Shown: piece by piece, positions 1 to 49,544 of the stretch | How the letters are laid out: each line of letters starts with the position of its first letter | Position numbering within the stretch: the stretch's first letter is position 1 | NCBI GenBank assembly: GCA_913065025.1 | Contig: CAJYAP010000001.1 | Coordinates: forward strand, 1-49,544 | Source of the DNA: an uncultured Gammaproteobacteria bacterium | GTDB taxonomy: Bacteria > Pseudomonadota > Gammaproteobacteria > Poriferisulfidales > GCA-002705445 | Length of the DNA stretch: 49,544 nt | Direction of reading: 5' to 3' | The notes under the pieces: generated by a model | Database searches by the model: none | What the model was told of the DNA's origin: nothing | The model's input: the letters and a program-made list of their open reading frames with translations, nothing else | Made by a program: the position numbers and the translations under genes

Positions 1-50
1 CCTCCAGCAACTAGTGATTCAGCTACTCTCATTACTATTCTATCGCTCAT
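1..50 (-). CDS. 5' end of an unidentified gene (partial)
   Basis: The start codon ATG (complement of 48-50) is preceded on the minus strand by AAGGAG about seven bases upstream, a strong ribosome binding site, so this is very likely a real gene running off the left edge. Only 16 full codons are visible (MSDRIVMRVAESLVAGG with the last codon incomplete). The pattern loosely resembles the N-terminus of thiamine-diphosphate-dependent enzymes of the acetolactate-synthase type, which often begin with a helix containing E-x-L-x-x-x-G-V, but this is far too short to identify. It is divergent from tadA, with 90 bp between the two starts. Confidence 0.6.
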   Translation of the reverse strand, partial: MSDRIVMRVAESLVAG

Positions 51-140
51 TTATATACTCCTTGAATATTTATGTATTTAATTTAATACTTATTAAAATG
101 CATAATAGCAATATAACAAAACTAGCGCCATGAGATATTT

Positions 141-593
141 ATGAATCACGAATTTTATATGAAAGAATGTATCTCTCTTGCAAAAATGTCAAAAGAATAC
201 GGTGAAGTACCAGTAGGAGCTATGTTGTTAAAAAATAATAAAATTATTTCTAAAGCTCATAATACATCAATAAGTCTTAGTGACCCTACCGGACATGCAG
301 AAATAAACGTTATAAGAGACGCCTGCAAAAAAATAAATAATTATAGAATTAATAATTCAGTTTTATATGTAAGTCTTGAGCCTTGCTTGATGTGTATATC
401 AGCTATATGTGAAGCAAGAATAGAAAATGTTATTTTTGGAGCGTATGCAGATTATGATAAGAATTTTCAAAGCAAGTTTAATTATGTAAAGAATAGATTT
501 AAATTAAACCATACGCCAAAATTTATTGGCGGTATTTTAGAAGAGGAATGCTCGTTACTTATTAAAAATTTTTTTAAGGTTAAGAGAAGCTAG
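141..593 (+). CDS. tadA: tRNA-specific adenosine deaminase TadA
   Basis: Cytosolic zinc deaminase converting adenosine-34 to inosine in tRNA-Arg(ACG), which allows decoding of CGU, CGC and CGA. The 150-residue protein has the cytidine-deaminase fold signature: H52-A-E54 (zinc ligand and proton-shuttle Glu) and P81-C82-L-M-C85 (two zinc cysteines). The usual family length is 150-170, so it is complete. The N-terminal stretch EVPVGA is typical of TadA. Its 3' end overlaps the convergent mltF by 39 bp. The tadA-mltF neighbourhood is also found in Escherichia coli (beside purL), which supports the assignment. No strong Shine-Dalgarno is visible upstream. Confidence 0.95.
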   Translation: MNHEFYMKECISLAKMSKEYGEVPVGAMLLKNNKIISKAHNTSISLSDPTGHAEINVIRDACKKINNYRINNSVLYVSLEPCLMCISAICEARIENVIFGAYADYDKNFQSKFNYVKNRFKLNHTPKFIGGILEEECSLLIKNFFKVKRS

Positions 594-1391
594 ATGTGAT
601 CTATCATCATGAATAATGTTTAGGTATGCTTGTATCCTTTTTACATATTTTACCGGCTCATTACCTCTAGCGTATCCATATTTTGTTTTCTTATAGAATT
701 TTTTTACTTTTAAAAGTGGCAAATGTTTTTTAACATCAGACCAGTAGTTTGGATTGTAACCAAGTCTTTCAGTAATTACTCTTGCATCTTCTAAATGACC
801 TAAGCCAACATTATAAGAGGCTAGAGTCATCCATATTCTGTCAGACCCAACAATTGAATTGGGAAGCCGCTTAAAAATATTTTCTAAATATTTTACACCA
901 CCATACACACTTTGATTAGGATCTAATCTATTTTTAATACCAATATAACTAGCTGTATCTTTAGTTAACATCATTAATCCTTTGACTTTAGTTTTTGAAA
1001 CAGCTTTATGGTTCCAGTGAGATTCTTGATATGAAATTGCAGCAATCAACTCCCATGAGAAGATAGAATTTCTTGTGTGTTTTTTAAAATAACCAATGTA
1101 TTTAGGTAGTCTTTGATCTATCTTTCTTACAAAAATTGATTCTTCAACTTCATTTAAATTATTATCTTCATTGATCGACAGATAAATATCTTTTTGTACA
1201 AAACACTTTTGCTCACTTTTAGAAAGGGGCGTCTCAATACTCTTAAAAGAGTTGCTTCCAGAAAATCCGAAAGTACATATTATCGGCAAAATATATAAAT
1301 TTATAAATTTATTAGAAATGTTTTCTTTTTTTGTTATCCAAGTAATGACTTTTGTCCTTTTATAGTAGTACTTGGAAGGATATATTAACAC
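555..1391 (-). CDS. mltF: MltF-type membrane-bound lytic transglycosylase, short form
   Basis: Murein lytic transglycosylase that cleaves glycan strands to 1,6-anhydro-muropeptides in the periplasm. Residues about 88-260 match the MltF catalytic domain closely: RLPKY, then YQESHWN with catalytic Glu123, KGLMMLT, ASYNVGLGHLEDAR and KTKYGYARG. Full MltF is about 480-520 residues with an N-terminal bacterial extracellular-solute-binding (SBP_bac_3) domain. Here that domain is absent and only about 85 residues precede the catalytic part. The outermost in-frame start is GTG at 1391. It lies inside an 18-bp palindrome and has no good ribosome site. An in-frame ATT at 1346 sits eight bases after AAAGGA and would place a hydrophobic stretch (FINLYILPIICTFGF) as a signal peptide about 13 residues in, so 1346 may be the true start. 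There is no classical lipobox. Convergent with tadA. Confidence 0.88.
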   Translation of the reverse strand: MLIYPSKYYYKRTKVITWITKKENISNKFINLYILPIICTFGFSGSNSFKSIETPLSKSEQKCFVQKDIYLSINEDNNLNEVEESIFVRKIDQRLPKYIGYFKKHTRNSIFSWELIAAISYQESHWNHKAVSKTKVKGLMMLTKDTASYIGIKNRLDPNQSVYGGVKYLENIFKRLPNSIVGSDRIWMTLASYNVGLGHLEDARVITERLGYNPNYWSDVKKHLPLLKVKKFYKKTKYGYARGNEPVKYVKRIQAYLNIIHDDRSHLASLNLKKIFNK

Positions 1392-1404
1392 TATATATAG
1401 TGTT
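1387..1404. promoter_or_regulatory. 18-bp perfect palindrome upstream of mltF
   Basis: AACACTATATATAGTGTT reads the same on both strands. It lies just upstream of the probable mltF start (ATT at 1346) and about 220 bp before the liv operon start on the other strand. It could be an operator or part of the mltF promoter. It is followed by a T run on the plus strand, but no plus-strand gene ends here, so it is unlikely to be a terminator. The AT-rich centre limits confidence. Confidence 0.35.
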
Positions 1405-1515
1405 TTTCAAAACTATAAACACATTATAATATACTTATATAGAACTAGCATATCCTAAATACTACTATTAATCCCTTGTCACAAAGGCCACATTGGTGTA
1501 CTTTACACATCTTGA

Positions 1516-1544
1516 TTGTTTTTAAATTCCATAGAATTTAAAAT
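1516..1544 (+). promoter_or_regulatory. Candidate promoter and overlapping inverted repeat for the liv operon
   Basis: A possible sigma-70 promoter has TTGTTT at 1516-1521 and TAAAAT at 1539-1544 with a 17-base spacer. The spacer is almost exactly covered by a perfect 10-bp inverted repeat, arms TTTTAAATTC (1520-1529) and GAATTTAAAA (1534-1543) around CATA. A second small dyad, ATTAA-TCG-TTAAT, lies at 1560-1572. The position, 68 bp before the first operon gene, fits an operator. The -35 match is weak (3 of 6), and AT-rich DNA produces such patterns by chance. Confidence 0.35.
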
Positions 1545-1611
1545 AATAATAATAAACGAATTAATCGTTAATAATCAAAAACATAAGAATAATTGGAGAG
1601 AATAAATTTAA

Positions 1612-3423
1612 ATGGCAACTATTCCAGGTTTAGTATTATCACATAATAATAATCATCCTGATGCTGTAGCGCTTAGGTATAAACAATTAGGTATTTGGAA
1701 CTCATATAGTTGGTCTGATTATCTTGCAGAAGTCACATCATCAACAAATGCTTTAAAATCTTTGTCAATAGGAAAAGGAAGCGTGGTTGCAGTATATGGT
1801 AACAATGTACCAAAACTTATTTTTTCTATTTCAGCCATTCAAGCTTTAGGCGGAATCGTAGTCCCTATTCACCCAGAATCAACAAGTAGCGAACTTAAAA
1901 AAATACTAAGCGATTCAAAAACTGAAATCTTAATAGCTGAAGATCAACAACAAGTAGATACTTTTCTAGGTATTGAATCTGAATGCAGTGTAAATAAAGT
2001 TATTTATCTAGATGGAAGAGGAATGGCTACTTACAAAAATGAAAATTTGAATTCATTCGATGATCTTATTGTAAAATCAAATAATGCTAGCATCGAAAAT
2101 GACATTAATTCAATTAATGAAAATGACACAGCTTTCTATTTGTTTGATGAACATGAAGACTCGCTTTATAAGGTAAGTCATGCGGCAATAATAAATAATA
2201 GTTCTAAAATTATTACTTTGAATACTTTAACAGAGAAAGATTCTATAGTGTCGTATTTACCTTTATCTATACCAACAAATTTATTATTTACGTTTGTTAC
2301 TTCATTAAATAGCGGTATGTCATTAAATTTACCAGAAAGTAATCAAACTATAGAGAAAGATATACAAGAGATTGGCCCAACAATATTATATGCACCTTCT
2401 TTTGTGTTTAAACATATTATTACGTCTATAGCTTATAGAATTGAGTCAGCAAACGAGGCTAACTATAATAGGTACATGAATCACTATAAATCATTAATGG
2501 AAATCTATAACAAAGAAGTAAGTGGCGAGAGTTCCTTATTAGACAAAATTAAAAAGTCTTGGATAATGCTTACAACTTTTGCACCAGCTAAAAATGTGTT
2601 TGGTTTAACAAAAATAAAACATGCTTTTGTTAGTGATGGTGTTTTGTCAAAAGTTAACTTTGACTTCTTCCATGCAATTGGCGTTGAAATTCAACATTCT
2701 TTTGGGCAGGCAGCTTCATGTGGGTGTATATCTGTTCAGCCAGATCATTCCGTATCTTCTGAAAATGCAGGGAAAGCAATGACTGGATGCGAAATTAAAA
2801 TCAATGATGATTCTGAAGTTTGCTTTAAAACAGATTGTTCGGCAGAAAATTTAGCTGGTAGCAATAATTCTAATGACGGATGGGTAAATTCAGGTTACGT
2901 TGGAAAACTTGATGACGTTGGAAATATTGTTATTGATGGAAGATTAGAAGACATGATTACTTTGAAATCTGGCAAAAAGTTTTCACCTGAAAACATTGAA
3001 AACTTAATTTCCTGTTCTCCATTTGTAAAAGCAGCGGTAATTTTAGGAAATAATCAGGACTCAGTTTCAGCCATTGTAGTTATTGATCCTAATTCTGTAA
3101 ATTCATGGGCCGACAGAAAAAATATTAGGTATACGGGATATACTGAGCTAGCAAGTAAAGAAGAAGTTAAGGATTTAGTAAAAGAACATATAAGCTGTGT
3201 GAATGATAGCCTAGAATCATCGTTAAAAGTAAAAAGATTCGTTGTTCTTCATAGAACTCTTGTGATGAACGAAGGTGAAGTTTCAAAAACTATGGAAGTT
3301 ATGAGAAAAAAAATAGCAATAAATCTTAAAGATGTTTTAACAGCGATTGAGACCAATAAAGATAATTGCAAAGTTGATGATATAGATCAGTTATCCTATG
3401 AATTAGATATTAATAAAATATAA
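1612..3423 (+). CDS. AMP-binding (acyl-CoA synthetase-like) protein with degenerate active site
   Basis: First gene of the Liv-type transporter operon, preceded by GGAGAG ten bases before ATG. Over its 603 residues it follows the ANL superfamily fold of long-chain acyl-CoA synthetases: an N-terminal domain like that of FadD relatives found in liv operons, the A8 hinge region GRLEDMI (443-449) and a C-terminal lid. The catalytic motifs are eroded. The P-loop, normally YTSGTTGxPKG, reads LFDEHEDSLYKV at 177-188. The A5 motif YGxTE reads FGQAA (364-368). The ribose-binding Asp of TGD is Tyr429. The lid lysine of TPTLKVRRK aligns with Glu562. It is therefore probably a non-catalytic homologue. 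A role tied to the transporter is inferred from operon position only. Livg follows 17 bp later. The reading frame is intact and has ordinary codon use, so it does not look like a pseudogene. Confidence 0.8.
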   Translation: MATIPGLVLSHNNNHPDAVALRYKQLGIWNSYSWSDYLAEVTSSTNALKSLSIGKGSVVAVYGNNVPKLIFSISAIQALGGIVVPIHPESTSSELKKILSDSKTEILIAEDQQQVDTFLGIESECSVNKVIYLDGRGMATYKNENLNSFDDLIVKSNNASIENDINSINENDTAFYLFDEHEDSLYKVSHAAIINNSSKIITLNTLTEKDSIVSYLPLSIPTNLLFTFVTSLNSGMSLNLPESNQTIEKDIQEIGPTILYAPSFVFKHIITSIAYRIESANEANYNRYMNHYKSLMEIYNKEVSGESSLLDKIKKSWIMLTTFAPAKNVFGLTKIKHAFVSDGVLSKVNFDFFHAIGVEIQHSFGQAASCGCISVQPDHSVSSENAGKAMTGCEIKINDDSEVCFKTDCSAENLAGSNNSNDGWVNSGYVGKLDDVGNIVIDGRLEDMITLKSGKKFSPENIENLISCSPFVKAAVILGNNQDSVSAIVVIDPNSVNSWADRKNIRYTGYTELASKEEVKDLVKEHISCVNDSLESSLKVKRFVVLHRTLVMNEGEVSKTMEVMRKKIAINLKDVLTAIETNKDNCKVDDIDQLSYELDINKI

Positions 3424-3440
3424 ACAGCAAAGAGAAAAAA

Positions 3441-4208
3441 ATGTCGGATATATTAAAAGTAGAAAATGTAACTCTTCAATTCGGAGGTGTTAAAGCTATT
3501 ACAGATATTAGTTTTAATGTTAAAGAAGGTGAAATCTGTGCAGTTATTGGCCCTAATGGTGCTGGAAAAAGCTCAATGCTAAATGTTATTAACGGGGTTT
3601 ACTTGCCACAAATTGGTACAGTTACATACGATGGTGTTGAAAGACAATCTATAAATCCTAGAGATGCTGCGATTGCAGGAATGGCTAGAACATTCCAGAA
3701 TATTGCTTTATTTCAAGGCATGAATGTCTTAGAAAATATTATGACAGGTAGAAATTTATTTATGAAGTCTACTTGGTTAGAGCAAGGATTAAATATAGGA
3801 AGAGCTAGAGAGGAAGAAAGAGTTAATAGGCTCGCTGTTGAAAAAGTAATAAAATTTTTACAAATTGAATCTATAAGGAAAACGCCAGTTTCAAAATTGC
3901 CATATGGTCTTCAAAAAAGAGTTGAGTTAGGTAGGGCATTAGTAGCTGAGCCTAAAATACTATTACTTGACGAGCCAATGGCAGGTATGAACTTAGAAGA
4001 AAAAGCGGACATGTCTTGTTTCATATTGGAAATAAATAAAGAACAAGGAATAACAACAGTTATGATTGAGCATGACATGGGTGTAGTAATGGATATATCA
4101 GACCATGTGGTAGTATTAGATTATGGTAAAAAAATTGGTGACGGTTCACCAAGTGAAGTTATGGCAAACCAAGATGTTATTGATGCATATCTTGGAGTTA
4201 GCCACTAA
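3441..4208 (+). CDS. livG: Branched-chain amino acid-type ABC transporter ATP-binding protein LivG
   Basis: Cytoplasmic ATPase subunit of a HAAT-family (LivGHMF) importer. Visible motifs: Walker A GPNGAGKSS at 37-45, Q-loop Gln86 in RTFQN, the LivG-style signature LPYGLQKR at 153-160, Walker B ILLLDEP at 173-179, and the switch His211 in IEHDMG. Its 255 residues match the usual LivG length. It lies 17 bp after the AMP-binding gene and 14 bp before livH. The family imports branched-chain amino acids, but relatives carry amides, urea or other small organics, so the substrate is not determined here, more so because no binding protein is encoded nearby. Confidence 0.92.
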   Translation: MSDILKVENVTLQFGGVKAITDISFNVKEGEICAVIGPNGAGKSSMLNVINGVYLPQIGTVTYDGVERQSINPRDAAIAGMARTFQNIALFQGMNVLENIMTGRNLFMKSTWLEQGLNIGRAREEERVNRLAVEKVIKFLQIESIRKTPVSKLPYGLQKRVELGRALVAEPKILLLDEPMAGMNLEEKADMSCFILEINKEQGITTVMIEHDMGVVMDISDHVVVLDYGKKIGDGSPSEVMANQDVIDAYLGVSH

Positions 4209-4222
4209 ATAGGGGTATTAAT

Positions 4223-5152
4223 ATGGATTGGGTTTATTTAATAGAAGTTTTGGTAGGTGGGTTGATGTCAGGAGTGATGTATTCACTTGTTGCGATTGGT
4301 TTTGTATTAATTTATAAATCGTCTGGAATATTTAACTTTGCTCAAGGAACAATGCTTTTATTTGCATCTTTAACTTTTGTTAAGATGACAGAAAATGGAA
4401 TAGATTTTTGGACATCATTATTTATTGCTGCAGGAATAATGGTTATATTTGGTGTTGTTACCGAGAGGTATGTAATTAGACCTTTGGCAAACCAAGATTT
4501 ATTAGCTTTATTCATGGCAACAGTGGGACTCGCAACTTTCCAGGAAGGTTTTTCTCAGTTCATATGGGATTCTGATGTTCATGGCTTACAAATGAGTAAA
4601 TTTTTAGATATTGGATTACTGGACCCAGCGCCAATATTTATGTCGGATCACGTTCCATGGCTAGATATTTTAATTCCAAAATTTGATATTTTTGCATCTC
4701 TAGTTGCTGGATCATTAATTGTAGTGCTAGCTTTCTTTTTCCAAAAAACAAAAACTGGTTTATCTTTAAGAGCAGTGTCAGATGATCATATGGCTGCTAT
4801 GGCAGTCGGAATACCACTTCAAACAGTTTGGGCAGTTGTTTGGGCTGTAACCGGAATTATAGCTCTAGTGGCAGGTTTGCTTTGGGCTGAAAGAGTCAGT
4901 GTATCATTCACATTAATTGAAGCTGTAATGAAAGCTCTCCCAGTTATATTAATTGGTGGTCTAACTTCTATACCTGGAGCTATTGTTGGTGGACTAGTTA
5001 TAGGGGTGGGAGAAAAATTGGGTGAGATATATTTAGCGGATGTATTTGGCGGACAAGGAATTGAATTATGGTTTGCGTATTTCATGGCGCTAATGTTCTT
5101 AGTGTTTAGGCCACAAGGCATGTTTGGCGAAAAATTAATTGAAAGGGTGTAA
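4223..5152 (+). CDS. livH: ABC transporter permease LivH
   Basis: Integral membrane subunit of the Liv-type importer. The 309-residue protein begins with the conserved LivH segment GLMSGVMYSLVAIGFVLIYK and the FNFAQG motif near residue 38, followed by about eight hydrophobic segments. The C-terminal region carries GGLTSIPGAIVGGLVIG, the conserved coupling-helix area contacting the ATPase subunits. The start is ATG at 4223, preceded by AGGGG. livM begins 4 bp after its stop, so the two permeases are probably translationally coupled. Confidence 0.92.
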   Translation: MDWVYLIEVLVGGLMSGVMYSLVAIGFVLIYKSSGIFNFAQGTMLLFASLTFVKMTENGIDFWTSLFIAAGIMVIFGVVTERYVIRPLANQDLLALFMATVGLATFQEGFSQFIWDSDVHGLQMSKFLDIGLLDPAPIFMSDHVPWLDILIPKFDIFASLVAGSLIVVLAFFFQKTKTGLSLRAVSDDHMAAMAVGIPLQTVWAVVWAVTGIIALVAGLLWAERVSVSFTLIEAVMKALPVILIGGLTSIPGAIVGGLVIGVGEKLGEIYLADVFGGQGIELWFAYFMALMFLVFRPQGMFGEKLIERV

Positions 5153-5156
5153 ATAA

Positions 5157-6251
5157 ATGATATATAGAGAAACAGGAAATTTTGTAACTAACTATTTTAA
5201 GGATAGAGAAATCTTTCCTCTGAAGTTTGATAAAGTAGTAGTGATATTAGGACTGCTATATTTATTTTTATATGTCCCAACAACTTCAGAATATTTTCTA
5301 AGTGCTCATGTGATACCAATTTTAGCAGTGGGGTTAGCAACTGTTGGTTTGAATATATTAACAGGATTAACAGGGCAGTTATCATTAGGAACAGCTGGAT
5401 TTATGTGTGTAGGCGCATTTGGAACATATAACTTAATGTTAAGAGTGCCTGATGCATTAATGTCTTTACCTTTTGCTTTGCTTTTATCTGGTATATTCGC
5501 TGGTTTAGTTGGTGTAATATTTGGACTTCCTGCAATAAGAATCAAAGGTTTTTATTTATTAGTATCAACATTAGCTGCTCAATATTTTGTTTGGTGGTTT
5601 TTTAATTCATACGCATGGTTTTTAAACTACGAGTCATCAGGGGTTGTAGCTATTGCACCAAAATTTTATGATTACTGGGGACTAGGTAACTTCTTAGGCG
5701 TTGATATGCAAGGTTATCCAGCAAGATATTTATTAGCTTTAGTTATATGTATAGGATTAAGTTATTTTGCTAAGAATTTATTAAGAAGTAATACAGGCAG
5801 AAACTTTATGTCAGTACGAGATAGAGATATAGCTGCTAGTGTAATGGGGATCAGTGTTCCTAAAGCAAAACTATTAGCATTCTTTATCAGTTGTTTTTAT
5901 TGTGGTGTTGCTGGTGGTATTTACTCATTTCTATATATTGGTAATGTTGATTTAATGATCTATGAGGTTGACCGTTCGTTTACTATATTATTTATGTTGA
6001 TTATTGGTGGTTTAGGATCTATTTCAGGTTCATGGTTAGGAGCTATATTTGTATACGAGTTCCCAATTATATTCACATGGGTAGGTGATTTTATATTTCA
6101 AGGTGCGTTTAATACAGCGGTAGTGGAAAATGTATCAAACATGGTTTACGGCGTATTTATTATTGCTCTTTTAATTAGAGAGCCTGGTGGATTTGCAGCA
6201 TTGTGGGCAACAACAAAACAAAAATTAAGAATGTGGCCATATCCACACTAA
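5157..6251 (+). CDS. livM: ABC transporter permease LivM
   Basis: Second membrane subunit of the Liv-type importer, 364 residues, within the family range. It shows the LivM hallmark GLTGQLSLGTAGFMCVGAF (residues about 69-87), the segment FGLPAIRIKGFYLLVSTLAA, and the C-terminal GGLGSISGSWLGA coupling region. The C-terminal tail ending in RMWPYPH resembles LivM proteins from operons that also carry an acyl-CoA synthetase-like gene. In those operons a periplasmic binding-protein gene usually follows livM. Here livF starts only 18 bp downstream, so that gene is missing. Confidence 0.92.
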   Translation: MIYRETGNFVTNYFKDREIFPLKFDKVVVILGLLYLFLYVPTTSEYFLSAHVIPILAVGLATVGLNILTGLTGQLSLGTAGFMCVGAFGTYNLMLRVPDALMSLPFALLLSGIFAGLVGVIFGLPAIRIKGFYLLVSTLAAQYFVWWFFNSYAWFLNYESSGVVAIAPKFYDYWGLGNFLGVDMQGYPARYLLALVICIGLSYFAKNLLRSNTGRNFMSVRDRDIAASVMGISVPKAKLLAFFISCFYCGVAGGIYSFLYIGNVDLMIYEVDRSFTILFMLIIGGLGSISGSWLGAIFVYEFPIIFTWVGDFIFQGAFNTAVVENVSNMVYGVFIIALLIREPGGFAALWATTKQKLRMWPYPH

Positions 6252-6269
6252 AGAATAAGAGGAAAAAAA

Positions 6270-7070
6270 ATGTCTAAATCTTTATTAAAAGTTAACAATA
6301 TCGAAGTTGTATATAACCATGTAATTCTTGCCTTACGTGGTGTTACGTTAGACGTTGAAGAAGGCAAAGTCGTTTCCTTGTTGGGTGCAAATGGATCTGG
6401 CAAAACTACAACTTTAAAAGCGTGCTCAAATTTACTACACGCAGAACGTGGAGCAATAACAAAAGGATCAATAGAGTATCAAGATAAAGATATAGCAAAC
6501 TCTGACGCATACAATCTTGTTAAAGATGGGGTAGTTCAGGTTTTAGAAGGAAGACATTGTTTTTCACATTTGACTGTTGAAGAAAATATTATGACCGGTT
6601 CATTTATTAGAGAAAATTCAAAAGAAGCAAAACAGGATCTTGAAAGAGTCTATGATCATTTTGAAAGAATAAGAATAAGAAAAAAAAGTTTAGCTGGCTT
6701 TACATCTGGTGGTGAGCAACAAATGATTGCTATGGGAAGAGCGTTAATGTCTAGACCAAAATTAATATTATTAGATGAGCCTTCGATGGGACTTGCACCT
6801 CAACTAGTAGAGGAAATATTTGCAATAGTTAAAGCTTTAAACAAAGAAGGCGTAAGTTTTCTTATTGCCGAGCAAAATGCCATGGTCGCTCTTAAATATG
6901 CTGACGAAGGATATCTTATTGAAAATGGTAGAGTTATTCTTAAAGGAAAAGCGCAAGAATTATTAGATAGACCTGATGTGAAAGAAATGTACCTTGGTGT
7001 AGGAGCAGAAGGGCAAACAAGCTTTAGAGATATTAAGTACTATCACAGAAGAAAACCTTCTTTTACCTAA
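6270..7070 (+). CDS. livF: ABC transporter ATP-binding protein LivF
   Basis: Second ATPase subunit of the importer, 266 residues. Walker A is GANGSGKTT at 39-47, the signature TSGGEQ at 145-150, Walker B LILLDE at 165-170, and the switch region IAEQNA follows. The C-terminal tail (FRDIKYYHRRK) is longer than in classical LivF and resembles that of LivF proteins in acyl-CoA-synthetase-linked liv operons. Start ATG at 6270 follows AGAGGA at good spacing. It is the last gene of the operon, and its 3' end overlaps the convergent rraA by 8 bp. Confidence 0.92.
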   Translation: MSKSLLKVNNIEVVYNHVILALRGVTLDVEEGKVVSLLGANGSGKTTTLKACSNLLHAERGAITKGSIEYQDKDIANSDAYNLVKDGVVQVLEGRHCFSHLTVEENIMTGSFIRENSKEAKQDLERVYDHFERIRIRKKSLAGFTSGGEQQMIAMGRALMSRPKLILLDEPSMGLAPQLVEEIFAIVKALNKEGVSFLIAEQNAMVALKYADEGYLIENGRVILKGKAQELLDRPDVKEMYLGVGAEGQTSFRDIKYYHRRKPSFT

Positions 7071-7560
7071 CATCTAATTCAGTTTTACTAATAATAACTC
7101 CATCTAAATCAGCATAAATAAATTCGCCTGGTCTAAATGTAGCTCCCATAAAAGAAATATCAATATTAGTATCCCCAATATCTTTTTTAACACTCTTAAT
7201 TGGGATCGATGATAAAGCAAATACACCAACATCAATATTAGCAATTACGTCTGAATCTCGAATACAACCATTAATAATAATTCCTGACCAATTGTTCTTA
7301 CAAGCTGCCTCAGCTAGCATATCGCCAAGTAAAGCGCATTCCGTAGAAGCATTTCCATCAACAACCAGGACTTTATTACACCCATTTGTATTAACAGCCT
7401 CTCTAACTTTAGAGTTATCATTCAAGCACTTTATTGTGACTATTTGACCGCAAAATGAGTCAGTTTTACCGTAACTCTTGAATTGTTGATGCAGTATTAT
7501 CAAGTTTTCGCTATATAGGTCACATAAGTCTGCTGTTTTAAATTTTGTAATATTTTTCAT
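7063..7560 (-). CDS. rraA: RraA family protein (regulator of RNase E activity A / HMG aldolase-like)
   Basis: A 165-residue protein close in length to RraA (about 161). It carries G79-D80 in LLGDMLAEAACKN, the conserved GCIRD at 98-102, and the segment NIDVGVFALSSIPIKS. RraA binds RNase E and modulates degradosome composition. The same fold, with Mg ligands at the G-D and R-D sites, also gives class II 4-hydroxy-4-methyl-2-oxoglutarate/oxaloacetate aldolases. Length and gammaproteobacterial context favour RraA, but sequence alone does not separate the two. It is transcribed alone and convergent with livF. Confidence 0.85.
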   Translation of the reverse strand: MKNITKFKTADLCDLYSENLIILHQQFKSYGKTDSFCGQIVTIKCLNDNSKVREAVNTNGCNKVLVVDGNASTECALLGDMLAEAACKNNWSGIIINGCIRDSDVIANIDVGVFALSSIPIKSVKKDIGDTNIDISFMGATFRPGEFIYADLDGVIISKTELDVR

Positions 7561-7673
7561 ATATATTAATAATTTATAGATTTTATTTAATAATTTTTTT
7601 AAGTTTTATATGTTTAATATTTTCAGTATATTATATTTTTATCAAAGATATCGAAATTTTTAAGGACTAAAGG

Positions 7674-7685
7674 CCAATAAATTGG
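7674..7685. promoter_or_regulatory. Short inverted repeat upstream of isocitrate lyase
   Basis: The 227-bp gap between rraA and aceA holds CCAAT-AA-ATTGG, an inverted repeat about 100 bp before the aceA start. TTCAGTATA also occurs twice in the gap, at 7622-7630 and 7726-7734. A glyoxylate-shunt gene is usually regulated, so this gap is the natural place for an operator. I found no convincing -35/-10 pair at correct spacing, and the repeat is short. Confidence 0.25.
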
Positions 7686-7787
7686 TAATATACGCACGCG
7701 AAATGACTCTATATTTCAAATAATATTCAGTATAACTTAAAGAATTAATTTAAATTATTATTTCTAAGCACATCGAGGAGACTAAAG

Positions 7788-9092
7788 ATGGATAGAAAAG
7801 AACAGGTTAAGCAGTTAGAAAATGAATGGAAGACCAACCCTAGATGGGCAAACGTAAAAAGAGGTTATACTGCGGAAGACGTGGTTAGACTTAGAGGTTC
7901 ATTTGTTCCGGAATGCAGTCTAGCAAAAAAAGGCGCAGATAAATTATGGTCATTAGTTAATGGGACTGCTAAAAAAGGATACGTGAACTGCCTCGGCGCT
8001 TTAACAGGTGGTCAAGCAATGCAACAAGTAAAAGCTGGTATAGAAGCAATTTACTTATCAGGTTGGCAGGTTGCTGCAGATGCCAACACTTCAGAGACTA
8101 TGTATCCTGATCAATCACTTTATGCCTATGATTCTGTACCTACTGTTGTAAGAAGAATAAATAATAATTTCAAAAGAGCTGATGAAATTCAGTGGGCTAA
8201 AGATATAAACCCAGGAGATAAAGATTACGTTGATTATTTTGCACCTATAGTAGCTGATGCAGAAGCTGGATTTGGTGGAGTACTAAATGCATACGAGTTA
8301 ATGAAAAATATGATTACAAATGGTGCCTCTGGTGTTCATTTTGAAGATCAATTAGCTGCTGCAAAAAAATGTGGTCATATGGGCGGTAAAGTTTTGGTTC
8401 CTACACAAGAAGCCGTTCAGAAGCTCATTGCTGCAAGATTAGCTTCAGATGTTATGGGAGTGCCAACTTTGTTACTAGCAAGAACAGATGCTGAAGCAGC
8501 AAATTTAATCACTTCAGATGTTGATGAGTACGATAAACCATTCTTAACCGGTGAGCGAACAGACGAGGGATTTTATAGAACAAACAATGGTATTGACCAA
8601 GCTATATCAAGAGGCCTTGCATACGCTCCTTATGCAGACTTAATATGGTGTGAGACTGGAACACCTGACTTAGAATTCGCAAGGAGTTTTGCTGAAGCTA
8701 TAAGGGCGCAATACCCAGATCAATTGTTAGCATACAATTGTTCACCTTCATTTAACTGGAAGAAAAATCTAGATGACGCAACGATTGCTAAGTTTCAAGA
8801 TGAACTGAGTGCAATGGGATACAAATATCAATTTATAACTTTAGCTGGAATTCATAATATGTGGTACAACATGTTCGATTTAGCACATTCATATGCAGCA
8901 GGTGAAGGGATGAAGCATTATGTTGAGAAAGTCCAAGAGCCAGAGTTTACGGCAGCTGATAAAGGTTATTCATTTGTGAGTCATCAGCAAGAAGTTGGAG
9001 CTGGCTATTTTGATGATGTTACTACTGTAATTCAAGGCGGAAAATCATCTGTTACAGCTTTAACTGGATCTACAGAAGAAGAGCAGTTTTAA
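7788..9092 (+). CDS. aceA: Isocitrate lyase AceA
   Basis: Glyoxylate-shunt enzyme splitting isocitrate into succinate and glyoxylate, needed for growth on C2 units and fatty acids. The protein is 434 residues, the same length as E. coli AceA, and the catalytic loop K193-K-C195-G-H197 is in the same register. Further conserved stretches are [25 protein letters not shown] and the metal-site region [14 protein letters not shown] lies seven bases before the ATG, an excellent ribosome site. Malate synthase and the kinase/phosphatase AceK are not in this window. icd follows 31 bp downstream in the same direction. Confidence 0.97.
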
Positions 9093-9123
9093 AAGTAAAT
9101 AAATAACACGGAAGCTAAAAATT

Positions 9124-10449
9124 ATGTTTAAACATATATCTGTTCCAGAAGAAGGAAGTAAGATTTATTTTGATAATGAAAATAATCTTGTGGTACCTAA
9201 TAATCCCATTATACCTTTTATACAGGGTGATGGGATAGGTTTAGATATTACTCCAGTGATGCAAAATGTTGTAAATAATGCAGTAGAAAAAGCATATAAG
9301 GGCGAAAAAAAAATTCATTGGATGGAGGTATTTGCTGGCGACAAGGCAGTTGAGAAGTATGGAGAACATAATTATCTCCCCAAAGAGACATTTGATGCGA
9401 TTGAAAAATTTGTAGTTGCAATTAAAGGTCCATTAACAACACCAGTAGGAGAAGGCCTAAGATCTTTAAATGTAGCAATAAGACAAGAAATGGATTTATA
9501 TGCATGTGTTAGACCAATAAAATATTTTCCGGGAACCAGGACCCCTTTAAAAAGCTCTAGCACAACCGATATGGTTATTTTTAGAGAAAATACAGAAGAT
9601 ATTTATGCTGGTATAGAGTGGGCTGCACAAACAGAAGACGTGGAAAAAGTCTTGCATTTTTTAATTGAAGAAATGAAAGTTAAGGGAATTAGATTTCCTA
9701 AAAGTTCTGGTATAGGAATAAAACCTGTATCGAAAGAGGGCTCTGAAAGATTAATTCGAAAAGCCATCCAGTATGCAATTGATAATAACAGAACATCAGT
9801 TTCTTTAGTTCACAAAGGAAATATCATGAAATTTACAGAAGGTGCATTTAGAAACTGGGGTTATGAGCTTGCACAAAAAGAGTTTAACGGAAATGAAATA
9901 GATGATGGTCCCTGGTGTAAAATTATTAACCCTAATAACGGAAATGAAATTATAATAAAGGATGTAATAGCAGATAATTTTCTTCAACAAATACTTTTAA
10001 GGCCAGAAGAATATGATGTAATTGCGACATTAAACTTGAATGGTGATTATATTTCAGATGCTCTAGCAGCCCAAGTCGGTGGAATAGGAATTGCTCCTGG
10101 AGCAAACATTTCAGATAAAGTTGCTGTTTTTGAAGCTACACATGGATCAGCTCCAAAATATGCAGGGAAAGATAGAGTCAATCCTGGATCAATAATATTG
10201 TCAGCTGAAATGATGTTAAGATACATGGGCTGGAATGAGGCAGCTGATAATGTAATGAATGGAGTCGCGCAAGCTATTGCAAATAAAACTGTCACTTATG
10301 ATTTAGCAAGGGTAAGAGCAGGGATGGTAAAGCTTGTAGGAAAACATGAACATGGCCAGGAAATAGGAAAAGATCTAGAAGAACTAATGCCAGGAGCTAC
10401 ATTAGTTACTTGTAGCGGATTTGGTGATGCCATTATTAATTGTATGTAA
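9124..10449 (+). CDS. icd: NADP-dependent isocitrate dehydrogenase
   Basis: TCA-cycle enzyme oxidatively decarboxylating isocitrate to 2-oxoglutarate. It is the prokaryotic dimeric type: substrate residues S114, N116, R120, R130 and R154 lie in [12 protein letters not shown] and FRENTED, in register with E. coli S113/N115/R119/R129/R153. The coenzyme loop [17 protein letters not shown] keeps the Lys-Tyr pair that selects NADP. The length of 441 is slightly more than E. coli (416). It is probably cotranscribed with aceA. Conservation of Ser114, the AceK phosphorylation site in enterics, would permit the same control, but AceK is not in the window. Confidence 0.96.
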
Positions 10450-10461
10450 AATAATATATTT

Positions 10462-10797
10462 ATGAGTCAAACATTTAAAATTACCTACTTTAATCATAAT
10501 TCAGTTTATGAAATATATTCTAAAGAAGTTTATCAATCAGACATGTATGGATTCATAGTTGTAGAAAATCTTGTATTTGGAGAAAATACAAGTTTAGTAG
10601 TTGACCCAAGTGAAGAAAAATTAAAAACGGAATTTGAAAATGTTAAAAGATTCTTTGTCCCTGCGCACAACATCATTCGTATCGACGAAGTTGAAAAAGA
10701 AGGTGTTGCTAAAATAACTTCAGCCGAAGGCAATGTTAAGAATTTCCCATCAGGAAATTTCACTATCCCCCCCACCTCAAATAATACTGAAAACTAA
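10462..10797 (+). CDS. DUF1820 family protein
   Basis: A 111-residue cytosolic protein of unknown function. The central part (YGFIVVENLVFGE, VVDPSEEKLKTEFENVKRFF, IIRIDEVEKEGVAKI) is highly conserved in the gammaproteobacterial DUF1820 family. It follows icd by 12 bp and is probably in the same transcript. The tail after about residue 95 is polar and Pro-rich, probably disordered. No catalytic motif is visible, and no function is assigned. Confidence 0.85.
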   Translation: MSQTFKITYFNHNSVYEIYSKEVYQSDMYGFIVVENLVFGENTSLVVDPSEEKLKTEFENVKRFFVPAHNIIRIDEVEKEGVAKITSAEGNVKNFPSGNFTIPPTSNNTEN

Positions 10798-10859
10798 AAA
10801 TACACATATTTTCATAAACAAACAATTATATGATTTATGTTAGAATTATAAATTCTTAC

Positions 10860-10946
10860 GGAGAGGTGTCAGAGTGGTCTATCGTGCTTCCTTGGAAAGG
10901 AAGTGTTGGGTCAAACCAACCGTGGGTTCGAATCCCTCCCTCTCCG
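10860..10946 (+). tRNA. tRNA-Ser(GGA)
   Basis: Acceptor GGAGAGG (10860-10866) pairs with CCTCTCC (10939-10945), and G73 is at 10946. The anticodon stem CTTCC/GGAAG encloses TTGGAAA, giving anticodon GGA. The long variable arm GTTGG/CCAAC is typical of tRNA-Ser. Oddities: the three-base D stem (TCA against CGT) forms only one good pair, the T stem GTGGG/CCCTC has a T-T mismatch (10923 and 10937), and CCA is not encoded (CAG follows). It should read UCC and UCU codons. Confidence 0.93.
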
Positions 10947-10965
10947 CAGATAATTAAGAAAAATT

Positions 10966-11430
10966 ATGGACGACAATAAAATTAAACTACAAAAATCTAT
11001 AAGAAGCAGCTTAACAAAGCAAGCTGTTGATTTTTTAGTTCCTTTTATTAGCTCAGTAGTTTCTATTTTGACAACAAAAGAATTAAGTAGCTTTGATGTA
11101 AAAAAGCAATTAAAAAAACTGAAAATTAAAAATATAAGAACCAAAGGCGATCAAATTGAATCACAAACTAGAGTTTTAGATTTTAAGGTTTACATTTTAT
11201 ATGCAGGCGTTAGAAATTATATTTTTAAAGTTGAAGGTTTAGCACATTATTCTGGCTTTTTATTTATGGAGACAAATAAAGGTATGATAGTTCATGATAA
11301 TGTAGATGATGATCCAAAATTATTAGCAAAGGATTTAAAAGTTTTGTTTACTAAGAATTATAAAAGTCCATATCCGGTCACAGACATTTTTTTAGAATTT
11401 ATTAATTCTAATGTAAATAAATTAGAATAA
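10966..11430 (+). CDS. Hypothetical protein, function unknown
   Basis: A 154-residue soluble-looking protein that I do not recognise. The first 60 residues are helical and Lys-rich, with LVPFISSVVSILTTKEL a weakly hydrophobic part. The middle (FKVYILYAGVRNYIFKVEGLAHY) looks like beta strands, and the end is mixed. No signal peptide, cysteines or metal motif. It starts 20 bp after the tRNA-Ser end and is 7 bp upstream of the AEC permease, so it may be cotranscribed with either. No clear Shine-Dalgarno is present. Confidence 0.65.
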   Translation: MDDNKIKLQKSIRSSLTKQAVDFLVPFISSVVSILTTKELSSFDVKKQLKKLKIKNIRTKGDQIESQTRVLDFKVYILYAGVRNYIFKVEGLAHYSGFLFMETNKGMIVHDNVDDDPKLLAKDLKVLFTKNYKSPYPVTDIFLEFINSNVNKLE

Positions 11431-11437
11431 TTTTTTT

Positions 11438-12358
11438 ATGGATATTTTTTTTTCAATTCTTTTCAAAATACTTCCATTATATATTTTTGTTATTATTGGT
11501 TATATAGCAGGAAGATATTTAAATATTGACGCTAAAGGAATTGGTAAGCTAATTATTTATGTTATCGCGCCATTTGTTATATTTGAAGCAATATCACATT
11601 CAAACTTATCGATAAGTACTTTTATAATTCCAATTGCTACTTTTTTATTATGCTCAATTATTGCATTTGTTTTTTTTGAATATGGAAAATACATTTATGA
11701 TGACTCGAGAGCTAATGTTCTTGCTGTAGTAGCCGCAGAAGGTAATACTGGGTATTTTGGTATACCGATTGCTCTTCTACTTTTTAGTCAAAGTACATTT
11801 GGTATTTATATTTTAGGGACACTTGGTGTTACAATCTTTGAAAATACTGTAGTCTATTATTTAACTGCTCGTGGTAGATATACTGTTAAGGAATCCATGG
11901 GCAGACTAAAAAAACTCCCAGCCATATATGCTTTTATATTTGCAATTATTTTCCTTTACTTTGATATAAAACTTCCTGAGTCTATGAATAATTTTGTAAT
12001 AAATATGCAGGGAGCATATGTTGTTTTAGGAATGATGCTTATTGGATTCGGTATATCTAAAATAAATAAATTTTCATTTGACTATAAATTTATTACTTTA
12101 TCATTTGTTGGTAAGTTTGTTATATGGCCATTAATAATATTAACTTTAGTTTTTATTGATTATCATTTTTTCAATATATATAGTATTGATATTTATAGAG
12201 CCTTTATATTGCTGTCAATAGTTCCTATTGCTGCTAACACAGTGATATTTGCTACAGCACTTGATGTTCATCCGGATAAGGTCTCATCAGCTGTACTTTT
12301 TTCTACAATTTTTGGTTTAATATATGTTCCAATAGTGATGGTTTTTTTATTTAAATAA
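11438..12358 (+). CDS. AEC (auxin efflux carrier) family permease
   Basis: A 306-residue integral membrane protein with about ten hydrophobic segments. The N-terminal ILPLYIFVIIGYIAGRY and the central EGNTGYFGIPIALLLF are typical of the AEC family, whose bacterial members move malate, malonate or other small organic acids. Gly-rich helix breaks (GMMLIGFGI) and the C-terminal PIAANTVIFATALDVHPDK also fit. Substrate unknown. It lies 7 bp after the preceding hypothetical gene. Confidence 0.85.
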   Translation: MDIFFSILFKILPLYIFVIIGYIAGRYLNIDAKGIGKLIIYVIAPFVIFEAISHSNLSISTFIIPIATFLLCSIIAFVFFEYGKYIYDDSRANVLAVVAAEGNTGYFGIPIALLLFSQSTFGIYILGTLGVTIFENTVVYYLTARGRYTVKESMGRLKKLPAIYAFIFAIIFLYFDIKLPESMNNFVINMQGAYVVLGMMLIGFGISKINKFSFDYKFITLSFVGKFVIWPLIILTLVFIDYHFFNIYSIDIYRAFILLSIVPIAANTVIFATALDVHPDKVSSAVLFSTIFGLIYVPIVMVFLFK

Positions 12359-12399
12359 TTTAATAATTAAAATCATAATTGTGATAGCATCATTTCAAT

Positions 12400-14013
12400 A
12401 TGAGTAATATAGTATTAGCAACAAAATGGCGCCCAAAATTATTTTCTGACCTTATAGGACAAGATCCTGTGGTTACAGCACTTATAAATAGTTTGGACAA
12501 TCAAAGACTTCATCATTCATATTTATTTACAGGCACTAGAGGAGTTGGTAAAACGACTTTAGCAAGAATTTTAGCTAAATGCTTAAATTGTGAGACTAAT
12601 GGAGTTAGTTCAAAACCTTGTGGAAAATGCGCAAGTTGTTTAGCTATAGATGCTGGTCAGTTTGTTGATTTATATGAGGTTGATGCTGCATCAAGGACAA
12701 AAGTTGAGGATACTAGAGAGCTACTAGAGAATGTTCAGTATTTGCCAACTCAAGGAAGATTTAAAATATATCTCATTGATGAAGTTCATATGCTTTCAAC
12801 ACATAGTTTTAATGCATTATTAAAAACGTTAGAAGAGCCACCTGAACACGTCAAATTCATTTTAGCGACTACTGATCCTCAGAAAATTCCTAGCACAATA
12901 TTATCTAGATGCTTGCATTTTAGTCTAAATAGAATATCAGCTGAAGTAATTAGGAATCAGTTAGAGAAAGTCTTAACAAACGAAAATATTAATTTTGAAG
13001 AGAACGCAACAAAAAATATTTCAAAGATAGCTGATGGAAGTATGCGTGATGCATTAAGTATATCAGAACAATGCATATCTCATGGAGATAATAAAATTAC
13101 ATATAATAATATATGCAAAATATTATGCTTAATGCCAGCAGAAAATATTAATGAAATAGTAAATTTAATAGTAAATAACGATGTAAAAAAATTAATGGAT
13201 TTAATTGAGCAAATGTACTTCCAGACAGCAGATTTCAAATATATTTTGGAAGAACTGATTTCAATCTTTCATCAAACAGCAATGTTTAAAGTTACAAATA
13301 AGCTGAATGACAGCATATATGATACAAGTATAAAAAGTTTGTCAGAAAAATATAGCGAAGAAGAAATTCAAGTTTTGTACCAAACCGGAGTTGCAAATTT
13401 AAAAGATATAGAGTTTGCACCAGATCATAAAAGTGGTTTTGAAATAGCATTAATAAGAATGATATTATTTATGCCTTTCAAAATAGATACTAGCGAAGAA
13501 AATAATAACAATGGTAACTTAGAAAAAATATCTTCCAAAAAAAAACCATCAGATCAAGACCTTAATCAAAAAAGTTTACAAAAAAAAAATAATTCAAAGG
13601 AAAAAGAAGTTCTATCTATAGAGAACAATTGGGAAATAATAGTAAAAAGACTTGATATTGATTCAATTACTAGAAATTTGGCAAAAAATATTATTTTTGA
13701 TAAAAAAATAGATAATACTTTGCATTTTCTTATCGGAGAAGACCGCGCTAGCGTTGTTACAGAAAAATCAAAAGATAAGCTTAAAGAGGCTCTAACAAAT
13801 TATTTCGGTAATGATATAAAAATATTTATAGAAACTTCAAATAACGATTTATCTACACTTCATAAAAAGGATGAAGAAGATTATAATAATAAAATATCAA
13901 ACGCCGATAAAATAATAAATAATGATGATTTTATTAAAACTATAAAAGAAAAATTTGACGCTACTAGCGTTGAAAATTCTGTACAAATTAAAGATCTAAC
14001 TAATGGAGAATAA
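12400..14013 (+). CDS. dnaX: DNA polymerase III subunits tau/gamma
   Basis: Clamp-loader ATPase of the replicative polymerase. Domain I has Walker A GTRGVGKT at 45-52, the four-Cys zinc module (C64, C74, C77, C80), Walker B DEVH at 127-130 and the SRC sensor at 169-171. Domains II-III extend to about residue 365. A Lys/Asn-rich linker then leads to a shorter C-terminal part of about 130 residues. Total length is 537, less than E. coli tau (643). Two homopolymer A tracts (9 A at 13537-13545, 10 A at 13580-13589) fall in the linker and could make a short gamma form. First gene of the dnaX-ybaB-recR operon. Confidence 0.96.
   Translation: MSNIVLATKWRPKLFSDLIGQDPVVTALINSLDNQRLHHSYLFTGTRGVGKTTLARILAKCLNCETNGVSSKPCGKCASCLAIDAGQFVDLYEVDAASRTKVEDTRELLENVQYLPTQGRFKIYLIDEVHMLSTHSFNALLKTLEEPPEHVKFILATTDPQKIPSTILSRCLHFSLNRISAEVIRNQLEKVLTNENINFEENATKNISKIADGSMRDALSISEQCISHGDNKITYNNICKILCLMPAENINEIVNLIVNNDVKKLMDLIEQMYFQTADFKYILEELISIFHQTAMFKVTNKLNDSIYDTSIKSLSEKYSEEEIQVLYQTGVANLKDIEFAPDHKSGFEIALIRMILFMPFKIDTSEENNNNGNLEKISSKKKPSDQDLNQKSLQKKNNSKEKEVLSIENNWEIIVKRLDIDSITRNLAKNIIFDKKIDNTLHFLIGEDRASVVTEKSKDKLKEALTNYFGNDIKIFIETSNNDLSTLHKKDEEDYNNKISNADKIINNDDFIKTIKEKFDATSVENSVQIKDLTNGE
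13580..13589 (+). promoter_or_regulatory. Candidate slippage site producing the gamma form of DnaX
   Basis: A run of ten A lies in frame as CAA-AAA-AAA-AAT-AAT. Inserting one A in the transcript, or a -1 ribosomal shift, makes the next codon TAA, ending the protein at about residue 397, immediately after domain III. Thermus thermophilus is known to make gamma by transcriptional slippage on an A tract, and E. coli by a -1 shift on A-AAA-AAG. A weak GTTCT/AGAAC hairpin follows at 13609-13626. Function here is inference. Confidence 0.5.
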
Positions 14014-14015
14014 TT

Positions 14016-14348
14016 ATGCTTAAAGGACTTGGTGGTATGGGAGACATGATGGGGCTTATGAAGCAAGCTCAAAAAATGAAGAAAGATATGAAAAAATTAA
14101 AGAAAGAGATTTCTAAAACCAACATAACAGTTTCTGATAGTAACAACATACTTACTGTTGTAATGAATGGTGATCATATTTTACAAAAAATAAATTTTAC
14201 TGATGATTTTGATTTTTCTGATTCAAAAAAAGTAGAGTTAATTGTTAAGGATGTTATTAACCAAGCCTCTAAAGAAGTAGATAAAATGTCTTCTGATAAA
14301 ATGTCAGTTTTATCTAAACAAGGGTTGCCCACTGACTTACCATTTTAA
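14016..14348 (+). CDS. ybaB: YbaB/EbfC family nucleoid-associated protein
   Basis: A 110-residue DNA-binding protein that forms a tweezer-like dimer and associates with the nucleoid. The N-terminal part is the usual Met/Lys-rich helix (MKQAQKMKKDMKKLKKEI), followed by the beta-sheet core and a C-terminal helix region with SKEVDKMSSDKMSVL. It starts 2 bp after the dnaX stop, with its ribosome site GGAG inside the end of dnaX, and lies 3 bp before recR. The dnaX-ybaB-recR order is nearly universal in proteobacteria. Confidence 0.95.
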   Translation: MLKGLGGMGDMMGLMKQAQKMKKDMKKLKKEISKTNITVSDSNNILTVVMNGDHILQKINFTDDFDFSDSKKVELIVKDVINQASKEVDKMSSDKMSVLSKQGLPTDLPF

Positions 14349-14351
14349 CTG

Positions 14352-14951
14352 ATGCCAAACAGAAAAACATTAATAGATGATTTAATAAATGCTTTAACTT
14401 GTTTGCCAGGTGTTGGAAAAAAAACAGCCCAGAGAATGACATATCATCTATTGCAAAGAGCGAAAGACGATGCTTTAAATTTATCTGATGTTCTTAAAGA
14501 AGTTGTTACAAGTACAGTAAACTGTAAATTATGTAGGAATTTATCACAAGAAAATATATGTGATCTTTGTTCAGATGACGGTAGGGATAACAGTATGCTT
14601 TGCATAGTTGAGAGTCCAGCAGATGTTTTTAATATGGAAAATAGCACAAACTATAATGGAAAATACTTTGTGTTGTTAGGTAAACTTTCTCCGCTAGATG
14701 GAATTGGACCCAAAGAAATTGGCCTTGATATTTTAGAAGATAAGATTTCTTCTGGAGTGGTAAGTGAACTAATTCTGGCAGTAAATTACACTGTTGAAAG
14801 TGATGTTACTGCACATGTAATTAGTGAGATAGCTCTAAAAAACTCTATAAAAGTAACAAGACTTGCACAAGGGGTACCTGTTGGTGGTGAACTTGAGTAT
14901 CTAGATCAATATACTTTATCTAAAGCTTTTGATAAAAGAACAGTATATTAA
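14352..14951 (+). CDS. recR: Recombination mediator protein RecR
   Basis: Works with RecF and RecO to load RecA at gaps. Residues 17-27 (TCLPGVGKKTA) form the helix-hairpin-helix, the zinc finger uses C58, C61, C70 and C73, and the Toprim domain follows (LCIVESPADVFNMEN, about 82-96). The C-terminal GVPVGGELEYLDQYTLSKAF is the conserved RecR end. The 199-residue length is typical. Third gene of the dnaX operon; orn begins 43 bp downstream. Confidence 0.96.
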   Translation: MPNRKTLIDDLINALTCLPGVGKKTAQRMTYHLLQRAKDDALNLSDVLKEVVTSTVNCKLCRNLSQENICDLCSDDGRDNSMLCIVESPADVFNMENSTNYNGKYFVLLGKLSPLDGIGPKEIGLDILEDKISSGVVSELILAVNYTVESDVTAHVISEIALKNSIKVTRLAQGVPVGGELEYLDQYTLSKAFDKRTVY

Positions 14952-14994
14952 TATATACAGAAATAAATATGATGATGTGGTATGTTAAAAAGTT

Positions 14995-15540
14995 ATGAAA
15001 AAGAACTCAAAAAATTTGATCTGGATAGATTTAGAAATGACAGGACTCGATACGTTTAATGATCGTGTAATCGAAATTGCTACAATAGTTACTGATAAAG
15101 ATCTTCATATATTAGAAGAGGGGCCGGTAATAGCAATTAAAACACCTCAAGAAGCTATCGATAAAATGGATGATTGGAATACACACCAACATAATAAATC
15201 AGGACTCGTTGAAAGAATTTTAAAGAGTAGTTATACATATATAGATGCTCAGGAAATAACAATAGAATTTTTACAAAAGTATATTGAGCATAATAAGTCA
15301 CCAATGTGCGGTAGTGGTATATGTCAAGACAGAAGATTTTTGGCTAGATGTATGCCTGATTTAGAAGATTTTTTTCATTATAGAAACTTAGATGTTAGTA
15401 CAATTAAGGAACTTGCTAATAGATGGTATCCAAAAATAAAGTTTAGAAAAGATCCTCAGCACCTTGCTCTACAAGATATAAAGGATTCAATAGAGGAATT
15501 AAAATTTTATAGAAATTCTATTTTTCTTGATATAGTTTAA
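14995..15540 (+). CDS. orn: Oligoribonuclease
   Basis: DEDDh 3'-5' exoribonuclease that degrades di- to pentaribonucleotides, including pGpG. The active-site set is visible: D12 and E14 in WIDLEMTG, D112 in GICQDRRF, and H156-D161 in HLALQD. In E. coli the equivalent of Gln160 is Asp, but the catalytic His and the last Asp are both kept. The length of 181 matches the family. The 3' end overlaps the convergent nadB by 23 bp. Confidence 0.96.
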   Translation: MKKNSKNLIWIDLEMTGLDTFNDRVIEIATIVTDKDLHILEEGPVIAIKTPQEAIDKMDDWNTHQHNKSGLVERILKSSYTYIDAQEITIEFLQKYIEHNKSPMCGSGICQDRRFLARCMPDLEDFFHYRNLDVSTIKELANRWYPKIKFRKDPQHLALQDIKDSIEELKFYRNSIFLDIV

Positions 15541-17116
15541 TATTATTTTTAACATTTATATTAATAACGGTATCAGAAGCCTTCTCATTGGTTCCTGGGT
15601 AATCAAGATTATAATGAAGACCTCTGCTTTCTTTTCTTGTTAGAGCGGAAGTAATAATAATCTCTGCAATATATATGAGATTCCTAAGTTCTATTAAATC
15701 ACTTGATATAACATTTTTATTAAAACAATCTTCTATTTCTTTTTTATACATTGAAACCCTAATTTTGGCTTTAAGTAGTCTTTCATTTGTTCTTACAATA
15801 CCTACGTAATTCCACATTAATGTTCTAATCTCTTTCCATGAATGTTTTATTATCACTTCTTCGCTTATTTTTTTGTTTCTACTATATTTTAAATCACTAT
15901 TTATACTACAATGTTTTTCACCTTCACATTTTTTTATGTCTTCTAAAACTTTCTTTGAAAAAAATATACATTCAAGTAATGAATTACTTGCCATTCTATT
16001 AGCGCCATGAAGACCTGAATGTGCAACTTCTCCTATTGCATAAAGATTTTTAATATTTGTTTTGGCATTAATATCAATATTAATTCCACCACAAGTATAG
16101 TGTGTTGCTGGAACAACGGGTATTGCCGTTTTTGTAATATCAATATTGAACTCAAGACACTTTTTATAAATATTTGGAAAGCTTTTTTTTACAAAAGAAC
16201 TGTCTTTATGAGATATATCTAATAGTACATAATCAAAACCATGTATTTTCATTTCACTATCAATTGCTCTTGCAACTATATCTCTTGGAGCTAGCACACC
16301 TCGAGAATCATATTTATGCATAAAAGGTTCTCCATTGGGTAATAATAATTTCCCTCCTTCTCCACGTAATGATTCACTCACAAGGAATGACTTTGCTTTA
16401 TGATGATATAGACATGTCGGGTGAAATTGCATAAATTCCATATTTGTTATATCGCAACCTGCTCTATAAGCCATTGCTATTCCATCACCTGATGAGGTAT
16501 CTGGGTTACTTGTATAAAGATAAACTTTATTTGCACCACCAGTCGCTAACACAACAAATTTAGCCTGAAAAATATCTATTAAATTTGTTTTTTTGTTAAG
16601 CACATAAGATCCAACGCATTTTTTTTTATTAGTATTTACTTCAGTTGTAGTGATTAAATCTATTGCAACATGATGTGTAAATAATTCAATATTAGAATTC
16701 TCTTTTACTTTACTAATTAAACTATCTTGAATGGCTTCGCCTGTTTTATCCGCAGCATGAACAATTCTTGGATAAGTATGTCCGCCTTCTTTAGTAAGGT
16801 GTAATTTATCGCTAGAACTTGATTCATTTTTAGTAAACTTTACACCTTGTTCTAATAACCAATCAACAATATCCTTAGACTCTTTTGCAACAGATTTAAC
16901 AATATCCTCTTTGCATAAACCTGCTCCGGATTCCATGGTATCTTCTACGTGTTGATCAATAGAGTCAATTTTACTTAATACTGCCGATATGCCCCCCTGA
17001 GCATAATAAGTACTACCTTCGTGCAATTCAGTTTTAGAAATTAAACCTACAGAGGTATTTTTTGGCAATTTTAGAGCAAGGCTATTTCCAGCCGCTCCAC
17101 TGCCAATTATTAGCAC
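15518..17116 (-). CDS. nadB: L-aspartate oxidase NadB
   Basis: FAD enzyme making iminoaspartate, the first step of de novo NAD synthesis. It has the dinucleotide-binding IIGSGAAGNSLALKL at the N-terminus, YYAQGGISAVL, the fumarate-reductase-like MEFMQFHPTCLYH and GEVAHSGLHGANRMASNSLLE. 532 residues from a GTG at 17116. This start clips the first beta strand (homologues read x-DVLIIGSG). The only other start-like codons upstream in frame are ATT codons; the one at 17152 lies nine bases after AAAGG and restores MLKQVENKRVFDVLIIGSG, so the true start may be this ATT. Divergent from mucD. Confidence 0.94.
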   Translation of the reverse strand: MLIIGSGAAGNSLALKLPKNTSVGLISKTELHEGSTYYAQGGISAVLSKIDSIDQHVEDTMESGAGLCKEDIVKSVAKESKDIVDWLLEQGVKFTKNESSSSDKLHLTKEGGHTYPRIVHAADKTGEAIQDSLISKVKENSNIELFTHHVAIDLITTTEVNTNKKKCVGSYVLNKKTNLIDIFQAKFVVLATGGANKVYLYTSNPDTSSGDGIAMAYRAGCDITNMEFMQFHPTCLYHHKAKSFLVSESLRGEGGKLLLPNGEPFMHKYDSRGVLAPRDIVARAIDSEMKIHGFDYVLLDISHKDSSFVKKSFPNIYKKCLEFNIDITKTAIPVVPATHYTCGGINIDINAKTNIKNLYAIGEVAHSGLHGANRMASNSLLECIFFSKKVLEDIKKCEGEKHCSINSDLKYSRNKKISEEVIIKHSWKEIRTLMWNYVGIVRTNERLLKAKIRVSMYKKEIEDCFNKNVISSDLIELRNLIYIAEIIITSALTRKESRGLHYNLDYPGTNEKASDTVININVKNNIKLYQEK

Positions 17117-17213
17117 ATCAAAAACTCTCTTATTTTCAACTTGTTTTAAAATTTTGACTAACCTTTGTGGTAGAATAAGTATAATCTAATATAAAAAATG
17201 AACTAAGGCAAAT

Positions 17214-18638
17214 ATGAAAACATTAACAAAAAATATTTTTCAGGCAGTGTTATTTATTTTTATTCTGTCGAATGAGGTTTTTGCTGAAAATGCTAATCTC
17301 CCAGATTTTACTAAGTTAGTTGAAGCTAATAAAGCAAGTATTGTTAATATTAGTACAGTAAGAAAAAATACCAAAAGTAATCAAAATACCAATCCTGAAT
17401 TGCGCAATGATGAATTAAATGATTTTTTGAAAAAATTTTTTGGTGATAAAGGTTTTGAGAACCCTGAAAGAAAAAAACCAAGAAATTCTCAGTCAATGGG
17501 ATCAGGTTTTATTTATTCAGCTAATGGGTACATAATTACAAATCATCATGTTATAGCTGATGCTGATCAAATAATAGTTAAACTAAATGACAAAAGAGAA
17601 TTAGATGCTAAATTAATTGGTTCCGACCCATCAAGTGATATTGCACTACTAAAAATTAAAGCAAAAAATTTAAAACCTGTAAAGATCGGTAAATCTGAAA
17701 ATCTGAAAGTTGGGCAATGGGTGTTAGCCATTGGCTCACCTTTTGGTTTTGAAAGTACAGTCACAGCAGGGATAGTTAGTGCAATAGGACGAAGCTTGCC
17801 AAATGATAACTATGTTCCATTTATTCAAACAGATGTTGCAATAAATCCAGGAAATTCCGGAGGGCCCTTGTTTAACTTAGATGGTGAAGTAATTGGTATC
17901 AATGCACAAATTTTTAGTAGGTCAGGTGGTTTTATGGGATTATCTTTTGCTATACCAATGGATGTTGCAAATAACGTAGTTGGGCAATTAAAAAGATCAG
18001 GGAAAGTTTCAAGGGGATGGCTTGGAGTTTATATTCAGGAAGTTACTAACAATTTAGCCAAATCTTTTGGAATGAAAAATCCATCTGGAGCATTAATATC
18101 TAAAATTATTCCTGAAGGACCAGCATCAAAATCTGATTTAAAAGTAGGGGATATTATCTTAAAATTTGATAATAAAAAAATTGACACATCGTCATCTTTA
18201 CCGCCAATAGTAGGAAATACAAAAGTTGGTAAGAATGTAAAAATTGAGATTTTAAGAAACGGTGTTAAGAAAAACATTAATTTCAAAGTTCAAGAATTAC
18301 CAATTCAGGTAGCTGAAAAAAAAGTAAAGAAAATTAATTCGGAAAAAGCATCTAAAAAAATTCTTGGTATGACGTTAGAAAATATATCAGATCAAGATAG
18401 GAAGAACTTAGGTATAGCTAATAAACTAGGTGTGAGGGTTAAAGAAGTTTCTGGAAACCCGGCTTACGAGTCTGGATTATTAAAAAATGATATCATTTAT
18501 CAGATTTCCGGGAATAATATTCAAAATATAGAGGAATTTGAAAAGATTATAAAGAAAATGAAAAAAGGTGAATTTGCATCATTATTAGTAAGAAGATCTC
18601 AAGGAAACTCCCTTTATCTTGCAATTAAAATAGAGTAA
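17214..18638 (+). CDS. mucD: Periplasmic serine endoprotease MucD/DegP-like
   Basis: HtrA-family protease and chaperone acting on misfolded envelope proteins. A signal peptide (hydrophobic 8-20, cleavage near VFA-EN at 24) precedes the trypsin-like domain with H112 in NHHVI, D142 in SDIALL and S215 in GNSGGPLF. Two PDZ domains follow (about 265-355 and 385-474). The 474-residue length fits MucD/DegQ. lepA begins 6 bp after the stop. A perfect TATAAT is present at 17180-17185, but a TTGACT lies 20 bases upstream of it, longer than ideal. The sigma-E module that normally sits between nadB and this gene is absent. Confidence 0.93.
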   Translation: MKTLTKNIFQAVLFIFILSNEVFAENANLPDFTKLVEANKASIVNISTVRKNTKSNQNTNPELRNDELNDFLKKFFGDKGFENPERKKPRNSQSMGSGFIYSANGYIITNHHVIADADQIIVKLNDKRELDAKLIGSDPSSDIALLKIKAKNLKPVKIGKSENLKVGQWVLAIGSPFGFESTVTAGIVSAIGRSLPNDNYVPFIQTDVAINPGNSGGPLFNLDGEVIGINAQIFSRSGGFMGLSFAIPMDVANNVVGQLKRSGKVSRGWLGVYIQEVTNNLAKSFGMKNPSGALISKIIPEGPASKSDLKVGDIILKFDNKKIDTSSSLPPIVGNTKVGKNVKIEILRNGVKKNINFKVQELPIQVAEKKVKKINSEKASKKILGMTLENISDQDRKNLGIANKLGVRVKEVSGNPAYESGLLKNDIIYQISGNNIQNIEEFEKIIKKMKKGEFASLLVRRSQGNSLYLAIKIE

Positions 18639-18644
18639 TCATAG

Positions 18645-20456
18645 ATGCCAGACACTGAAAAAGATTTAATTCGAAATTTTTCTATTATAGCTCACATTGA
18701 TCATGGAAAATCTACTTTAGCAGATAGATTTATTCAGATCTGTGGTGGGTTAACAGAAAGGGAGATGAGCTCGCAGATATTAGATTCTATGGATCTTGAA
18801 AAGGAAAGAGGGATTACTATAAAAGCTCAAAGTGTGAGATTAAATTATAAAGCTTTAAATGGAAAAACCTACCAATTTAATATTATTGATACGCCTGGCC
18901 ATGTAGATTTTTCATATGAAGTTTCAAGGTCTTTAGCAGCATGCGAAGGAGCATTACTTGTTGTTGACGCTTCTCAAGGTGTAGAAGCACAAAGTGTTGC
19001 TAACTGTTATAAAGCAATAGAACTTGATTTAGAAATCTTACCAGTATTAAATAAAATCGATCTTCAGTCGGCAGACCAGGACTCTGTTAAAAAACAAATA
19101 CAAGAAATTATTGGAATTGATACAGTAGACTCTATTGGAGTTAGTGCTAAAACTGGATTAGGTGTTGAAGAATTACTTGAGTCTATAATTGATAAAATAC
19201 CACCACCAAAAGAGATAACTAATGATAAATTAAAGGCGCTTATAATAGATTCTTGGTTTGATAATTACCTAGGTATAGTTTCATTAGTAAGAGTTATTAG
19301 CGGTTCATTGCAATTAAAACAAAAAATTAAATTAGCATCTACAAACGTAACCTATCAAGTTGAGGAACTTGGATGTTATTCCCCAAAAATAAATAAATTA
19401 AAGACTATTAATGAAGGTGAAGTTGGTTATCTCGTTGCAGGTGTAAAAGATATAGCTTCTGCAAAAGTTGGAGATACCATACTTTCTTATAATGACGAAA
19501 CAAGTAAACCATTAGAAGGCTTTAAAGAAATCCAACCAAAAGTTTTTGCTGGTTTATTCCCAATTAATAGTGATGATTACAAAGATTTTAGAGATGCACT
19601 AGAAAAGCTTGAGTTAAATGATTCTTCGTTTGATTATGAACCAGAAACTTCTAAAGCACTAGGACATGGTTTTAGATGCGGTTTTCTTGGAATGCTTCAT
19701 ATGGAAATAATTCAAGAGAGACTAGAAAGAGAGTACAAGTTAGATTTAATATCAACTTCACCAACAGTTGTTTATAAGGTTATACAAAAAAATGGAATAA
19801 CACTTAATGTTGATAATCCAAGCTCATTACCCGATCCTTCAAGTATTGAAGAAATTCACGAGCCAATTATATCTGCATCAATGCTAGTACCTAATGAATT
19901 TATTGGAAACGTTATAACTTTATGTGAGCAAAAAAGAGGAAAGCAAATAAAAATTTCTTATGTTGGCGGTCAGGCTTTGATAGAGTATTACTTGCCTTTA
20001 AATGAAGTCGTTTTAGATTTTTTTGATAAGCTAAAATCATGCACGAAAGGATATGCATCATTTGATTATTACATACATTCTTTTGAAAAATCAGATTTAC
20101 AAAAATTAGATATTTTAATTAATAGTGAAAAAGTTGATGCTTTATCATTAATTGTACATAAGTCTAGATCTCTTAGTATAGGAAGAAAATTAGTAAATGG
20201 AATGAAAGATGTAATACCAAGACAAAATTTTGATATAGCGATACAAGCTGCCATAGGCTCTCAAATTATTTCAAGAGCAACTACAAAAGCTTATAGGAAA
20301 GACGTAACTGCAAAATTATACGGTGGTGATGTTACTAGAAAAATGAAGCTATTAAAAAAACAAAAACTAGGTAAAAAAAGAATGAAACAAGTTGGTAAAG
20401 TAGAGTTACCTCAAGAAGCATTTATGGCAGTTTTAAAAATTGATACGAATGATTAA
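18645..20456 (+). CDS. lepA: Elongation factor 4 (LepA)
   Basis: Ribosomal GTPase implicated in back-translocation and in 30S biogenesis. G1 [10 protein letters not shown] (16-25), G2 region RGITIKAQ, G3 DTPGHVDF and G4 NKID are all present, followed by the EF-G-like domains II, III and V and the LepA-specific C-terminal domain ([20 protein letters not shown]). 603 residues, in the family range. It is linked to mucD by a 6-bp gap and overlaps the next gene by 8 bp. lepB and rnc, which usually follow lepA, are not here. Confidence 0.97.
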
Positions 20457-21339
20457 ATATTTTGTAATATTCTTTGTACTTCTAAGTAATGCAAATGGTA
20501 GCGATTTATTAAACATAACATTTCTTGGAACAGGAACCCCAAGGCCAAATTTAGATAAACTTGGTCCATCTATTCTTATAAAAGCAAATCAAGAAGAACT
20601 GCTCATTGATGTTGGAAGAGGTATTACTTTAAGACTCAATCAAATTGGAAACAACTATTCAAAAATAAATAATATTTATCTTTCCCATATGCATTATGAC
20701 CATATAATTGGGTTAGCTGATTTTTGGTTAACAAGTAACTTATGGCAGAAGAAAACAGACACAAATATTTATGGTCCTAAAGGAGTAAAGAAATTTTGTG
20801 ACGGATTAATGAATTCATATCAACTTGACCTAAAGTATAGGTACGAAGGAAATAATTATTCTAAGTTAAAATGTATTAATTTTTCGGAGATTAGTATAAA
20901 TAATAATAAAATATTAGTTACTCCATTTACCAATGATCATGGACATGTTGATAATTCGTATGGATTTAAGATATTATTTAATGATAAAAGTATTGTTTAC
21001 TCTGGTGATACAACACTCTCTAAAAACGTTGTTAACAATGCCAAAGGAACAGATATATTGATTCATGAAATTATTGCTACATCAAAGAAGGTGCTTGACA
21101 ACAATAAAAAATTAAGAAAAGTGTTTAAAAGTCATACAAACATAAATCAGATTATTAAAGTTCTTAATACTTGTAAACCAAAATTGACTATATTAAATCA
21201 TGCGTTATTATTTGGTGTTAACGAAGAATATGTTCTAAGAGAAATAAAAAAAAGTTATTCAGGAAATGTAATTTTCTCTAAAGATTTGATGTCTATTGAT
21301 TTAGGTGAAGAGCATAATATATTTAACATAGGAAAATAA
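20449..21339 (+). CDS. Secreted metallo-beta-lactamase-fold hydrolase (RNase Z/arylsulfatase-like)
   Basis: The ATG at 20449, overlapping the lepA stop by 8 bp, starts with [18 protein letters not shown], a good signal peptide; the frame extends three codons further upstream to a TTG. The mature part carries FLGTGTPRP, the metal motif [29 protein letters not shown] and a late H in LNHALLFG. This arrangement resembles RNase Z and arylsulfatase-type enzymes, but export to the periplasm argues against tRNA processing. The substrate is unknown. About 296 residues. Confidence 0.8.
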
Positions 21340-21343
21340 TAAA

Positions 21344-22168
21344 ATGTCATATAAGTTAGACTTTACCAAGCCTATTTTAATGGGCATATTAAATGTTACA
21401 CCTGACAGTTTCTCTGATGGTGGTGCTTACCCGTCAACCAAATCAGCAGTAGATAAAGCCATGATTATGATTGAACAAGGTGCCTCTATAATAGATATTG
21501 GAGGAGAGTCAACTAGGCCTGGTTCTGAAAGAGTTTCTGCTTTAGAGCAAAAAAGAAGAATAATCGATGTAATATCTCAATTAAAAAGTAAGATGCCAGA
21601 AAATATAATTATTAGTGTTGATACAACTTCTTCAGAAGTTGCAGAGGCAGCTATTAATCTAGGCGTTGAGATGATTAATGATATTAGTGGTGGCAAAGAT
21701 GACAATAGAATGATGTCGCTTGTTGCAAAACACAATTTATACTATTGTATTATGCATATGCAAGGTTCTCCGAAAACAATGCAAAATGATCCTAAGTATA
21801 CGAATGTAGTTTCTGAAGTAATAGAATTTTTATCCTTACAAGCAAAGAGAGCAACTGATTTTGGAATCATGAGAGATAAAATTATTTTAGATCCAGGAAT
21901 AGGCTTTGGAAAAAAAACAGAGCATAACTTGGACATATTAAAAAATTTAGATAAGATTTCAAATCTTGGATATTACACATTGCTAGGAACAAGTAGAAAA
22001 AAAATATTTAGCGAAGTATCAAGCAAGAACAATCCAGAAGATAGAATTTCGGGAACATGCGCAACATCAGCATTAGGTGTTATGTCAGGTATAAATATAT
22101 ATAGGGTTCATGATGTTTGGCAAAATAGACAAGCAATAGATATAGCTTGTGCAATAAAAAATAGTTAA
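21344..22168 (+). CDS. folP: Dihydropteroate synthase
   Basis: Condenses p-aminobenzoate with dihydropterin pyrophosphate in folate synthesis. The pterin-site motif MGILNVTPDSFSDGG lies at 13-27 and DIGGESTRPG at 51-60. ISVDTTSSEVA, MINDISGG, DPGIGFGKKTEHN and LLGTSRK follow in order along the TIM barrel. 274 residues is typical. It starts 4 bp after the metallohydrolase gene. In many gammaproteobacteria folP sits beside ftsH and glmM; that context is not seen here. Confidence 0.96.
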   Translation: MSYKLDFTKPILMGILNVTPDSFSDGGAYPSTKSAVDKAMIMIEQGASIIDIGGESTRPGSERVSALEQKRRIIDVISQLKSKMPENIIISVDTTSSEVAEAAINLGVEMINDISGGKDDNRMMSLVAKHNLYYCIMHMQGSPKTMQNDPKYTNVVSEVIEFLSLQAKRATDFGIMRDKIILDPGIGFGKKTEHNLDILKNLDKISNLGYYTLLGTSRKKIFSEVSSKNNPEDRISGTCATSALGVMSGINIYRVHDVWQNRQAIDIACAIKNS

Positions 22169-22237
22169 TTCATATTAATTGCATTATTTCAACAATATGT
22201 TATGTTTTTATTAGTGCAACATCTATAAAAAAGAATT

Positions 22238-22582
22238 ATGAGTGAAGATTTATCAAATAAAAAATGTATACCATGTGAAGGTGGAATTCCTGCATTTACC
22301 ATAGAGCAAATTAATGATTTTCTTAAGAAAGTTAATGATTGGAATGTGAGCGAGGATGAAAAAAATAAATTTTACCTAATTAAAGAATTTAGTTTTAAAA
22401 ATTTTATATCCAGTCAAATGTTTGTTAATAAAGTTGGTGATATAGCTGAAAAAGAGGGTCACCATCCCGATATAAGTTATGGATGGGGTTATGCAAAAAT
22501 TAAAATATATACTCATGCTATTCAAGGTCTAGCAGAAAGTGATTTTATACTAGCTTCTAAAGTTGATAAGATCGCTAAATAA
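22238..22582 (+). CDS. phhB: Pterin-4a-carbinolamine dehydratase (4a-hydroxytetrahydrobiopterin dehydratase)
   Basis: A 114-residue protein with the DCoH/PCD fold. The active-site histidines are H75-H76-P77 in EGHHPDISYGWG, with a further His in YTHAIQGL. The enzyme recycles oxidised pterin cofactor, mostly for phenylalanine hydroxylase; many bacteria have it without that enzyme, where it may serve molybdopterin or folate metabolism. No hydroxylase gene is nearby. Located 69 bp after folP and 42 bp before the TerC gene. Confidence 0.92.
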   Translation: MSEDLSNKKCIPCEGGIPAFTIEQINDFLKKVNDWNVSEDEKNKFYLIKEFSFKNFISSQMFVNKVGDIAEKEGHHPDISYGWGYAKIKIYTHAIQGLAESDFILASKVDKIAK

Positions 22583-22624
22583 AACTTTCGACCATAATTG
22601 TAATAATCATAAATAGATATCTTA

Positions 22625-23296
22625 ATGGAAGAACTTTTATATAACGCTGCATTTATCTCAATATTACAAATAATTGCTATAGACATTATACTTGGTGGTG
22701 ACAATGCTATCGTGATTGCTCTGGCATGTAAAAATCTTCCTGATAAGCAAAGAAAGCTTGGAATATTTTACGGGGCAATGGGAGCGATAATTTTAAGAGT
22801 TATTATGGTTTTCTTTGCAACAACACTACTGCTTATTTCCGGTTTAAAAATAATAGGTGGGCTTCTTTTACTATGGATAGGCGTGAAATTAATTTTAGAT
22901 AATAATTCAGATAGCACTTTCAATGTTAATCAAGAGAAAAATCTATTGGGAGCAATAAAGACAATTATAATTGCAGATTTTGTTATGAGTTTAGATAATT
23001 CTGTAGCTATTGCTGCTGCTGCTAATGGAAATATGTATCTGGTAGTCTTTGGTTTATTACTCAGTATCCCAATAATAATATGGGGTAGCAGTATAATTTT
23101 AAAAATAATAGATAGATTTCCTATTATAATATATGTTGGGTCAGCTTTATTAGGATGGATAGCAGGAGGAATGATTCAAACTGATGTTTTTTTTGAGAGA
23201 AATCTTAGTTTAATTATGCCTAATAGTTTACTCCCTATATTGGGCAGTGCATTTGTTTTAATTTTTGGTTTTATATTCAAATCTGCTAAAAAATAA
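22625..23296 (+). CDS. TerC family integral membrane protein (YjbE-type)
   Basis: A 223-residue membrane protein with about seven hydrophobic segments. DIILGGDNAIVIALACKNLP near residues 20-39 and IADFVMSLDNSVAIAAAA further on are the paired Asp-containing signatures of TerC proteins. Family members act in manganese or other metal efflux and in metalation of exported enzymes. The latter could be relevant to the neighbouring copper- and haem-dependent cluster, but that is inference. It is convergent with the sco gene, 3 bp apart. Confidence 0.88.
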   Translation: MEELLYNAAFISILQIIAIDIILGGDNAIVIALACKNLPDKQRKLGIFYGAMGAIILRVIMVFFATTLLLISGLKIIGGLLLLWIGVKLILDNNSDSTFNVNQEKNLLGAIKTIIIADFVMSLDNSVAIAAAANGNMYLVVFGLLLSIPIIIWGSSIILKIIDRFPIIIYVGSALLGWIAGGMIQTDVFFERNLSLIMPNSLLPILGSAFVLIFGFIFKSAKK

Positions 23297-23299
23297 TTT

Positions 23300-23884
23300 T
23301 TATTCCAACGGTAAATTTTTTATATCTTTCATTAAATATCTATTAACATACTTAAAAAATTCGTTAAATGGCGTACCAGGAATAAATATTTTTTCAATAT
23401 TATTATCTTTATCTAAAAAATACATATTTGCGGTATGATTGACAGTATAGTTTTCTGATTCATTTTTATTTTGATAACTATAATAAACATGATATTGATT
23501 TGATACTTTTTCGATTTGATCCTGAGTGCCAGTTAGGCCGATTATTCTTTTATCAAAAAAAGACAAATAGTTTTTTAATAATTCTGGTGTATCTCTGGTT
23601 GGATCAACTGTTATAAATATAGGCTCAATATGTTTAGATAGGCCCTCAAGTTTGTTTAGCAAGCTTGATACTTCTGACATTGCGGTAGGACATATATCTG
23701 GGCAATTTAAAAAACCAAAAAATATAATTTTTACTTTAGATGAGTCTGACAAGATGTATTTATTGTTATTTTGATCTTTTAAGGTAAAGTCACCACCTAT
23801 TTCAGCGTAAATACTATTACTATTAAATAAAACAGTTATTAAAAGTACACATTTAATGTGTTTTCTTAAGTTTCTAATATTCAT
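23300..23884 (-). CDS. SCO1/SenC family copper chaperone
   Basis: The start chosen is the ATG at 23884, seven bases after AAAGGA; an in-frame ATG at 23902 lies upstream of that ribosome site. 194 residues. A signal peptide (KCVLLITVLFNSNSIYAEIG) is followed by a thioredoxin-like fold with the copper motif C61-P-D-I-C65 and the third ligand H150 in VNHTANMYFLD. Sco proteins deliver copper to cytochrome oxidase or, in some clusters, to other periplasmic copper enzymes. It is divergent from mtoX, so a role in maturing that enzyme is likely. Confidence 0.9.
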   Translation of the reverse strand: MNIRNLRKHIKCVLLITVLFNSNSIYAEIGGDFTLKDQNNNKYILSDSSKVKIIFFGFLNCPDICPTAMSEVSSLLNKLEGLSKHIEPIFITVDPTRDTPELLKNYLSFFDKRIIGLTGTQDQIEKVSNQYHVYYSYQNKNESENYTVNHTANMYFLDKDNNIEKIFIPGTPFNEFFKYVNRYLMKDIKNLPLE

Positions 23885-23982
23885 ATATTGTCCTTTATTC
23901 ATGCATTTTTTTAATTTCTATAGCTATTATATACCTATATTATAGATGTTATAAAATCTATTGATATATCTTTCATATAACC

Positions 23983-24015
23983 TTGACGTAAAAGCTTAAT
24001 CGTTCATAATACGAT
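23983..24015 (+). promoter_or_regulatory. mtoX promoter with dyad over the -10 box
   Basis: TTGACG (23983-23988) and CATAAT (24005-24010) are separated by 16 bases, a good sigma-70 match (5 of 6 in each hexamer). An inverted repeat ATCGT (23999-24003) and ACGAT (24011-24015) flanks the -10 box exactly, and TCGTTC (24000-24005) is repeated inverted as GAACGA at 24032-24037 just before the ribosome site. This fits repressor control of mtoX, but no regulator gene is visible in the window. Confidence 0.55.
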
Positions 24016-24046
24016 ATTCAAGAACTATAACGAACGAGGAAAAGCT

Positions 24047-25399
24047 ATGCATTTAAGAAAGTTTGGAGTTTCAATACTAGGAGCCGTGTTACTTACTATC
24101 AGTTCAGTAACAGTTGCAGATGAGACATGCATGTCTCCCTATATGGCTAAAATTGTCGGTCAAGAAGACTATGTTTATGTTTGGACTTTAGGTGTTGAAG
24201 GCCTAGGTGATGAACAAGATAAACTAGTAACTATTGATGTTAATCCTAAATCTAAAACTTACGCTAAAGTAGTAAGCGTGCTTTCAGTTGGCGGAAGAAA
24301 TGAAGCTCATCATTCTGGTTTGAGTGATGATAGACATTATTTATGGGCTGGTGGATTGGACAGCAACAAAATATTTATTTTTGATGTTCATTCAAACCCA
24401 AGAAAACCAACACTTCATAAAGTTATAACAGATTTTGTAGAAAAAACTGGTGGTATAGTTGGACCGCATACATTTTATGCGTTACCAGGAAGAATAATGG
24501 TTTCTGGCTTATCTAATAATAAAGATAATGGTGGAAGAACAGGCCTTGCTGAATATAATAGTAAAGGTGAATTTATAGCTACACATTGGTTGCCAACAGA
24601 TGGTGATTTAAGAGGAGCTAAGAAAGAAGGAAAATTTGCAGATGGCTATGGATATGATATTCGTGTTCAACCAAGAAGAAATGTAATGCTTACTTCATCA
24701 TTTACTGGATGGTCAAACTATATGATGGACTTTGGTCAAATGTTACAAGATGGCGAAGCTATGAAAAGGTTTGGTAACACTATGGTAGTTTGGGATTTAC
24801 ATACAAGAAAACCTAAAAAAGTAATTGATGTTCCTGGTGCGCCTTTAGAAATAAGATGTGCTTGGGGGGCTAATAACAACTATTGCTTCACAACAACAGC
24901 GTTAACATCAAAAATATGGTTAATCTATGAAGATGACAACGGAGAGTGGCAAGGTAAAGCAGTAGCCGACATCGGTGATGCGTCAAAAGTACCTCTGCCA
25001 GTTGATATTTCTATAACAGCTGATGATCAAGGTCTTTGGGTTGATACATTCATGGACGGAAAAGCAAGATACTTCGATATATCAGATCCATTTAACCCTG
25101 TTCAAAAATTTGAAGAGCAAATTGGTTCACAAGTTAATATGATCTCACAAAGTTGGGATGGTAAAAGAGCATATTTCTCAACATCACTTTTAGGAAATTG
25201 GGATAAAACTGGTGAAGCTGACGAGCAGTGGGTTAAGTTATATGCATGGGATGAAAATGAGCTAGCATTAACTCATAAATGGACCATTGATTTCTATAAA
25301 GAAAAACTTGGAAGAGCGCATCAAATGAGATTTGGCGCTTACTCTTTATATACAAGTAAGCAAAACAAAGGTAAAGAAGTAACAATGCTTGATAAGTAA
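24047..25399 (+). CDS. mtoX: Methanethiol oxidase (SBP56 / selenium-binding protein family)
   Basis: Predicted periplasmic copper-dependent enzyme oxidising methanethiol to formaldehyde, hydrogen sulfide and hydrogen peroxide. A Sec signal peptide (hydrophobic 8-21, cleavage near VADE, 24-26) precedes a 425-residue SBP56 beta-propeller. Landmarks are TCMSPYMAKIVGQEDYVYVW, NEAHHSG with H88-H89, IVGPHTFYALPG, DNGGRTGLAEY and EIRCAWG. The export signal plus adjacent Sco and MauG-like genes is the arrangement described for verified bacterial MtoX. GAGGA precedes the ATG by six bases, and a strong terminator follows, so it is probably transcribed at a high level and mostly alone. Confidence 0.93.
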   Translation: MHLRKFGVSILGAVLLTISSVTVADETCMSPYMAKIVGQEDYVYVWTLGVEGLGDEQDKLVTIDVNPKSKTYAKVVSVLSVGGRNEAHHSGLSDDRHYLWAGGLDSNKIFIFDVHSNPRKPTLHKVITDFVEKTGGIVGPHTFYALPGRIMVSGLSNNKDNGGRTGLAEYNSKGEFIATHWLPTDGDLRGAKKEGKFADGYGYDIRVQPRRNVMLTSSFTGWSNYMMDFGQMLQDGEAMKRFGNTMVVWDLHTRKPKKVIDVPGAPLEIRCAWGANNNYCFTTTALTSKIWLIYEDDNGEWQGKAVADIGDASKVPLPVDISITADDQGLWVDTFMDGKARYFDISDPFNPVQKFEEQIGSQVNMISQSWDGKRAYFSTSLLGNWDKTGEADEQWVKLYAWDENELALTHKWTIDFYKEKLGRAHQMRFGAYSLYTSKQNKGKEVTMLDK

Positions 25400-25429
25400 T
25401 TTATTAATTACTAACAAAGTGTTAAAATG

Positions 25430-25457
25430 AAGGCTAACCCAGGTTAGCCTTTTTTTT
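25430..25457 (+). terminator. Rho-independent terminator after mtoX
   Basis: A GC-containing hairpin with arms AAGGCTAAC (25430-25438) and GTTAGCCTT (25443-25451), a four-base loop, and eight T residues from 25450. It is the clearest terminator in the window, 31 bp after the mtoX stop and 33 bp before the next gene. It should end the mtoX message or let only part of it run into the sco-mauG-tlpA genes. Confidence 0.93.
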
Positions 25458-25489
25458 GTTACAAGCATTAAGGAGACAATTAAAAAATC

Positions 25490-26197
25490 ATGAAAAATAT
25501 TTTACTGTTTTTTATTCTAATTTTTTTAAATTTACAAAATGTAAATGCGAACGAGTATATTAAAGACGAGAGAGAAAAAATACAAAGTGAAAGAAATAGT
25601 TTAGCTATTGGTTGGAGAGATAATTTAGGATATGAGCTGCCAAAACCAGGATCATACGAACTTTATAATATAAGAATGTCCGGCGATGGAAAAATTATAG
25701 ACGAAAACGGTAATGAAAATACTTTACATAATTTAATGGGTGGAAAAATAACTCTTTTAAGTTTCATTTACAGTAATTGTACTGATACAAATGGATGCCC
25801 TTTGGCAACATCTGTATTTTATAAAATCCAAGAAAAAATTAAAAAAGATAATAAAATTTTATCAAAACTAAAAATGATAAGCTTAAGTTTCGATCCAACA
25901 TATGATACTCCGCAGATTATGTCTCTTTATGGTAAAGACCTAAGTTATATTAAAGCTGACTGGGATTTTTTAACAACAGAGTCGTTAGAGTATCTTGATC
26001 CAATTCTCAAGGACTATGATCAGCCTGTTATAAGAAAATATAATAAAGATGGTGGTTATGATGGTGTTGAGTCGCATTTATTACGTGTTTTTCTTATAGA
26101 CGATAAAAAACTTATAAGAAATGTATACAATGTTGATTTTCTTCATGCAGACCTATTGATAAACGACATAAAAACTCTATTATTAGGTAATGAGTGA
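25490..26197 (+). CDS. SCO family protein with CX5C copper motif
   Basis: Second Sco-like protein of the cluster, 235 residues with a signal peptide (MKNILLFFILIFLNLQNVNA, 1-20). The thioredoxin-like core is seen in LLSFIYSNC, LKMISLSFDPTYDTP and the late His in ESHLLRVFLID. The two cysteines are C97 and C103 in CTDTNGC, five residues apart instead of the three of standard Sco (CPxxC). An N-terminal extension of about 60 residues precedes the core. Probably specific for MtoX or MauG maturation. Ribosome site AAGGAG lies upstream. mauG overlaps its end by 8 bp. Confidence 0.85.
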   Translation: MKNILLFFILIFLNLQNVNANEYIKDEREKIQSERNSLAIGWRDNLGYELPKPGSYELYNIRMSGDGKIIDENGNENTLHNLMGGKITLLSFIYSNCTDTNGCPLATSVFYKIQEKIKKDNKILSKLKMISLSFDPTYDTPQIMSLYGKDLSYIKADWDFLTTESLEYLDPILKDYDQPVIRKYNKDGGYDGVESHLLRVFLIDDKKLIRNVYNVDFLHADLLINDIKTLLLGNE

Positions 26198-27524
26198 ACA
26201 ATTTTTTAGAAAACAAACATTTAAAATTTATTTATTGATATTGCCGCTAGTATTGTCAAATCAAATATCTTTTGGTAATGATGAAGTTAACTACTCGGGA
26301 CCCGGTGATGACAAGAACGGTTATGATTCGAGGGATTACACAACTAACTCTCTAAGTCTTGAAGATAGAAAAGGTAAAAAAGCAGATATAATCAAATATG
26401 TAACAATAAAACAATTAGGTTTGCCAGAATTAAAAATCCCACAAAATAATAAAATTACAAGAGAAAAAATAGAATTAGGTAAAAAACTTTTCTTTGACAG
26501 AAGGTTGTCATTAAACAATACAATGTCTTGTGGTATGTGTCACGTTCCCGAACAAGGTTTTACTAATAATGAAATAAAAACTGCAGTTGGTATTGAGGGT
26601 AGGTCAAATCTAAGAAATACTCCAACTCTTCTCAATGTAGCTTTTAATAAATTTTTATTTCATGACGCACGAGAATTTTCTCTTGAAAATCAAGTTTGGC
26701 AGCCCGTACTAGCACATTCAGAAATGGCTATGCCATCATTTGGCTTTACAATAAAGAAATTAGAGCTTATACCAGGATATAAAAAACTTTTTAATGAGGC
26801 TTTCCCAGGAGAAGGAATTAATATGGAAACTTTTGGAAAAGCCGTTGCAAGTTATGAGCGATCTCTGATATCTGGCAACTCAGATTTTGATAAATGGTAT
26901 TTTGGTGGAAATAAAAATGCCGTAGATGAAAATGTAAAAAAGGGCTTCGAGGTTTTTAGTGGTAAAGGTGGTTGCGTAAGCTGTCATACAGTTGGTAAGA
27001 ACGAGGCACTTTTTTTTGATAATAAACTTCATAATACTGGTATTGGTTATGCTGAATCTATGGGTATATTAAAAAAAATAAAAACAAAAGTTCAGCTTGC
27101 ACCAGGCGAGTATGTAGAAGTTGATAACAAGATAATAAAAAGCGTTAATCAACAAAAAAAGAATAATGATTTAGGTTTGTACACAATAACAGAAAATCCA
27201 GAGCACAGGTGGCTTTTTAAAACTCCAACCTTAAGAAACATCTCTTTAACTGCGCCATACATGCATAATGGTATCTTTAGCACTTTAGATGATGTCATAA
27301 AATTTTATGATGAAGGTGGTTTCAAAAATGAATTACTTAGTCCAATGATAAAAAAATTAGATCTCACGCAAGAAGAAAAAAATAATTTAAAAATATTTTT
27401 AAAATCATTAGTCGGCGATAATATAAATATTTTAATTGCTGACGCTCTATCAACTCCAGTAGGAGATTTAACTAAAGACGACCCTAATTGGGCAAATGAT
27501 ACAGATATGGGTTATGATAATTAA
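26190..27524 (+). CDS. MauG-like di-haem cytochrome c (cytochrome c peroxidase family)
   Basis: A 444-residue exported protein with a hydrophobic signal at 11-28. Two haem c sites are visible: C114-G-M-C117-H118 and C262-V-S-C265-H266. Family segments include LGKKLFFDRRLS, RNTPTLLN, FHDAR, SYERSLISGNSDFDKW, FKTPTLRNISLTAPYMHNG and the C-terminal LKSL. The fold is that of bacterial di-haem peroxidases. MauG-like members make post-translational modifications, and in mto clusters such a protein accompanies MtoX. It could process MtoX or remove the peroxide that MtoX forms. Haem attachment would depend on the ccm operon at 36.3-42.3 kb. Confidence 0.9.
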   Translation: MSEQFFRKQTFKIYLLILPLVLSNQISFGNDEVNYSGPGDDKNGYDSRDYTTNSLSLEDRKGKKADIIKYVTIKQLGLPELKIPQNNKITREKIELGKKLFFDRRLSLNNTMSCGMCHVPEQGFTNNEIKTAVGIEGRSNLRNTPTLLNVAFNKFLFHDAREFSLENQVWQPVLAHSEMAMPSFGFTIKKLELIPGYKKLFNEAFPGEGINMETFGKAVASYERSLISGNSDFDKWYFGGNKNAVDENVKKGFEVFSGKGGCVSCHTVGKNEALFFDNKLHNTGIGYAESMGILKKIKTKVQLAPGEYVEVDNKIIKSVNQQKKNNDLGLYTITENPEHRWLFKTPTLRNISLTAPYMHNGIFSTLDDVIKFYDEGGFKNELLSPMIKKLDLTQEEKNNLKIFLKSLVGDNINILIADALSTPVGDLTKDDPNWANDTDMGYDN

Positions 27525-27525
27525 T

Positions 27526-28038
27526 ATGAAAGCAATATTTAATTTAACACCTCTTTTTTTTGTTATGCTTATTTCGTGTTCAGATATGAAAGATGCACCA
27601 ATGGATAAAGTTTCTAAAAATTTTATCGCTACCTATAACTTGCCAAATCTAGATGGAGAATACGTTAACTCGAATGACTTTCTTGGCTCATATATTCTTG
27701 TTAATTTTTGGGCTACTTGGTGCACTCCATGTGTTAAAGAATTACCTTCACTTAATAATTTATATAATATATTTAAGGATAAAAAAAATTTTAATATGAT
27801 TGCAATTAATATAGGTCAAAATAAGGAAGTTATTGAAAAGTTCTTTATAGAGAAATCTTCAAAAATTGATTTTACTGTTCTTCTTGATGAAAATATGGAG
27901 TTATCAGATTGGAATGTTCAAGCAATACCAACAACTTTTCTGGTTAATGATAAAGGCAGAGTTATATATAAGATAGAAGGTGAAAAAGAGTGGGATAGCT
28001 CTGAATTCACCTCATTCATTAACTCTATTATTAAATAA
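27526..28038 (+). CDS. TlpA-like thioredoxin-fold lipoprotein
   Basis: The start chosen is ATG at 27526, 1 bp after the mauG stop, because it begins a proper lipoprotein signal (FFVMLISC, lipid Cys18); the frame extends upstream to 27496 inside mauG without a better start. The 170-residue protein has FWATWCTPC with C66 and C69, then KELPSLNNLY and the cis-Pro region AIPTTFLVNDKG. It is a membrane-anchored periplasmic thiol reductant, likely keeping Sco or MtoX cysteines or copper sites reduced. It ends the mto cluster. Confidence 0.88.
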   Translation: MKAIFNLTPLFFVMLISCSDMKDAPMDKVSKNFIATYNLPNLDGEYVNSNDFLGSYILVNFWATWCTPCVKELPSLNNLYNIFKDKKNFNMIAINIGQNKEVIEKFFIEKSSKIDFTVLLDENMELSDWNVQAIPTTFLVNDKGRVIYKIEGEKEWDSSEFTSFINSIIK

Positions 28039-28047
28039 AATAGTAAA

Positions 28048-28320
28048 TTATTCGGAAGTTGTTGGATCAATAGTTTTTGTTATCGCGCTTATTTTATTTG
28101 CTGGGAAACCACCTTCTTTTGCATGTTCTTTTATTAGTTCTTCATTAGGAGCAATATAAACACAGTAAACCTTATCTTTCGTTACATAGCTTTCTACCCA
28201 TTGAATTTCTGTGCCAAGCTTCTTTAAGACTGAGCATGATTTTTGTGAAATTCCTTGAAGTTCATCTGTGGTCAAAGATCCAGCATCATTAATATCTCTT
28301 TCAATTATAAATTTAGGCAT
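28048..28320 (-). CDS. DUF4242 domain protein
   Basis: A 90-residue protein with a ferredoxin-like beta-alpha-beta pattern (MPKFIIERDIN, EIQWVESYVTKDKVYCVYIA, HAKEGGFPANKISAI) typical of DUF4242. A Streptomyces relative (SCO4226) binds nickel; the usual His in HAKEGGFP is present. A run of G (complement of TTCCCCCTT) before the ATG is a strong ribosome site. Single gene on the minus strand, convergent with the mto cluster. Function unknown. Confidence 0.8.
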   Translation of the reverse strand: MPKFIIERDINDAGSLTTDELQGISQKSCSVLKKLGTEIQWVESYVTKDKVYCVYIAPNEELIKEHAKEGGFPANKISAITKTIDPTTSE

Positions 28321-28359
28321 TTTTCCCCCTTAAAGTAAATTAGTTATAATTATTGCTTT

Positions 28360-29046
28360 TTAGTCGTCACCACCCATGAATGCAGCTAATATATGTAATA
28401 GACTTGTAAATAGATTATATATTGATATGTAAAGTGTTACAGTAGCCATTACATAGTTATCTTCCCCTCCATGAATTATTGCGCTTGTCTGAAACAAAAT
28501 TAACCCACACATAAGAAGAGCAAATAAGCTTGAAATACCTAACATCATTAGTGGGAAATAGTATCCCATCATTGATGAAATAAGAAGTATTATGCTTGCA
28601 ACAAAGGCTAATATGATGCCTGATGTAACAAAACCACCCATGAAGCTAAAATCTTTTTTAGTATAGTTAACATATGCCGATAAAGATAAAAAAATAGTTC
28701 CTGTTAGTAGTAAAGCTGTTGCAACAATTTCTGACCCGTTACTAAGACTGTTCATATATATGTTTAAAATAGGGCCAAGCGTGAAGCCAAGGACTCCTGT
28801 TAGGCAGAAAACCCAAAAAATACCCGAAGCATTGTTCTTATTTTTAGCAGTTAAATAAAGTGTAATAAAATATAATCCAAGCGTTATAAATGGATTAACA
28901 ACAGAAATATTCATCATATAGCTTACAAAAGCAGAAAAAGCACTAAATAATAGTGTCATTGATAAAAGTATGTAAGTATTCTTAAGAACTTTGTTTGTAA
29001 CAACTGTTCTTGCTTGTCCTCTAAGTGTTGTATTGCTATTATTCAT
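28360..29046 (-). CDS. Bax inhibitor-1 family membrane protein (YccA/YbhL-like)
   Basis: A 228-residue protein with seven hydrophobic segments and a charged N-terminus ending in [16 protein letters not shown], which fits the gammaproteobacterial YccA group. The late [21 protein letters not shown] is the family's conserved C-terminal helix (IYLDFINLF in relatives). E. coli YccA modulates FtsH proteolysis, and other members leak calcium. GGAG sits eight bases before the ATG. It is transcribed away from tRNA-Ser(UGA). Confidence 0.9.
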
Positions 29047-29127
29047 ATATAGGCTCCATGATTAATTTTTATATACATTAACGTTTTATAGCTTATTTGT
29101 AAATATAAACAAATGACCTTTTTATGT

Positions 29128-29215
<88 letters not shown>

Positions 29216-29242
29216 TTATTAGTAGAAAAACTGGAGGAATAA

Positions 29243-29386
29243 ATGATGATGATAATCTTAACAATAATATGCATAGTTATTATGTTGATTTTGTTTTCTA
29301 TAAGTAAAAGCTTAGATTCATTAAATGAGCAATTGGATCAAATTGTAGAAACTAATAAAAAGTTAGTTGAAAACACAAAAAAATAA
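29243..29386 (+). CDS. Small single-pass membrane peptide (47 residues)
   Basis: A short open frame right after tRNA-Ser(UGA). GGAGG ends five bases before the first of three consecutive ATG codons. The peptide is [20 protein letters not shown] (a membrane helix) followed by a charged helix with regular Leu/Ile spacing ([20 protein letters not shown]) and a Lys-rich end. Size and topology recall small membrane peptides with a cytoplasmic coiled coil. Function unknown. The good ribosome site and clear amphipathic pattern support a real gene. Confidence 0.65.
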
Positions 29387-29419
29387 TTCTGAATAATATA
29401 TATTTATAAAATATATAAC

Positions 29420-29815
29420 TTACGTCTGTAAATAGTCATCTATAATTCCAATTTTTTTCATCCATTCCTTAAAACCACCTTTCATGTGAGATACTTTACT
29501 ATATCCCATATCTTTAAGAGTTTTTGATGATAAGGCAGATCTAGCACCTGAGTGACAATACAAGACAATATTTTTTTCTTTATCAAAAAATTCTTTATAG
29601 TATTCACAAGTGGGATCTGCAAAAAACTCAAGATGTCCTCTTGATGCATGATAAGATCCTGGAATAATCCCATTTTCTACAAGTTCTGATGTGTCTCTTA
29701 AATCAATAATATGAACGTTATTAAGCTTTAACATACTTTTAACATCATCAACTGATAGCTCTTCTAGATCTCTTTTTGCTAATTTAACCATTTCTTTAGC
29801 TGTAATATTAACCAT
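29420..29815 (-). CDS. Rhodanese-like sulfurtransferase domain protein
   Basis: A single rhodanese domain of 131 residues. HIIDLRDTSELVENGIIPGS at 35-54 and the active loop LYCHSGARSAL with Cys87 are present, followed by MGYSKVSHMKGGFKEW, the usual family end. It may handle sulfane sulfur, which would suit the sulfide-producing MtoX in the same region, but the family is very broad. Cytosolic, no signal peptide. A monocistronic minus-strand gene. Confidence 0.9.
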   Translation of the reverse strand: MVNITAKEMVKLAKRDLEELSVDDVKSMLKLNNVHIIDLRDTSELVENGIIPGSYHASRGHLEFFADPTCEYYKEFFDKEKNIVLYCHSGARSALSSKTLKDMGYSKVSHMKGGFKEWMKKIGIIDDYLQT

Positions 29816-29940
29816 AATTTTTATACCTTAATATGTTTAGACTATAGTATTATATAATTATTCTTATGTTAGATGTATTTTTTGTACTAATGTTAATATT
29901 TAATAATACTTTAAATGTCCTTATTGTGGAATAGAATATT

Positions 29941-30978
29941 ATGAGGTTAGGAAAAATAATAGTTGATATTGATGGCTTAGATTTATCTAAAAATGATATT
30001 GACTTATTACAACACCCTTTTGTAGGTGGCGTAATTTTATTTGCAAGAAATTTTTTATCAGTAGATCAAATAATAAATCTTATTGAGAGTATTAAACAAA
30101 TAAGATCTCCCTCTTTAATAATTTATGTAGATCAGGAAGGTGGAAGGGTTCAAAGGTTTAAAGAAGAAATGACAGTACTTCCAGCAATCAGTATGTTAGG
30201 TGAAAAATATAAAAATGACGGCGAGGATTCATTAATCCTATCAAAAGAACTTGGATGGCTAATAGGGTATGAATTGAGATGTATCGGTATAGACGTTAAT
30301 ACAGCACCCGTTCTAGACATAAACTATAATAGAAGTAATGTTATGCAAGGCAGATGTTTTTCTGAAGACCCTAAAAAAGTTAGTCTTTTATCAGAGGCAT
30401 TTATAATTGGGACCAAACAAAGTGGAATTTCAAGTATATGTAAACATTATCCAGGACATGGTTATGCAAAAACAGATTCACATATTGAATTACCCCAGGA
30501 TAATAGAGGTCTAAAAACGATATTTAACGATGATTTAATGCCTTATAAAAAGGCAATAAAACTTGGGATTGAAGGAATAATGACATCTCATGTACTATAT
30601 AAAAACATAGATCAGTATCCACCGACACTGTCTAGTAAATGGTTACAGATATTAAAAAATGATTTAAGATATAAAGGATTAATATTTTCAGATGATTTAA
30701 GTATGAATGCTTTAAAAGATTTTGGTGATATAGAAGATAATGTATTAAAATCTTTAGAGGTTGGGTGTGATTGCATATTTATATGTAACAATAGAAAAAA
30801 AGTTGAGCATATTTTAGATAACTTAGTTTTAGATATGAGCGACGATATTAGTAATAAACTTATAAATTTAAGTCGCAATAGAATTAAAGATAATTTTAAA
30901 ATAAATAAAAGAAGATTGTCTGTTATAAATAATTTAAAAAAAATAGCTGATAAAAAACAAATTGAAATTAAATTGTAA
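29941..30978 (+). CDS. nagZ: Beta-N-acetylhexosaminidase NagZ
   Basis: Cytosolic glycoside hydrolase family 3 enzyme of murein recycling that removes GlcNAc from 1,6-anhydro-muropeptides. Visible: GGVILFARN, DQEGGRVQRF, the family motif KHYPGHGYAKTDSH with the catalytic Asp-His pair (TDSH), and FSDDLSMNAL with the nucleophile Asp. 345 residues, E. coli NagZ has 341. It takes the products of transglycosylases such as MltF. mscS follows after 5 bp, so the two are probably cotranscribed. Confidence 0.95.
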   Translation: MRLGKIIVDIDGLDLSKNDIDLLQHPFVGGVILFARNFLSVDQIINLIESIKQIRSPSLIIYVDQEGGRVQRFKEEMTVLPAISMLGEKYKNDGEDSLILSKELGWLIGYELRCIGIDVNTAPVLDINYNRSNVMQGRCFSEDPKKVSLLSEAFIIGTKQSGISSICKHYPGHGYAKTDSHIELPQDNRGLKTIFNDDLMPYKKAIKLGIEGIMTSHVLYKNIDQYPPTLSSKWLQILKNDLRYKGLIFSDDLSMNALKDFGDIEDNVLKSLEVGCDCIFICNNRKKVEHILDNLVLDMSDDISNKLINLSRNRIKDNFKINKRRLSVINNLKKIADKKQIEIKL

Positions 30979-30983
30979 AAAAA

Positions 30984-32045
30984 ATGGAAAATATACTTCA
31001 AGAATATAATTTAGATCACTGGCTTATAAAGTTTGTATTAATTATATTTATAATAATTTTTATAAATATAACGACCAGAATAATTTTAAATACTTTAAAA
31101 AAACAATTTAGTAAAACAAATAATGTCTGGGACGACTGTATAATAAATTCAATATACAAGCCTTTTACAATGCTAGTTTGGATACTTGGTATAGTATTTA
31201 CACTTGAAGCTTTTAATAATGATTTAAAAATATTTAATATATCTAGTGATTTTTTAATTAATTTGAAAAGAGCTGGAATAATATTTGTTATTGCATTATT
31301 TTTAAATAATCTTTCAAGAAATCTTCAAGAAGTTATAGTTTTAAATAATAAGAATAATAACGTTGATGTTGATGAGGCTACATATGAAGCAATAACAAAG
31401 ATAGTAAGACTATCAATAATTATTACATCTGGTTTAATAATTTTACAAACTTTTGGTTTTAGTATTTCTGGAGTATTAGCATTTGGAGGGATCGGAGGAG
31501 TGGCAGTAGGCTTTGCTGCTAAAGATATGCTAGCTAACTTCTTTGGCGGTTTGATGATTTACTTAGATAGGCCTTTTAGAAAAGGAGATTGGATAAGATC
31601 GCCAGACAGAGAACTTGAAGGGACAGTTGAAAATATTGGTTGGAGGCAAACTTCTATTAGAAATTTTAGAAAAAATGTAATTTATATACCAAACTCTGTG
31701 TTCATGAATATAATAGTGGAAAACCCATCAAGAATGACTCATAGGAGAATTCGAGAAGTAATTGGTCTTAGGTATAAAGATCTTCCAAAAATGATAAATA
31801 TAGTTGATGAAGTTAAAACAATGATAACAAACCATAATGAAATAGATCATAGTCAAACCACAATTGTTAATTTTGATAGCTATAATGATAGTTCAATAGA
31901 TTTTTTCATTATAACTTATGCGAAAACAACTCAATGGGTTAAGTACCATGAAATAAAACAAGATGTATTAATGAAGATTGGAAAAATAATAGAAAAAAAT
32001 AATGCAGAAATAGCTTTCCCAACCAGGGTCGAATTAAGAGAATAA
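30984..32045 (+). CDS. Mechanosensitive ion channel MscS family protein
   Basis: A 353-residue membrane protein with four or five hydrophobic segments in the first 180 residues. The pore helix is clear: GVLAFGGIGGVAVGFAAKD, the Gly/Ala-packed TM3 of MscS, followed by LANFFGGLMIYLDRPFRKGD and the beta domain (VENIGWRQTSIRN, YIPNSVF). It releases solutes on hypo-osmotic shock. The usual size is about 280-400. It ends 2 bp from the convergent csiV. Confidence 0.93.
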   Translation: MENILQEYNLDHWLIKFVLIIFIIIFINITTRIILNTLKKQFSKTNNVWDDCIINSIYKPFTMLVWILGIVFTLEAFNNDLKIFNISSDFLINLKRAGIIFVIALFLNNLSRNLQEVIVLNNKNNNVDVDEATYEAITKIVRLSIIITSGLIILQTFGFSISGVLAFGGIGGVAVGFAAKDMLANFFGGLMIYLDRPFRKGDWIRSPDRELEGTVENIGWRQTSIRNFRKNVIYIPNSVFMNIIVENPSRMTHRRIREVIGLRYKDLPKMINIVDEVKTMITNHNEIDHSQTTIVNFDSYNDSSIDFFIITYAKTTQWVKYHEIKQDVLMKIGKIIEKNNAEIAFPTRVELRE

Positions 32046-32047
32046 TA

Positions 32048-32728
32048 TTAAAAATCTTTAATTTTTTCTATTTTGATAATTAACCCAAAGTTATCTCTAT
32101 CAATATAAGTAGTTTTATTTAGTTTTATTTTTTGTGAAATTTTATATTTTTTTGATACTAAGATATCTTTTTCAAAAAAACCAGGTGATTTCATTTTCAT
32201 TCGCTCTAATAAATTTAAATTTATTTTAAAGAACTTATTCTTTGTAATATTAATATAACCTTCATATTTAGTAATTTTACCTAATCCAATTATATCTATG
32301 TCAATAAGATCTATATCTTCATTTATAATTTCTTCACTATAATCATATCCATTTTTAATTTTAACATTTAAAATATCATTAAAATTTTGAATCCACTCTA
32401 AATGAGTAATTATTTTTATATTATTATCAGCTTCTATTGCCTTAATATATTCTTTGAATGTTTCAAGTTTGTAATCTTTTTCATACTTCACACATGATTG
32501 GTCTTTATTTATTAGACAATTATTTGAATTTATTTTTATACTATCATTATCAAAAAATTTTTCATTAACATGACTTTTATTATAGGCTAAATTGTTTGAG
32601 AAATTATGTTCGATTAGAATTATCTTAACCTGATATAAATCTGAATTTTCATTATTTACATCATTTGCAAAAGATTCACTAATCAATATAAGTAATATTA
32701 AAAAGCTTTTTATAAATTTTTTTTTCAT
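32048..32728 (-). CDS. csiV: CsiV-like periplasmic peptidoglycan-binding protein
   Basis: A 226-residue exported protein (signal MKKKFIKSFLILLILISESFA). It is poorly conserved, but it follows the CsiV pattern: an N-terminal VKIILIEH strand, an ITHLEWIQ region, GYINITKNKFFKINLNL near the middle, and a C-terminal KLNKTTYIDRDNFGLIIKI corresponding to the family's H-Y-x-D-x-P-x-F-G end. In gammaproteobacteria csiV sits directly after mfd, as here, with a 4-bp overlap. Vibrio CsiV activates the LpoA-PBP1A pathway and responds to D-amino acids. Confidence 0.72.
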   Translation of the reverse strand: MKKKFIKSFLILLILISESFANDVNNENSDLYQVKIILIEHNFSNNLAYNKSHVNEKFFDNDSIKINSNNCLINKDQSCVKYEKDYKLETFKEYIKAIEADNNIKIITHLEWIQNFNDILNVKIKNGYDYSEEIINEDIDLIDIDIIGLGKITKYEGYINITKNKFFKINLNLLERMKMKSPGFFEKDILVSKKYKISQKIKLNKTTYIDRDNFGLIIKIEKIKDF

Positions 32729-35700
32729 AATATTTTATTAATAATATCTGCAATGACAATTTTTTTATCTCTCATATTGCTAAAATTCTTTTTATAAATT
32801 AGGGTATCTTCTTTTTTAAAAGATACGTTATTATGACTATTATTTATAAATTTTAATAGTTTTTCATGATTTATCTTTGTATCTTTTTGAAATGCTATTC
32901 TAAGTGTATTTTTAGTTACTATTAATTTCTTTACTCCTATTCTTGAATACTTGATCTTCATTTTCGTTATATCTACCAGGTTATTTATTTCGTCTGGTAT
33001 ATTGCCAAATCGGTTAATCAATTCTATTATAATATTGTCAAGCTGATTAGAATTTTCAGCATTAGATATCTTTTTATACATTATTAGTCTTTGATTAATA
33101 TCATTTATGTATTCTTCAGGTATTAGCGCTATTTCATTAATATCAACTTCAGTTATAGCGTCTAATGGATTATCGAAATTTGGAATTATCCCAGATTTTA
33201 AAGATGATATAGCCTTAGAAAGTATTCTGTTGTATAACGAGAATCCAATTTCTTGTATTTCACCACTTTGCGACTCCCCTAAAAGAGCTCCAGCACCTCT
33301 TATCTCTAAATCTCTTGACGCTATAGAAAATCCTGAGCCAAGATCTTCCATGTTTTCTAGTGCTTGTAGCCTTTTTTTAGCATTTTCTGTAATACGATTT
33401 CTATCTGGAACTAATAAATAACAAAATGCTTGTTTATTACTTCTGCCAACTCTACCTCTTATTTGGTGGAGTTGTGATAAACCAAATTTATCCGCTTTAT
33501 TAATAATTATTGTATTTGCATTAGCTATATCTATGCCATTTTCAATTATAGTGGTAGACAATAATATATTAAATTTTTTATTATAAAATTCTAAAATAAT
33601 TTTTTCTAGTTGAGTAGAGCTCATTTGAGCATGTGCAATTTTAATGGTGTAAGAAGGCATTAATTCTTGAAGCTCATTATAAATTAAATTAATATCATTA
33701 ACTCTATTATGTAAAAAAAAAATCTGTCCACCACGATTAATTTCTCTGTCGCACGCTTCTTTTATTACTGAATTTTTCCAATCTGATGTATATGTTTTAA
33801 TTGGCATTCTATTTTCTGGAGATGTAGCAATAATACTTAAATCTCTTAAACCGCCCAAGGACATATTTAATGTTCTTGGTATTGGGGTTGCTGTCAACGT
33901 AAGTACATTTATTTCATTTCTAAGTTTTTTTAAAAACTCTTTATGTTTAACTCCAAATTTTTGCTCTTCGTCGATGATCAAAAGACCTAAAGATTTATAG
34001 TTAATGTCTTTCTGTATTACTCTATGAGTTCCTATTATTATATTACAGTCGCCAGAATTGATTTCAGAAATAATTTTTTCTTGTTCTTTTTTTGTTTTAA
34101 ATCTTGATAAGCATCTTATTTTAAAAGGCCAATTTTTAAATCTCGAACTAAAAGTTTTCTCATGTTGCTCAGCCAACAATGTCGTAGGTGCTAAAACTAC
34201 AATTTGTTTAAAATTTGAAGCGCATATAAAAGCTGCTCTTAATGCTATTTCAGTTTTTCCAAACCCAACATCACCACAGACCAATCTATCCATTAATTTT
34301 TCTGAAGTTAGATCTTTGATAACATCATCAATAGCGTTTAACTGGTCATCTGTTTCGTCGTAAATAAATTCACTCGTAAATTGACTATATTCAAATTCAT
34401 TAATATTGTATTTTAAAGTTTTTCTTAATGCTCTTTTAGCATTTATTTCTAATAATTCTGCTGCTACGTCGTAAGCTTTTTTGGTAGCTTTTTTCTTTGC
34501 TTTATTCCATGAAAAGCCACCTAATTTATGAAGTGGTGCTGTTTCATCTTCAACAGTGTTGTATTTATTCACCAAATGCAATGATGATACTGGCACATAT
34601 AATTTATCATTATCTTCATACAGTATTGTCAAGTATTCGTTTGAAATCCCACTAGTTTGTAGGTATTTTAAACCGTTATACCTGCCAATCCCATGCACCT
34701 CATGAACAACTGGAGCTCCAATTTCTAGATTCTTAAGTTGATCAATAAAAAATGATGATTTAGACTTTTTTCTATTACTATGCTGTACAATTTTTTCTTT
34801 TATTATATTACTAGAATTTATAAAGGATAATGATAGCTCGTTTATTTTATAAGATTCTTTAAGATAGCCCTCAATGATATAAAGACTTCGTTCATCAAAA
34901 TTAATTTCATTTAATGAATTAATAATTTTATATGTAATTTTGTGACTTTTAAATATATCTTCAAACTGTAATATTTTCTTATTATTATCACAAAATAGTA
35001 TTACACATGATAATTTTTTAATATAGAGGCGTAAGTCATCAACAGGATTATCAAGATAAGGCTTAATAGATATATCGGGAACTGCTGAAATATCAAAATT
35101 ATATGAATCTTTATTTAGGTTTTTAATCTTATGAATTTTAAATATATTTTTATCATTAATTTGTTTGTAAAGAAATGAGTTTTCTAAGTATAAAATACTT
35201 GGATTAAGAACTGTATCTCCGCTAAGTTCTAAATCCTGAAATTTTTCTTTAATTTTAGAGTCATGTTCATCAAGTCTTGAGTAGGCAACATTAAATAAAA
35301 ATATATTATTGATATCTGAAAAATAATCTATAAAAGATCCTGTGTTTTCAAATAACAATGGAAAAAAATTATTTAAACCTTGAGGAAGTAGCCCATTACT
35401 AATTCCAGAATAAATCTCATTATCATTAGGATTTCCCTCAAAAATTTCCCTAAATTTCTTTCTGAAATTAATAATATTATTTTCTTTAGTAATAATATTA
35501 CTCATAGGAACAATATATATATTCTCATCAATTAATGATCCATATGTCATTTGGTTATCTGTATTAAAATATTTTATTGTTTCAATGTTTATATCATCTA
35601 AATCTACCCTGATTGGTGAATTATAACCACCAGGGTATATATCGACTATAGATCCTCGTATTGAAAATTCTCCGTGAAAATTAACTTGTGGATTATTTAT

Positions 35701-36159
35701 ATAACCTATGTTTATAAGATTATTTTTTAAATCATCTAAATCTATATCCATTTTATTTTTTAATGTTATTGTTTCTTCTAAAATAACTTCTTTTGAAAGT
35801 AGTTTTTTGTGTAAATTTTTAATTGTTGTTATAACTATAATATTTTTTTTTGAAGATTTTAAATATCTAATAAGATTTAAATTTTTACTAGAACTAAGGT
35901 ATCTATCAGAATCAACCATATCGTATGGCATTTCTTCTGTGCCTGGAATAAATATTATTTCTTCGCTATCACTTAGTATTTTTAGTTCTTTATATAATCT
36001 TTCTGCTTCACTGTTATTTTCAGCAATAATAAGTTTTTTATTAAGTTTTTTAGAATTTATAAATAGTGAGTCTGAAGAGTAGCTAAGACCATCAAAAATA
36101 TTGGATTTTGTATTATTAAAGTATGTATCAACTTTAGTTTTTAATGATAATATGCTCAT
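32725..36159 (-). CDS. mfd: Transcription-repair coupling factor Mfd
   Basis: DNA translocase that removes stalled RNA polymerase and recruits UvrA. 1144 residues (E. coli 1148). An N-terminal UvrB-like part is followed by the RNA-polymerase-interaction domain (APVVHEVHGIGRYNGL and YLTILYEDNDKLYVPVSSL), the RecG-like helicase with Walker A CGDVGFGKTEIALRAA and DEEQ box (IIDEEQKFGVKH), LTATPIPRTL, and the TRG motif region (QLHQIRGRVGRSNKQAFCYL). A C-terminal D7 domain is present. The gene is complete. It is divergent from ccmA. Confidence 0.97.
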   Translation of the reverse strand: MSILSLKTKVDTYFNNTKSNIFDGLSYSSDSLFINSKKLNKKLIIAENNSEAERLYKELKILSDSEEIIFIPGTEEMPYDMVDSDRYLSSSKNLNLIRYLKSSKKNIIVITTIKNLHKKLLSKEVILEETITLKNKMDIDLDDLKNNLINIGYINNPQVNFHGEFSIRGSIVDIYPGGYNSPIRVDLDDINIETIKYFNTDNQMTYGSLIDENIYIVPMSNIITKENNIINFRKKFREIFEGNPNDNEIYSGISNGLLPQGLNNFFPLLFENTGSFIDYFSDINNIFLFNVAYSRLDEHDSKIKEKFQDLELSGDTVLNPSILYLENSFLYKQINDKNIFKIHKIKNLNKDSYNFDISAVPDISIKPYLDNPVDDLRLYIKKLSCVILFCDNNKKILQFEDIFKSHKITYKIINSLNEINFDERSLYIIEGYLKESYKINELSLSFINSSNIIKEKIVQHSNRKKSKSSFFIDQLKNLEIGAPVVHEVHGIGRYNGLKYLQTSGISNEYLTILYEDNDKLYVPVSSLHLVNKYNTVEDETAPLHKLGGFSWNKAKKKATKKAYDVAAELLEINAKRALRKTLKYNINEFEYSQFTSEFIYDETDDQLNAIDDVIKDLTSEKLMDRLVCGDVGFGKTEIALRAAFICASNFKQIVVLAPTTLLAEQHEKTFSSRFKNWPFKIRCLSRFKTKKEQEKIISEINSGDCNIIIGTHRVIQKDINYKSLGLLIIDEEQKFGVKHKEFLKKLRNEINVLTLTATPIPRTLNMSLGGLRDLSIIATSPENRMPIKTYTSDWKNSVIKEACDREINRGGQIFFLHNRVNDINLIYNELQELMPSYTIKIAHAQMSSTQLEKIILEFYNKKFNILLSTTIIENGIDIANANTIIINKADKFGLSQLHQIRGRVGRSNKQAFCYLLVPDRNRITENAKKRLQALENMEDLGSGFSIASRDLEIRGAGALLGESQSGEIQEIGFSLYNRILSKAISSLKSGIIPNFDNPLDAITEVDINEIALIPEEYINDINQRLIMYKKISNAENSNQLDNIIIELINRFGNIPDEINNLVDITKMKIKYSRIGVKKLIVTKNTLRIAFQKDTKINHEKLLKFINNSHNNVSFKKEDTLIYKKNFSNMRDKKIVIADIINKIL

Positions 36160-36278
36160 GAGTCTAATTTTTGGTTAGTTTAGGATGCATATTTTACATT
36201 AATATTTTATAAAATGTTCTTACAAGTACAATTTATATAGGTAATTTCATATGTTATTATTAGATTATAATTCTAAAT

Positions 36279-36929
36279 GTGGATGACGCCTTGAATAAAA
36301 TAGAAATTTCAGTGAATTCAGCTACTTGTTATAAAAATAACAACTTAATTTTTGAGGACATAAATATTGAACTTAAAAATGGTGATTTTATGCTCATAAT
36401 AGGACCAAATGGGTGTGGCAAAACAACTTTAATAAAATCGTTGTGTGGAATTCAAAAGCTAGAATTTGGAAATATACTAATTAATAATTTGGATATACAT
36501 AGTAAAAACAGCGAATATATAGAAAATATTATTTATTTAGGCCATAAAAATAGTTTGAATAATGATTTATCGGTACAAGAAAACCTAGAGTATCTCAGCG
36601 TGTTTGACTCATCAGTTGGTTCAAATAATTTTGATAAAATTAAAAATGCCATGGATTACTTTAATATATATAAATATAAAGATTATATGATTTCAGATCT
36701 TTCTGAAGGGAATAGAAAGAGAACTTCTTTAGCTAGATTGGTATTATCAAAGAAGAAGATATGGTTGTTAGATGAGCCTCTGAGTTTTTTAGATAACAAT
36801 ATATTAGACAGTTTCGTTTCTTTAATAAAAAGACATCAGGCAAATGATGGAATTGTTATTGCTTCTACACATTACGATTTTTCAAAAAGTATTAGTAATG
36901 TTAAATATTTAAAAATGGAAACAAAATAA
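36279..36929 (+). CDS. ccmA: Haem exporter ATP-binding protein CcmA
   Basis: ATPase subunit of the CcmABCD complex that releases holo-CcmE during cytochrome c maturation. Walker A GPNGCGKTT at 42-50, signature LSEGNRKR, Walker B IWLLDEPLSFLD. 216 residues, within the usual 200-215. The start is GTG at 36279; a TTG four codons in (36291) is also possible. It is the first gene of a compact operon with ccmB 4 bp downstream. The 119-bp gap to mfd should hold both divergent promoters, but I could not pick them out with confidence. Confidence 0.93.
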   Translation: MDDALNKIEISVNSATCYKNNNLIFEDINIELKNGDFMLIIGPNGCGKTTLIKSLCGIQKLEFGNILINNLDIHSKNSEYIENIIYLGHKNSLNNDLSVQENLEYLSVFDSSVGSNNFDKIKNAMDYFNIYKYKDYMISDLSEGNRKRTSLARLVLSKKKIWLLDEPLSFLDNNILDSFVSLIKRHQANDGIVIASTHYDFSKSISNVKYLKMETK

Positions 36930-36933
36930 TAAA

Positions 36934-37596
36934 ATGATAAATATTTTAATTAAAAAAGAATTAAGTCTTTACTTTAGAAATTTGAATAATATATTTTTAC
37001 CATTAATATTTTTTTTCTTAATAATATCAATATTTCCTTTAGTTTTAGGTCCTGAAAAAACTTTATTTAATAAAATTATACCTGGTGTTATATGGATCAC
37101 TGCTATATTAACAACATTACTAACGTCTAATAATTTTTTTAAAGAAGATTTTAATGCTGGGATTATAGAAACTTATTTAACCTCAGACGTGTCTATTGAG
37201 ATAGTTTTATTTATAAGAATAATTGTATGCTGGATATTTACTTGCTTGCCAATAGTTATTTTTATTCCAATAGTTTCTATTCTTTTTGATATCACGTTTC
37301 AATCTTCAATAGTTATATTGCTAACTTTAGTTATAGGAACACCAATCTTAATATCTATTGGCATATTTGGCTCGGCTTTAACTTTAGGACTAGCAAAAAA
37401 TAATATTTTAACACCGGTAATTATAATTCCTTTTTATATACCAGTATTAATTTTTTCAGCCAGTGCTATTCAATCAGTTTCTGCTGGACTTCCTTATGAT
37501 ATGCAAATCTATATTTTAGCTTCTCTCTTAACTCTTGTTCTACCTACAATGCCATATTTACTTAAATATACTTTGGAGATTAGTATTAATAATTAA
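36934..37596 (+). CDS. ccmB: Haem exporter membrane protein CcmB
   Basis: A 220-residue protein with six hydrophobic segments; partner of CcmA in the ATP-dependent release of haem-loaded CcmE. Family features: LIKKELSLYFRN at the N-terminus, FLIISIFPLVLGPE, the FKEDFNAGIIE motif in the cytoplasmic loop and GLPYDMQIYILASLLTL near the end. Length is typical (about 220). It sits 4 bp after ccmA and 2 bp before ccmC, so all three are translated in series. Confidence 0.93.
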   Translation: MINILIKKELSLYFRNLNNIFLPLIFFFLIISIFPLVLGPEKTLFNKIIPGVIWITAILTTLLTSNNFFKEDFNAGIIETYLTSDVSIEIVLFIRIIVCWIFTCLPIVIFIPIVSILFDITFQSSIVILLTLVIGTPILISIGIFGSALTLGLAKNNILTPVIIIPFYIPVLIFSASAIQSVSAGLPYDMQIYILASLLTLVLPTMPYLLKYTLEISINN

Positions 37597-37598
37597 TT

Positions 37599-38327
37599 AT
37601 GAATATTTCTAAAATAGCTAATTTAAAATTTTTTTATACAAAAACACAAAGAATTTCAATTTATTTGTCTTTTTCTACATTTGTTTTATTTTGTATTGGT
37701 ATCTATTGGGGTTTATTTATTGCGCCAGAAGACTACTTGCAAGGGAATAGTTATAGAATAATGTATGTTCATGTTCCAGCAGCTTGGCTTTCTTTGCAAA
37801 CTTATATGATTATGGCTGTGACTGCTTTTATAGCATTAGTATGGAAAATTAAAATTATGGAAATTATTAGTATTCAATGCGCACCAATAGGTGCTTTTTT
37901 TACTATTATTGCACTAGTTACAGGCATGATATGGGGTAAGCCTACTTGGGGAACTTATTGGGTGTGGGACGCAAGATTAACCTCTGAATTAATATTGCTG
38001 TTTTTATATATTGGGGTAATTGTTTTGTACTCATCATTTGTTGATAAAAGGCAGGCTATTAAAATTACATCTTTATTATCAATTATAGGGTTAATAAATA
38101 TTCCAATTATTCATTATTCCGTAGAATGGTGGAATACTTTACATCAAGGCCCAACAGTAACAAAATTTGATAAACCATCTGCTCATATTACAATGTTACT
38201 TCCACTATTATATATGTTTATTGTATTCAATCTATATTTTCTAGCAGTGATGATACAAAGAATCAGGCTTGGCATTTACATAAGGGAAAAAAATAGTAAA
38301 TGGATGGAGGATTTAAGTAATGATTGA
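37599..38327 (+). CDS. ccmC: Haem exporter protein CcmC
   Basis: A membrane protein of the haem-handling family that transfers haem to CcmE. 242 residues, six hydrophobic segments. The periplasmic haem-binding features are present: H58 in MYVHVPAAW, the tryptophan-rich motif WGTYWVWDARLTSE (117-130; the second Trp of the usual WGTWW is Tyr), and IPIIHYSVEWWNTLHQG with the second axial His. It overlaps ccmD by 8 bp. Confidence 0.95.
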   Translation: MNISKIANLKFFYTKTQRISIYLSFSTFVLFCIGIYWGLFIAPEDYLQGNSYRIMYVHVPAAWLSLQTYMIMAVTAFIALVWKIKIMEIISIQCAPIGAFFTIIALVTGMIWGKPTWGTYWVWDARLTSELILLFLYIGVIVLYSSFVDKRQAIKITSLLSIIGLINIPIIHYSVEWWNTLHQGPTVTKFDKPSAHITMLLPLLYMFIVFNLYFLAVMIQRIRLGIYIREKNSKWMEDLSND

Positions 38328-38475
38328 ATTTTTTTATATGGGAAAACATACAGTATTTGTTTATGTAGCATATATATTTTCAATAGTAGTATTATTACTA
38401 GGATTTATAATACCTTATTACACGTTAAAAAAAGAAATAAGATTAAAAAATGATAAAGATAACAAAAAAAAGTAA
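38320..38475 (+). CDS. ccmD: Haem exporter protein CcmD
   Basis: A small 51-residue frame overlapping ccmC by 8 bp and ccmE by 26 bp. MIEFFYMGKHTVFVYVAYIF matches the CcmD consensus (FFxMGxHxxYVWxAY), followed by one membrane helix and a Lys-rich cytoplasmic tail. CcmD keeps CcmE bound to CcmABC until release. Its size (most members are 45-70 residues) and position between ccmC and ccmE make the call firm despite the short length. Confidence 0.92.
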   Translation: MIEFFYMGKHTVFVYVAYIFSIVVLLLGFIIPYYTLKKEIRLKNDKDNKKK

Positions 38476-38902
38476 AAAAAGAATAATAAGAATTTCAATT
38501 TTCTTTTTTGCTATATCAAGCTTTAGTGCTCTATTAATATATGCGTTTAGTAAAAATATGGTTTACTTTTACACACCATCGCAGGTGATAGAAAAGGAAG
38601 CACCTTTAGAAAAATTTATAAGAGTTGGTGGAATGGTGAAAAAAGGTTCAGTTTTGAGATCTAATAATAACCTAAAAATTTCATTTAAGATTTACGATCT
38701 TGAGCAACAAATTAATGTCATGTATGAAGGAATTCTCCCTGATTTATTTGCAGAAGGGCAGGGTGTTGTAATGACAGGAAGATTAATAAATTCAAATACA
38801 TTTATAGCAGATGAAGTTCTTGCAAAACATGATGAGAACTACATGCCTCCTGAAGTAGCTGACATGATGAAAGATGCTAATGGGGAATTATATAAAAAAT
38901 GA
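38450..38902 (+). CDS. ccmE: Cytochrome c-type biogenesis haem chaperone CcmE
   Basis: Periplasmic haem chaperone anchored by one N-terminal helix (about residues 12-33). The covalent haem-binding His127 and Tyr131 lie in AKHDENYMPPEV, matching E. coli His130 and Tyr134. The OB-fold body shows IRVGGMVKKGSV and GQGVVMTGRL. 150 residues, typical. The ATG at 38450 lies within the end of ccmD, and the end overlaps ccmF by 4 bp. Confidence 0.96.
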   Translation: MIKITKKSKKRIIRISIFFFAISSFSALLIYAFSKNMVYFYTPSQVIEKEAPLEKFIRVGGMVKKGSVLRSNNNLKISFKIYDLEQQINVMYEGILPDLFAEGQGVVMTGRLINSNTFIADEVLAKHDENYMPPEVADMMKDANGELYKK

Positions 38903-40851
38903 TAACTGAGATTGGTAATTTTCTTTTAAGTATTTCTGCGTCACTATCACTGTGTATATTTCTTTCTTTATTTTTAAAAAAAACTATAAGTAACGAAGTT
39001 AGATTTTTATTTTGTAAAATAGCATCACATATTATTACTTTTCTAATTTTTATATCTTTCGTTCTATTATCTTACGCATTCCTTACTGATGATTTTTCAT
39101 TAAGATATGTGGCCAATAACTCAAATGTATCATTAGAAAATATTTATAAATTTTCAGCAGTATGGGGAGCTCATGAGGGCTCAATCTTACTTTGGGTTTT
39201 TGTATTATCAATCTGGAGTTCTTGTATAGTTTTATTTTCAAGTAGTATTCCCAAAGTTATTGTTTCAGATATGCTTTCAATCATGGGAATTTTATTATTA
39301 TTTTTTCTAATTTTTATCTTATTTAGCTCTAACCCATTTGATAGAATATTTCCCATCCCAATAAATGGTCGAGATCTTAATCCTTTATTACAGGATCCAG
39401 GTCTTATTATACACCCTCCGATGCTTTACATTGGTTATGTAGGAACTAGTGTCCCATTTGTTTTTGCAATCTCTATACTATTAAACGAAAATATTAAACT
39501 TGAGTGGATTAGTTGGTTAAGAAAATGGGTGATTTCATCATGGATGTTTTTAACTATCGGAATATCTTTGGGAAGCTGGTGGGCTTATCATGAGCTTGGT
39601 TGGGGCGGATGGTGGTTCTGGGATCCAGTAGAGAATGCATCTTTTATGCCATGGTTGGCAATAACAGCTCTTTTGCATTCGCTAATAGTATCTGAAAAGA
39701 GGGGAATATTTATAAGTTGGAGTATATTGCTTGCAATTTTAACATTTTCATTAAGTCTCCTTGGTACTTTCTTAGTTAGATCTGGGATATTGGTATCTGT
39801 ACATGCTTTTGCTAACGACCCAGAGAGAGGTATGTATATTTTAATATTTTTATCATTAATTATTGGACTATCTTTAGGTCTATATTTTATAAAATCACGT
39901 TCACTAATTTTTGAAAAAGAATACACAGTATCTTCAAAAGAATTTATATTATTACTAAATAATTTATTTTTAACCATTACAACATTTGCAATTTTATTGG
40001 GAACTCTTTATCCACTAATAACAAGCTCACTAAATTTAGGAAAGATTTCAGTTGGCGCACCATATTTTAATTTTATATTCTCAGCTCTTATGTTGCCAAT
40101 TGTTTTCCTCATGTCGCCAGCAATTTATAGTACCTGGAAAAAAACAAATTATAGTAAGCTTACAAAAAAACTACTTACTTTTTTATTTTATTCAATAGTT
40201 ATCACTTACATATTCATGAATTTTTATTTTAAGAGTGATATTTTTATTGTATATCTTGCTATGTCACTTGCGTTTTTTACTATTATTTCTTCTGTAGCTA
40301 AATTACTTTTAATTTTAAAGAATAGTAATAATAAAAAAATAATTTCTAATATATTTTCAATACCAAGTTCAATGTTATCTAATTTATTAGCTCATATAGG
40401 TATTGGAATATTAATTATTGGTATAACATTAAGTAATTATTACTCAATCCAAAAAGAAGTAGCTATGCAGCAGAATTCACAGATTTTAGTTAAAGATATT
40501 ACTATTAAATTTGTTGACGTTAAAAATAAAATATCTAAAAATTATACTTCGCAGGTTGGAGTCTTTGATGCTTATATAAATAATGATTACTTTATTTCTT
40601 TTTTCCCTGAAAAGCGAACTTATAATATTCAAAAAAATATTATGACTGAAGCTGCTATTAACTCAACTTTATTAAGAGATATTTATGTTGCTTTAGGTGA
40701 AAATCTTTCGAATGATACTTGGGTTGTAAGAATTTATTATAAACCTTATATTCAACTTCTTTGGTATGGTGTTCTATTGATGATTTTAGGAGGTTTATTT
40801 GGTATATTCGGAAGAAATAAATTAGAAAAAAAACTTAATAATGATTCGTAA
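38899..40851 (+). CDS. ccmF: Haem lyase subunit CcmF
   Basis: Large membrane subunit of the haem ligation complex, 650 residues (E. coli 647) with about 14 hydrophobic segments. The periplasmic WWD motif reads WGGWWFWDPVENASFMPWL. AVWGAHEGSILLWVF and LLQDPGLIIHPPMLYIGYVG carry conserved His ligands, and GTFLVRSGILVSVHAFANDP is the other conserved block. It is coupled to ccmE and to ccmG by short overlaps (4 and 11 bp). Confidence 0.97.
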   Translation: MITEIGNFLLSISASLSLCIFLSLFLKKTISNEVRFLFCKIASHIITFLIFISFVLLSYAFLTDDFSLRYVANNSNVSLENIYKFSAVWGAHEGSILLWVFVLSIWSSCIVLFSSSIPKVIVSDMLSIMGILLLFFLIFILFSSNPFDRIFPIPINGRDLNPLLQDPGLIIHPPMLYIGYVGTSVPFVFAISILLNENIKLEWISWLRKWVISSWMFLTIGISLGSWWAYHELGWGGWWFWDPVENASFMPWLAITALLHSLIVSEKRGIFISWSILLAILTFSLSLLGTFLVRSGILVSVHAFANDPERGMYILIFLSLIIGLSLGLYFIKSRSLIFEKEYTVSSKEFILLLNNLFLTITTFAILLGTLYPLITSSLNLGKISVGAPYFNFIFSALMLPIVFLMSPAIYSTWKKTNYSKLTKKLLTFLFYSIVITYIFMNFYFKSDIFIVYLAMSLAFFTIISSVAKLLLILKNSNNKKIISNIFSIPSSMLSNLLAHIGIGILIIGITLSNYYSIQKEVAMQQNSQILVKDITIKFVDVKNKISKNYTSQVGVFDAYINNDYFISFFPEKRTYNIQKNIMTEAAINSTLLRDIYVALGENLSNDTWVVRIYYKPYIQLLWYGVLLMILGGLFGIFGRNKLEKKLNNDS

Positions 40852-41359
40852 ATTATCTGCATTACCAATTTTAATTTTTTTAGTTATTGTTTATTTTCTT
40901 TATAGCGGATTAAGTAAAGACCCAACACTTATACCCTCACCCTTGATTGGAAAAACAATACCAGAATTTACATCAAAAACATTATTTGATGGTAATACTA
41001 TTACTAGTAAAGATTTGCTAGGAAAAAGTTTTATTATAAATGTTTGGGGTAGTTGGTGTTACGGATGTAGCATTGAACATGATTATTTAATAGATATTAG
41101 CTCGAAAAATACAATACAAATATATGGTTTAAATTATAAAGATGATCGTAGCTCTGCCATAAAATGGTTGCAATCGAAAGGAAACCCTTATAGAAGAGTT
41201 ATTTTTGATAGTAGTGGTGATATTGCAATAGATTTTGGTGTTTATGGTGCTCCAGAAACTTTTTTGGTTAACGAACAAGGGGTAATTATTCACAAACATG
41301 TTGGTCCTATAGACCAAAGTTATTACAATAATGTAATTTTACCTAATTTGAGAAAATGA
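40841..41359 (+). CDS. ccmG: Thiol:disulfide interchange protein CcmG (DsbE)
   Basis: A 172-residue membrane-anchored periplasmic thioredoxin that reduces apocytochrome c or CcmH before haem attachment. N-terminal anchor at about residues 9-22, then TSKDLLGKSFIINVWGSWC with the redox pair C73-Y-G-C76, SIEHDYL, and the cis-Pro loop YGAPETFLVNEQGVI. The usual C-P-T-C dipeptide is replaced by Y-G. It overlaps ccmH by 4 bp. Confidence 0.95.
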   Translation: MIRKLSALPILIFLVIVYFLYSGLSKDPTLIPSPLIGKTIPEFTSKTLFDGNTITSKDLLGKSFIINVWGSWCYGCSIEHDYLIDISSKNTIQIYGLNYKDDRSSAIKWLQSKGNPYRRVIFDSSGDIAIDFGVYGAPETFLVNEQGVIIHKHVGPIDQSYYNNVILPNLRK

Positions 41360-42264
41360 AAAAATATACTATTTTTGCATTAATTTTGATCCTAACCTTT
41401 AATTATGCACAAGCTAATAATGAAGATAAGTACAACAAAATTATAGAAAATTTGAGGTGTTTAGTTTGTCAAAATCAATCTCTTTCAGAATCTGATTCAA
41501 ATCTAGCAAAAGACTTAAGAGGTAAAGTGAAAAATATGCTTGAGTCTGGTTTTTCTGAAGATAAAATTTACGAATTTATGTCAGATAGATATACTGATTA
41601 TGTTTTATATAACCCGCCCTTAAAAAAATCTACATGGTTTTTATGGTACAGCCCCTTTGCGATTCTAATAATATCTATATTATATCTATTTTATATTTTT
41701 AGAAAAAAAAATTACATGCCAAAGAATAATAAAATTCTTAAAGTTAAAAAAAATAATTTAGAGATATCTACTATCACTAGTAAACTAAATTTAAAATATC
41801 TATATATAACTCTATTAGTATTTATACCAGTTTTAACATTATTGATATACTCTTACTCGAGTGAGAGTATGAGATATAAAATTTCATATTACTTTGAAAC
41901 TAAAGAACCAATTATTGACATCACAGTATCAATACATGATGAAATTTTATCTAAAATTACTGGTAATGAGATATTATTTGTTTATGCTAGGAGAAGTAGT
42001 GGAATGAGAATTCCATTAGCTATAGATGTATTTGATGTTAGTAAATCTAAAAAAAATTATAATGTTAAATTGGATAATACTATGAGTATGATAAAGGATC
42101 AGACACTATCCTTGGCCAAAGAGATTATTGTTGAGGCAAGAATATCAAAGTATCAAAAAGCTATAACTATGCCAGGAGACTATATCGGTAGATCGGAATC
42201 TATCCAGCTGGAATCATCAAATTATATAATAATCAAAATTAATTCTGTAGTTAAAGAGGAATAA
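41356..42264 (+). CDS. ccmH: CcmH fused to the CcmI C-terminal domain
   Basis: 302 residues in three parts. Residues 1-95: signal/anchor, then the CcmH redox domain with LRC35LVC38QNQSLSESDSN and KDLRGKV. Residues 98-115 and 149-166 are two membrane helices joined by a short basic loop. Residues about 187-298 resemble the C-terminal beta domain of CcmI/CycH (IDITVSIHDEIL, ILFVYARRSSGMRIPLAI, KLDNTMSM, IIVEARISKYQKAITMPGDY). The TPR region of CcmI that binds apocytochrome is missing, and no separate ccmI follows. CcmH here probably does part of the CcmI job. lolC/E overlaps its stop by 1 bp. Confidence 0.85.
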   Translation: MKKYTIFALILILTFNYAQANNEDKYNKIIENLRCLVCQNQSLSESDSNLAKDLRGKVKNMLESGFSEDKIYEFMSDRYTDYVLYNPPLKKSTWFLWYSPFAILIISILYLFYIFRKKNYMPKNNKILKVKKNNLEISTITSKLNLKYLYITLLVFIPVLTLLIYSYSSESMRYKISYYFETKEPIIDITVSIHDEILSKITGNEILFVYARRSSGMRIPLAIDVFDVSKSKKNYNVKLDNTMSMIKDQTLSLAKEIIVEARISKYQKAITMPGDYIGRSESIQLESSNYIIIKINSVVKEE

Positions 42265-43508
42265 TGAATTACACTTCGTTTTATATAGCATATAAGTTCT
42301 TAAGATCAAAAAAGAGTAGTAGATTTACATCGATAATATCAAAATCATCAATAATAGGAATATCCCTTGGTATAGCCGCTATTATAGTAGTAATGTCAAT
42401 AATGAATGGTTTTCACAGCGAGATGAGGAATAAAATTTTAAGCATGGTTTCGCATGTAATAATAACGGAAAATAACTATACTCTCAAAAATTGGGATAAA
42501 TTAAAATTTAGAATTGATAAAAATAATTTAGTATATGGGTCAGCCCCATATGTTGAAGGACAAGCAATGATTAGCTTTGAGAATAACGTTCATGGGATTC
42601 AATTAAAAGGCATAGTGCCTGAATACGAGAAAAAAGTTACAAGTCTACAGGAAAATATAATAGAAGGTGATCTTAATAAAATAGGAAATAAGCCTTATCA
42701 AATATCAATTGGTAAAGATTTGGCAAAAAAAATGAACCTATCAGTCGGAGATAAGATAACGCTGGTAATTCCAAGAGCAAACTCAACAATAATTGGAATT
42801 GTTCCTAGAATAAAAAGATTTGAAGTTTCGTCTATATTTAACTTTGGTATGCAACAATATGATAAAAATTTAGTTTTTATTGATATTGATGAAGCAAAAT
42901 TACTATATGGTATGAAAGATAATGTAAGCGGCTTAAGATTAAAATTGCACGATCTATTTACATCACAAAGAATATCTAAAGATATAAGGTCAAATTTTGA
43001 AACTAATTATATAGTAATAGATTGGACAATGATGAATAAGAACTTCTTTAAAGCCTTGCAAATGGAAAAAACAATGTTATTACTATTGATGCTTTTAATA
43101 GTGCTTGTGGCTACATTTAATATTATATCTTCTTTATTTATGGTTGTTTCAGAGAAAAAATCAGATATCGCAATATTAAAAACTATTGGAATGAGTTCTA
43201 AGAACATAATGCATATATTTGTATTACAGGGAACTTTCCTTGGGATTGTAGGAATTCTGCTAGGTTTAACTTTGGGTTTAATTATAACATTTAATTTAGA
43301 TTATATAGTAAAATTTATAGAATATATTTTAGGTCATAGTTTATTGGATTCAGATATATATATGATTAGTTCAGTTCCAGCAAAAATTGAAATTTTAGAT
43401 TTATTATACATTTCAATAGTATCGTTTTTTCTTTCTATACTGGCAACAATCTATCCATCAATTAACGCAGCTAAAACAATGCCCGCACAAACACTTAAAG
43501 GTAGTTAA
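42264..43508 (+). CDS. lolC: Lipoprotein-releasing ABC transporter permease LolC/LolE
   Basis: Inner-membrane subunit that extracts outer-membrane lipoproteins for LolA. 414 residues with the LolC/E layout: YKFLRSKKSSRFTSIISKSS at the N-terminus, one helix, a large periplasmic domain (residues about 50-270), then three helices with the FtsX-type motifs LVVSEKKSDIAILKTIGMS and YPSINAAKTMPAQTLKG. Only one such subunit is next to lolD, so it may act as a homodimeric LolF-like permease unless a lolE lies elsewhere. Overlaps ccmH by 1 bp. Confidence 0.92.
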   Translation: MNYTSFYIAYKFLRSKKSSRFTSIISKSSIIGISLGIAAIIVVMSIMNGFHSEMRNKILSMVSHVIITENNYTLKNWDKLKFRIDKNNLVYGSAPYVEGQAMISFENNVHGIQLKGIVPEYEKKVTSLQENIIEGDLNKIGNKPYQISIGKDLAKKMNLSVGDKITLVIPRANSTIIGIVPRIKRFEVSSIFNFGMQQYDKNLVFIDIDEAKLLYGMKDNVSGLRLKLHDLFTSQRISKDIRSNFETNYIVIDWTMMNKNFFKALQMEKTMLLLLMLLIVLVATFNIISSLFMVVSEKKSDIAILKTIGMSSKNIMHIFVLQGTFLGIVGILLGLTLGLIITFNLDYIVKFIEYILGHSLLDSDIYMISSVPAKIEILDLLYISIVSFFLSILATIYPSINAAKTMPAQTLKGS

Positions 43509-43511
43509 GTA

Positions 43512-44186
43512 ATGTTGATTTGTAATAAAATAAACAAAACATATGATGATGGAAATACTAAAATTAATATACTAAGCGATATAGATTTAAATGTTCATTC
43601 AGGAGAGACTATTTCGGTGGTAGGAGCTTCAGGCAGTGGAAAAAGCACGCTTTTACATGTTATATCATCACTAGACAAACCTGACTCTGGGGAAATAAAA
43701 TTAGACGGAGATCTTTTATCAAAGCTTAGTGAAAGTCAGTTGTGCAAAATAAGATTAAATAAAGTAGGTTTTATATATCAATTTCACCACCTTATAAATG
43801 AGCTTAATGTCGAAGAGAATATATCACTACCTTTACGTATTTCAAACATGAGCAAACCAGATATTGAGAAAAAAGTTGATAAGATAATAGATCAGATAGA
43901 TATGAAAAAAAGAAAAAATTTTCAAATTGATAAATTATCTGGTGGGGAAAGACAAAGAGTTGCGATTGCAAGGGCTATAGTACATAACCCTAAAATTATT
44001 TTTGCTGACGAACCAACTGGTAATCTAGATAAAAATAATGCAAAAAATATTTTCTCACTTCTTAACGACTTAGTTAACTATAATAAATCTAGTCTTGTAA
44101 TGGCAACTCATGATTTAGAAATTGCATCTTTATTAAGTAGAAGTCTAATCATTGAAAATGGTTTGTTACGAGAAACTAGAATTTAA
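43512..44186 (+). CDS. lolD: Lipoprotein-releasing ABC transporter ATPase LolD
   Basis: ATP-binding subunit of the Lol machinery, 224 residues. Walker A GASGSGKST at 38-46, signature LSGGERQR at 142-149, Walker B IIFADEPTGNLD, switch His in MATHDLE. FIYQFHHLINELNVEEN after the Q-loop is distinctive of LolD. It lies 3 bp after lolC and ends directly against the convergent DUF2062 gene. Confidence 0.95.
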   Translation: MLICNKINKTYDDGNTKINILSDIDLNVHSGETISVVGASGSGKSTLLHVISSLDKPDSGEIKLDGDLLSKLSESQLCKIRLNKVGFIYQFHHLINELNVEENISLPLRISNMSKPDIEKKVDKIIDQIDMKKRKNFQIDKLSGGERQRVAIARAIVHNPKIIFADEPTGNLDKNNAKNIFSLLNDLVNYNKSSLVMATHDLEIASLLSRSLIIENGLLRETRI

Positions 44187-44690
44187 TTATTTTTTTCTTT
44201 TTGACCAAATTTTAATTACGTAATACCTCCAATAAGCTCTAATAAATATATAGCTTGTAATTGAGCCTATTATTGAAAGAATTAAAGAACCTATTAAAAG
44301 AGGTTCCCATATATTCATAATATCAGATAGTAAATTTATCTCTTCATTTTCTAATTCAAAATAAGTATCCGTATCTATAAAAAAATTACCAATTTTATAT
44401 GCAAAATAAAATATTGGAGTATAAGTTATTGGATTAGTTATCCAAGTTAAAATAATAGCTATGGGAATATTTGCTGCAAAAATAATCGATAAAAATGCTG
44501 CAAATATCATTTGACCGGGTAATGGTAAAAAGGCGCAAAATGCACCTATTGCAAAGCCTCTAGCCACAGATTTTTTATTAATATGCCACAAATTTGGTTG
44601 CAAAACTGCAGGACCGAAAATTCTTAAAATTTTTTCTTCTTTTACGGCATCAAGTTTAGGAAATAATCTTTTGATTACATTTTTAATCAT
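44187..44690 (-). CDS. DUF2062 family membrane protein
   Basis: A 167-residue protein with three or four hydrophobic segments. The family hallmark NKKSVARGFAIGAFCAFLP followed by PGQMIFAAFLSII and LTWITNPITYTPIFYFAYKIG is clear. Some members contribute to peptidoglycan precursor flipping or undecaprenyl handling, but the function is not established for most. Its 3' end abuts lolD with no gap; the promoter must lie in the 48-bp region shared with msbA. Confidence 0.9.
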   Translation of the reverse strand: MIKNVIKRLFPKLDAVKEEKILRIFGPAVLQPNLWHINKKSVARGFAIGAFCAFLPLPGQMIFAAFLSIIFAANIPIAIILTWITNPITYTPIFYFAYKIGNFFIDTDTYFELENEEINLLSDIMNIWEPLLIGSLILSIIGSITSYIFIRAYWRYYVIKIWSKRKK

Positions 44691-44738
44691 TTCTGTAAAA
44701 TAAGTAGTTTAACGTATTAATAGGAAGTATATAAGAAA

Positions 44739-46487
44739 TTGAAAGAAAGTACTCAAAAAAATGGTTGGGCAATATATAAAAGATTGGTTCGTATTGCACT
44801 AAAGAATAATAGTATTCCTTTGTCAATTGCTATATTTGGTATGGTTATTACAGCGCTTAGTGATCCAGCTCTTTCAGCTATTATGAAGCCAATTTTGGAT
44901 GGTGGATTTATTGAAAGAGATCAAAATGTTATTAGTCTTTTGCCGTTAGGTTTATTTTTAATATTTTTCTTAAGATCAATTGGTATATTTTTAACAATAT
45001 ATTATATGGCCAAAGTTGGACGGGCACTTGTATATAGATTAAGAGAAATGATGTTTGAAAAGCTTTTGCATTTACCAATATCTTTTTACGATAATTCTTC
45101 ATCTGGCGACCTAATGTCTCGTATATCACATAATGTTGAATTATTATCATCAGTAGCCTCTAGAAGTTTAATAATTTTAATAAGAGATACAATAACAATT
45201 ATAGGACTATTAATATGGATGTTTTATTTAAGTTGGGAATTAACTTTATTTTTTATAACAGCTGCACCGTTTATAGTTTTTCTAGTTAGTACATTAAATA
45301 AAAAATTTAGAAAATTAACACATGATGCCCAGAACTCAGTAGGAAATATTATTCATGTTTCTCAAGAAATAATACAAGGTAATAAAATTGTAAAAATATT
45401 TAAAGGTTACAAAAATGAAAAAGAAAGATTTGATATAACTAATAAGTTCAATAATAGAAGTCATATGAAACTTGCGTTAACAGAAGGTATAAATAGTGCC
45501 GTCATAATGTTAATTGTTGGATCATCACTATCTGGAATAATTTTACTATCTACTTTTGATTTTATACTTGAGACAATAACAGTTGGATCATTTGTATCTT
45601 TTATGTTTGCAATGTTTATGATTCTTGGCCCAGCAAGAGGTCTTGCTAGTATTAATGCAAGATTGCAACAAGGTATTGCAGCTGGTGAAAATATATTCGA
45701 ACTTATTGATGAAAAATCAGAGATTGATAGCGGTAAAGAAACAAAAATAAATATTAACAATGATATAATATTTAGTAATGTAAATTTCAAGTATGAAAAT
45801 TCAGATAGTTTGGTATTAAAAAATATAAATTTGAAAATAGAGACTGGAAAATTTATTGCTTTAGTAGGAATGTCTGGTTGCGGAAAATCTACCTTAGTTA
45901 ATTTAATTCCTAGACTATATAATCCAGTAGCTGGAAATATATCTATTGATAATGTAGATCTAAAGGAATTAAATATTGACTTTTTAAGATCTAATATTAG
46001 TTATGTAGGCCAAGATACTATTTTGTTTAACGATACTATTAAAAATAATATTTCTTATGGGCAGAAAAATATTGGCGATGATGAGATTATTGAATCGTTA
46101 GATAAGTCATACTCTCTGGATTTTGTAAATGATATGCCTAATGGAATTAATACTGTGATAGGTGAGAACGGGGTATTATTGTCAGGAGGACAAAGACAAA
46201 GATTAGCAATAGCAAGAGCTTTCCTTAAAAACTCTCATATATTGATTTTTGACGAAGCTACATCCTCTTTAGACTCTGTATCAGAAAAATACATACAGAA
46301 AGCTTTAGATACTCTTAAGAAAGGAAAAACTACTGTTGTTATTGCTCATAGGTTGTCTACAGTTGAGAACGCCAATAAAATAATAGTTATGGATGATGGT
46401 CAAATTATTGAGACAGGAAGTCATCATGAATTGATTAACAAGAAAAATTATTATTATAATTTATATAATTCACAAATATTTCAATAG
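44739..46487 (+). CDS. msbA: Lipid A export ATP-binding/permease MsbA
   Basis: Homodimeric ABC exporter that flips core lipid A across the inner membrane, 582 residues (E. coli 582). The TTG start at 44739 follows AGGAAG. Six-helix transmembrane domain to about residue 310, then Walker A GMSGCGKST at 377-385, signature LSGGQRQR at 481-488, Walker B ILIFDEATSSLD and the switch His in VIAHRLST. lpxK overlaps the stop by 1 bp, as in other proteobacteria where msbA-lpxK are paired. Confidence 0.96.
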   Translation: MKESTQKNGWAIYKRLVRIALKNNSIPLSIAIFGMVITALSDPALSAIMKPILDGGFIERDQNVISLLPLGLFLIFFLRSIGIFLTIYYMAKVGRALVYRLREMMFEKLLHLPISFYDNSSSGDLMSRISHNVELLSSVASRSLIILIRDTITIIGLLIWMFYLSWELTLFFITAAPFIVFLVSTLNKKFRKLTHDAQNSVGNIIHVSQEIIQGNKIVKIFKGYKNEKERFDITNKFNNRSHMKLALTEGINSAVIMLIVGSSLSGIILLSTFDFILETITVGSFVSFMFAMFMILGPARGLASINARLQQGIAAGENIFELIDEKSEIDSGKETKININNDIIFSNVNFKYENSDSLVLKNINLKIETGKFIALVGMSGCGKSTLVNLIPRLYNPVAGNISIDNVDLKELNIDFLRSNISYVGQDTILFNDTIKNNISYGQKNIGDDEIIESLDKSYSLDFVNDMPNGINTVIGENGVLLSGGQRQRLAIARAFLKNSHILIFDEATSSLDSVSEKYIQKALDTLKKGKTTVVIAHRLSTVENANKIIVMDDGQIIETGSHHELINKKNYYYNLYNSQIFQ

Positions 46488-47485
46488 TGTCAAATAAATC
46501 AAAACTACCAATATTAAAAAAACTTCGTATATATTCGTTAGATAGAATTTATATATTAAATATTATTTTATTACCTTTAACATTAATTTATTATATTATA
46601 AATTTGATAAAAAAATTTTTTTTTTCAAATAATAAAATAAATACTGTTCCAGTAATTGTTGTTGGTAACTTGACAGTTGGCGGAACAGGCAAAACATCAT
46701 TAGTTATTTGGTTATGTAATTATTTTTCATCAAGAAAATATAATGTTGGCGTGATATCAGGTGGATATAAAACACATGATCCTAATAAGCTTGAAATTGT
46801 TGATACATATTCAAACGCTAGTGATGTTGGGGATGAGGCTATATTAATAAATAATAAAACTAATACAATTGTATGTAAATCTAAGGACAGAAAAAAAGCA
46901 TATGAATATTTAGTTAAAAATTATAATCTTGATATAATTATATCAGATGACGGCTTAACTCATTATAAGTTAAATAGAAATATTAATATTGTGATTGTTA
47001 AAGAGGACAGGCCTTTTGGTAATGGACTGCTCTTACCAGCTGGTCCATTGAGAGAAGTTCCTCGTGTGATAAGTAAATACGATAATATTATTTTTAATAA
47101 AAATAAAAATTCTAGTTTACCTGGTTTTTATTACGAAATTTCAGAATTAACATCTTTATCAAGTAATTCTAAAATTAGCATTGATGAATTAAGTGGAACA
47201 AGTGTTCATCTCGTTACTGCAATAGCTAATCCAGATCTTTTAATTAATAATTTAAAAAAATTTAATATAGATCTTATTGTTCATATATACCCTGACCACC
47301 ATTTACTAAATAAAGATGATTTTGTTTTTTATGATAATTATAAAATACTAATGACAGAAAAAGATTTTGTTAAATGTGTTACATTTAATCTTGAAAATGC
47401 TTATTACATACCTACAAAAATTGTTGTTGATAATGATATTAAAATAATGTTGAATAATAAAATATCTAATTTACTAAAGGTGTAA
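46487..47485 (+). CDS. lpxK: Tetraacyldisaccharide 4'-kinase LpxK
   Basis: Phosphorylates lipid A disaccharide at the 4' position. 332 residues from a GTG at 46487. N-terminal membrane-associated helix (about 22-45), the P-loop GNLTVGGTGKT at 60-70, SGGYKTHDP, DVGDEAILI, the DDGLTHYKL catalytic segment and DRPFGNGLLLPAGPLREVP. The C-terminal part has YPDHHLLNKDDF and TEKDFVKC, both conserved. Trm112-like follows by 3 bp. Confidence 0.96.
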   Translation: MSNKSKLPILKKLRIYSLDRIYILNIILLPLTLIYYIINLIKKFFFSNNKINTVPVIVVGNLTVGGTGKTSLVIWLCNYFSSRKYNVGVISGGYKTHDPNKLEIVDTYSNASDVGDEAILINNKTNTIVCKSKDRKKAYEYLVKNYNLDIIISDDGLTHYKLNRNINIVIVKEDRPFGNGLLLPAGPLREVPRVISKYDNIIFNKNKNSSLPGFYYEISELTSLSSNSKISIDELSGTSVHLVTAIANPDLLINNLKKFNIDLIVHIYPDHHLLNKDDFVFYDNYKILMTEKDFVKCVTFNLENAYYIPTKIVVDNDIKIMLNNKISNLLKV

Positions 47486-47488
47486 AAA

Positions 47489-47695
47489 TTGATAAACAAA
47501 AATCTCTTGAATATGCTTGTTTGCCCAGTTACTAAGAGTAAACTCTACTACAATAAAGTTTCTAATGAGCTTATATCCCTTCCTGCAAGGCTTGCTTTTA
47601 AAATTAAGGATGATATCCCAGTTATGCTTGAATCAGAAGCTAGACAAATTGATCATGATGAATACGAGAAATTTAAAGAATTATTTCTTAAATAA
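47489..47695 (+). CDS. ycaR: Trm112/YcaR family small protein
   Basis: A 68-residue protein from TTG at 47489, preceded by AAAGGTG. It carries LLNMLVCPVTKSKLYYN, ELISLPARLAFKIKDDIPVML and the acidic end typical of YcaR. The lone Cys in LVCP is what this subfamily usually keeps; the zinc-binding set of eukaryotic Trm112 is absent. In many proteobacteria it lies between lpxK and kdsB, exactly as here. Function is not established. A different frame (47517-47735) overlaps it and is not a gene. Confidence 0.92.
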   Translation: MINKNLLNMLVCPVTKSKLYYNKVSNELISLPARLAFKIKDDIPVMLESEARQIDHDEYEKFKELFLK

Positions 47696-47706
47696 GAGAA
47701 TAACTT

Positions 47707-48411
47707 ATGAAATTTTACGTCGTTATACCTGCTAGATATGATTCCTCTAGATTTCCAGGAAAGGTTTTAGCTCAAATAAATGGCAAATCTATGCTTGAAA
47801 TAGTATTTAATAATGCAATGGAATCTAACGCATTAGAGGTTTATATAGCTACAGATAGTGAATTAGTATACGAAACTGCTAAGAAATTTACTGAAAATGT
47901 TTATATGACTTCAAGTGATAACAGAAATGGTACAGAAAGAGTTGCTGAGATAGCAAGAATACTTGATTGGGATCATGGTGATTTAGTAATTAACCTTCAG
48001 GCTGATTTGCCTGAATTGAAATGCGATAATATTAACTTATTGGCTAAAAAATCAATTAATTTCAATGGTTTGTCAACACTATACTATAATCTCTCTAGTA
48101 AGGATCTATTAAGAGACAGAGATACCGTTAAAATTCATATAAATAAGGAAAAAATTAATTTTTTTAGAGATACTGACATTACTGATATGAGTAATATATA
48201 CAAGCACATTGGTATATATGCTTATACTGTAAAAGATTTATACTTATATTGCGAACTTCCTAAATCAAAAAGTGAGATAAATCTAAGTCTTGAACAGTTT
48301 AGATTTTTAGATAATGGTATTAACATAATGGCATATTGCGCATCTAGTAACCCTGGTGCAAGCATCGACTCTGTTGATAATTTAAATGAGATTAAAGGTA
48401 TAAATAATTGA
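47707..48411 (+). CDS. kdsB: 3-deoxy-manno-octulosonate cytidylyltransferase KdsB
   Basis: Activates Kdo as CMP-Kdo for lipid A-core synthesis. 234 residues. IPARYDSSRFPGK at 7-19 is the nucleotide-binding signature. IATDSE, the conserved TSSDNRNGTERVAE block, and NLQADLPELK follow (the usual Gly-Asp-Glu-Pro of NxQGDEP reads Ala-Asp-Leu-Pro, a change near the metal site). YKHIGIYAYTVKDL is also typical. At 234 it is about 10-20 residues shorter than most KdsB. The end overlaps cbiX by 4 bp. Confidence 0.93.
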   Translation: MKFYVVIPARYDSSRFPGKVLAQINGKSMLEIVFNNAMESNALEVYIATDSELVYETAKKFTENVYMTSSDNRNGTERVAEIARILDWDHGDLVINLQADLPELKCDNINLLAKKSINFNGLSTLYYNLSSKDLLRDRDTVKIHINKEKINFFRDTDITDMSNIYKHIGIYAYTVKDLYLYCELPKSKSEINLSLEQFRFLDNGINIMAYCASSNPGASIDSVDNLNEIKGINN

Positions 48412-48785
48412 ATAAAAACAAAAAATCTTTATTAATAGTCGCTCATGGAAGTAGAAAAAAGGTATCAAACATAGAGATACACCAGTTAGCAAACAATATT
48501 TCTTTAAAATCAGAATCGTTTGATGTTGTTGAGGCTTGTTTTTTGGAAATAGCAGAACCGTCTATCCCTAAAGGGATTGAATCCTGTATTACACAAAATG
48601 CTACAGAGATCGTTATAATGCCTTATTTTTTAGCTGCTGGCAGACACGTTATTGAGGATATACCGTCTATAGTGAATGAAGAAAGTCTAAAATATCCTAA
48701 TATTACTATAAAGTCTTTACCATATTTCGGATCAAGCCCTGTGATTGTTGACATACTAAGGACTCTAGCGGAAAATAACACATAA
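48408..48785 (+). CDS. CbiX/SirB-like sirohydrochlorin chelatase, short form
   Basis: A 125-residue protein from TTG at 48408 (TTGA overlap with kdsB). LLIVAHGSRKK near the start with His13, FLEIAEPSIPKGI and PYFLAAGRHVIEDIP give the two metal- and tetrapyrrole-binding segments. Short CbiX (CbiXS) and SirB-like enzymes insert cobalt or iron into sirohydrochlorin for cobalamin or sirohaem. The metal cannot be told from this. It is placed at the end of an LPS operon, with no other tetrapyrrole gene nearby. Confidence 0.85.
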   Translation: MNKNKKSLLIVAHGSRKKVSNIEIHQLANNISLKSESFDVVEACFLEIAEPSIPKGIESCITQNATEIVIMPYFLAAGRHVIEDIPSIVNEESLKYPNITIKSLPYFGSSPVIVDILRTLAENNT

Positions 48786-48823
48786 TTTATTGAATAATTT
48801 TATATTACACGGAAGGAGATACG

Positions 48824-49544
48824 ATGTTTAACGAAGATATGAAAATAGAAGGTTACGACCCAGAATTAGCAAAGGCTATTAAAAATGAAATCAAAAGACA
48901 AGAGGAGCATATCGAACTTATAGCCTCGGAAAATTATGCTAGTCCAAGAGTAATAGAAGCTCAAGGTTCAGTATTAACCAATAAATATGCGGAAGGTTAT
49001 CCAGGCAAAAGATATTATGGTGGTTGTGAAAATGTTGATGTTGCAGAGCAACTAGCTATTGATCGTTTAAAAGAAGTATATGGAGCTGATTACGCAAACG
49101 TTCAGCCGCACTCAGGATCTCAAGCTAATGCTGCAGTTTACCTAGCATTATTGAACGCTGGAGATACTATTTTAGGGATGAGCTTAGATGCTGGTGGTCA
49201 TTTAACACACGGCTCTAAAGTAAATTTTTCTGGAAAATTATTTAATGCTATACAGTACGGAATTGATGATAACGGAATGTTAGACTATGATGAGATCGAA
49301 AAATTAGCCATGGAGCACAAACCTAAGATGCTTGTTGGTGGTTTTTCTGCTTATTCTCAAGTTATTGATTGGGAAAGAATGTCTCAAATAGCAAAAAAAG
49401 TTGGCGCTTATTTTATGGTTGATATGGCTCATGTATCTGGTTTGGTCGCTGGAGGTGTTTATCCATCGCCAGTACCATTTGCTGATGTAGTAACATCTAC
49501 AACGCATAAAACATTAAGAGGACCAAGAGGTGGAATTATAATTT
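48824..49544 (+). CDS. glyA: Serine hydroxymethyltransferase GlyA (5' part)
   Basis: Pyridoxal-phosphate enzyme interconverting serine and glycine with tetrahydrofolate; the window contains the first 240 codons of about 420. GGAAGGAGAT precedes ATG at a good distance. Visible motifs: [56 protein letters not shown] and [13 protein letters not shown], which includes the Lys that binds the cofactor. Only 38 bp separate it from cbiX, so there is no room for a glycine riboswitch. It runs off the right edge intact. Confidence 0.97.

Follow-up and report, generated by a model that had tools for sequence, protein, structure and literature searches.

At the head of a Liv-type importer operon in the window (by which we mean the whole 49,544-nucleotide stretch of DNA analysed, from an uncultured gammaproteobacterium) stands an intact gene for an acyl-CoA synthetase homologue that has lost its ATP site. 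The loss is a state of the whole family to which this genome belongs, seen in 11 orthologues, rather than the oddity of a single genome. We give an even chance to the view that the family protein is a noncatalytic partner of the importer, docking on it, binding its acid or both, that was retained after the lineage lost its CoA/beta-oxidation chemistry.

Results

The gene and its product

The synthetase-like ORF encodes 603 residues from an ATG start read from the sequence, and it heads the operon: 17 bases separate it from livG-livH-livM-livF on the same strand (Table 1). An earlier note on this DNA had described a full-length protein with an intact frame and a good ribosome site, and the ORF, its start and the GGAGAG element are all as described there. 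A profile search places the product among ANL enzymes (PF00501, 122.5 bits; PF23562, 39.1 bits), with the FadD11 model as best NCBIfam match at a score far under that model's cut-off. The AlphaFold model (pLDDT 89.9, pTM 0.88) has the complete ANL enzyme fold, comprising the large N-terminal AMP-binding domain and the small C-terminal domain, and it matches structure 4wv3 with a VIA Z of 42.7 over 483 residues. The source genome assembly is 0.98 Mb and 83% complete. Scanning the operon for promoters and terminators gave no more sites than scanning shuffled sequence did.

Upstream, on the reverse strand at 555-1391 of the window, lies a gene for an MltF-like lytic transglycosylase that matches only 269-452 of the 483-residue MltF model and lacks the N-terminal part. 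Two other loci, L152 (2346-2990) and L153 (2313-3104), have short ORFs of similar appearance at this place.

Table 1. Features of the operon and of the synthetase-like protein (window coordinates)
Feature	Position	Strand	Basis or remark
Ribosome-binding site GGAGAG of the synthetase-like gene	1595..1600	+	read from sequence
ANL-fold acyl-CoA synthetase homologue with presumed dead ATP site, 603 aa	1612..3423	+	profiles, structure model, alignment
Degenerate A3 P-loop LFDEHEDSLYKV, residues 177-188, three residues shorter than in relatives	2140..2175	+	alignment with 93 relatives
Conserved block, residues 241-276	2332..2439	+	0.91-0.98 identity in genus
Conserved block, residues 320-384, contains SFGQ	2569..2763	+	320-380 at 0.95 identity
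A5 motif FGQAA, residues 364-368, degenerate, with Ala in place of the Mg-binding Glu	2701..2715	+	alignment
Tyr429 replacing the A7 (TGD) aspartate	2896..2898	+	alignment
Hinge residues Arg444 to Asp447, retained	2941..2952	+	alignment; GRLEDM = 443-448
Conserved block, residues 493-516 (PNSVNSWADRKNIRYTGYTELASK)	3088..3159	+	496-510 at 0.97 identity
Glu562 replacing the A10 lid lysine	3295..3297	+	alignment
livG, ATPase	3441..4208	+	PF00005, PF12399; NCBIfam LivG best
livH, permease	4223..5152	+	PF02653; 93-99% identical across genus
livM, permease	5157..6251	+	PF02653; NCBIfam LivM best
livF, ATPase	6270..7070	+	PF00005; NCBIfam LivF best

Loss of the ATP site across the family

Orthologues of the 603-residue protein were collected from 10 of the 11 genomes of the genus (the window's included) and from the family's second genus, 11 in all; they are 69-86% identical within the genus and 51% identical in the other one. 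The single genus member that has no orthologue, G010, is 73% complete and likewise has no LivH. Motif conservation was judged against 93 liv-linked relatives, with non-liv synthetases as a second set. Ten core catalytic positions (T179, S180, G181, T182, T183, T367, E368, T427, D429 and K562) reach 96-100% conservation among the liv-linked relatives and are kept almost without exception in the non-liv synthetases. All ten are absent from all 11 family members, save T367 in one. At a retention mark of 90%, 10 of 10 core positions fail, compared with 42 of the 85 other positions conserved in relatives (Fisher p = 0.0018), and when all 17 motif positions are taken, including the retained G365, G428, R444 and D447, 13 fail (p = 0.06), both p-values being indicative because alignment columns are not independent. 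Judged from this alignment, the loss falls mainly on catalytic residues, and some of the motif scaffold survives.

Each motif is affected in its own way. The A3 P-loop, whose consensus is [YF]TSGTTGxPKG, reads LFDEHEDSLYKV in the window and is lost in 11/11 family members, all of which have the pattern [LM][FY][DE]E with a three-residue deletion. At A5 (YGxTE) the family has SFGQ followed by A or T, with no Glu in any of the 11 members. The A7 aspartate (TGD) is Tyr or Phe throughout, NSG being followed by Y or F, and the A10 lid lysine is Glu, Asp or Gly throughout, in the context [ST]KTM then E/D/G as against TRTRK. In the A8 hinge, R444 is present in 11/11 members and D447 in 10/11. The earlier note had named the P-loop at 177-188, FGQAA at 364-368, Tyr429 and Glu562 as changed, and each was found where it had placed it; the intact YTSGTTG loop that it expected of relatives in liv operons was seen in the 93 liv-linked relatives. 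Its further claim of a kept scaffold and GRLEDMI hinge holds for the fold and, within the genus, for both R444 and D447, and gives way in the second genus, where D447 is Tyr.

The note had also named, as something that would refute its reading, an alignment that puts a conserved P-loop and lid lysine at other positions. Against the 93 liv-linked relatives, no relocated P-loop, Glu, Asp or Lys was found anywhere in the 603 residues. Lys559, which lies three residues from the lost lysine and is invariant in the family, was rejected as a relocated lid lysine: it aligns to Arg559 of the relatives, also basic, and is off the catalytic lysine position. Chance or assembly error was rejected as the source of the motif loss, since the same state occurs in 11 separately assembled genomes.

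Selection on the protein body

None of the 11 orthologues, at 51-86% identity, contains a stop or frameshift. The dN/dS of the synthetase gene is 0.075 (dS 0.45) and 0.084 (dS 0.98) in the two least saturated pairs, to which the figures are restricted because dS is saturated in the remaining pairs. At about 0.08, these values are well below 1, so the decay that the earlier note had proposed to check for by dN/dS is not indicated. The ratio of synthetase to Liv protein distance is 6.6 within the genus, where the Liv distance is small, versus 2.3 in catalytic relatives. The family synthetase is under weaker constraint than the catalytic enzyme (its evolution is about threefold faster relative to the transporter), yet it is far from evolving neutrally.

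The regional pattern emerges when genus pairs are set against relatives of similar overall divergence. Constraint has been lost at the P-loop (identity 0.72 in the genus vs 0.95 in relatives), the A8 hinge (0.70 vs 0.93), residues 433-444 (0.57 vs 0.80) and A10 (0.88 vs 1.00). Identity is higher in the genus at residues 241-262 (0.97 vs 0.86), 320-380 (0.95 vs 0.86), 337-347 (1.00 vs 0.96) and 496-510 (0.97 vs 0.82). By these identities, selection is shifted off the ATP-binding elements and is still strong on three other blocks (residues 241-276, 320-384 and 493-516), which might simply be the fold core. Kept in the family are 24 residues that liv-linked proteins conserve and non-liv synthetases do not.

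Linkage to the Liv importer

The Liv (HAAT) importer set, two LivG/F-type ATPases and two LivH/M-type permeases, is present and is 87-98% identical in the genus. The substrate-binding gene is placed differently from that of the sister lineages: there livK sits between livM and livF, where the window has an 18-base gap (6251-6270), and in 4/4 family genomes examined (G000, G001, G004 and G008) LivK is unlinked and lies beside proS and a LysR gene, its 5' part being at a contig end in G000. Within the genus the unlinked LivK proteins (loci L155, L156, L157 and L159) share ~94-95% identity, and with the operon-borne LivK of the sister lineages they share 65-78%. Since LivGHMF and the unlinked LivK are both kept, the transporter is complete and strongly conserved. 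The nearest solved structure to LivK, 4ru0, is named as putative only. Branched-chain amino acids are only a putative cargo of this importer; by analogy, the active-looking synthetase of the relatives points to organic or fatty acids.

Synthetase and transporter occur together. Of the 20 genomes in the window's order, 17 encode the synthetase, and LivH occurs in exactly those 17. In the order of G062 the synthetase accompanies LivH in each of the 13 genomes that hold LivH, so that across the two orders 0/30 LivH-bearing genomes are without it. Three genomes of the latter order (G291, G296 and G301; 82-99% complete, 90-240 contigs) have the synthetase with no LivH match, and three lack both. 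Across 80 loci from several phyla, Liv genes adjoin the synthetase, the exceptions being contig ends. If the importer keeps its synthetase once catalysis is gone, the synthetase probably serves the importer beyond chemistry. What the earlier note had called an intact pseudoenzyme at the head of a transporter operon is borne out by the open orthologues, the dN/dS of 0.075-0.084, the family-wide motif loss and the strict LivH linkage.

Two variant arrangements were seen. At seven outgroup loci (L081, L100, L108, L109, L111, L123 and L126) the synthetase gene is embedded between livG and livH. G013, from another family of the window's order, carries a solitary livK-livF pair (L158, 4243-6518); no match to LivH or to the synthetase was found in its genome despite this pair, a pattern that would fit loss or replacement of the operon's front half.

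History of the loss

Trees of the concatenated LivGHMF proteins and of the synthetase have the same branching, (G062-order lineage, (Porisulfidus-type family, window's family)), with SH-aLRT values of 97-100. Long branches meet in the synthetase tree, and the transporter tree, with much shorter branches there, has the same order. The synthetases of the G062 order keep Glu, TGD (with one exception, TRD) and Lys, and their P-loop is YT[AS]GTSG, with Lys mostly replaced by Arg; to judge by these residues they are probably active. In the Porisulfidus-type family, Glu, Asp (as THD or TYD), Lys and TSGT are kept, the second half of the P-loop is lost, and the hinge Arg is lost in 5/6. In the window's family all motifs are gone except the hinge. 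Because these graded motif states run over three lineages and the trees agree, loss of the ATP site looks stepwise, passing through two sister lineages.

Some labels and loci deserve a remark. Within the G062 order, L023, L024, L066 and L168-L182 combine the odd P-loop YT[AS]GTSG and a changed A8 with retained Glu, TGD and Lys, and these synthetases probably remain active on a different substrate or with changed chemistry. 'Candidatus Porisulfidus' falls in another family of the window's order, and L055 and L154 are one locus. The window's genus is represented among public records by 'Gammaproteobacteria bacterium MED781', AG-390-O20 and AH-287-I11; the last two (L051, L052) are labelled 'uncultured Thiothrix sp.', which seems unlikely for AT-rich genomes of only ~1 Mb.

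Discussion

The metabolic setting may explain why catalysis was lost. Acyl-CoA dehydrogenase (PF00441) is absent in 11/12 genomes of the family and present in the order's two other families, save for one 76%-complete genome. The sole family match (G000:C27:4-270) is a contig-edge fragment in the window's own assembly and a possible contamination. Nearly all family genomes have one other PF00501 protein, which is of the Aas-like acyl-ACP/phospholipid type in the window's genome, and G004 has a third PF00501 protein. A pimelate-specific phenotype is common to an ABC transporter of beta-proteobacteria and the acyl-CoA ligase encoded under the next locus tag (PMC12543098), and this pair likely illustrates, by analogy, the ancestral role of the liv-linked synthetase.

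On the reading that we favor, the ancestor would have been an acyl-CoA synthetase co-encoded with a Liv-type importer, coupling CoA to the acid brought in. When this small-genome marine lineage of Gammaproteobacteria gave up its CoA/beta-oxidation route, CoA activation of the imported acid would no longer have led anywhere, catalysis would have become dispensable for that reason, and the ATP site could have decayed fully while the protein body stayed under selection along with the importer. The retained protein would dock on the cytoplasmic side of the importer, bind the incoming acid, or both, and in this way may assist importer assembly or gate transport. Given the residues lost, the family protein presumably has no adenylation activity; that it touches the transporter and binds a ligand, and what that ligand would be, are likewise what we infer. 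A broader claim, which we hold only tentatively, is that a liv-linked synthetase is a genuine accessory subunit on which transport depends whether or not it acts as an enzyme, and that the lineage that lost catalysis but kept the subunit exposes this hidden structural or gating role. The regulatory, scaffolding or sensing role suggested in the earlier note is plausible and partly supported, being compatible with the retained constraint, which is not a demonstration of it.

The same constraint could be read differently. A free-standing sensor would bind the imported acid or its CoA ester in the acyl pocket and regulate metabolism or expression through a contact other than the transporter; regions 205-275 and 320-380, on the acyl-pocket side by motif order, do stand at 0.88-0.95 identity while the ATP elements relax. 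The synthetase gene strictly co-occurs with livGHMF and adjoins it, which points to a role tied to the transporter instead, and no regulator gene was found within the synthetase-livGHMF operon, so we regard such a sensor as unlikely. Strong purifying selection would also suit a neofunctionalised enzyme, with a reaction free of the adenylation motifs (ATP-independent acyl or CoA chemistry, for example) or with a very divergent site that uses Lys559, and the invariance of that lysine and the acidic Glu180 at the former catalytic loops lend this some color. Against it, the P-loop, Mg-binding Glu, ribose-binding Asp and lid Lys are all lost, A3, A8 and A10 are relaxed, and no new catalytic-looking motif was recognised in the sequence; we consider it quite improbable.

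That the protein still adenylates, by very unusual motifs, has a slim chance. The fold is intact and the hinge pair Arg444/Asp447 is kept, but Glu368, Asp429 and Lys562 are all lost and the triphosphate loop now carries an acidic Asp or Glu at 179 next to Glu180. As for a decaying gene, in which catalysis was lost during genome reduction and pseudogenisation is under way in a copy carried along by the operon, the faster evolution relative to the transporter and the lost beta-oxidation genes are what it would predict. However, a dN/dS of about 0.08 contradicts it, no broken copy was seen among the 11 orthologues of the two genera, and blocks persist at 0.95-1.00 identity; pseudogene decay is therefore ruled out, to within a very small residual probability.

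If the noncatalytic-partner reading is true, a Liv-family ABC importer would have a cytoplasmic accessory subunit of enzyme origin. A natural, apparently dead synthetase makes it testable whether importer-linked acyl-CoA synthetases act physically on the transporter. The three related lineages, moreover, record how an enzyme turned step by step into a presumed pseudoenzyme during genome reduction.

Comparison with known systems

Pseudoenzymes are inactive homologues retained for regulation or scaffolding, with an intact fold, purifying selection and lost catalytic residues. The family protein is likewise one whose catalytic residues are gone and whose fold is kept (by alignment and the AlphaFold model), under purifying selection across 11 open orthologues. 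Pseudoenzymes as a concept are already known; what appears new here is a presumed dead ANL protein co-encoded with an ABC importer, for which we found no precedent in open-access papers, itself weak evidence of absence. One candidate precedent, a report that FadD is 'indirectly connected' to an ABC permease (PMC10226988), was set aside, its basis being a STRING network together with docking. The pimelate pair (PMC12543098) joins an ABC importer and a ligase as here, but the ligase there is thought to be active.

The closest comparisons lie within the liv-linked synthetases themselves. The FadD11-like enzymes (ANL, PF00501 and PF23562) of Dechloromonas (L070), Cupriavidus (L084) and Azoarcus (L086) have the fold and the position before livG in common with the family protein at ~30% identity, together with K24, G27, G63, Q112, D116, Y141, W499, D590 and other residues. 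Unlike them, the window's family has lost all catalytic residues of the ATP site and has livK outside the operon. The Porisulfidus-type synthetase (L017-L022, L154) belongs to the same operon, and its hinge and the second half of its P-loop are also degenerate, but it retains TSGT, the A5 Glu, the A7 Asp and the A10 Lys that the window's family has lost.

Follow-up and report, generated by a model that had tools for sequence, protein, structure and literature searches.

Poly-A slippage in dnaX is already known from Thermus and from split genes. The transcriptional slippage of Thermus thermophilus (Larsen et al. 2000) is taken here as described in PMC1088944 and PMC5009743, and the portions of those papers used describe a gene in which tau is a single open reading frame, a run of at least nine A residues lies late in the gene, stops stand nearby in both shifted frames and the short product is gamma. 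Escherichia coli dnaX uses -1 programmed ribosomal frameshifting, which in the relevant section of PMC3711429 involves A_AAA_AAG, an SD-like element and a stem-loop. The same section gives 17 GeneTack split dnaX genes, 12 of them with poly-A, where slippage lies between the tau and gamma frames. Blochmannia, a reduced AT-rich gammaproteobacterium, also has a homopolymer in dnaX, and the excerpt of PMC3017870 that treats it places the tract in the tau-only region, where slippage would restore tau. Whether cells need gamma at all is disputed, at least in the discussion given in PMC5009743. In the literature searched, which mostly lay outside subscription papers, we found no description of Thermus-type slippage in a single-ORF dnaX from the Gammaproteobacteria. 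What we add is a gammaproteobacterial case and an arguable repeated origin across the class.

The dnaX gene studied here lies in a window of 49,544 nucleotides, the whole stretch of DNA that was analysed. It belongs to a draft genome of 982,694 bases that is AT-rich and 83% complete (Table 1). Tau is a single open frame that runs through the tract (a 537-residue ORF with PF12170 at 408-527). The A9 and A10 tracts reported by the sequence-only reading are both present and in frame, and they fall in the stretch that separates domain III from the C-terminal domain of tau. An in-frame run of at least nine A residues after domain III is one mark of Thermus-type slippage, and this gene has two. That reading put the linker between domains III and IV, which is mistaken. 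Pfam gives the residues as far as 356 to the clamp-loader ATPase, the lid and domain III, and has tau domain V begin at 408; none of the 25 families listed for the product is a domain IV model, so we describe the linker as III-V. Structures of E. coli gamma/tau, e.g. 1jr3, can be aligned with residues 1-359.

Table 1. Positions of the features discussed; coordinates are those of the window unless a locus is named.
Feature	Position	Strand	Remarks
dnaX, DNA polymerase III tau, 537 aa	12400..14013	+	ORF call, Pfam
Clamp-loader core; linker; tau domain V	residues 1-359; about 360-407; 408-527		dnaX product
A9 tract	13537..13545	+	codons 380-382, phase 0; auxiliary or incidental
TAA reached after +1 in A9	13563..13565	+	388-aa product
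A10 tract	13580..13589	+	codons 394-397, phase 1; principal proposed slippage site
TAA reached at once after +1 slippage in A10 (or -1 ribosomal shift)	13590..13592	+	397-aa gamma-like product
TAG reached when one A is lost from either tract	13619..13621	+	406-aa product
Tau domain V coding region	13621..13980	+	PF12170, residues 408-527; missing from short products
Second open frame of split dnaX, G341	L264:2571-3119	+	encodes tau domain V, PF12170
Second open frame of split dnaX, G260	L272:1067-1549	-	encodes tau domain V, PF12170

The Thermus gene is the closest match, although the present one comes from an AT-rich gammaproteobacterium, pairs its A10 with a nearby A9, has a tract whose position drifts within the genus, and is known from sequence alone. 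The E. coli system shares the gene and the outcome, a gamma ending one codon after the shift, but in the window the linker lacks an in-frame A_AAA_AAG, and neither an SD-like element nor a hairpin was found. The GeneTack genes resemble it in having poly-A in dnaX, yet they are of a two-ORF type in which tau requires the frame change, whereas here tau is the default frame and gamma the slipped product.

We believe that the A10 tract probably makes gamma by Thermus-type transcriptional slippage, and that the product is used. Tau would be read from the single open frame. RNA polymerase would slip on the A10 and produce mRNAs with A10 (tau), A11, A9 and other lengths. One A gained would put TAA directly in frame and give a 397-residue protein ending in QKKK, while one A lost would put TAG in frame nine codons on and give a 406-residue protein. 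Such products would retain the entire clamp-loader core without the alpha-binding domain V, and so would be the gamma subunit. The immediate TAA, the length of about 397 residues and the truncation after the core (residues 1-359, against slipped products of 388 and 397) all agree with what the sequence-only reading had said. It was wrong to put the stop nine codons beyond the A9, since an insertion there is followed by six further codons (TIRSRP) and then TAA. The two A6 runs at 13523 and 13568 yield identical truncations. Three points of this argument are ones that we infer: a useful frequency of slippage, transcription as the step at which it happens, and the use of gamma. The tract lengths themselves are those of draft assemblies. 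One published observation counts against us, as the part of PMC6260861 concerned states that in E. coli T runs make RNA polymerase slip more readily than A runs do.

It would be easy to give the placement of the stops too much weight. Stops are near in both shifted frames of the A10, with products of 397 and 406 residues, but 73% of the linker's codon positions have stops no more than 12 codons away in both shifted frames. A linker this AT-rich should have near stops anyway, and their placement in the window is therefore weak evidence. We also rejected the immediate TAA as evidence by itself, because an insertion gives a stop as the next codon at 16% of the codon positions in the linkers of the genus. 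Taken as a group, the eight tract sites of the genus have somewhat nearer insertion stops (P=0.005), and P is 0.06 for deletion stops. Close stops in two frames fail to discriminate in the window because AT-rich linkers are dense in stops, but they do discriminate in GC-rich relatives.

The same 397-residue product, QKKK and then a stop, would result if the ribosome slipped instead, by -1 frameshifting or by sliding on an in-frame A_AAA_AAA. Such a heptamer is in frame at 13581-13587, inside the A10, and E. coli ribosomes slide along iterated AAA codons according to the results we could draw on from PMC4363877. Atkins et al. suggest, in the passage of PMC5009743 on this subject, that a second tRNA-Lys may explain why Thermus uses RNA polymerase slippage. 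Our host seems to have a single type, as E. coli does and Thermus does not (tRNA-Lys(ttt) is the sole tRNA-Lys among 27 tRNA places in the 83% complete genome), so the second-tRNA argument does not favour transcription here. Despite these points we consider the ribosomal explanation unlikely. The E. coli-type stimulators were looked for at the window tract and rejected: there is no SD-like element within 25 nt upstream and no significant downstream hairpin (80 nt, MFE -7.8 against a shuffled mean of -7.6, z -0.09). The linker has no in-frame A_AAA_AAG, and its sole A6G begins in phase 1, where phase 2 would be required. The phase of the tract also differs among relatives. Finally, only the insertion frame has to offer a stop for a -1 ribosomal frameshift, and the presence of near stops in both frames therefore argues for transcriptional slippage; across the class stops are also close in the deletion frame, which -1 frameshifting does not use.

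The argument for transcriptional slippage gains from the treatment of long A runs elsewhere in the genus. We took the dnaX-bearing stretches of ten same-genus genomes and called 1412 ORFs, of which 78 containing N, the G001 dnaX included, were left out of the shuffling counts. Expected counts come from shuffling synonymous codons within genes, for 1325 N-free other ORFs and nine N-free dnaX genes. The other genes have 10 runs of at least ten A where 76.0 are expected and none of at least eleven where 26.1 are expected. Runs of at least nine are mildly depleted, at 187 against 285. The avoidance of such homopolymers is strong for ten or more A residues and only mild for nine or more. The A9 is ordinary, and we rejected it as evidence by itself because runs of at least nine are common in those genes; the host genome has 23 such CDS tracts on its 142 kb contig. 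The nine N-free dnaX genes have 8 runs of at least ten against 5.3 expected and 3 of at least eleven against 1.7. Baranov et al. argue, in the portion of PMC1088944 that bears on this, that under-representation of A runs in coding regions suggests that an organism is prone to slippage on them. By that reasoning the genus data suggest slippage-prone runs, strongly for ten or more A residues and mildly for nine or more. Replication slippage could also cause the under-representation.

Comparison between orthologs gives the same picture. Linkers of dnaX have a run of at least ten A in 7 of the 10 same-genus genomes, at least nine in 8, and A11-A13 in 3. Conservation in relatives was named by the sequence-only reading as a test of its proposal, and the outcome favours it, since most of the same-genus linkers have the tract, at shifting positions. 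Among 117 reciprocal-best-hit groups, each present in at least 5 genomes, dnaX ranks first for runs of at least ten (7/10 genomes), the next group has 2/7, five groups have 1 and 110 have none. A search for A11 in 12 family genomes, in which all but one of the 31 matches listed were inspected, found dnaX to be the only gene with a sense run of at least eleven in more than one genome, and the longest run among the inspected matches is the A13 of the G002 dnaX. No dnaX match was found in G009. Other genes with an in-frame A11-A12 occur in one genome each, e.g. L197 (G004:C1:21606-21617), and are candidates for unprogrammed slippage; the product of one such gene is, we assume, an RbfA-like protein. 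The presence of the tract is conserved in the genus, and its position and phase are not: they vary over codons 373-394, and the tract positions, together with an alignment that covers 5 of these 10 proteins, led us to reject positional homology.

These data must be weighed against the idea that the tract is an accident which the cell tolerates. On this view A runs come about in a Lys-rich linker within an AT-rich gene, they are not purged because truncated DnaX does no harm, and slippage occurs without being used. From linker amino acids and genome codon use, runs of at least ten are expected in 4.6 of the 10 linkers, and the 7 found are no significant excess (P=0.065). Position and phase drift, as an accident would have them do, and the 98% complete G003 lacks the tract, the longest run in its linker being an A6; G010 has just an A9. 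The genus data alone show that dnaX is exempt from the avoidance seen elsewhere; they do not demonstrate positive selection. Yet equally Lys-rich windows of other genes avoid runs of at least ten eight-fold (6 against 49.5 expected), and dnaX differs from them at P=1e-5. Relaxation also cannot easily explain the runs with close stops in two frames that we describe below from genomes of 45-71% GC, or the retention of the tract in both sampled members of the genera g131 and g60. An accident seems improbable to us on these grounds.

One could also object that homopolymer lengths are artefacts of assembly or sequencing. The genomes are drafts, and the dnaX tract of G001 (L005) has an N inside it, at about linker codon 387; perhaps this reflects reads that disagree about the homopolymer, or strain variation in tract length. 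This objection is largely refuted and we give it very little credence. Tau stays in one open frame in all ten same-genus genes, eight of them with A9-A13, and tracts also occur in single-contig genomes of other lineages (G150 = L317, G127 = L261).

Support for transcriptional slippage also comes from outside the genus. We surveyed 201 further gammaproteobacterial dnaX loci by one tblastn-based method (8 from the same order, 80 from named genome contigs and 113 others), and 60 of the surveyed regions are the first 60 of the listed matches for which a locus was still lacking. Some species may have entered more than once, and L310 and L328 share one genus. Within 100 codons after the core, 21 of the 201 loci have a run of at least nine A, which is no estimate of the class frequency since the choice of loci depended in part on resemblance to the window protein and in part on a small genome; 9 have at least ten, and 180 have no run of nine. 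The cores have none (0/201), and no T9, G9 or C9 run was found in the surveyed linkers. With expectations taken from shuffled linker codons, runs of at least nine occur in 10 of 53 linkers against 3.8 for GC below 0.45, 11 of 148 against 0.53 for GC of at least 0.45, and 4 of 101 against 0.06 for GC of at least 0.55. Genes with a tract span about 28 to 71% GC. Thiothrix caldifontis and Thalassolituus have A10 in the linker and Oceanospirillum sanctuarii has A9. An A9 also stands in the linkers of two congeneric genomes with 70-71% GC, in one of which both strands together contain only two A9 sites over 2.2 Mb.

The stops that say little in the window say more here. For the 11 tracts at GC of at least 0.45 an insertion leads to a stop within 0-9 codons and a deletion to one within 0-6. 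Compared with linkers without a tract, this proximity gives Mann-Whitney P=1e-5 for insertion and 3e-7 for deletion, values that are optimistic because the backgrounds pool neighbouring, non-independent positions. Together with the tracts of the genus, these GC-rich tracts lend support to the Thermus-type reading of the window gene, in which the slippage itself is deduced from the DNA.

The tract may be a floating element. In a FastTree made from the cores, at least 15 changes of its state fall outside the family, with 20 of the 200 rows having a tract. Among sampled relatives it is present in g131 (2/2), g60 (2/2), f106 (2/2), f111 (3/3) and f132 (2/3), and patchy in g136 (1/3), f133 (1/3), f88 (1/2) and f144 (1/3). 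We lean toward the view that poly-A slippage for gamma has arisen repeatedly across the Gammaproteobacteria, with selection acting on a long A run somewhere in the linker plus stops in two frames and not on a fixed site, and with one-base changes able to swap the default subunit. If the class keeps re-evolving a slippery run in this linker despite its avoidance elsewhere, even in GC-rich genomes, that would speak, on evolutionary grounds, for gamma being useful. It would also provide a signature for predicting the route to gamma from sequence: a long A run in the dnaX linker and stops in two frames, with no ribosomal stimulators.

The default subunit does seem to differ in two surveyed genes. 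The zero frame of dnaX ends shortly after the tract in G341 (A9) and in G260 (A10); with one A added, the open frame would be 544 codons long in the first and 496 in the second. Tau in these genes would need a frame change at the tract, to judge from their reading frames, and they fit the GeneTack two-ORF type as the window gene does not. Their same-family relatives have single-ORF dnaX with the tract, so that in the families f111 and f132 single-ORF and split genes both carry it. Gene decay or sequencing error could be another source of the split.

In two further linkers, L368 (G122) and L367 (G210), the base after the A10 is G, and the run therefore finishes in an in-frame A_AAA_AAG. As far as these motifs can tell us, polymerase slippage and ribosomal frameshifting could be combined there at one site. 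In the 0.3 Mb genome G186 the dnaX frame has 374 codons (L266:1483-2604, minus strand) and extends no further than the clamp-loader core, as though gamma alone were left.
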